From a virus: a DNA stretch of 26,971 bases. Positions 1 to 26,971 of this stretch are shown piece after piece. Made by a program: the position numbers and the translations under genes. Position 1 is the first letter of the stretch, and the number at the start of each line of letters is the position of its first letter. The notes beneath the pieces are model-generated. The model had not been told where the DNA came from. It made no database searches and saw only the letters and a program-made list of their open reading frames with translations. The stretch covers positions 1 through 26,971 of the IMG/VR virus record IMGVR_UViG_3300034103_000262, one strand, 5' to 3'.

Positions 1-1
1 T

Positions 2-430
2 AAATTTTCAGTTGCAGACGTAACAAAAAGCGACACCGCTAAAAGGCGTGGATTTGATGAACAATTCATGCCTGAATTGCGTATTATTGACAACGCAAAA
101 GAGGTGTGTATAAATATCTTAGATAAGATTCCACACGCATTTTTCATAACTTCGTTTTACAGGTGCAAGCGTTTGAATCGTGCTATTGGAGGGAGTGCGA
201 CTTCAGACCACATGGAGGGTTATGCTGTTGATATTGATAGTCAGAATGACCTGAATAACAAGCTGATATTTGATTGGATAAAAGATAATTGTACCTTTGA
301 CCAGTTAATCTGGGAGTTTGGAGATAATGAGCATCCTGATTGGGTGCATGTTAGTTATAATAAAACGAACAGAAACCAAGTTTTAAAAGCCATAAAACAA
401 AATGGAAACACCAAGTACATCCGATTCTGA
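2..430 (+). CDS. Endolysin, peptidase M15 family (partial, start missing)
   Basis: The reading frame is open to the left edge of the window, so the N-terminus lies outside; an ATG at 68 is internal. The visible part begins with a SVADVTKSDTAKRRG-like helix typical of phage M15_3 endolysins. It contains the zinc motif SxHxxGxAxD (SDHMEGYAVD; His codon 209-211, Asp codon 230-232) and the second ligand region DWVHVS near 340-355. Enzymes of this family are zinc D-Ala-D-Ala peptidases or L-Ala-D-Glu endopeptidases that cut peptidoglycan cross-bridges at lysis. The 3' end overlaps the next gene by 29 bases. The closest alternative is a VanY-type carboxypeptidase of the same fold; a lytic role is inferred from phage context. 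Confidence 0.85.
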   Translation, partial: KFSVADVTKSDTAKRRGFDEQFMPELRIIDNAKEVCINILDKIPHAFFITSFYRCKRLNRAIGGSATSDHMEGYAVDIDSQNDLNNKLIFDWIKDNCTFDQLIWEFGDNEHPDWVHVSYNKTNRNQVLKAIKQNGNTKYIRF

Positions 431-644
431 AGAGTTAGAGTTTGAAGGTGTTTATGGAGAATCCGATGGTGAAATAATTGCAGCTTGTTTCAATGCTTAT
501 TCAATGGTTGAGCAGATAGATACAGCCATGATGAGCAAGCATGAACGTGAAAGGATAATAGAGATAAGGCGCATGGCTATTGATTTGACTTATCAATCAT
601 TAAAAAACATATATGACGCAAACCAACAAGAACAAGAGGATTGA
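402..644 (+). CDS. Small acidic hypothetical protein
   Basis: An 80-residue protein that starts inside the end of the endolysin gene and overlaps the next gene by 32 bases. It has an acidic N-terminus rich in Glu, Asp and Ser, then a predicted helical stretch (residues about 28-72), and ends in a Gln/Glu/Asp-rich tail. There is no signal peptide, membrane segment or motif that I recognise. Its position between endolysin and metallophosphoesterase and its overlaps on both sides suggest a real, translationally coupled gene. Function unknown. Confidence 0.6.
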   Translation: METPSTSDSEELEFEGVYGESDGEIIAACFNAYSMVEQIDTAMMSKHERERIIEIRRMAIDLTYQSLKNIYDANQQEQED

Positions 645-1626
645 AAATCCACTAACTGCCGAATTAAAAAAGTTCATCCTAAAACATCCTGACCTACCTA
701 ACCTAACAACTGCTAAGGCGTTTGTTAAAAATCATCCTGACTTTAAGAAAACACCTGAACAAATTAGAGATGTTGTTAGACTTATTAAAGGCGCAAGAGG
801 TCAAGATATGAGAACAGTACACGTTGACTTCAGAAAGCAACTTGAGGCCCTTAAAAAGACCTTACCAAAAGGCGATACAGAAAGGATAGAGCCTTATTAC
901 TTGCCAAAGGCCAACAAGAATATATTGGTGATAGGCGATATACATTTGCCTTACCATGATGACGCTGCATTATTTGCATCTTTGGAATATGGCTTACAAC
1001 AGAACGTGGACACTATTTTAATCAATGGCGATTTAATAGACTTTTCTTTGATTAGCCGACACGAAAAAGACATAAGGAAACGAAGTGTATCTTATGAAAT
1101 GGACACAGCCAGAGCCTTTCTAAAAGGTTTAAGGGATATGTTTCCAAATGCGCTTATAATTTACAAGTACGGAAACCATGATATCAGGTTTGAAAAGTGG
1201 ATTATGCAGAAATGCCCTGAATTATTTGACCTGCCTGGAATGAGGTTAGAAGATTTATTGGAGTGTACTAAACATCGTATACAAGTAATATACGATAAGC
1301 AAATAATTTGGGCAGGTAAGATGGCTGTATTGCATGGACACGAAATAGGTTTAATGTCAGGAGGTGTGAATCCTGCACGATCAGCAAGGTTAAAGCTAAA
1401 CAAGTCTGTTATCATTAATCACTTTCATCGCAGCACACAGGATATGGGCAAGAACTTAGGTGAGTATCCTTATTCATGTTATTCAAATGGGTGTTTGTGT
1501 GATTTATTTCCTGCCTACATGGGAGTTCACAACCAATGGAATCATGGATTTATACACTTGACGTTAGACAATCAAGGCAATTATAAAGTAATAACTAAAA
1601 GCATAATAGAAGGCAAGGTTTATTAA
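613..1626 (+). CDS. Calcineurin-like metallophosphoesterase
   Basis: The 337-residue protein carries the full metallophosphoesterase signature: GDIH (Asp109, His111), GDLID (Asp140), GNHD (187-190) and the late HGH pair (His241, His243). Such enzymes bind two divalent metals and hydrolyse phosphomonoesters or phosphodiesters; phage members can be nucleotide phosphatases, DNA nucleases or pyrophosphatases, and the sequence does not say which. The first 95 residues are a separate, basic, helical region that could bind DNA or RNA (residues about 15-65 look like a small helical bundle). The start overlaps the preceding gene, and the stop overlaps the next start by one base (TAATG). It is cytoplasmic, with no signal peptide. 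Confidence 0.85.
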   Translation: MTQTNKNKRIENPLTAELKKFILKHPDLPNLTTAKAFVKNHPDFKKTPEQIRDVVRLIKGARGQDMRTVHVDFRKQLEALKKTLPKGDTERIEPYYLPKANKNILVIGDIHLPYHDDAALFASLEYGLQQNVDTILINGDLIDFSLISRHEKDIRKRSVSYEMDTARAFLKGLRDMFPNALIIYKYGNHDIRFEKWIMQKCPELFDLPGMRLEDLLECTKHRIQVIYDKQIIWAGKMAVLHGHEIGLMSGGVNPARSARLKLNKSVIINHFHRSTQDMGKNLGEYPYSCYSNGCLCDLFPAYMGVHNQWNHGFIHLTLDNQGNYKVITKSIIEGKVY

Positions 1627-1817
1627 TGAAGATAACAGTTGAGGGCCATAACGAAAAGGTAACTATTGATGTATTGGATGACTTAGACGTGCATGAAATG
1701 CTGGATGTAATGCTGAGGCTAATGGCTGTAATGACTTATTCAAGACAAAGCATTGAGGATGCTGTATTGCAAAAGTCTTATGAATTTAATGTGAATAAAA
1801 TTGATTTTGAAGAATAA
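1626..1817 (+). CDS. Small hypothetical protein
   Basis: A 63-residue protein whose ATG shares one base with the stop of the metallophosphoesterase gene (TAATG), a sign of translational coupling. It starts with a beta-like segment (KITVEGHNEKVTIDV) and continues with an amphipathic helix rich in Met and Leu (residues about 21-50). No family is recognised. It is the last gene before a strong terminator at 1857-1885, so it closes this transcription unit. Confidence 0.6.
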   Translation: MKITVEGHNEKVTIDVLDDLDVHEMLDVMLRLMAVMTYSRQSIEDAVLQKSYEFNVNKIDFEE

Positions 1818-1856
1818 AAAAATGATTACATTTGATATGTTTTCATAGTTGTTTTG

Positions 1857-1885
1857 CAGGGCTGCCAATGGTGGCCCTGTTTTTT
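1857..1885 (+). terminator. Rho-independent terminator
   Basis: A 10-base-pair stem (1857-1866 with 1870-1879; CAGGGCTGCC with GGTGGCCCTG, two G-U pairs) closes a 3-base loop AAT and is followed directly by six T (1880-1885). It ends the endolysin/metallophosphoesterase transcription unit. Confidence 0.85.
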
Positions 1886-1899
1886 GTTAATAACTTTGA

Positions 1900-1930
1900 T
1901 TTGTTTATTCAGATTTTAAATAGATATTTG
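1900..1930 (+). promoter_or_regulatory. Candidate Bacteroidota-type promoter upstream of a small RNA unit
   Basis: TTTG at 1900-1903 is separated by exactly 19 bases from GATATTTG at 1923-1930. The Bacteroidota vegetative consensus is TTTG-N19-TAnnTTTG, so only the first base of the -7 element differs. It lies just after one terminator and about 80 bases before another. Confidence 0.45.
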
Positions 1931-1936
1931 CTGTGT

Positions 1937-2040
1937 TGTTACGGTGAAGCGAAGCAACAAGGGTAATGACTAAAAAAGATATTTTGGATTTATCCAAATA
2001 AAAGCCTTGCAGCCTGCTTCACCCTGCAGGCTTTTTTTTT
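1937..2040 (+). ncRNA. Candidate small RNA of about 100 nt
   Basis: The stretch lies between a promoter-like sequence (1900-1930) and a strong terminator (2011-2040) and has no room for an ordinary gene. The start coordinate is only the expected start region. Foldable elements are a 5' hairpin with its stem near 1934-1940 and 1954-1960, an almost perfect palindrome TTTGGATTTATCCAAA at 1983-1998, and the terminator stem. It also contains an 11-codon ORF (ATG at 1966, stop at 1999-2001, MTKKDILDLSK) that ends just before the terminator, so a leader peptide or attenuator is an alternative. No known RNA family is recognised. Confidence 0.3.
2011..2040 (+). terminator. Rho-independent terminator
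   Basis: A 7-base-pair stem AGCCTGC/GCAGGCT (2011-2017 with 2026-2032) with an 8-base loop is followed by nine T (2032-2040, the first being in the stem). A competing, longer pairing uses AAAAGCC at 2000-2006 against GGCTTTT at 2029-2035. Confidence 0.85.
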
Positions 2041-2283
2041 GCGACAACATAAAGCGACCAACCGAAAGGATGTATGAGCTGAGAGGCTACTCATCCTGAT
2101 AAAACAGGTAAAAATAAGAAACTCTTAAATGCAAAGCATGGACGTAACACTTTCCTTTTGCAGCCAAAACCACGAAAGCACTCATTTGAAGGCAAGTTTG
2201 GTGAATATTGTTACTCTCTATTTAAGGGGGATAGGGGGTAACACTTTCACTCACCTACCTCGTGCATCTATTTTCAGGCAAAT
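2041..2283. other. Unassigned stretch with an 11-bp direct repeat
   Basis: This is the right part of the only long gap (1818-2283) in the window. GTAACACTTTC occurs at 2144-2154 and again at 2238-2248, 94 bases apart. An imperfect hairpin, AGGATG/CATCCT, lies at about 2068-2098. A 52-codon ORF (ATG 2129, stop 2285-2287) would overlap the nuclease start by ATGA, but its codon use (AGG GGG ATA GGG) is unlike the neighbours, so I do not call it a gene. No convincing promoter, tRNA or known RNA motif is seen. Confidence 0.4.
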
Positions 2284-2643
2284 ATGAAACACAAAAAATC
2301 AGATATAAGTAAGCAACTTAAAAGTAAGTTGAACTCTGCTAAAATAAACATGCAGAAAAGGAAAATAATATCTCATTATGAAGATAGCTATTTTTTGCCA
2401 AACATTGAACGTGTTTATTTTAAGCCATGTATATACTTTTTACATTGCAGAAATGAAGTAGTTTATGTTGGGGAAACTAAATCTTTATTAAGCAGAATAA
2501 CTCAGCATATAAATGAAAATACAAAAATATTTAATGCTGTTAGTTTTAGAGTTTATGAAGGTACTGATAAAGAAAGAAAAATGGAGGAAAAAAAGTTAAT
2601 TGAATTAATGAAGCCTTATTATAATATTGTTTATAATAAATAA
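2284..2643 (+). CDS. GIY-YIG nuclease domain protein
   Basis: The 119-residue protein has a basic 45-residue lead, then the GIY-YIG core: CIYFLHC and VVYVGET stand for the GIY and YIG strands, followed by the catalytic Arg in LLSRITQH, the metal-binding Glu in the EEKKLIE helix, and the closing KPYYN. This is the full minimal nuclease fold, as in UvrC N-terminal domains and phage homing endonucleases. No separate DNA-binding domain is present beyond the Lys-rich N-terminus. Two 60-base lines that I counted are about 27% GC, against about 47% in the next gene, which suggests recent arrival as a mobile gene. It sits just upstream of a methyltransferase, so a restriction or nicking partner role is an alternative. 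Confidence 0.75.
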   Translation: MKHKKSDISKQLKSKLNSAKINMQKRKIISHYEDSYFLPNIERVYFKPCIYFLHCRNEVVYVGETKSLLSRITQHINENTKIFNAVSFRVYEGTDKERKMEEKKLIELMKPYYNIVYNK

Positions 2644-2655
2644 AAAAAAACAAAT

Positions 2656-3555
2656 ATGAAACATGGTTCACTATTTTCAGGCATCGGAGGCTTTGACCTT
2701 GCAGCCGAATGGATGGGATGGGAAAACGTATTTCACTGCGAGTGGAATGAATTTGGACAAAAAGTATTAAAATATTATTGGCCTAAAGCAATCAGTTATG
2801 AAGACATTACAAAAACAGACTTCTCTATTCACAGAGGAGAAATTGACATCCTCACCGGAGGATTCCCATGCCAGCCTTATTCAATGGCAGGAAAACGAAA
2901 AGGTAAAGAAGATGAACGCCACTTATGGCCAGAAATGCTTAGAGCAATTAGAGAAATTCAGCCACGTTGGGTTGTGGGCGAAAATGTTTTCGGCCTTGTT
3001 AATTGGTCAGGAGGGTTGGTTTTCCACGAGGTGCAAGCTGACTTGGAAGCTGCGGGGTACGAAGTTTGGCCGTATGTACTTCCAGCTGCAGCCGTTAACG
3101 CACCACACCGAAGAGATAGGGTTTGGTTTGTTGCCTACCGTAACTGCAATGGACTCAACCAATGCAACGGCAACGATGAAGAGCAGCCAGGTGAAGGATG
3201 GTTCAATGCACTCTGTAACGCTCACACGGGCAATGAGTATGGGGATGCTGCCGACACCGACAACGAGGGACGCAAATGGGATAGAGCATTCACCATCACA
3301 AAAGAACAAAAGCAGATTAGCACCGGATATAGGAACAATGTATCAAGAAACACATGGGAAAACTTCCCAACTCAATCCCCGATTTGTACTGGAAATGATG
3401 GGCTTTCCTCCCGACTGGACGGAATTACCTTTCCTAAGTGGAGAAACGAATCAATCAAATCAGCCGGAAACGCTATAGTACCACAGGTGGTTTTTCAGAT
3501 TTTTAAAAGTATTGAAGAATATTTATATTTGACCAATGAACGAACTAACACTTGA
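2656..3555 (+). CDS. dcm: DNA (cytosine-5) methyltransferase
   Basis: The 299-residue protein contains the ordered C5-methyltransferase motifs: motif I SLFSGIGGFD (5-14, SAM binding), motif IV GGFPCQPYS with catalytic Cys72, motif VI GENV (Glu109), motif VIII HRRDR (151-155) and motif X GNAIVP (271-276). It transfers a methyl group from SAM to cytosine C5 in DNA, most likely to shield phage DNA from host restriction. The region between motifs VIII and X (about 160-265), which should recognise the target, is polar and low in complexity. That same DNA also encodes a second protein in the +1 frame (2798-3478), which may limit how it can evolve. The symbol is used generically; the target sequence is unknown. 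Confidence 0.9.
   Translation: MKHGSLFSGIGGFDLAAEWMGWENVFHCEWNEFGQKVLKYYWPKAISYEDITKTDFSIHRGEIDILTGGFPCQPYSMAGKRKGKEDERHLWPEMLRAIREIQPRWVVGENVFGLVNWSGGLVFHEVQADLEAAGYEVWPYVLPAAAVNAPHRRDRVWFVAYRNCNGLNQCNGNDEEQPGEGWFNALCNAHTGNEYGDAADTDNEGRKWDRAFTITKEQKQISTGYRNNVSRNTWENFPTQSPICTGNDGLSSRLDGITFPKWRNESIKSAGNAIVPQVVFQIFKSIEEYLYLTNERTNT
2798..3478 (+). CDS. Overlapping-frame protein inside the cytosine methyltransferase gene
   Basis: A 226-codon ORF lies wholly inside the methyltransferase gene in the +1 frame. It reads like a real protein rather than a shadow: it has a Trp-containing STRCKLTWKLRGTKFGRMYF segment (about residues 76-95), repeated LPTxT motifs (GLLPTVTAMDSTN, GMLPTPTTRDANG) and a closing LNPRFVLEMMGFPPDWTELP block. 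From memory, sequences of this type recur in the same overlapping position in Bacteroidota phage methyltransferase genes, and LNPxFVxxxMGFPxxW also occurs in phage C5-methyltransferase C-terminal regions. A role as specificity or partner subunit of the enzyme is inference. It could also be a relic of a frame change. Confidence 0.6.
   Translation: MKTLQKQTSLFTEEKLTSSPEDSHASLIQWQENEKVKKMNATYGQKCLEQLEKFSHVGLWAKMFSALLIGQEGWFSTRCKLTWKLRGTKFGRMYFQLQPLTHHTEEIGFGLLPTVTAMDSTNATATMKSSQVKDGSMHSVTLTRAMSMGMLPTPTTRDANGIEHSPSQKNKSRLAPDIGTMYQETHGKTSQLNPRFVLEMMGFPPDWTELPFLSGETNQSNQPETL
3524..3531 (+). promoter_or_regulatory. Possible -7 promoter element before the spanin pair
   Basis: TATATTTG matches TAnnTTTG exactly. 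The position 19 bases upstream has TTTT instead of TTTG. The ATG of the 35-codon ORF is at 3536, so a transcript from here would be almost leaderless. The element lies inside the 3' end of the methyltransferase gene. Confidence 0.3.
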
Positions 3556-3643
3556 GCAACTGATGGCCCTTAAAAAAGATTTAGAATGGCAATTAAAGCA
3601 GGTAAGAAAAGAAATAAGGATAAGGATATACTCAATAAAATGA
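3536..3643 (+). CDS. 35-residue helical protein upstream of the spanin
   Basis: A 35-codon ORF (starts MNELTLEQLMALKKDLEW) that begins inside the end of the methyltransferase gene and ends with an ATGA overlap on the spanin start at 3640. It is charged and could form one amphipathic or coiled-coil helix rich in Lys, Arg, Glu and Leu. It has no membrane segment. The coupling suggests either a real small protein or an upstream ORF that delivers ribosomes to the spanin start and so tunes its level. No homologue is recognised. Confidence 0.45.
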   Translation: MNELTLEQLMALKKDLEWQLKQVRKEIRIRIYSIK

Positions 3644-4047
3644 AAACACTTTTAAAACTCATTGCAACGGCCTTAATAGTTTGGCTGTACTTTTCCTTAA
3701 CATCCTGCTATACGCAAAAGAAATGCGTAGAAAAGTTTTGCAGGCCGGACACCATAACCATACATGACACCATAAGGACAGAAAGTGTCCAAACAGATAC
3801 CGTATTCTCAGTTCAGGTTGATTCCATTACTATCATTAAAGACAAGTTAAAAGTAGTTTACAAGCGCATCCACGATAGCGTGTATATATCAGGTGAGTGT
3901 GCAGGCGATACCATTTACTACACAAGGCAAATACCAGTATTTCATCCTGAGCAAACGATGTGGCAAAAGGCAATGGATCTAAAAATGTGGCTACTTGTTT
4001 TGCTGTTTTTAGGCATTGTTATAGGGTTGGTGCTAAGAAATAAATAA
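3640..4047 (+). CDS. Putative unimolecular spanin (lipoprotein with C-terminal TM)
   Basis: With the start at 3640, the 135-residue protein opens with a short basic segment, a hydrophobic stretch and the lipobox LTSC (Cys23), so it should be an outer-membrane lipoprotein. A periplasmic segment of about 90 residues follows, with beta-like Thr/Ile/Asp repeats (DTITIHDTIRTE, DSITIIKDKL). The protein ends in one hydrophobic segment (MWLLVLLFLGIVIGLVL) and a basic tail. A lipid anchor at one end and an inner-membrane anchor at the other is the design of u-spanins such as T1 gp11, which fuse inner and outer membranes at lysis. An in-frame ATG at 3586 would put 18 charged residues before the signal; the ATGA coupling to the 35-codon ORF favours 3640. 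Confidence 0.65.
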   Translation: MKTLLKLIATALIVWLYFSLTSCYTQKKCVEKFCRPDTITIHDTIRTESVQTDTVFSVQVDSITIIKDKLKVVYKRIHDSVYISGECAGDTIYYTRQIPVFHPEQTMWQKAMDLKMWLLVLLFLGIVIGLVLRNK

Positions 4048-4107
4048 ATTTTATTGGTTTGATTATCAAGCATTTATAACTATTTACATATTTATTTAAT
4101 TAATTAA

Positions 4108-4138
4108 TTTGTTAATATCAGAATCGGTTTTATATTTG
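4108..4138 (+). promoter_or_regulatory. Consensus Bacteroidota promoter for the early/replication operon
   Basis: TTTG at 4108-4111 and TATATTTG at 4131-4138 are exactly 19 bases apart, a perfect match to TTTG-N19-TAnnTTTG. The next ATG is 25 bases further on (4163). It lies in an A/T-rich gap (4048-4162) with a TTAATTAATTAATT run just upstream. It is the best promoter in the window and should be read by the unmodified host polymerase. Confidence 0.8.
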
Positions 4139-4162
4139 CCTAACAATTAACAACAAAACAAT

Positions 4163-4378
4163 ATGACAACTTTAGAAATCACTTTCAAGCCAAACAGCAG
4201 AATCGGAAATGGAATGATAGCAGCTAACTCTAAAATGGTAGCAGATATCACTCCAAAAGAAAACATTTGGAAAGAATATGGAGATCAAGAAATTGCTAAT
4301 ATGTGGGCAACTCAAATTCTTTCAATAAGATTCAGCGAGCCATGCACATTGATAAGTGCAAAAGTAACAACTAAATAA
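4163..4378 (+). CDS. Small hypothetical protein, first gene of the early operon
   Basis: A 71-residue soluble protein directly behind the consensus promoter. It shows beta-like segments at both ends (TTLEITFKP, CTLISAKVTTK) and a helix around EYGDQEIANMWATQIL. No motif or family is recognised. Its position as the first early gene suggests an early host-takeover or regulatory role, but nothing in the sequence proves this. Confidence 0.6.
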   Translation: MTTLEITFKPNSRIGNGMIAANSKMVADITPKENIWKEYGDQEIANMWATQILSIRFSEPCTLISAKVTTK

Positions 4379-4417
4379 CCAAACGGGGCGCAGCATCCTA
4401 CACTGCATAAAACAACT

Positions 4418-4588
4418 ATGGCACGACCAACAATTAAACCCAAGCGATTCAGCACTTCTATACTGCTGAACACCGACCTACCTGACAAGATTCAGGCTTA
4501 TGTAATCAAGATGCAGGAGTCCAACCCTTCCTACTCAATGTCTGACTTTATTAACGAAGCAATCATTGATAAACTATGGAAGCGTTAG
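4418..4588 (+). CDS. Small ribbon-helix-helix-like DNA-binding protein
   Basis: A 56-residue basic protein (N-terminus MARPTIKPKRFSTS). Its layout is one beta strand (TSILLNTDL), a helix (PDKIQAYVIKMQ), a turn and a second helix (SMSDFINEAIIDKLWKR), which is the pattern of Arc/CopG ribbon-helix-helix repressors that dimerise through the strand. The family is inferred from this layout, not from strong residue identity. It lies early in the operon behind the 4108-4138 promoter, a natural place for an autorepressor. The stop overlaps the next ORF, which starts at 4576. Confidence 0.6.
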   Translation: MARPTIKPKRFSTSILLNTDLPDKIQAYVIKMQESNPSYSMSDFINEAIIDKLWKR

Positions 4589-4710
4589 AAATTATTGCAG
4601 GGCAAATAGCCTTACTTGGCATAGCCTTATTATTTGGCTACATCATGCAATGCTTATTCAATTACATTTTCAACGAAACAGACGACTTTAACAAACACAA
4701 AAAACAATGA
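4576..4710 (+). CDS. Small single-pass membrane protein
   Basis: A 44-residue ORF with one hydrophobic segment (about residues 5-32, ALEIIAGQIALLGIALLFGY onward) and a charged C-terminal tail (NETDDFNKHKKQ). It overlaps the preceding gene by 13 bases and the next by ATGA (4707-4710). Small inner-membrane proteins in early phage operons can affect host processes or exclude other phages, but no family is recognised here. Confidence 0.5.
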   Translation: MEALEIIAGQIALLGIALLFGYIMQCLFNYIFNETDDFNKHKKQ

Positions 4711-5234
4711 AAACAGAAAACTTAAAACACTTTATCACCTACGGAAATGGCAAAATGATTGCCGACATCGTGGAGGAGTATTACGTAAAACATTTTAATG
4801 AAACAGCGGATGCAATCCAGTTCACCAATTATCAAACAGATGACATCTTCAAGTTTGCAGAAGCTGCCCACGTTCTTACAGAAACAAAATCTATACCTAT
4901 TGCAGATGTAAAGAGCGTTATTGCAAGGTTTCCTAATCAGGCAAGGCTTAAAGCATATATGCTATTGGAGTGGCACTACATTCCTAACAGGCATACTGAC
5001 CGCAATGAGTTTGAAGTTGATTACTTTGATATAGATAGAGGCGTAGTTAGTGTAACTTACAGACCAAAGAAAGATGGTGATTTATATGACTGGACTGAGG
5101 CAATATTCCCGGTGGAATGGTTAAAGATAGCCAATGAGTTGAGCGATGCGGAGTGGGATTACATAAACGGCTATACAACATCTGAGGAAATTGAGAAATA
5201 TTTAAACGCAGGAATGGAGGTTATTTATGTCTGA
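4707..5234 (+). CDS. Hypothetical protein of the early operon
   Basis: A 175-residue soluble acidic protein. The N-terminal half appears helical (MIADIVEEYY, DDIFKFAEAAHVL). The second half is mixed, with many aromatic residues (LLEWHYIPN, FEVDYFDIDRGVVSVTYRP, YDWTEAIFPVEW). No catalytic motif is seen. The start overlaps the membrane protein gene by ATGA and the end overlaps the next gene by 8 bases, so it is part of a tightly coupled operon. Function unknown. Confidence 0.65.
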   Translation: MKTENLKHFITYGNGKMIADIVEEYYVKHFNETADAIQFTNYQTDDIFKFAEAAHVLTETKSIPIADVKSVIARFPNQARLKAYMLLEWHYIPNRHTDRNEFEVDYFDIDRGVVSVTYRPKKDGDLYDWTEAIFPVEWLKIANELSDAEWDYINGYTTSEEIEKYLNAGMEVIYV

Positions 5235-5427
5235 GGATTTGAAAATTGAAAACTTTTCTGTACTTTGCATGGCGAAACTTAAAGGAGTAACCTACAAGCT
5301 GATGCACAAAAAGAAGACATCACAATATGCAGTGGTTACAGAAGGACCGGGATATATTGAATACAACTATATTGATAATTTTAAACAAGCAGAAACCATT
5401 TACATTAACAAAACAAAAGGACTATGA
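5227..5427 (+). CDS. Small hypothetical protein
   Basis: A 66-residue protein, probably a small beta-rich fold: the segments GVTYKLMHKKKTSQYAVVTE and YIEYNYIDNFKQAETIYINK look like consecutive strands. It overlaps both neighbours (8 and 4 bases) and lies directly before the SSB-like gene. No family recognised. Confidence 0.55.
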   Translation: MSEDLKIENFSVLCMAKLKGVTYKLMHKKKTSQYAVVTEGPGYIEYNYIDNFKQAETIYINKTKGL

Positions 5428-6047
5428 TTAAAGCAACCAACAAAGGAGGCTCAAACTATGAGCCAATCGCAGCAGGCACTTATGCCGCACGCTGCTACCA
5501 GATGATTCACATCGGCACAGCCGAAGAGAACATCTTAGGTCAAGTGAAAAAACTTAACAAAGTAAGAATCACTTGGGAACTACCAACAGAAACCAAAGTG
5601 TTCAAAGAGGAAAACGGAGAGCAGCCACACGTTATCAGTAAGGAATTTACCTTATCAATGAATGAAAAGGCTACACTTCGAAAGTTTCTTGAAGGATGGA
5701 GGGGAAAGTCATTCACCGAAAAGGAAGCAGAATCATTTGATATTACTGTTTTACTTGGTAAGCCTTGCATGTTAAGCATCATTCATAAGCAGGCAAAGAA
5801 CGGAAACACCTATGCAGAAATAAGCAGCGTGTCAAGTGTGCCAAAAGGAATGAATGTGCCTGAACAGATTAACCCTTTAAAGGAATTGAACTATGATAAG
5901 TTTGACTGGGAACTATTTGAAACATTGCCTGACTTTATTAAGGATAAAATGAAACAAACTGATGAGTTTAAGTTCATGATGCAGCCACATGAAACATCCA
6001 TGAAGGCAAGTATTGAGATGGATAACGACTTAGATTTACCATTCTAA
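5424..6047 (+). CDS. Single-stranded DNA-binding-like protein
   Basis: The 207-residue protein begins with a beta-rich domain (GSNYEPIAAGTYAARCYQMI, VRITWELP, FDITVLLGKPCMLSII) and ends in an acidic tail, DNDLDLPF. SSB proteins end in a similar acidic tail with a final Phe (DDDIPF in Escherichia coli) that docks replication partners. The N-terminal block resembles a family found in Bacteroidota phages next to replication genes. It would coat single-stranded phage DNA during replication and recombination. The start overlaps the preceding gene by ATGA and the stop overlaps the next start (TAATG). Sequence identity to the classical OB fold is not evident by eye, so the call rests on the tail, the strand pattern and the context. 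Confidence 0.6.
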   Translation: MIKATNKGGSNYEPIAAGTYAARCYQMIHIGTAEENILGQVKKLNKVRITWELPTETKVFKEENGEQPHVISKEFTLSMNEKATLRKFLEGWRGKSFTEKEAESFDITVLLGKPCMLSIIHKQAKNGNTYAEISSVSSVPKGMNVPEQINPLKELNYDKFDWELFETLPDFIKDKMKQTDEFKFMMQPHETSMKASIEMDNDLDLPF

Positions 6048-6508
6048 TGAGTAAGGATTTATTTATGCAGGAACGTGAGCAGGAATTGCTCACACCTGCA
6101 ACTGAGGAAATGGTTATTGATTACATACTTAACCAAGTAGAAAAGGCCACAGATGGAAAGATAGAGCCATTAAAAGCATACATCAGGCTTAAACATATTG
6201 CAGACGTTTGTGCAGCATCAATTAAGGATATACAGGAACAGGCTATTGATGACGCTTGCAGGTATGGTGAAAAGCAGTTTGAAGTGAATGGTGCAAGGGT
6301 TGAAATTAAATCAGCACCCGGAAAGTGGGAGTTTGACGGCATCCAATCTTACGCTATTGTCAGTCAGAGGTTAAAGAATATTCAGGAAATGGCAAAGCAG
6401 GCCTACAAGTTAAAGACTGAAATACCTGACCCTGAAACTGGGGAACTTATACAGCCTGCAAAGTTTACTGATGGAAAACAAACAATCGCAATCAGCTTTA
6501 AAAAATGA
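6047..6508 (+). CDS. Hypothetical helical protein of the replication module
   Basis: A 153-residue protein coupled by TAATG to the SSB-like gene. Residues 1-75 are helical and charged, followed by a beta hairpin (FEVNGARVEIKSAPGKWEF), another helix with possible coiled coil (AIVSQRLKNIQEMAKQAYKL), and a short C-terminal beta segment ending FKK. The arrangement resembles small recombination or replication accessory proteins in phages, but no specific family can be named. It overlaps the next gene by four bases. Confidence 0.6.
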   Translation: MSKDLFMQEREQELLTPATEEMVIDYILNQVEKATDGKIEPLKAYIRLKHIADVCAASIKDIQEQAIDDACRYGEKQFEVNGARVEIKSAPGKWEFDGIQSYAIVSQRLKNIQEMAKQAYKLKTEIPDPETGELIQPAKFTDGKQTIAISFKK

Positions 6509-6861
6509 TATTATTACCCGGAGTTTTGGAGGGAGTTACATCCCGAAAAGACAAAACAGTAAAATTGACTTTCGGCACGCAGGAATTAACTCCTGCGGAT
6601 GCCGGGCAGATAATGGCAATGGCAAACTCATTTTGTTTCCTTGCTCTGAAACCTGAAACATTTACTCAAACTGAAAAGGAAATCATGCAGCAACTCAAAG
6701 CGGATAACCTTACCAACAACATCAAGACACCTTCACAGCGTTTAAGAGCCGTTCTATATGTTTGTTTTCAGAACGATGGCGAAGGCTTTAACGACTTTGA
6801 TGGTTATTATATAGCTAAAATAAACAACTTAATTGAACACTTTAAAACAAAACTACCATGA
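6505..6861 (+). CDS. Hypothetical protein of the replication module
   Basis: A 118-residue protein. The N-terminal 45 residues look beta-rich (ILLPGVLEGVTSRKDKTVKL), then helices follow (EKEIMQQLKADNLTNNIK, PSQRLRAVLYVCFQNDGEGF). It is bracketed by four-base overlaps with the genes on both sides. It lies between the SSB-like protein and the DnaA-domain protein, so it may be a DNA-replication accessory protein; no motif confirms that. Confidence 0.55.
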   Translation: MILLPGVLEGVTSRKDKTVKLTFGTQELTPADAGQIMAMANSFCFLALKPETFTQTEKEIMQQLKADNLTNNIKTPSQRLRAVLYVCFQNDGEGFNDFDGYYIAKINNLIEHFKTKLP

Positions 6862-7208
6862 ACATACAATATGCAGTAATGCAACTAAGCGAAACGCTTG
6901 GAATAACAGATGAAATGAAGAGGCGCAATATAAGCCTATCAGTATCGGCACACTATGGAGTTACAATGAATGACCTATACAGCAAAACACGCAAGCGTGA
7001 AGTAGTTATGGCAAGGCATCTTTCTATGTATCTTATTAGAAAATATACAGGTTATAGCCTTGTTCAAATAGGTTTATATTTTGGAGGAAGAGACCATAGT
7101 TCTGTATGTCATGCTATTGATAACATTAACAATTTGCCGCCACATGATAATCAACATCTTGATAAATTGAAATTTATTTCTAAATTTGCACACTACAAAA
7201 CAAACTAA
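6858..7208 (+). CDS. Stand-alone DnaA domain IV-like DNA-binding protein
   Basis: The 116-residue protein is essentially the DNA-binding domain IV of DnaA. It has a helical region with YGVTMNDLYSKTRKREVVMA (33-52), then RHLSMYLIRKYTGYSLVQIG and the DnaA signature GGRDHSSVCHA (76-86), where Asp and His contact the DnaA box in bacterial DnaA. The AAA+ ATPase domain of full DnaA is absent, so it can bind but not melt DNA by itself. It may mark the phage origin or redirect host DnaA or helicase. The next genes are a helix-turn-helix protein and replication-associated proteins. It overlaps the preceding gene by ATGA. Confidence 0.85.
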   Translation: MNIQYAVMQLSETLGITDEMKRRNISLSVSAHYGVTMNDLYSKTRKREVVMARHLSMYLIRKYTGYSLVQIGLYFGGRDHSSVCHAIDNINNLPPHDNQHLDKLKFISKFAHYKTN

Positions 7209-7211
7209 AAC

Positions 7212-7460
7212 ATGAAAACCAAAACAACTCAAAAGGCTGCTGTTTTAAAGTTACTAAAGCAGGGCAAAAAGCTAAACTGGCTAAACACATTTAAGCTAAC
7301 AGGATGTTCCTCTATTGCAAGGCGTATTCCTGAGTTCATTGAACAAGGGTATGTTATTGACAAAAAGATTGTCAAGTTCAAAACACGCTACGGAACGCAT
7401 GGTACTTACAAGGTTTACTCCATAAACTTCAAAAAAACACCTAAACATTTACTGAAATGA
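7212..7460 (+). CDS. Helix-turn-helix protein
   Basis: An 82-residue basic protein. The core AAVLKLLKQGKKLNWLNTFK, followed by TGCSSIARRIPEFIEQGYVI, has the shape of the small helix-turn-helix domain (HTH_39 type) common in phage early regions. A beta wing is formed by the KFKTRYGTHGTYKVYSI segment. It probably binds DNA, as a regulator or as part of the initiation complex with the DnaA-like neighbour four bases upstream. The 3' end overlaps the next small ORF by ATGA. Confidence 0.65.
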   Translation: MKTKTTQKAAVLKLLKQGKKLNWLNTFKLTGCSSIARRIPEFIEQGYVIDKKIVKFKTRYGTHGTYKVYSINFKKTPKHLLK

Positions 7461-7621
7461 AGGCTGCTGTTGAAGTGGGCAAGACTATATTAATAGTCCT
7501 GCTCACAGGCGCAGCGTGTTATTACTATGCAATGACACGTCTGAGCAACGACATGATGAAGTATTATGATCAGGTAATACACGAAAAGGACTCAATCATT
7601 TTAATCCACTACAAAAGATGA
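7457..7621 (+). CDS. Small membrane protein
   Basis: A 54-residue ORF with one hydrophobic N-terminal segment (GKTILIVLLTGAACYYYA) and a charged tail (QVIHEKDSIILIHYKR). It overlaps the genes on both sides by four bases (ATGA), which supports translation. The Cys in TGAAC does not fit a standard lipobox well (Gly at -3), so an inner-membrane anchor is more likely than a lipoprotein. No family recognised. Confidence 0.5.
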   Translation: MKAAVEVGKTILIVLLTGAACYYYAMTRLSNDMMKYYDQVIHEKDSIILIHYKR

Positions 7622-7974
7622 CACCAAAGAAAATAAAAGAATACCTGCTGCAATACGACATCCCGGAACACACCATTGACAAAATCAGTCAGGAACTTGC
7701 AGCCATGATTAAGGGCAAAGCGGTTATCCCTTCAGAGGCGGAGTTTGTGGAATACGGCCTAACCATTTGCGCACAGGTTTACGGCAATAGCAACGGCTAT
7801 GAATACCCGATAAAGGCAAAGTACAAACAATGGCTTGATGACAACTGGCATGATGGACATAGGAAACCAATAAAGAACTGGCAAAACAAGCTGAACAACG
7901 TCATTCCGTTCCTCGTTCCTGTAAAGATGGCTAATAGCCTTCAGGATGTACAACGCTTAAAGATAGGAGTATGA
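7618..7974 (+). CDS. Replication-associated protein (replisome-organizer-like module)
   Basis: A 118-residue helical protein. The block from 'PSEAEFVEYGLTICAQVYG' to 'RPIKNWQNKLNNVIPFLVP' contains YPIKAKYKQWLDDNW and GHRKPIKNW. To my knowledge similar blocks form the C-terminal part of replication proteins in Bacteroidota phages. Here it is a separate small protein lacking the N-terminal winged-helix part, which could be supplied by the neighbouring helix-turn-helix protein. It probably takes part in origin recognition or helicase recruitment. ATGA overlaps link it to both neighbours. Confidence 0.5.
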   Translation: MTPKKIKEYLLQYDIPEHTIDKISQELAAMIKGKAVIPSEAEFVEYGLTICAQVYGNSNGYEYPIKAKYKQWLDDNWHDGHRKPIKNWQNKLNNVIPFLVPVKMANSLQDVQRLKIGV

Positions 7975-8666
7975 AAGACCTTATATTATCCAACCCAATC
8001 AGAAAAGCAGAATATGCCGTTGTGTACAATAGCCTGATAGACCTGCTCGGTTATGCTTATTCATTCTGCAAACAGCCTATTGTTGATGAACAGATTAAGT
8101 TTGAGGCAACGGAACTGATGCGCACACTCCAAAGTGATTACGGAATGTTCAGCTTTAAAGACGTTCAGTCTGCATTTGAGCAAGGGTTAAGAGGCCATTA
8201 TGGGCAATACTATGGCCTGAACATGAAAACATATTGCCAGTTCCTCACAGCAAAGAAAAGCGATTTACAGGAACATAATAAGCAGTTGAAGGTTTACACC
8301 GAGCCAAAGTATTTAGAGCCGTCTGATGCAGAAAAACAAGCCATATTTGATAAGGCTGTTAAAACCTGCTATGCACATTATAAAGCAACTGGCAACATCT
8401 TAGACTACGGAAATAAAATATGTGAACGCTTAGGCAAGGAGGGTAAAATAAAGATGCAGCCTAACGAATGGGAAAACCTCTTAGACTATGTGCGTGTAGC
8501 AATGGCAAATGACTTGCAGAACAGGCTCAACAAAACGGCATCCATAAACGAGGTGCGTACATTAAAGGAGCAGATAAGGGAGTTGCCCAATAAAAAAGAC
8601 TGGTTAAAATCTGAGGCAATGAATTTACTACTAAAAAAACACTTTAACGAAAATGAATATAGTTGA
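7971..8666 (+). CDS. Putative replication accessory protein
   Basis: A 231-residue, mostly helical, soluble protein. The conserved-looking core is FSFKDVQSAFEQGLRGHYGQ followed by YYGLNMKTYCQFL, a pattern I associate with Bacteroidota phage replication modules. A charged helical region follows and ends in a possible coiled coil (KTASINEVRTLKEQIRELPN). It overlaps its neighbours by 4 and 14 bases. A role in helicase loading is plausible from position after the DnaA-domain protein, but no motif proves it. Confidence 0.5.
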   Translation: MKDLILSNPIRKAEYAVVYNSLIDLLGYAYSFCKQPIVDEQIKFEATELMRTLQSDYGMFSFKDVQSAFEQGLRGHYGQYYGLNMKTYCQFLTAKKSDLQEHNKQLKVYTEPKYLEPSDAEKQAIFDKAVKTCYAHYKATGNILDYGNKICERLGKEGKIKMQPNEWENLLDYVRVAMANDLQNRLNKTASINEVRTLKEQIRELPNKKDWLKSEAMNLLLKKHFNENEYS

Positions 8667-8868
8667 TACAAGCAGGCGTATCAGGGTAATACACCTTGAC
8701 ACCAAAGAAGAAAAGGTATTTGAAAGCATTAAGAAGGCAGGCGTTTATTACTTTGGAGGTACACGCAATGGGCAATCATACTTGCAACATCTTGTAAGCG
8801 GCTCAATGAAGACATGCCAAACTAAGTACGGAAAGATAACAGCACGATATATTGCAGAACCACATTAA
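8653..8868 (+). CDS. Small hypothetical protein
   Basis: A 71-residue basic protein. A strand-like start (RRIRVIHLDTKEEKVFES) leads into a helix and a loop (IKKAGVYYFGG, SYLQHLVSGSMKTC), which recalls the small modular DNA-binding repeats near homing nucleases (NUMOD1-like). That resemblance is weak. Its 3' end overlaps the HNH nuclease ORF by 17 bases, so the two could work together. Function unknown. Confidence 0.5.
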   Translation: MNIVDTSRRIRVIHLDTKEEKVFESIKKAGVYYFGGTRNGQSYLQHLVSGSMKTCQTKYGKITARYIAEPH

Positions 8869-9115
8869 GGTATACCTCAAACATCATAACCTCACTACGG
8901 CCGACACTATACTTTGTGAGGTTTGCCGGGCAAAGGCAGTTGACATCCACCACATCATTCCACGTTCCAAGTTTGGCAGCAAACGTAAACATGAACAGGA
9001 TAGTATTGAAAACCTGATAGCACTTTGTAGGCGTTGCCATGAAAAAGCACATGCAGGAGTGTTCAGTAAAGAATACCTTTCAGAAATAGTGTTAATAACT
9101 TTTAAACAAAAGTAA
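8852..9115 (+). CDS. HNH endonuclease
   Basis: The 87-residue protein has a compact HNH domain: a CEVC zinc knuckle, the catalytic VDIHHIIPRSKFG segment, then ENLIALCRRCHEKAH with the Asn, the second CxxC and the final His. No ATG exists in frame; a stop lies at 8837-8839 and the first usable codon is TTG at 8852, so the start is unusual and uncertain. HNH proteins of this size nick or cut DNA and in some phages assist terminase, but here terminase genes are about 4.6 kb away. It could equally be a free-standing homing enzyme. It is the last gene of the early block. Confidence 0.75.
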   Translation: MQNHIKVYLKHHNLTTADTILCEVCRAKAVDIHHIIPRSKFGSKRKHEQDSIENLIALCRRCHEKAHAGVFSKEYLSEIVLITFKQK

Positions 9116-9127
9116 ATTAAATACTTA

Positions 9128-9135
9128 TATTTTTG
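9128..9135 (+). promoter_or_regulatory. Possible -7 promoter element before the sigma-like gene
   Basis: TATTTTTG fits TAnnTTTG. No TTTG is present 19 bases upstream, so it is only half a host promoter. The start codon is at 9145. It resembles the TATTTTTA sequences seen before several structural genes. Confidence 0.3.
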
Positions 9136-9144
9136 AGACCATAG

Positions 9145-9609
9145 ATGAAGCGCAACGCTATCATTCAGGAACTCACAGAAACGAACAAGTATAAGAATAT
9201 TTGTGAGGCTGTTATATCTACCCACACCAACCTAAGCAAAGACCTTGCAGAGGACTTATTTCACGAAGCCATTATCGAGATAATTGAGATGCCAGAGGAA
9301 CGCTTACCTGAACTGAAAGGACTTAACTTTTATTTCTATTGCCTTGCCCGGAACTTATCTTCAGAGCGTGGCAGGTTTGGCAAGTTGATTAATCAAAAGG
9401 TTGTTGACGTTCCACACTTGCAGGATAATGAATACCAAACAGAGGTAAGGATAAGAGAGGCAGAAACCTTCATGCTTAACTTAACCGAGTTTGAAAACAG
9501 GATTGTATTACTTTATAATGAATTAGGCAATATGAAAGCGGTGCAACGTGCCACAGGCATAAGTTATTCTGCTTTAAGAGCCGTAAAAAACAAAATATGC
9601 GGGCGTTAA
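9145..9609 (+). CDS. Sigma-70-like (ECF-type) transcription factor
   Basis: The 154-residue protein has an N-terminal helical part (LAEDLFHEAIIEI, LNFYFYCLARN) like sigma region 2. Its C-terminal part (FENRIVLLYNELGNMKAVQR, then ATGISYSALRAVKNKI) reads like the helix-turn-helix of region 4. It is about the size of small ECF sigma factors. It stands alone in a 29-base gap after the early operon and just before the modification, packaging and structural genes, so it may switch the host polymerase to late promoters. Identity to true sigma factors is low, so a DNA-binding activator is also possible. It overlaps the glycosyltransferase gene by 13 bases. Confidence 0.6.
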   Translation: MKRNAIIQELTETNKYKNICEAVISTHTNLSKDLAEDLFHEAIIEIIEMPEERLPELKGLNFYFYCLARNLSSERGRFGKLINQKVVDVPHLQDNEYQTEVRIREAETFMLNLTEFENRIVLLYNELGNMKAVQRATGISYSALRAVKNKICGR

Positions 9610-10649
9610 TCATTACTCAATACCCAAAACTATCAGGCGTTGACTATCATAGGCTATGGATTCCGCATGGAACTATGGCAAAGTTATTCAATGTTCAAAT
9701 TGACCAGATAAACGAAATTGATTCAGCAGAGGATGACTTTTTAAAGCAATATGATTTTATTGTGGCCAATAGGTTTTTAAGCAAGATGGGCAATAACGAG
9801 GCACTTGTTGAGCGGTTAAAGCAGTTGGGTGTTCCTTATGTACTTGACTTGGATGACGATTACCGTATACCTAACTGGCATATACTTTACCATACAGCAA
9901 AGCAAGGCAAACATGCTGAAAAAATAATGTATTGCGCTAAACATGCAGCGTTGGTAACATGCACACATGAAAGGCTTGCAGAAGTTATAAAGAAAGAAAT
10001 AGGTGCAACCAATGTTTGGATTATACCAAATGGTATTATACCAGAAGGTCAATTTGAAGTAAGGGGATGTGAGTTTGCGGATAGGGTAAACTTTGGATGG
10101 AGTGGTTCTGTAACACACTTTGATGATGTTTTAGAAATGTACGATAGCCTTTATAGCATGTATAAGACTGACTATAAAGATAAATTCAGAATGGTTTATG
10201 GCGGCTATCAGAAAGAGGATAACATATCACAGGCGATTGCAGGTGTATTAACTGCAAAAGGTGCAGCCGATAAGGATAACTTTCATATATACCAAGCATC
10301 AGAGGTGTTTAAGTATGGATATTTTTATGATGCTATAAACGTATCATTGATTCCATTAAGGGATAATAGGTTTAACAACATGAAGTCAAACCTGAAACTA
10401 CTTGAAGCAGGCTTTAAACGTAAGGCCGTTATCATTTCAGATGTATATCCTTATAAGCCTATGTTAAAGCATGGTAAGAATTGCCTTGTTGTAAAGAATA
10501 AAAACGAATGGTATAGACACATGACTAAGTTAATCAATGAGCCTAACATGGTTGAGGACTTGGCAGCACAGCTATACGATGACGTTCAGGATTATCATAT
10601 TGACAACGTAACAGAAACCAGATATAACGCTTATGCAAATACTTTTTGA
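9597..10649 (+). CDS. Glycosyltransferase, GT-B fold (GT4-like)
   Basis: The 350-residue protein has the two-domain layout of GT-B glycosyltransferases. The N-terminal half contains a Rossmann start (RALIITQYPKLSGVDYHRLW) and VPYVLDLDDDY. The C-terminal half contains VNFGWSGSVTHFDD, then LIPLRDNRFNNMKSNLKLLE and AVIISDVYPYK, which match the donor-binding region of GT4 enzymes, with Glu in LLEAGFKRKAV. It would transfer a sugar from a nucleotide donor. It is the first of three glycosyltransferases in this cassette. The target (host surface glycan, virion protein or DNA) cannot be read from the sequence. Confidence 0.75.
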   Translation: MRALIITQYPKLSGVDYHRLWIPHGTMAKLFNVQIDQINEIDSAEDDFLKQYDFIVANRFLSKMGNNEALVERLKQLGVPYVLDLDDDYRIPNWHILYHTAKQGKHAEKIMYCAKHAALVTCTHERLAEVIKKEIGATNVWIIPNGIIPEGQFEVRGCEFADRVNFGWSGSVTHFDDVLEMYDSLYSMYKTDYKDKFRMVYGGYQKEDNISQAIAGVLTAKGAADKDNFHIYQASEVFKYGYFYDAINVSLIPLRDNRFNNMKSNLKLLEAGFKRKAVIISDVYPYKPMLKHGKNCLVVKNKNEWYRHMTKLINEPNMVEDLAAQLYDDVQDYHIDNVTETRYNAYANTF

Positions 10650-10875
10650 CGTAATCGGAATCGCACTTGTGTATGTGTGTTTCCTTCAATTCACAACCCT
10701 TCCTGCTATACTTGACAGGAAACCTTTTAATTGTGTAACCTGCCTATCCTTTTGGAGTGTTCCTGCTGTGTTTATATTGCAGCCTTACATTCCTTTGATT
10801 ATTCATGTAGTGGCTATTGGAGGTTATGCAGCCTACTTAGCAACCTTTTTAAAACGACTAATAACTAAAATATGA
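10633..10875 (+). CDS. Small membrane protein with a CxxC motif
   Basis: An 80-residue protein with two or three hydrophobic segments (about 3-24, 38-55 and 55-75). Between them lies KPFNCVTCLSFW (Cys34 and Cys37), resembling the DUF1360-type CxxCxxFW motif. It overlaps both neighbours by 17 and 4 bases. In a glycosyltransferase cassette, a small membrane protein could anchor the enzymes or act on lipid-linked sugars, but no enzyme motif is seen. A paired cysteine motif beside a membrane could bind metal or form a disulfide. Confidence 0.55.
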   Translation: MQILFDVIGIALVYVCFLQFTTLPAILDRKPFNCVTCLSFWSVPAVFILQPYIPLIIHVVAIGGYAAYLATFLKRLITKI

Positions 10876-11060
10876 CACCTGAATTAAAGGCAAAGGAGTT
10901 AATAGACTACTTCACGCAACAGGGCATAAACAACCCTAAGCTATGTGCCATTAAGGTATGCGATGAGATTAGATTCCATTGCGACATAGCATCAATATTT
11001 AATTATTTCGGACACGTTAAACAAGCAATAGAAAATGAGAACATGGCAAGCCATATATGA
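10872..11060 (+). CDS. Small hypothetical protein
   Basis: A 62-residue helical protein (TPELKAKELIDYFTQQGINN and a second helix around KLCAIKVCDEIRFHC). Four Cys/His residues occur in the middle but without a zinc-finger spacing. It overlaps the preceding gene by ATGA and the following by 26 bases. To my knowledge, short proteins of this layout (ELVxxF followed by AKxCAxxxVDEI) recur in Bacteroidota phages. Function unknown. Confidence 0.55.
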   Translation: MTPELKAKELIDYFTQQGINNPKLCAIKVCDEIRFHCDIASIFNYFGHVKQAIENENMASHI

Positions 11061-11352
11061 AGACCTGACAAAGGACACAGGCCAAAGGTTTACACTCAGG
11101 CAACTGATAGACATCTTTAAAAGGGAATCAGACTGGATTGGAACGAGTGAACAGTTGGTGCAAATAAAGGCCCTGCAATGGGAATTAACAGGCATCAGGC
11201 CCGGAAACTGCACAGGATGTAATTTAGATGTATTAATTAATATGGCCCGATGGGTTGAAAAATACGAGCAAGACAATGGCACTAATAGCGATGGCGGTGT
11301 ACGACACAAGCCAAAACGGAAGAACAAAGTATACTCAACGGACAATAAATAG
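11035..11352 (+). CDS. Hypothetical protein
   Basis: A 105-residue soluble protein with a helical N-terminal part (TWQAIYEDLTKDTG, LRQLIDIFKRES), a CTGC motif in a loop (GNCTGCNLDVLINMARWV) and a basic, disordered C-terminal tail (RHKPKRKNKVYSTDNK). The last 77 bases also encode the start of the next glycosyltransferase in another frame, so the tail may be weakly constrained. No family recognised. Confidence 0.5.
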   Translation: MRTWQAIYEDLTKDTGQRFTLRQLIDIFKRESDWIGTSEQLVQIKALQWELTGIRPGNCTGCNLDVLINMARWVEKYEQDNGTNSDGGVRHKPKRKNKVYSTDNK

Positions 11353-12034
11353 CCTGAAGGAAACTGTTGACTTTGATGTTCACAGGCTTATTATTGTAGA
11401 CAACGGAAGCTGCGAGGAAACCAAAGCCCTTCTAAATGGTATTGACTTTGCTCAGGTTATTACCTTGCCTGAAAATATAGGAACGGCAAAAGGCATAAAC
11501 AAGGCGTGGGAATTAAGGCAACCTAATGAACATCTAATAAAGATGGACAACGATGTTGAGATATATTACACTAACTGGGTGGATGAACTTGAGGAAGCTA
11601 TTGAACGTGATACTAACATAGGAATTATTGGTTTAAAGCGTAAAGACCTGATGGAAAACCCATTCCGTAATGACATGTTTAAAAGTGAGTTAAAGATGTT
11701 GCCACATCAAAACGGAGATAGGTGGATAATAGTTGAGAAGGTGGACCATGTTATCGGCACTTGCCAAATGTTTAACCACAGGTTAATAAAAAAGATGGGT
11801 GGTTTAGTACAGCCGGGAGTGTATGGCTTTGATGATACGTTGGCAGCGGTGCGGTGCAAGGTTGCAGGCTTTTATTCATGCTTTTTACCACATATAGAGA
11901 TTGACCATATAGACGTGGATGAAAATCCATACTGGCAAGAAAAGCGGATACTAGCATCAGCCGATATGCAGGCGTTCCATAAGATTAAGGATGAATATTT
12001 AACCGGGCAAAGAGATATATACCATCCATTATGA
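11276..12034 (+). CDS. Glycosyltransferase, GT-A fold (GT2-like)
   Basis: The 252-residue protein shows the GT2 core: the first strand (MALIAMAVYDT), HRLIIVDNGS, the NIGTAKGINKAW loop and the metal-binding KMDNDVEI. Later come VDHVIGTCQMFNHR and GFDDTLAAVR in the acceptor-side half, with a possible catalytic Asp in GFDDT. The start at ATG 11276 is chosen because it begins at the first beta strand; a TTG at 11255 would add seven residues. It overlaps the preceding ORF by 77 bases and the next by ATGA. It transfers a sugar from a nucleotide-sugar donor, product unknown. Confidence 0.75.
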   Translation: MALIAMAVYDTSQNGRTKYTQRTINSLKETVDFDVHRLIIVDNGSCEETKALLNGIDFAQVITLPENIGTAKGINKAWELRQPNEHLIKMDNDVEIYYTNWVDELEEAIERDTNIGIIGLKRKDLMENPFRNDMFKSELKMLPHQNGDRWIIVEKVDHVIGTCQMFNHRLIKKMGGLVQPGVYGFDDTLAAVRCKVAGFYSCFLPHIEIDHIDVDENPYWQEKRILASADMQAFHKIKDEYLTGQRDIYHPL

Positions 12035-12630
12035 TAGCCATTACAGTTGCAGATGACTTACAAAAGTGTGAAAGGCTCAGGCAATCGCTTGAACTTAACG
12101 GATGGAACTATCATTTTATCCGTTCAGAGTGGAGGGGATTTGGAACAAAATTAATCAGGCTCAAAGAATATTTGGAAACCACAGACATTGATAGGTTTGT
12201 ATTTGTTGATGGCTATGATGTTATCTGTTTAGGCAACCCATCTGAAATGCCTGAAACGTGCATAGGAACGGAGATAAATTGTTGGCCTGATGCTGACAAG
12301 GCAAGTTTATTCCCACAGCCTGAAACGCATTATAAATATCCAAACTCAGGATGCTATACAATGGAAAAGGATTTATTCATGAAATTATTTAACGATACAC
12401 CACCAAACTTTCAGGATGACGACCAGCGTTGGATGACCGATATGGCATTAAAGTATAGCATTAAACTTGACTACAATAGGGAGTTAGTGCAAAACACTTG
12501 CGGTATGCTTCCATCGTGTGGCAGTATGCAAGATGGCAGGTTTATAACAGATATTGGCACAAAGCCTATTTTTATACATGGAAACGGAAAAGGAGATTTA
12601 ACACCTTATGAACCACTTAGAACTACATAA
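12031..12630 (+). CDS. PLOD/GT25-like glycosyltransferase
   Basis: The 199-residue protein matches the pattern of the glycosyltransferase domain of procollagen lysyl hydroxylase (PLOD) and related proteins. It has GTKLIRLKEYL, then the DxD-like FVFVDGYDVICLGNP, a Trp-Pro-Asp segment (NCWPDADK), YPNSGCYTM and DDDQRWMTDM, which would hold the second acidic cluster. These enzymes transfer hexoses onto proteins or glycans. It is shorter than eukaryotic forms, as in viruses. An ATGA overlap joins it to the preceding gene, and it overlaps the methyltransferase gene by 23 bases. Confidence 0.65.
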   Translation: MIAITVADDLQKCERLRQSLELNGWNYHFIRSEWRGFGTKLIRLKEYLETTDIDRFVFVDGYDVICLGNPSEMPETCIGTEINCWPDADKASLFPQPETHYKYPNSGCYTMEKDLFMKLFNDTPPNFQDDDQRWMTDMALKYSIKLDYNRELVQNTCGMLPSCGSMQDGRFITDIGTKPIFIHGNGKGDLTPYEPLRTT

Positions 12631-13285
12631 TTATTATTGTCAAAAGACAAACGAAGTTCCCGAACTAAAAGCATTAAGGGATTTTGTAGAAAGAAAAGCA
12701 TTTGGATTTGGTGAGCGTTCGTTTTATTGGATGTGGAAACTGATAGTTGATGAACTGCCTGACCATTTCAGCCTGTTAGAGATAGGTGTATTCAGAGGCC
12801 AAACACTTGCACTTGTTCAAATGCTTGCTCAACTTGCAGGCAAAACATGTTCAGTATATGGTGTAACGCCATTAGATACAACTGATGGGCATTGGGAATC
12901 AGATTATAAAAGCGACATTCACTTTCTGCATAACTATTTTGCTTTAAATCAGCCCACTATCATTGAAGGGTTAAGTACAGAGCCTGAAATTATAGAAGCA
13001 GTTAAAGTATTAAAGTCATTTGATGTGGTTTATATTGATGGAGGCCATACATACGATGTGGCAAAGTCTGATATAATAAACTATTCGCCATTAGCAACTC
13101 ATACATTAGTAATTGATGACTGCTGCAATGACTTGGACATACCTTTCGGGATGTTTCCGGGAATACAATCCGTTACCGATGCAGTTATAGATACAATAGA
13201 AACTCCTCATTCTTATAGTGTTGTTCACAATAAGGTGTGGGATTTAACTAAAAATAAACTAATTTTGAAACATGCCAATACCTAA
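12608..13285 (+). CDS. Class I SAM-dependent methyltransferase
   Basis: The 225-residue protein has the class I fold markers: LLEIGVFRGQTLALV (SAM-binding glycine loop) and FDVVYIDGGHTYDVAKSDI, the IDGGHTY motif typical of the Methyltransf_24 group that modifies sugars or small molecules. It also has THTLVIDDCCND. The sequence from 'VERKAFGFGERSFYWMW' onward looks like a substrate-binding lid. The gene closes the glycosyltransferase cassette, so O- or N-methylation of a sugar is the most natural role. It overlaps its neighbours by 23 and 14 bases. Confidence 0.7.
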   Translation: MNHLELHNYYCQKTNEVPELKALRDFVERKAFGFGERSFYWMWKLIVDELPDHFSLLEIGVFRGQTLALVQMLAQLAGKTCSVYGVTPLDTTDGHWESDYKSDIHFLHNYFALNQPTIIEGLSTEPEIIEAVKVLKSFDVVYIDGGHTYDVAKSDIINYSPLATHTLVIDDCCNDLDIPFGMFPGIQSVTDAVIDTIETPHSYSVVHNKVWDLTKNKLILKHANT

Positions 13286-13742
13286 ACCAAAACAAGAAGA
13301 ATCTAAAAGCGATTTCCTTACACGCTGTATGGGTGATTCCATTATGACAGAGGAATATAAGGACAATGCACAGCGTTACGCTATTTGTCAAACACAATGG
13401 ACACAAATGGCTAAGGTAAAAAAACAACGCTATGCTGAAACACACTCCGATTATGGAGATGACGTTAAGGCCAACGCAAAGAAAGGCATTGAACTAAACG
13501 AAAAGAATGGCAATAAGTGTGCAACTCAAACAGGAAAGGTAAGAGCGCAACAGCTTGCTAATGGTGAACCTGTTAGCGTGGAAACCATAAAGAGAATGCA
13601 CTCCTATCTAAGCAGGGCTGAAACTTATTATGATAACGCTAAGAGCCAAAACGAATGTGGGTATATCAGTTACCTTCTATGGGGTGGCAAGTCTGCACTA
13701 AGTTGGTCGAGGAATAAACTAAAGGAATTAGGAGAATTATAA
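13272..13742 (+). CDS. Conserved phage protein of the packaging region
   Basis: A 156-residue basic protein with two parts. Residues about 1-45 contain KSDFLTRCMGDSIMTEEY and AQRYAICQTQW, a Cys-containing motif that I associate with phage capsid-region proteins. Residues about 60-150 contain KVRAQQLANGEPVSVETIKR, MHSYLSRAETYY and ISYLLWGGKSALSWSRNKL, a helical module also seen in phage head proteins. No catalytic motif is present. It lies directly before the small terminase (one-base overlap), which suggests a role in packaging or head morphogenesis. Confidence 0.5.
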   Translation: MPIPKPKQEESKSDFLTRCMGDSIMTEEYKDNAQRYAICQTQWTQMAKVKKQRYAETHSDYGDDVKANAKKGIELNEKNGNKCATQTGKVRAQQLANGEPVSVETIKRMHSYLSRAETYYDNAKSQNECGYISYLLWGGKSALSWSRNKLKELGEL

Positions 13743-14146
13743 TGGGAAAGCCTAAATACATAGAAACACCTGAAAAGATGTGGGAACTATTCCTTAAGTA
13801 TGCAGAGGAAACCAAGTCTAAGCCAATACTCGTTCAGGACTTTGTTGGTAAGGATGGAGATGAAGTGTATAGAAAGAAAGAAAGGCCACTAACTTTAGAC
13901 GGCTTTAGTATATGGCTTTTCAAGAACGATATTATTTCAGAGGTGTGGCAATACTTTTCTAACCTGAATGGTGCTTATAACGACTATTTAGGTATCTGTC
14001 GCGCAATAAAGGAGTATATCAGGACTGACCAGATTGAAGGTGGCATGGCAGGGATATACAATCCAAGCATAACACAAAGGCTAAACGGACTGACTGAAAA
14101 AAGCGAAATGGTAGTTAAAGAACAACCATTATTTCCTGAAGAATAA
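13742..14146 (+). CDS. Terminase small subunit
   Basis: The 134-residue protein begins with MGKPKYIETPEKMWELFLKY, followed by a middle region (LTLDGFSIWLFKNDIISEVW) compatible with a helix-turn-helix. The end has CRAIKEYIRTDQIEGGMAGI and RLNGLTEKSEMVV, the pattern of small terminases of Bacteroidota phages. It binds the packaging start site and brings in the large subunit. Identity is low, as usual for this family, but its position two genes before terL fits. Its partner has been separated from it by an inserted endonuclease gene. Confidence 0.7.
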   Translation: MGKPKYIETPEKMWELFLKYAEETKSKPILVQDFVGKDGDEVYRKKERPLTLDGFSIWLFKNDIISEVWQYFSNLNGAYNDYLGICRAIKEYIRTDQIEGGMAGIYNPSITQRLNGLTEKSEMVVKEQPLFPEE

Positions 14147-14181
14147 TTTGGCTAAGTGGAATGTTTAATGTATATTGCAGC

Positions 14182-14670
14182 ATGGAAATATACAAAAATA
14201 TAAAAGGTTATGAAGGATTATACATGGTTTCTAACTATGGTAATGTTAAATCTTTAAAGCGTACTATCATTAGAAGTGATGGTAGGAAGCGCACTATACC
14301 AGAAAAAATAAAAGAAGGTACTCATAATAAGGGATATAAAAGAATTGCATTAGTAGATAAAAATGGTAATTCTAAATCGCAGTATGTACATAGACTTGTT
14401 GCATCTACTTTCATAGGAGAAAGCAATTTATATGTTGACCATATTAATGGAATTAAAACAGATAACTCAGTAAATAACTTGAGGTATTGTACAAATTCAG
14501 AAAACCTAACATATAGAAATACAGAAAAAGAATATACGACTAAACATGCGTATATATATTTTGACAAAATACGCAACAAATATTATGTATATAAGCTAAA
14601 AAAAAGATTTAATACATTAGATGAAGCTAAAACTGCATTAGATGTTTATACGCACAACAGCAATCAATAA
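14182..14670 (+). CDS. NUMOD4-HNH homing endonuclease
   Basis: The 162-residue protein starts with a NUMOD4 motif (IYKNIKGYEGLYMVSNYGNV), continues with an HNH_3 nuclease core (YVHRLVASTFIG, VDHINGIKTDNSVNNL, RYCTNSENL) and ends with an AP2-like DNA-binding segment (YIYFDKIRNKYYVYKLKKRF). The start at 14182 begins at the motif; an ATG at 14161 would add seven residues. Free-standing enzymes of this type cut related phage genomes near their own site and copy themselves in by repair. It sits between the small and large terminase genes, and its last 29 bases overlap the start of terL. Confidence 0.85.
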   Translation: MEIYKNIKGYEGLYMVSNYGNVKSLKRTIIRSDGRKRTIPEKIKEGTHNKGYKRIALVDKNGNSKSQYVHRLVASTFIGESNLYVDHINGIKTDNSVNNLRYCTNSENLTYRNTEKEYTTKHAYIYFDKIRNKYYVYKLKKRFNTLDEAKTALDVYTHNSNQ

Positions 14671-15820
14671 AATACTTAGGCTTAAAAAGTTTATAAGAGG
14701 AATACAAGGAGGAAGTAGTGCGGGGAAAACGTATGCTATACTTCCAATACTTATAGACATTGCAACCAAAAACAAATATTCAGAAATATCTGTAGTCGCA
14801 GAAAGTATACCACATTTAAAACGTGGTGCAATGAAGGATTTTAAAAAGATAATGGATTCTACTAATAGGTGGTTTGATAATAGATGGAATGCGACAGATT
14901 TTAAATATACATTTGGTAATGGGTCGGTTATAGAATTTTTTAGTGCTGATAATGATGCAAAACTAAGGGGTGCAAGACGTGATTGGCTATACATGAATGA
15001 ATGTAATAACATGAAATTCAATGCGTATACAGAACTTGCATCACGTACAAAAAAAGGAATTTACTTAGATTGGAATCCAACAAATGAATTTTGGTTTCAT
15101 ACCGATTTACAAAATGATATTGATGTTGATTTTATAATACTTAATTATCAAGATAACGAAGCGTGCCCAGAAAGCGCATTAAATTTTATATTAAAGGCTA
15201 AGGAGAAAGCGGAACAAGGAAACACTTTTTGGCATAATTGGTATAAAGTATATGGCTTGGGTGAAATAGGTAGCCTGCAAGGTGTAGTCTTTGATAACTG
15301 GCAGCAAGTGGATGTAGTTCCGGAAGGTGCAAAGTTGGTGGCCCATTCAATGGACTTTGGCTTTACCAATGACCCGACTACGTTAATAGCGTTATTTAGG
15401 CAAGGCGATAACATCTATGTTGATGAACTGCTATACAGAACAAACATGACTAACAATGACATAGGTAACTTCCTTAAGTCAATATCGTTTGGCAGGCAGG
15501 AGTTAATATGTGATAGTGCAGAGCCTAAGTCAATAGAGGAACTAAGATTGCAGGGATTCAATGTGTTTCCTGCTACAAAAGGTCCTGATTCCATTAAGAT
15601 AGGTATAGACATCCTGAAACGCTTTAACTTGAACGTAACCAAACGAAGCACCAACTTGATAAAAGAGTTAAGAGGTTATATATGGGAAAAGGACAATGAA
15701 GGCAAGATGACTGGTAAGCCTGTGGATATTATGAACAATTGCCTTGACCCTATGAGATATATAGCTTTAAACAAGTTAAACAACCGACCTTCAGGCAAAT
15801 ATGCCACGATAACAATTTAG
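14642..15820 (+). CDS. terL: Terminase large subunit
   Basis: The 392-residue motor protein has a Walker A loop GGSSAGKT (23-30), a Walker B segment DWLYMNE with catalytic Glu120, a coupling segment DWNPTNEFW (143-151), and the RNase H-like nuclease with Asp238 (SMDFGFTND), Asp291 (ICDSAEP) and Asp369 (NNCLDPMRY). It uses ATP to pump DNA into the prohead and cuts the concatemer. The overall pattern is that of PBSX-like large terminases. The ATPase half is about 30% GC, while the nuclease half is about 42%, with the change near base 15245 (about codon 200). Confidence 0.92.
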   Translation: MFIRTTAINKILRLKKFIRGIQGGSSAGKTYAILPILIDIATKNKYSEISVVAESIPHLKRGAMKDFKKIMDSTNRWFDNRWNATDFKYTFGNGSVIEFFSADNDAKLRGARRDWLYMNECNNMKFNAYTELASRTKKGIYLDWNPTNEFWFHTDLQNDIDVDFIILNYQDNEACPESALNFILKAKEKAEQGNTFWHNWYKVYGLGEIGSLQGVVFDNWQQVDVVPEGAKLVAHSMDFGFTNDPTTLIALFRQGDNIYVDELLYRTNMTNNDIGNFLKSISFGRQELICDSAEPKSIEELRLQGFNVFPATKGPDSIKIGIDILKRFNLNVTKRSTNLIKELRGYIWEKDNEGKMTGKPVDIMNNCLDPMRYIALNKLNNRPSGKYATITI

Positions 15821-15830
15821 GTCTTTATTT

Positions 15831-15839
15831 CTATTTTTA
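15831..15839 (+). promoter_or_regulatory. CTATTTTTA motif before a late gene
   Basis: CTATTTTTA lies four bases before the ATG at 15844. Near-identical sequences precede the starts at 23128, 23753 and 25943. Confidence 0.35.
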
Positions 15840-15843
15840 GTTG

Positions 15844-16452
15844 ATGATAAACTACAATCAACTAACTATTAAGCAGTTTTTAAAGTGCAAAATGATTGCC
15901 GATACGGAGACAGACCCTGTATTGCGCAACCTTAAGCTATTGGCTGAAATTGAAAACACTACACTTGATGCAGTTGAAAGTCTGCCTATTGGTGAAGTGG
16001 TTAAGAAACTTGAGGGCCTTAGTAACATTGAAACGCTACAACAGGATGCCAAAATTAAGTTGAAGTTCAGCATAGGTGGAAAGAAGTATATCATAAAATG
16101 GCGTGAGCAGGATTTAACGTCTGCGCAATATATTGACGTGAGCCATTTCTGCAAAGAGCCTGAAAAGATTATCTTCAACATCCATAACATATTGGCTTCA
16201 CTTGCGGTTGAACGTACATGGTACGGAAAGGAGTTGAAGTATGATGGCAGTAAGCATAAGGAAAGGGCAAACTTGTTTTACAATGACATGAAGATTGAAA
16301 CGGCCTATCCAATCATGCTTTTTTTTTGCAGATACTACAAGGAATTAATAGAAAATATATTAACCTATTTGGAGGGGGAGGCTCTGGTGGCAATGAAGAA
16401 GGTGCAGGATTTTATGAAAAGTGGGGATGGATTGCAACCATCAACAGCCTAA
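15844..16452 (+). CDS. Putative tail assembly chaperone (gpG-like, upstream frame)
   Basis: A 202-residue protein (ATG at 15844 preferred; a TTG at 15841 is directly upstream). It is helical at the N-terminus (LTIKQFLKCKMIADTETDP) and has a beta hairpin (IKLKFSIGGKKYIIKW) and a helical C-terminus. It holds a run of nine T at 16319-16327 that would allow a -1 shift into the 16326-16577 frame, the standard arrangement of phage tail chaperones that fold the tape measure. Without the shift, translation ends at 16452. It follows terL by 23 bases. Confidence 0.55.
   Translation: MINYNQLTIKQFLKCKMIADTETDPVLRNLKLLAEIENTTLDAVESLPIGEVVKKLEGLSNIETLQQDAKIKLKFSIGGKKYIIKWREQDLTSAQYIDVSHFCKEPEKIIFNIHNILASLAVERTWYGKELKYDGSKHKERANLFYNDMKIETAYPIMLFFCRYYKELIENILTYLEGEALVAMKKVQDFMKSGDGLQPSTA
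16319..16327 (+). other. T9 slippery run, candidate -1 ribosomal frameshift site
   Basis: Read in the upstream frame the codons are CTT TTT TTT TGC. The heptamer T TTT TTT lets both tRNAs slip back one base and re-pair perfectly, giving TTG CAG in the -1 frame at 16326. The last stop in that frame before the run is at 16296-16298. A product of about 244 residues would result. Confidence 0.5.
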
Positions 16453-16577
16453 GCAACAATGATAGGACAAAATGGGAGTACTTTTTCGAGATGAATGTAA
16501 TTGAGTTTTTGAATACGGTGGCATTTTATAAGGACATGAATGAGCAAAGCAAGTCAAGCAGCGGAAGTTGGGAATAA
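16326..16577 (+). CDS. Putative gpT-like extension reached by -1 frameshift
   Basis: This 83-codon frame has no ATG at its start; the only initiator-like codon is the TTG within the T9 run. It encodes a Gly-rich linker (NLFGGGGSGGNEEG) and then a Trp/aromatic-rich domain (FYEKWGWIATINSLSNNDRT, KWEYFFEMNVIEFLNTVAFY), the kind of C-terminal domain that phage tail chaperones add by frameshifting. It overlaps the upstream frame by 127 bases and the next gene by 38. Independent TTG initiation is the alternative. Confidence 0.55.
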   Translation: MQILQGINRKYINLFGGGGSGGNEEGAGFYEKWGWIATINSLSNNDRTKWEYFFEMNVIEFLNTVAFYKDMNEQSKSSSGSWE

Positions 16578-17169
16578 GTTTGGTGATAGGATAGACCAAT
16601 ACACTAATGCCTTTGTAAATATTGCAGAGGAACTGCTTGTTAATTACTGCAACGAGGGTATAAAGCTGATGCGTTCAAAGATTTACAAGACTGCCAGAAC
16701 AGGAACTGCCTCAACACTTGCAGCAAGTATAGACCTGCAGCCAATTAAAAAGACGGCTGATAGTGTAAGCATAGCTACAACAAGTGATTTAAACTATTGG
16801 AAGTTTGTTGACAAAGGTGTGAAGGGTGTAAGAAAGAATAGGGCAGGCAATAGTCCTTACAAATTTAGAACGCTTGGTGTAGGTGATAATATGTTAAAGT
16901 CATTTAAAGAGTACATTGCAAGGACAGGTAGTACAGGAATGAGCGGCAAGAAACTGACTGGCAAGAATAAAAAGAAACAAAAGAAAGACATTGAATCAGA
17001 GGCATACGCAATGGCAAGAGCCACAAAGAAAAGTGGTATCAAGCCAATGAGGTTTGTAAGGGAAGCTAACAATAAAGAAAGGAACAAAGAACTATCCGAT
17101 GCACTTGCAACGGCAATGGGTAGGGCAATAATCGTATCAATAAAGAAGTATGGCAATAACAATAAATAA
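16540..17169 (+). CDS. HK97 gp10-like tail completion protein
   Basis: A 209-residue basic protein. It starts with a long helix (residues 1-50), then TARTGTASTLAASIDLQPIK and SDLNYWKFVDKGVKGVRK, which match the TGxLxxSI and YxxFVxxGxxG pattern of gp10-like proteins. A Lys-rich stretch (GKKLTGKNKKKQKK) and a helical end follow. Such proteins join the head-tail connector or complete the tail. It overlaps both neighbours (38 and 20 bases). Confidence 0.6.
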   Translation: MSKASQAAEVGNKFGDRIDQYTNAFVNIAEELLVNYCNEGIKLMRSKIYKTARTGTASTLAASIDLQPIKKTADSVSIATTSDLNYWKFVDKGVKGVRKNRAGNSPYKFRTLGVGDNMLKSFKEYIARTGSTGMSGKKLTGKNKKKQKKDIESEAYAMARATKKSGIKPMRFVREANNKERNKELSDALATAMGRAIIVSIKKYGNNNK

Positions 17170-18529
17170 CACACCTGCAACACATAGTGCAGCGTATAAC
17201 CAGATTGTGTTTGACGTGTCAAGTAATAACACAGCTAACACAGGATTTAACTTCCTGATAGATGTTTATGTGGGTGGTGTAAGGGTGAACAGGCAGTTAT
17301 ACCCTAAGCAACCCGGAACAAATAAGCTATTGGTGGACTTATCACCTGTGATTAAGAACTTTGTGCAGTATGACTTCCTGAACGCTTCAGCATTTTTCAG
17401 TTACAACACAAATAGCAAAGCAGAATATTACGTTCAGTTTGGTGAGGCTTATACCGATGCTTCAGGCATCTTACAGTTATATCCTGACCTAACACGTTCA
17501 CCAGGTAGTGGCAGCCGTTTTGCTTACAATGCGGTGTTTGACTTTGAGGATTTCAATAAAAACAGGTTTGAGCAGTTAGATGTGGCAAGTGGCTTTGTGC
17601 TACAAGATACAAACATGAAGTCTTATTGTGGGCCTAATCAGTTAAAGACTGTAAGTTATCTTGACCCTGTGATGACATTTACAGGAACGATAAGTAATGG
17701 TTCTAATCTAATAACATTTGCACAGCAATTACCACCAAACATTTTACCCGGACAATATATAACAGGTACGGGAATCCCTGTTGGTACGGTTGTAACAGGT
17801 GTATCTAATTCTCCAACAGCATATATAATTGTTTTAAATAACAATGCAACTGCAACAGGTACATATACATTTACAAGAAGTAGACAAGTAACTTCAGTAA
17901 GGGTTAGGCAATATGATAATGCAGGTACTTTACTTGATACAGATATTGACACAATAACTCCAACTGGAACTACATATGTTTATAACATAAACCCTAAGCT
18001 AATAACTGGATTCAGTTTAAATGCAAATACGGCTTATTATACAACTGAATTATATTATGCAATAGGCTTTGTTGATGTAGTGTTAGCCACATATACTATA
18101 TACGTTGATAACGAGTGTAGCAAATATGAAACATACAGGCTGCATTGGCTTAATCAGTACGGAGGTTGGGAGGCGTTTAACTTCAAGAAAGTAAGCAGGC
18201 AAAGCATACAGGTTAATCGTAACCAATACAGAAAGATGCTGCCAATTAACTACAATACTTATGATAGGTTAAAGACTAACTACAACACCGAGATAGTGGA
18301 TAACATAGCTGTAACATCGGATTGGGTGAGCGATACTGAGGCCGTTGGATTAAGGGAGTTGTTTAGTTCACCTGTGATATGGTTGGAACGTGCGGCAAAT
18401 GATTTTGTAGCGGTGCAGGTAACTGAAACCAACTATGAAACTAAAAGCTACTTAAACAACGGCAGGGCCTTGCATAACATTACAGCAAACATTGAATTTT
18501 CTTATAACAGATACAGGCAGTCATTATGA
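17150..18529 (+). CDS. Tail structural protein with an inserted beta domain
   Basis: A 459-residue, mostly beta protein. The ends look like a conserved virion protein of Bacteroidota phages (YRLHWLNQYGGWEAFNFKKV near residue 330). Residues about 178-245 form a different module: FTGTISNGSNLITF, GQYITGTGIPVGTVVTGV and LNNNATATGTYTF, the GTGIPxGTxV / ATATGT pattern that recurs as a movable Ig-like insert in phage proteins. The DNA from about 17690 to 18110 is lower in GC (about 25-35% per line) than either side (about 42%). It may be part of the tail tip or a neck component; the exact place in the virion is unknown. Confidence 0.6.
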   Translation: MAITINNTPATHSAAYNQIVFDVSSNNTANTGFNFLIDVYVGGVRVNRQLYPKQPGTNKLLVDLSPVIKNFVQYDFLNASAFFSYNTNSKAEYYVQFGEAYTDASGILQLYPDLTRSPGSGSRFAYNAVFDFEDFNKNRFEQLDVASGFVLQDTNMKSYCGPNQLKTVSYLDPVMTFTGTISNGSNLITFAQQLPPNILPGQYITGTGIPVGTVVTGVSNSPTAYIIVLNNNATATGTYTFTRSRQVTSVRVRQYDNAGTLLDTDIDTITPTGTTYVYNINPKLITGFSLNANTAYYTTELYYAIGFVDVVLATYTIYVDNECSKYETYRLHWLNQYGGWEAFNFKKVSRQSIQVNRNQYRKMLPINYNTYDRLKTNYNTEIVDNIAVTSDWVSDTEAVGLRELFSSPVIWLERAANDFVAVQVTETNYETKSYLNNGRALHNITANIEFSYNRYRQSL

Positions 18530-21399
18530 TAAATGAGTTAATAGTATTTAGCGGCAACACGTCTTACAACATTGACCTGTACGACAATGAAACGATTGAT
18601 TTAACCAAGTCAATAACGGACATCATTGACCCTGAGCAAAGGAAGTCAGACTATACGAGGACAATAAAAGTTCCGGGTAGTGCAAATAACAACAAGGTAT
18701 TTTCCTTCATCTTTGACCTGAGCAGGTTCACCATAAACACAACACAAACTCAGTTTAATCCTGACTTCAATGCAACATTAAAGACAAGTGCTATCCTTTA
18801 CAGGAATGGCATAGTTCAGGTTAAAGGCTTTTTGGAGTTGACAAATATTGTCAAGAAACCTGATGGCAGTCATGATTATGAGGTAGTGTTATATGGTGAG
18901 GTGGCTGACTTGTTTAAGGACATGGGTGAAAAGAAGTTGACAGATTTAGACTTGTCAGAATTTGACCATGTGCTGAACATGACTAACATTGATACACTTA
19001 CCAGTGGGCCTACACAAGGTTATGTTTACCCAATCATTGATAACGGCTTATCTGTAAACTTTGAAAGGAGTTACTATATAAACAATCTAAGTCCGGGTGT
19101 ATTTTTAAGGACACTTGTAGATAAGATAGCAGCGACTTACGGTTATGTTATTGATTCAAATTTCTTTACAAGTAACTTGTTTAATAGACTTATACTTTGG
19201 TGTGGGGATAATTACAAACAATTCTTAACACAGCAGGAAGTTGATGACCGCACGTTTTTAGCAAATAGAACAACAGATAGTTCCTATGCAACTATACCAA
19301 CAGCGGCTGGAACAATAGTATTGCCAAACGCACCAAAACAGCCAACAACAGGAACAGGATATAACACTACAACAGGTTTATTTGATATACCTGAAAATGG
19401 CTTTTATAAGTTCATTTTTAGCGGTGAGGTTTATATAAGATACAATGATAGTTCATCAAATTCCATCAGGAACTTTCCTGTAACTATGAACATCTGGAAG
19501 TTTGATGGAACTAACTATACGATATTAGCAACAGTAACAACATATAGAGGTTCACCTTTATTTGGCGGAAATTATTTTGATTGGGCTGTTTCAATAGAGA
19601 TGCCACAGGCTGTTTATTTAACCACAACAGATGTTGTTTATTTAGAAATAGACACTCCTGTAAATACCTTCAGAGGTGGATTTGGAACTTTGCAATGGAA
19701 GTTTAGCACTATAAACGTACCTGCTCAATTTTATAACATTCCATCGGCTGAAAAGTCTGAAGGCTCAAACATATCATTAAATAAATTCTTACCACAGGAA
19801 ATGACACAGGTTGAGTTCATGACTAACCTGAAGAACATGTTTAACCTTTACTTTGACCCTGACCCTGTTATACCAAAGAAACTAAGGATTGAGCCGAGAG
19901 ATGACTATTATACCAACACAGTTGTTGACCTTACATCAAAGGTTGACGTAAGTAAAGATATAGTGGTTAATCCGTTGGAGTTGGCAAAATATAAAACCTA
20001 CATTTTTCAATACGATAAGGATGATGATGAATACAATGCAAAGTACAATGCCACATCAGATTACACTTATGGTTATAGGAAGTTTGACATCAACAATCAA
20101 TTTGTAAAAGATAAAAAAGAAATAAAGGTAACCTTTGCACCAACTCCTTTGAGCAACACTCCGGGATGGCATGAAAGGGTGTATAGTAAAGTAAGGTGGA
20201 AAAAGGATGGTGTGTTTACGCAAAAGACATCAAAGGCAAGGGTGCTGTATACACAATCCTTACCAACATATCTTAACAGCCCTTCAACTGTTAGTGTATA
20301 TCCTAACAATCCTGCAACAAGCATTAAAGTATTTTTTCCTAACTACCAATATGCAGGGCATTTGGATGACCCTAACGCACCTACGTTTGACTTATCATTT
20401 GGCAATCCTGAAGTGGTATATTATGAGCCAAGCGGATATACTCAGAACAACCTGTTCAACAAGTATTGGAGAAAGAACATACTTGAAATAACCGACCCTG
20501 ATAGCAAGGTAGTTGAAGTGAGTTTGAAGCTGAATGAATATGAAGTTAAGGACTTGACATTTGATAAGCTATACTTAATTGATAGGCTTTATTACAGGTT
20601 GTTAGAAGTGAACTACAATGTGGCAGGTTATGAAACGGTGCAATGTAAATTCTTTCAGTCTTTGAATTACCCTAAGTGGGGTGATTTGCCTATAAACCCA
20701 ACCAATGGTGGTAGTGAAATATTTTATGGAGATGACGGAAAGGTAACAGGTGAAGCACCTGTATATGGTGGAACTACACCAAGAGGCGATAATGGCTTTG
20801 TAGAAAACTCCAATAACACCACCTACGGCCAAAACAATAAAATGGGTTCGCAAAGCGATAACACCATTGTAAACAGTCAGGGCAATAACTACGCAGGTGA
20901 ATACATCAATGTGTTAGGCGGTGGCAATAATCAGGTTTATGCAAGTAACGTGAACTTGTTGAACTGCTCAGGCTATACTTCATCTATACAAGGTGAACAG
21001 GTGATTAACAATATACAACAGCCTTTTTACGCTGCGAGTGCGTTTACGCAATACGATGTATCGGGTATAGGTGCAACACCTGTATGTATTATTCCAAGAT
21101 TTGAGGGGTACTTTATTGAGGTTACAGACTTTTATGGACAGGTAACATTTATTCCTGGTGATAGTACACCATATACATCGGACACTATTAAATTGATATA
21201 TGAAACATCAATGACTGATATAGGAAAATTATCATCGGACTTAGTAACAAGTGATGAAGATGCAAGGTATAAGGGCAATGTAAATCCAGACGTTAGTCAG
21301 TTGGATGATGCGGTATTTATAACAAGTGGAGGCGAGGGATTGACAGGTGGAGTTGCAAACATAAAAATTGAAGTTTATTACAGATTAATTAAAAAGTAA
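18526..21399 (+). CDS. Large tail protein (baseplate/tail-tip-like)
   Basis: The 957-residue protein begins with a region (IDLTKSITDIIDPEQRKSDY, TRTIKVPGSANNNKVF) shared by large tail proteins of Bacteroidota phages. Residues about 279-400 look like a C1q/TNF-like jelly roll (TTGLFDIPENGFYKFIFSG). The middle is rich in Tyr and Asp. The C-terminal 200 residues have short Asn/Gly-rich repeats (NTIVNSQGNNYAGEYINVLG) that suggest a beta-helix or roll. It probably forms part of the tail tip, with the jelly roll exposed. It lies directly before the tape measure gene with a one-base overlap. Confidence 0.6.
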   Translation: MINELIVFSGNTSYNIDLYDNETIDLTKSITDIIDPEQRKSDYTRTIKVPGSANNNKVFSFIFDLSRFTINTTQTQFNPDFNATLKTSAILYRNGIVQVKGFLELTNIVKKPDGSHDYEVVLYGEVADLFKDMGEKKLTDLDLSEFDHVLNMTNIDTLTSGPTQGYVYPIIDNGLSVNFERSYYINNLSPGVFLRTLVDKIAATYGYVIDSNFFTSNLFNRLILWCGDNYKQFLTQQEVDDRTFLANRTTDSSYATIPTAAGTIVLPNAPKQPTTGTGYNTTTGLFDIPENGFYKFIFSGEVYIRYNDSSSNSIRNFPVTMNIWKFDGTNYTILATVTTYRGSPLFGGNYFDWAVSIEMPQAVYLTTTDVVYLEIDTPVNTFRGGFGTLQWKFSTINVPAQFYNIPSAEKSEGSNISLNKFLPQEMTQVEFMTNLKNMFNLYFDPDPVIPKKLRIEPRDDYYTNTVVDLTSKVDVSKDIVVNPLELAKYKTYIFQYDKDDDEYNAKYNATSDYTYGYRKFDINNQFVKDKKEIKVTFAPTPLSNTPGWHERVYSKVRWKKDGVFTQKTSKARVLYTQSLPTYLNSPSTVSVYPNNPATSIKVFFPNYQYAGHLDDPNAPTFDLSFGNPEVVYYEPSGYTQNNLFNKYWRKNILEITDPDSKVVEVSLKLNEYEVKDLTFDKLYLIDRLYYRLLEVNYNVAGYETVQCKFFQSLNYPKWGDLPINPTNGGSEIFYGDDGKVTGEAPVYGGTTPRGDNGFVENSNNTTYGQNNKMGSQSDNTIVNSQGNNYAGEYINVLGGGNNQVYASNVNLLNCSGYTSSIQGEQVINNIQQPFYAASAFTQYDVSGIGATPVCIIPRFEGYFIEVTDFYGQVTFIPGDSTPYTSDTIKLIYETSMTDIGKLSSDLVTSDEDARYKGNVNPDVSQLDDAVFITSGGEGLTGGVANIKIEVYYRLIKK

Positions 21400-23111
21400 T
21401 GGCAGAGGAAAACGTATTATTTGGTATATCAGTAGACACAGGAAAGGCTACTCAATCTTTTAAAACTTTAAGAGCAGAAGCAAAGGCTCTACAAAATGCA
21501 ATGCAATCAGGAGAATTGCAAGGTCAGGCATTTTTAACAGCCGCACAACGTGCAGGGGAATTAAAAGATGCAATGGATGATGCAAAAGCAACGATTGCAG
21601 CATTTAATCCTGAGGCTAAGTTTCAGGCGTTTGCAACTGTGTTAGGTGGTGTGGCAAATGGCTTCGCTGCTGCACAAGGTGCAATGGCAATATTTGGCTC
21701 TGATTCTAAGGAATTAGAAAAAATGATGCAAAAAACGCAAGGTGCAATAGCACTTGCCACAGGTATCAACGGGTTGATGGGAATGAAAGATGGCTTTATC
21801 AATTTGGGTAGTCAGTTGATAAAAATGATTCCTGCATTGAAGTCATTTGGTGCTGCTGCTGTTGGTGCATTGACAGGTGGTATAGCAACTGCAATCATTT
21901 TAATTATCTCATATTGGGAGGATTTAAAAGCAATGGTAACAGGAACAACTGCTGCCGTTAAGTTAAGTTCAGAACAGATTGCTGAATCGGTTAAGAAAGG
22001 TCATGATGAGTTCAAGAAAGCCGCACAGGAACGCAACGAGATTGCAAAGCGTGAGGCTCAAACGAAGTTACAAGGTAGGGATTTAGATTTAGAACTTGCT
22101 AAAATTGACAGGAAAAATAAAAGAGAGCAAGCGCAAGGGGATGGAAAGTTAAGGGAACAACAGGCACTTATTGAAGCTGAATATCGTAAGGCCGTTTTAG
22201 ACATCAATAAAAAATACGATAAAGAGGAAGCCGATAGGAGAAAAAAGAAAGATGATGAGGCAACTAAAAAGCTATTTGAACTTGAGGCAAGGATGGCCGA
22301 AGATAGTGATGAGGCATTTAAAAAGAGGACTGAAAAGCTAATCAAAGATAGGGAAAAGGCTTTTAAATCAGAGGTTAAACAAGCTGAGGAACAAGATAGG
22401 CTAAGGAGGTTAAGGCTTGCTAAACAGCTAACGGCCGATGTAATAACCAAAGAACAATACGATGCACGTTTAGTTGAATCTGAAAACATGAAGAACGCTG
22501 CAATAGTTGCAGCAGGTGAAAAGAATTATCAGGATGTATCAGCACAACAAAAGGCATTAGCTGAAGCGGAGGTAGCTGCTGCACTTGTAAAAAAAGAAAC
22601 CAAAGAACAATTAAGATTAAAAGAACTTGAAGCAGAACAATTTTATGCAAGTTCTTATATGTCTATATTAAATGATGTTGCAAGTGCAACAGGTGCAAAT
22701 GCAGATACTATGAAGGCTATTGCTATTGCACAGACTACCATTGATACATACTTTGCAGCACAAAAGGCTTATACTTCACAGATTGTTCCGGGAGACCCTT
22801 CATCAGTTATCAGAGGATTTGTAGCAGCAGCGGCATCGGTTGCAGCTGGTTTGGCAAGAGTAGCAGCAATAGCAAAAACAAATCCAAGAGGAAGTTCAGG
22901 CGGTGGCGCACCATCAGGCGGAGGAGGTGGCTCACCTGCTGCACCTGCATTACCACCACCATCTTCAGCAACAAGACTAACCAACGGAAATGAGCCTATC
23001 ATAACAAGGGAACTTAACGTGAAAGATAATAGGGTATACGTTTTAGAAAAGGATATCACCAAGAAACAGGATAACGTGGCAGGCATTGTAAACAAAGCAA
23101 CAATACAATAA
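21399..23111 (+). CDS. Tail tape measure protein (short)
   Basis: The 570-residue protein has the composition of a tape measure protein: Ala/Gln-rich helices at the start (SFKTLRAEAKALQNAMQSGE), a hydrophobic segment (ALTGGIATAIILIISYW, about 152-168), a long charged coiled-coil region (about 190-400), a second helical region and a Gly/Pro/Ser-rich linker (about 500-530). It ends with NRVYVLEKDITKKQDNV, common at the end of these proteins in Bacteroidota phages. At about 0.15 nm per residue the length predicts a tail near 85 nm. The start codon shares one base with the preceding stop. Confidence 0.75.
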   Translation: MAEENVLFGISVDTGKATQSFKTLRAEAKALQNAMQSGELQGQAFLTAAQRAGELKDAMDDAKATIAAFNPEAKFQAFATVLGGVANGFAAAQGAMAIFGSDSKELEKMMQKTQGAIALATGINGLMGMKDGFINLGSQLIKMIPALKSFGAAAVGALTGGIATAIILIISYWEDLKAMVTGTTAAVKLSSEQIAESVKKGHDEFKKAAQERNEIAKREAQTKLQGRDLDLELAKIDRKNKREQAQGDGKLREQQALIEAEYRKAVLDINKKYDKEEADRRKKKDDEATKKLFELEARMAEDSDEAFKKRTEKLIKDREKAFKSEVKQAEEQDRLRRLRLAKQLTADVITKEQYDARLVESENMKNAAIVAAGEKNYQDVSAQQKALAEAEVAAALVKKETKEQLRLKELEAEQFYASSYMSILNDVASATGANADTMKAIAIAQTTIDTYFAAQKAYTSQIVPGDPSSVIRGFVAAAASVAAGLARVAAIAKTNPRGSSGGGAPSGGGGGSPAAPALPPPSSATRLTNGNEPIITRELNVKDNRVYVLEKDITKKQDNVAGIVNKATIQ

Positions 23112-23115
23112 TAAT

Positions 23116-23124
23116 CTATTTTTA
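23116..23124 (+). promoter_or_regulatory. CTATTTTTA motif before the protease gene
   Basis: CTATTTTTA (part of CTATTTTTAAAT) lies three bases before the ATG at 23128, in the 16-base gap after the tape measure gene. Confidence 0.35.
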
Positions 23125-23127
23125 AAT

Positions 23128-23706
23128 ATGGAGAAATTACCAATTTACCGATTCAAAGTAGGTGAGGATGACGAGGCGCAAGTTACAGCAGTGGCACTTG
23201 TTGACACTCCTGCCATTGAGCAGAACTGGCAAGCGTTTAACAAGCAGATTCAGTTTGCAGCCGATAAAGAAAAGCGTATTATTTCAGGGCCGTTAATGAT
23301 TGCAGATTTGCCTATATATCGTAGAGATGAGGCAGGTGAATATTATGGAGTGTTTACGGCAGAGGATATATACAACATCCGCAACAAGTTTTTCAAAGCA
23401 TCCAACATAAAAGAGGTTAACGCTATGCACGACCCTGCACAAATGATTGAGGGCGTGTATATGGTTGAATCGTTTTTAATTGACAGCAAGCGTGGCATCC
23501 ATAGCCCTGAAGGTTTTAAACTGACTGATGGCAGTTGGTTTGGCAGCTACAAAGTAGACAATGATGAGGTGTGGAATGACTTTATAAAGACAGGAAAGTT
23601 CAAAGGATTTAGCGTGGAGGGTGTGTTCAATATGGTTAAGATTGATAAAAAACCAATGACCGTTATTGAGGAAATCATTGAGATAGTAAAGCAGATTCAA
23701 GACTAA
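23128..23706 (+). CDS. Head maturation protease, XkdF-like
   Basis: The 192-residue protein matches the XkdF-type phage protease: VTAVALVDTPAIEQNW near the start, a segment AMHDP with candidate His101, GSWFGSYKVDNDEVW (135-149) and GKFKGFSVEGVF with candidate nucleophile Ser162. It should cleave the scaffold and capsid precursors within the prohead. It is followed by scaffold and major capsid genes, the usual protease-scaffold-capsid order. It is compact, with no extra domain. Confidence 0.75.
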   Translation: MEKLPIYRFKVGEDDEAQVTAVALVDTPAIEQNWQAFNKQIQFAADKEKRIISGPLMIADLPIYRRDEAGEYYGVFTAEDIYNIRNKFFKASNIKEVNAMHDPAQMIEGVYMVESFLIDSKRGIHSPEGFKLTDGSWFGSYKVDNDEVWNDFIKTGKFKGFSVEGVFNMVKIDKKPMTVIEEIIEIVKQIQD

Positions 23707-23729
23707 AAAAGCAACAAAAAATAATTATT

Positions 23730-23738
23730 CTATATTTA
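23730..23738 (+). promoter_or_regulatory. CTATATTTA motif before the scaffold gene
   Basis: CTATATTTA, a one-base variant of the motif seen before 15844, 23128 and 25943, lies 14 bases before the ATG at 23753 in the 46-base gap 23707-23752. The longer spacing differs from the others. Confidence 0.3.
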
Positions 23739-23752
23739 AAAAAAGTAATCAC

Positions 23753-24355
23753 ATGACACGCAAAGAGGCATTTGAGAAAATCAAAAATCTGCTGTTCACA
23801 GAGGAAAAAACCTTTGGTGAGGCAAAATTAGCTGATGGAACTATCATACAATGGGAAGGTGAAATAGCTGAAGGTACTGCTGTAAACGTAGTATCTGAGG
23901 ATGGAAACATCACACCTGCACCTGATGGAACACACACACTTGAAGACGGCACAATGGTAACGACTGTTGGTGGTCTTGTAACCGATATTGAAACTGCTGA
24001 AAAAGAAGTTGAGATTGAAGTTGAAGAGGAAATGGCAAGTGAGTTTGAAAAAACAATGGCTGAAGAGTTCGGCAAAATGAAAGATAAGATTGCAATGCTC
24101 GAAGATGAAATGGGCAAAATGAAAGATAAGATGGCTGCTTATGGCGAAAGTTTTGAGGCTATCAATGCTGAAGTTAAAGATGCTGAGAAGTCAATATCTG
24201 ATAAATTTAGCGCAATCGAGGCACTTGTACTTTCAGTAGCTGAAGCACCTGTTGAGCCTTCAAAAAACAACCAACCAAAGAATAGCACGTTCAAAAAGAA
24301 CACAGGCAACCCTTTGACTGATTACATGAATTGGAAAAACCAACGTACTAATTAA
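23753..24355 (+). CDS. Capsid scaffold protein
   Basis: The 200-residue acidic protein lies between protease and capsid genes. Residues about 20-80 form a beta-rich repeat region with ADGTIIQW, EDGNITPAPDGTHTLEDGTM and TTVGGLVTDI. Next are a Glu-rich stretch (EKEVEIEVEEEM), a coiled coil (FGKMKDKIAMLEDEMGKMKD; about 95-150) with a 14-residue repeat, and a basic C-terminal end (LTDYMNWKNQR) that could bind capsid protein. This is the layout of scaffolds that drive procapsid assembly and are then degraded by the protease. Confidence 0.7.
   Translation: MTRKEAFEKIKNLLFTEEKTFGEAKLADGTIIQWEGEIAEGTAVNVVSEDGNITPAPDGTHTLEDGTMVTTVGGLVTDIETAEKEVEIEVEEEMASEFEKTMAEEFGKMKDKIAMLEDEMGKMKDKMAAYGESFEAINAEVKDAEKSISDKFSAIEALVLSVAEAPVEPSKNNQPKNSTFKKNTGNPLTDYMNWKNQRTN
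24071..24132 (+). repeat. 42-bp tandem duplication in the scaffold coiled coil
   Basis: The 20-base sequence GGCAAAATGAAAGATAAGAT occurs at 24071-24090 and, identical, at 24113-24132, so the period is 42 bases or 14 codons. It encodes two copies of GKMKDK. A period of 14 residues equals two heptads, so the coiled coil stays in register. Confidence 0.8.
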
Positions 24356-24362
24356 TAAAATT

Positions 24363-25304
24363 ATGGCATTTAATGTAGGTAGTTTAAGTAACTACACCAA
24401 AACCAATGAGAAGATGCTGATTATCGCATCTTTCTTCGAGCCTAAGACTGCAACTTACATGCAGAAACTTACAGGCGTAAAATCTTCTATTCAAGTTCCT
24501 GCACTTTCTGACACTTTGATTTGGCAGAATGGTGGCACTTGTGGACTTGTAAACGCTTCAGGAGACACCACTATTTCTGCTCGTGTATTGACCGCAGGTC
24601 GTATCAAAGCTGAAAAATCATGGTGTATCGCTGACCTTGAAACTAAGTACACTCAGTTGTTACTTTCACCAGGTTCACAGTACGAATCATTGCCGGGTGG
24701 TATTGATGAGGCTTTCATGAACTCTGTTTTAGGTGAACAAAAAGAAAGAGTTGAACTTGCATTATGGCAAGGCGACACAACTAAATGGCAAGATTACCTG
24801 AACAAATTTGATGGTCTTGTAAAAATCATCAACGCTGCTTCAGGCCCAGTTCAAGCTAATGCTGCTGCTTACATCACTCCTGTAACTTCAATCACTGTAT
24901 CAAATGTTATCAGCGTATTGCAAGCTGTTTACTCTGCTATCCCTGTTGAGATTCTTGATAAATCTGACCTTCGTATCTTCATCGGTACTGATGTTAGCAG
25001 ATTGTACCAAACAGCGTTAATCAACGCTAATCTTTTCAACTTCATCCCTTCTGCTGATTCACTTGGCGAATACTTCCTACATGGAACTAACGTGAAAGTT
25101 GTACCAGTACCGGGATTGAATGGAACTAACGCTATCTACGCATTGAGAAGTTCTAACATGTTTTTAGGTTGCGACCTTGAAGGTGAAGATGAGGAAATGA
25201 ACGTATGGTATAGCCAAGACTACGACACCGTTTATATGAGAATGAAATTCAAATTAGGTGTTCAGGTTAGCCAAACTGCTGAAATCGTTAAATTTACAAT
25301 CTAA
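24363..25304 (+). CDS. Major capsid protein
   Basis: The 313-residue protein follows the scaffold and protease genes and shows the features of the HK97-fold capsid protein of Bacteroidota phages: FFEPKTATYMQKLTGVKSSI, a middle region AEKSWCIADLETKYTQLLL, a P-domain-like helix (VSNVISVLQAVYSAIPVEI) and the end NVWYSQDYDTVYMRMKFKLG. Its codons use more C-ending choices (for example ATC, TTC, AAC) than the neighbours, as expected of the most expressed phage gene. A stem with a GCAA loop follows (25311-25330). Confidence 0.8.
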   Translation: MAFNVGSLSNYTKTNEKMLIIASFFEPKTATYMQKLTGVKSSIQVPALSDTLIWQNGGTCGLVNASGDTTISARVLTAGRIKAEKSWCIADLETKYTQLLLSPGSQYESLPGGIDEAFMNSVLGEQKERVELALWQGDTTKWQDYLNKFDGLVKIINAASGPVQANAAAYITPVTSITVSNVISVLQAVYSAIPVEILDKSDLRIFIGTDVSRLYQTALINANLFNFIPSADSLGEYFLHGTNVKVVPVPGLNGTNAIYALRSSNMFLGCDLEGEDEEMNVWYSQDYDTVYMRMKFKLGVQVSQTAEIVKFTI

Positions 25305-25310
25305 TCAAAC

Positions 25311-25330
25311 GGAGTGGGGCAACCCACTCC
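25311..25330 (+). terminator. GNRA-loop hairpin after the capsid gene
   Basis: GGAGTGGG pairs perfectly with CCCACTCC (25311-25318 with 25323-25330) over a GCAA tetraloop. The following bases are TTAATAATTTTTAA rather than a T run, so it may be a weak terminator or a hairpin that protects the capsid mRNA 3' end. Confidence 0.6.
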
Positions 25331-25346
25331 TTAATAATTTTTAAAC

Positions 25347-25856
25347 ATGGCGTGTGCAATAGTATCAGGATACAGCCTCGACTGCAAAGACACAGTTGGA
25401 GGTATTAAGAACATCTACATCACAGAACTATCAAATGTAACTGCGGTTGGCGAAAACGCATCAGGCTTTGTAACAAGTATCACTAAGACTGGAAAATTCT
25501 ACAAGTATGAGTTAATGCCGAGAGGTGCTAACAACTTTACACAGAATATCCAAGCTGATGCTGCTGCTGGCACAGTTGCTTATGAGCAATCTGTAACTGT
25601 TAACTTCGTGAAGTTAAAATACGAAACCCAAGTTAAACTTGAAAACCTGATTAAAAACAGAACAGCCGTTATCGTTGAAACCAAAGACGGAAGCTATTTC
25701 TTATTTGGTAAATTAAATGGCATGGAAGTTACAGGTGGAAGTGGCAACTCAGGCCAAGCAATGAATGAGTTTCAGGGTTATAACCTTGTATTCTCAGGCA
25801 TGGAGAAATCCCTTGCCAATGAAGTTTCATCTTCTATCATAGCAGGATTGTTGTAG
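25347..25856 (+). CDS. Virion structural protein (tail-tube or head-associated)
   Basis: The 169-residue protein begins MACAIVSGYSLDCKDTVGGI, followed by KNIYITELSNVT. It then has alternating beta segments (FVTSITKTGKFYKYELMPRG, TVAYEQSVTVNFVKLKYETQ) and ends in YNLVFSGMEKSLANEVSSSI. Proteins with this start and end follow the capsid gene in many Bacteroidota phages and are usually called structural. A tail-tube or decoration role is plausible from the beta pattern, but the sequence does not decide between them. A terminator follows at 25879-25903. Confidence 0.6.
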   Translation: MACAIVSGYSLDCKDTVGGIKNIYITELSNVTAVGENASGFVTSITKTGKFYKYELMPRGANNFTQNIQADAAAGTVAYEQSVTVNFVKLKYETQVKLENLIKNRTAVIVETKDGSYFLFGKLNGMEVTGGSGNSGQAMNEFQGYNLVFSGMEKSLANEVSSSIIAGLL

Positions 25857-25878
25857 TAATTGATTGAATAAGTGAAAG

Positions 25879-25903
25879 GCCCGGCATTTAGTCGGGCTTT
25901 TTT
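25879..25903 (+). terminator. Rho-independent terminator
   Basis: GCCCG (25879-25883) pairs with CGGGC (25893-25897) over a 9-base loop and is followed by six T (25898-25903). AAA bases upstream can extend the stem onto the T run. It ends the capsid transcription unit. Confidence 0.75.
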
Positions 25904-25928
25904 GTTTTAGCAACTTTTGATTACTTTT

Positions 25929-25937
25929 CTATTTTTA
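25929..25937 (+). promoter_or_regulatory. CTATTTTTA motif after the capsid-unit terminator
   Basis: CTATTTTTA (part of CTATTTTTAAAT) lies five bases before the ATG at 25943 and 25 bases after the terminator, so a new transcript would be expected to start in this gap. Confidence 0.35.
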
Positions 25938-25942
25938 AATGA

Positions 25943-26431
25943 ATGATAAGGTTTCAAAAAGGTGCAACAAATACGGTAACGGTAACGCTGACAGAAAACA
26001 GCACGCTGACTAACCCGATATACCTGTTTCAGTTTACTAACCAACAGACTGCAACGGACTATTATTTTATTGCAACTGATACTTCAACATTCAAAGAAAG
26101 GTACAATCAGTTTCAGGTAGTTGAGAAATCAAACCCTGATACACTTAATGGAGAGGTTCTTTTGGGCAATGAGGGGTTTTATAACTATTATGTATATGAA
26201 ACCACATTGGCAAACACATCAGGGTTAAGCAACGCTTCACAGGCGGTTATTTATATCATGAATGAAGTTGAGAATGGGTTGGTTTGGGTAGTTCCTGAAC
26301 CAATGGAGAAGTTGGAATATGACCCTGAACAAACTGCCATTGCTTACCAACCGAGTGAAGATGATTATTTATTGACTGAATCAGGTGATTATTTGTTATT
26401 AGAAACAGGCTATTTAATTGAATTAGAATGA
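25943..26431 (+). CDS. Virion protein of Bacteroidota phage type
   Basis: A 162-residue beta-rich protein: MIRFQKGATNTVTVTLTENS, NPIYLFQFTNQQTATDYYF, RYNQFQVVE and YNYYVYETT. It ends in a short repetitive acidic tail (DYLLTESGDYLLLETGYLIE), in which a YLLxExG unit is repeated. The N-terminal pattern recurs in small structural genes of Bacteroidota phages, often close to fibre or tail genes. It overlaps the fibre-like gene by ATGA. A fibre-attachment or adaptor role is inference. Confidence 0.55.
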   Translation: MIRFQKGATNTVTVTLTENSTLTNPIYLFQFTNQQTATDYYFIATDTSTFKERYNQFQVVEKSNPDTLNGEVLLGNEGFYNYYVYETTLANTSGLSNASQAVIYIMNEVENGLVWVVPEPMEKLEYDPEQTAIAYQPSEDDYLLTESGDYLLLETGYLIELE

Positions 26432-26971
26432 GCGACAAGAAGATAAGTGAATTAACCTTAGTAACTAACAATGCAAGTGGGGATGTGTTCCCGATGGTGC
26501 AGGGTAGTGCTAACTTTAAAACAACATTGGCAAAGATTGCCACGTTTTTACAGGGTTTTTTGCCTGCAAGTGAAACAGCAAAAGGCTTTGTTGAGTTGGC
26601 AACTAATGCTGAGGTTCAAACAGGAACAGATACTGAAAGAGCAGTAACACCTGCTGGATTGCAAAGCAAGGTTGCAAGTGAAACGGCAAAAGGAATTATT
26701 GAACTTGCTACACAGGTAGAAACTGACACAGGAACGAATGACACAACTGCTGTAACTCCATTGAAGTTAAAAACATCTTCACAATGGGCAACTAAAATAA
26801 CCAAGTTAAACATAGCAAATACGGCAAGCGGTAATGATAGTGTAACGATAAATGCAGAATCAGGCATTGCTACATTTACAAGACCTATCACACATAATGA
26901 CGCTCACAACTTCACTATAAATAACAACACTATATCTGCAACGGATGTAGTGGAAACAAAGTTATCATACA
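26428..26971 (+). CDS. Tail fibre-like protein (partial, end missing)
   Basis: The frame is open from ATG 26428 to the right edge; 181 codons are visible. It contains two copies of a fibre repeat, SETAKGFVELATNAEVQTGT with ERAVTPAGL, and SETAKGIIELATQVETDTGT with TAVTPLKL, matching the phage tail-fibre repeat pattern (AxxGxxxLATxxExxxGT...AVTP) of the Phage_fiber_2 group. The first 45 residues (KKISELTLVTNNASGDVFPM) look like an attachment region. A receptor-binding part would be expected beyond the window. Confidence 0.75.
   Translation, partial: MSDKKISELTLVTNNASGDVFPMVQGSANFKTTLAKIATFLQGFLPASETAKGFVELATNAEVQTGTDTERAVTPAGLQSKVASETAKGIIELATQVETDTGTNDTTAVTPLKLKTSSQWATKITKLNIANTASGNDSVTINAESGIATFTRPITHNDAHNFTINNNTISATDVVETKLSY

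Follow-up and report, generated by a model that had tools for sequence, protein, structure and literature searches.

Overlapping reading frames at a phage C5-cytosine methyltransferase locus as the probable large and small subunits of one enzyme

Long genes nested on the same strand within other genes are rare and mostly young. A virus locus in which two protein-like reading frames occupy the same DNA raises the question of whether the inner frame is a real protein and what it would contribute to the protein encoded around it. The locus lies in IMG/VR record IMGVR_UViG_3300034103_000262, of which positions 1 to 26,971 were analysed (the window, 26,971 nucleotides). The first-pass annotation placed a cytosine methyltransferase and an internal +1-frame protein here, and its coordinates for both frames are exact, as is the +1 offset, while the inner features that it listed (a W/C/R-rich segment, LPTxT blocks, and LNPRFVLEMMGFPPDW) are all present (Table 1).

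Table 1. Positions of the two reading frames and their conserved parts in the window
Feature	Position	Strand	Description
Outer frame (alpha)	2656..3555 (ATG 2656, stop 3553-3555)	+	C5-cytosine methyltransferase, 299 aa
Inner frame (beta)	2798..3478 (ATG 2798, stop 3476-3478)	+	Nested, 226 aa, +1 relative to outer
Outer motif IV GGFPCQPYS (catalytic Cys)	2857..2883	+	Conserved in outer alignment
Outer motif VIII region APHRRDRVWFVA	3100..3135	+	Outer alignment; M.HhaI-like part ends here
Outer motif X SAGNAIVPQV	3460..3489	+	Outer alignment; matches motif X of single-chain relatives
Inner W/C/R-rich segment, residues ~44-97	2927..3088	+	Overlaps outer catalytic-domain codons
Inner LPTVTAMD block, residues 112-119	3131..3154	+	Inner alignment
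Inner LPTPTTRD block, residues 151-158	3248..3271	+	Inner alignment
Inner predicted motif IX LNPRFVLEMMGFPPDW, residues 192-207	3371..3418	+	Inner alignment, profile comparison, motif pattern

Querying IMG/VR with the inner sequence and with the outer profile yielded 80 loci each, the two sets overlapping in part. The inner frame lies in +1 over the outer frame in every locus of the inner-query scan, in 80 of the 80 viral loci drawn by the outer profile, where the inner frame was unselected, and in all 80 bacterial genome loci recovered by an inner-profile search (predominantly from Bacteroidota, the rest from a few further phyla). The longest +1 open run is 277 codons against a mean of 106 in synonymous shuffles of the outer frame (78 loci), a length reached by 18 of 23,400 shuffles, and the +2 control frame is no more open than chance predicts in synonymous shuffles. 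Divergence at fourfold sites of the outer frame is 0.593 upstream of the overlap, 0.315 within it, and 0.628 downstream (63 non-redundant loci); the reduction recurs in 60/60 subsamples, and the minimum of 0.117 falls at 3376-3435, the part over which LNPRFVLEMMGFPPDW is encoded in the inner frame. Compared with random differences, the outer-synonymous differences that are present have inner-frame effects that are just slightly more conservative. Interruptions occur in the outer frame of five metagenomic loci (L038, L046, L049, L056, and L060) and in the inner frame of one (L068), and these may represent real decay or sequencing error.

An inner open frame arising as a side effect of the codon composition and homology of the outer frame would fit the finding that part of the inner profile score survives shuffling, with shuffled copies of the window still scoring 137 bits because conserved outer codons alone give a +1 likeness between relatives. 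The real window scores 361 bits, and the real sequence exceeds 200/200 shuffles in each of the nine sequences tested with the inner profile, namely the window, Lacticaseibacillus, Paenibacillus, E. coli phage K1ind3, a Klebsiella plasmid record, Leptospira, Nostoc, the single-chain relative L282, and mycobacteriophage IrishSherpFalk, the last of which beats all shuffles narrowly. Together with open-frame length and synonymous suppression, scores above every shuffle make this origin hardly credible, and a chance open frame or a by-product of outer homology is rejected by the shuffle and inner-profile tests. Both frames are coding and conserved. Three outcomes had been named beforehand as speaking against the inner protein, and none arose: rather than lacking homologues elsewhere, the inner frame has them in every sampled close relative; stops in that frame are rare among close relatives; and outer synonymous sites in the overlap do not vary freely, being suppressed to about half of the flanking value (0.315 vs. 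~0.6). The long open frame, the suppression, and the scores thus bear out the inner frame as a real protein under selection.

The outer protein matches the Pfam family DNA_methylase (6e-47) and PHROG_363 (4e-71), and its profile aligns to motifs I-VIII of M.HhaI (3.4e-29) with no large insertion. The features expected of a C5-methyltransferase are conserved, including SAM motif I, PCQ motif IV, ENV motif VI, and RxR motif VIII. The motif set consists of I-VIII and X, and motif IX is absent, which departs from the canonical single-chain order in which IX stands between VIII and X of one chain. The complete motif set that the first-pass annotation saw in the outer frame therefore stands for I-VIII and X but not for motif IX, which is located in the inner frame instead.

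The inner protein has no match in Pfam or NCBIfam, and PDB sequences searched with the inner profile likewise gave none. It matches PHROG_1008 (3.4e-23), as do 50/50 aligned inner proteins, a family whose label, "DNA methyltransferase", is silent on its members being out-of-frame partners without catalytic motifs. Residues G44, C47, W60, L68, G70, W74, S76, C79, and W83 are invariant in the inner alignment, and the best-conserved parts are the W/C/R-rich segment, the LPTP blocks, and LNPxFVxEMMGFPPDWTELPF. The AlphaFold model of the inner protein alone is poor (pLDDT 53) and was left out of fold searching. An out-of-frame gene within a phage methylase gene is also known from ShiLan, where it is an HNH element (PMC11855218), and a hidden homing endonuclease of that kind would be an alternative identity for the inner frame. 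The ShiLan element is a mobile, nuclease-encoding insertion with a patchy distribution, whereas the inner frame described here is a conserved nested subunit candidate found in every close relative sampled, has no match to HNH or another nuclease in Pfam, and lies within an outer frame that carries no large insertion over the M.HhaI motifs I-VIII; the endonuclease identity accordingly has a practically negligible probability.

The identity of the inner C-terminal part is indicated by single-chain relatives (mycobacteriophages and L282), in which the main frame carries the equivalent LNPAFPEWMMGWPTGW after motif VIII and before motif X. In profile alignments, inner residues 142-209 align onto residues 174-254 of L282 (E 1e-5, probability 82), outer residues 1-166 align onto L282 1-161 (motifs I-VIII), and outer residues 263-281 align onto L282 motif X, while the inner and outer profiles do not match each other. 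The AlphaFold model of L282 (pLDDT 69.5, pTM 0.73) superposes on full-length M.HhaI with a Z of 22 over 221 residues. A strict motif IX pattern occurs in the +1 frame only in 246 loci and in the main frame only in 28, with no locus among these matching in both frames; another 39 loci do not match it, most of which are placed in +1 by a looser pattern or explained by truncation. These loci are partly redundant, since the collections overlap, and the counts are therefore not independent events. By these comparisons, LNPRFVLEMMGFPPDW is motif IX.

A real nested gene could nevertheless have a job outside the enzyme, for example as a host nuclease inhibitor or a methyltransferase regulator, and the inner N-half, which has no homology to known domains and is seemingly kept in some actinophages with a main-frame motif IX, would suit such a role. 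The C-terminal part of the same protein is the motif IX segment that the outer protein lacks, and motif IX was found in a single frame of each locus, which makes a job outside the enzyme unlikely.

In the work of Lee and colleagues from 1995, the small gene of the bacterial methyltransferase M.EcoHK31I is said to lie out of frame within the large gene. M.EaeI is another two-polypeptide C5-methyltransferase. The large polypeptide of M.EcoHK31I contains motifs I-VIII and X, and the small polypeptide contains motif IX alone (PMC3404938); both polypeptides are required in vitro, going by the title of Lee et al. (1995) as listed in the references of PMC3404938, and the accession named for the sequence is X82231 (PMC6174562). 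Compared by described motif layout, the division of I-VIII plus X and IX between a large and a small chain is the same as that seen here, and a nested out-of-frame small gene is present in the sampled loci. M.EcoHK31I differs in belonging to a restriction-modification system, whereas no cognate endonuclease is evident here, and in having its predicted target domain in the large subunit, whereas the LPTxT blocks, perhaps part of a target domain, are here in the small one. The M.EcoHK31I sequence did not turn up in the collections; a search for it through E. coli genomes gave 68 genomes, and 4/4 inspected regions were prophage-like. Similarly, M.AquI is a C5-methyltransferase divided over two polypeptides, alpha and beta (PMC3404938), but its break falls within the variable region and both IX and X are in the small subunit, which brings it closer to gp75/gp74 of Mycobacterium phage Wile than to the nested pair.

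The two frames thus probably encode a single orphan C5-cytosine methyltransferase of the phage as two subunits, with the inner protein as the small subunit supplying motif IX. The partner-subunit idea of the first-pass annotation emerges as the most likely one, supported by the presence in the inner protein of the motif IX missing from the outer and by the precedent of the M.EcoHK31I split. In the proposed enzyme, SAM binding and catalysis would fall to the domain of alpha (the outer protein) that has motifs I-VIII and X, and beta would be translated in the +1 frame from an internal ATG ~47 codons into alpha and would bring the LPTxT segments and motif IX together with a conserved domain rich in W, C, and R. 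The two chains would assemble into an active heterodimer in which beta gives motif IX and the target-recognition side of the small domain, so that activity would require beta and beta would set the DNA target; the LPTxT segments are the presumed target-recognition part because of their position and variable spacing. An ATG at either of two adjacent inner start positions in 49/63 loci is consistent with internal initiation. No clear Shine-Dalgarno sequence precedes the inner ATG in the window; such sequences are often missing in Bacteroidota.

Ribosomal frameshifting from the outer into the inner frame would instead give one longer polypeptide with alternative C-termini, a route permitted by the layout of a common N-terminus and two C-terminal frames and matched by main-frame and split relatives that show both parts in differing arrangements. 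However, the inner frame has a conserved start region of its own, its N-half overlaps the outer catalytic domain yet is itself conserved, and the resulting product would be without motif X, all of which render frameshifting very unlikely. As some actinophages with a main-frame motif IX keep a shorter +1 frame matching the inner N-half, this half probably does something besides carrying motif IX.

The reading frame of the motif IX segment has differed between lineages, as judged from nested, main-frame, and tandem relatives. L282 reads motif IX in its main frame and keeps the LPTP blocks and the inner N-half in a nested +1 frame. In the L264-like mycobacteriophages (L264-L270), LPTP and IX are both in the main frame of a single-chain methyltransferase; a +1 frame of ~180-190 codons persists without stops, with low fourfold divergence at codons 80-160 (five loci), which tentatively suggests that these phages retain a nested protein. 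In Mycobacterium phage Wile (L093 2059-3154), gp75 contains motifs I-VIII and the adjacent gp74 contains LPTP, IX, and X, with an overlap of 11 bases between the two genes. In the actinophage loci L285, L289, and L292, the main frame stops early, with motif IX read on in a different frame, which may represent a tandem split, decay, or a frameshift.

In a catalytic-domain tree that is midpoint-rooted, with partly weak support and incomplete motif labels, the forms with a main-frame motif IX fall at two or more positions within the nested forms. It is a serious possibility, short of being probable, that the motif IX/LPTxT segment moved between overlapping frames more than once and that the N-half of the inner protein represents a distinct domain with no earlier name, the order on the DNA staying constant while the segment is nested in +1 for the majority of sampled lineages, part of the main frame in actinophages and L282, and in tandem in Wile. 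If the segment did move between frames, the nested pair would represent an ancient type of phage methyltransferase, and its relatives a natural series for how overlapping genes arise and dissolve. The existence of nested, tandem, and single-chain relatives makes the origin of the overlap directly testable.

Phages or plasmids from Bacteroidota, Bacillota, Proteobacteria, Cyanobacteria, and Spirochaetes carry comparable nested pairs, and the expectation that such inner frames would be widespread in other Bacteroidota phages is borne out there and far beyond. PHROG_1008 matches, which were examined for the frame of motif IX, were found in 13/369 genomes of one bacterial class. Some pairs are already annotated, for example, ORF30 (C-specific methylase) and ORF29 ("Mte8-like") as a nested pair in E. 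coli phage K1ind3, and genes 56 and 57 of Paenibacillus phage Bloom, each named cytosine methyltransferase. With these pairs and the same split reported for M.EcoHK31I (PMC3404938), this kind of arrangement is known, and the supposition that it was undescribed does not hold. What is new is the breadth in phages, the strength of the dual-coding evidence, and the existence of relatives that read motif IX in the other frame. The searchable literature, which includes few subscription papers, holds no nested phage methyltransferase subunit besides M.EcoHK31I and the ShiLan element, and no description of the breadth and evolutionary constraint of the nested pair was found in searchable papers.

In a nested pair common to phages of many bacterial phyla, one enzyme would be divided between two reading frames of a single stretch of DNA. 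Annotations frequently give just one frame of the pair (e.g., in L100), and many phage methyltransferases in databases are therefore probably annotated without their essential partner; under the two-subunit model, the outer gene expressed alone would be expected to give an inactive enzyme. In the Porphyromonas phage locus L100 (1414-2442), the inner frame is annotated alone, as a hypothetical protein (1673-2287), and the outer methyltransferase frame is unannotated.

Upstream of the pair, ~460 bases of the window (1818-2283) are without a long ORF and gave no Rfam match at gathering thresholds; they include a hairpin followed by a T run near 2009-2041. The adjoining small ORF at 2284-2643, which ends 12 bases upstream of the methyltransferase gene, has a GIY-YIG nuclease domain (Pfam 1e-6) and is possibly a homing endonuclease.
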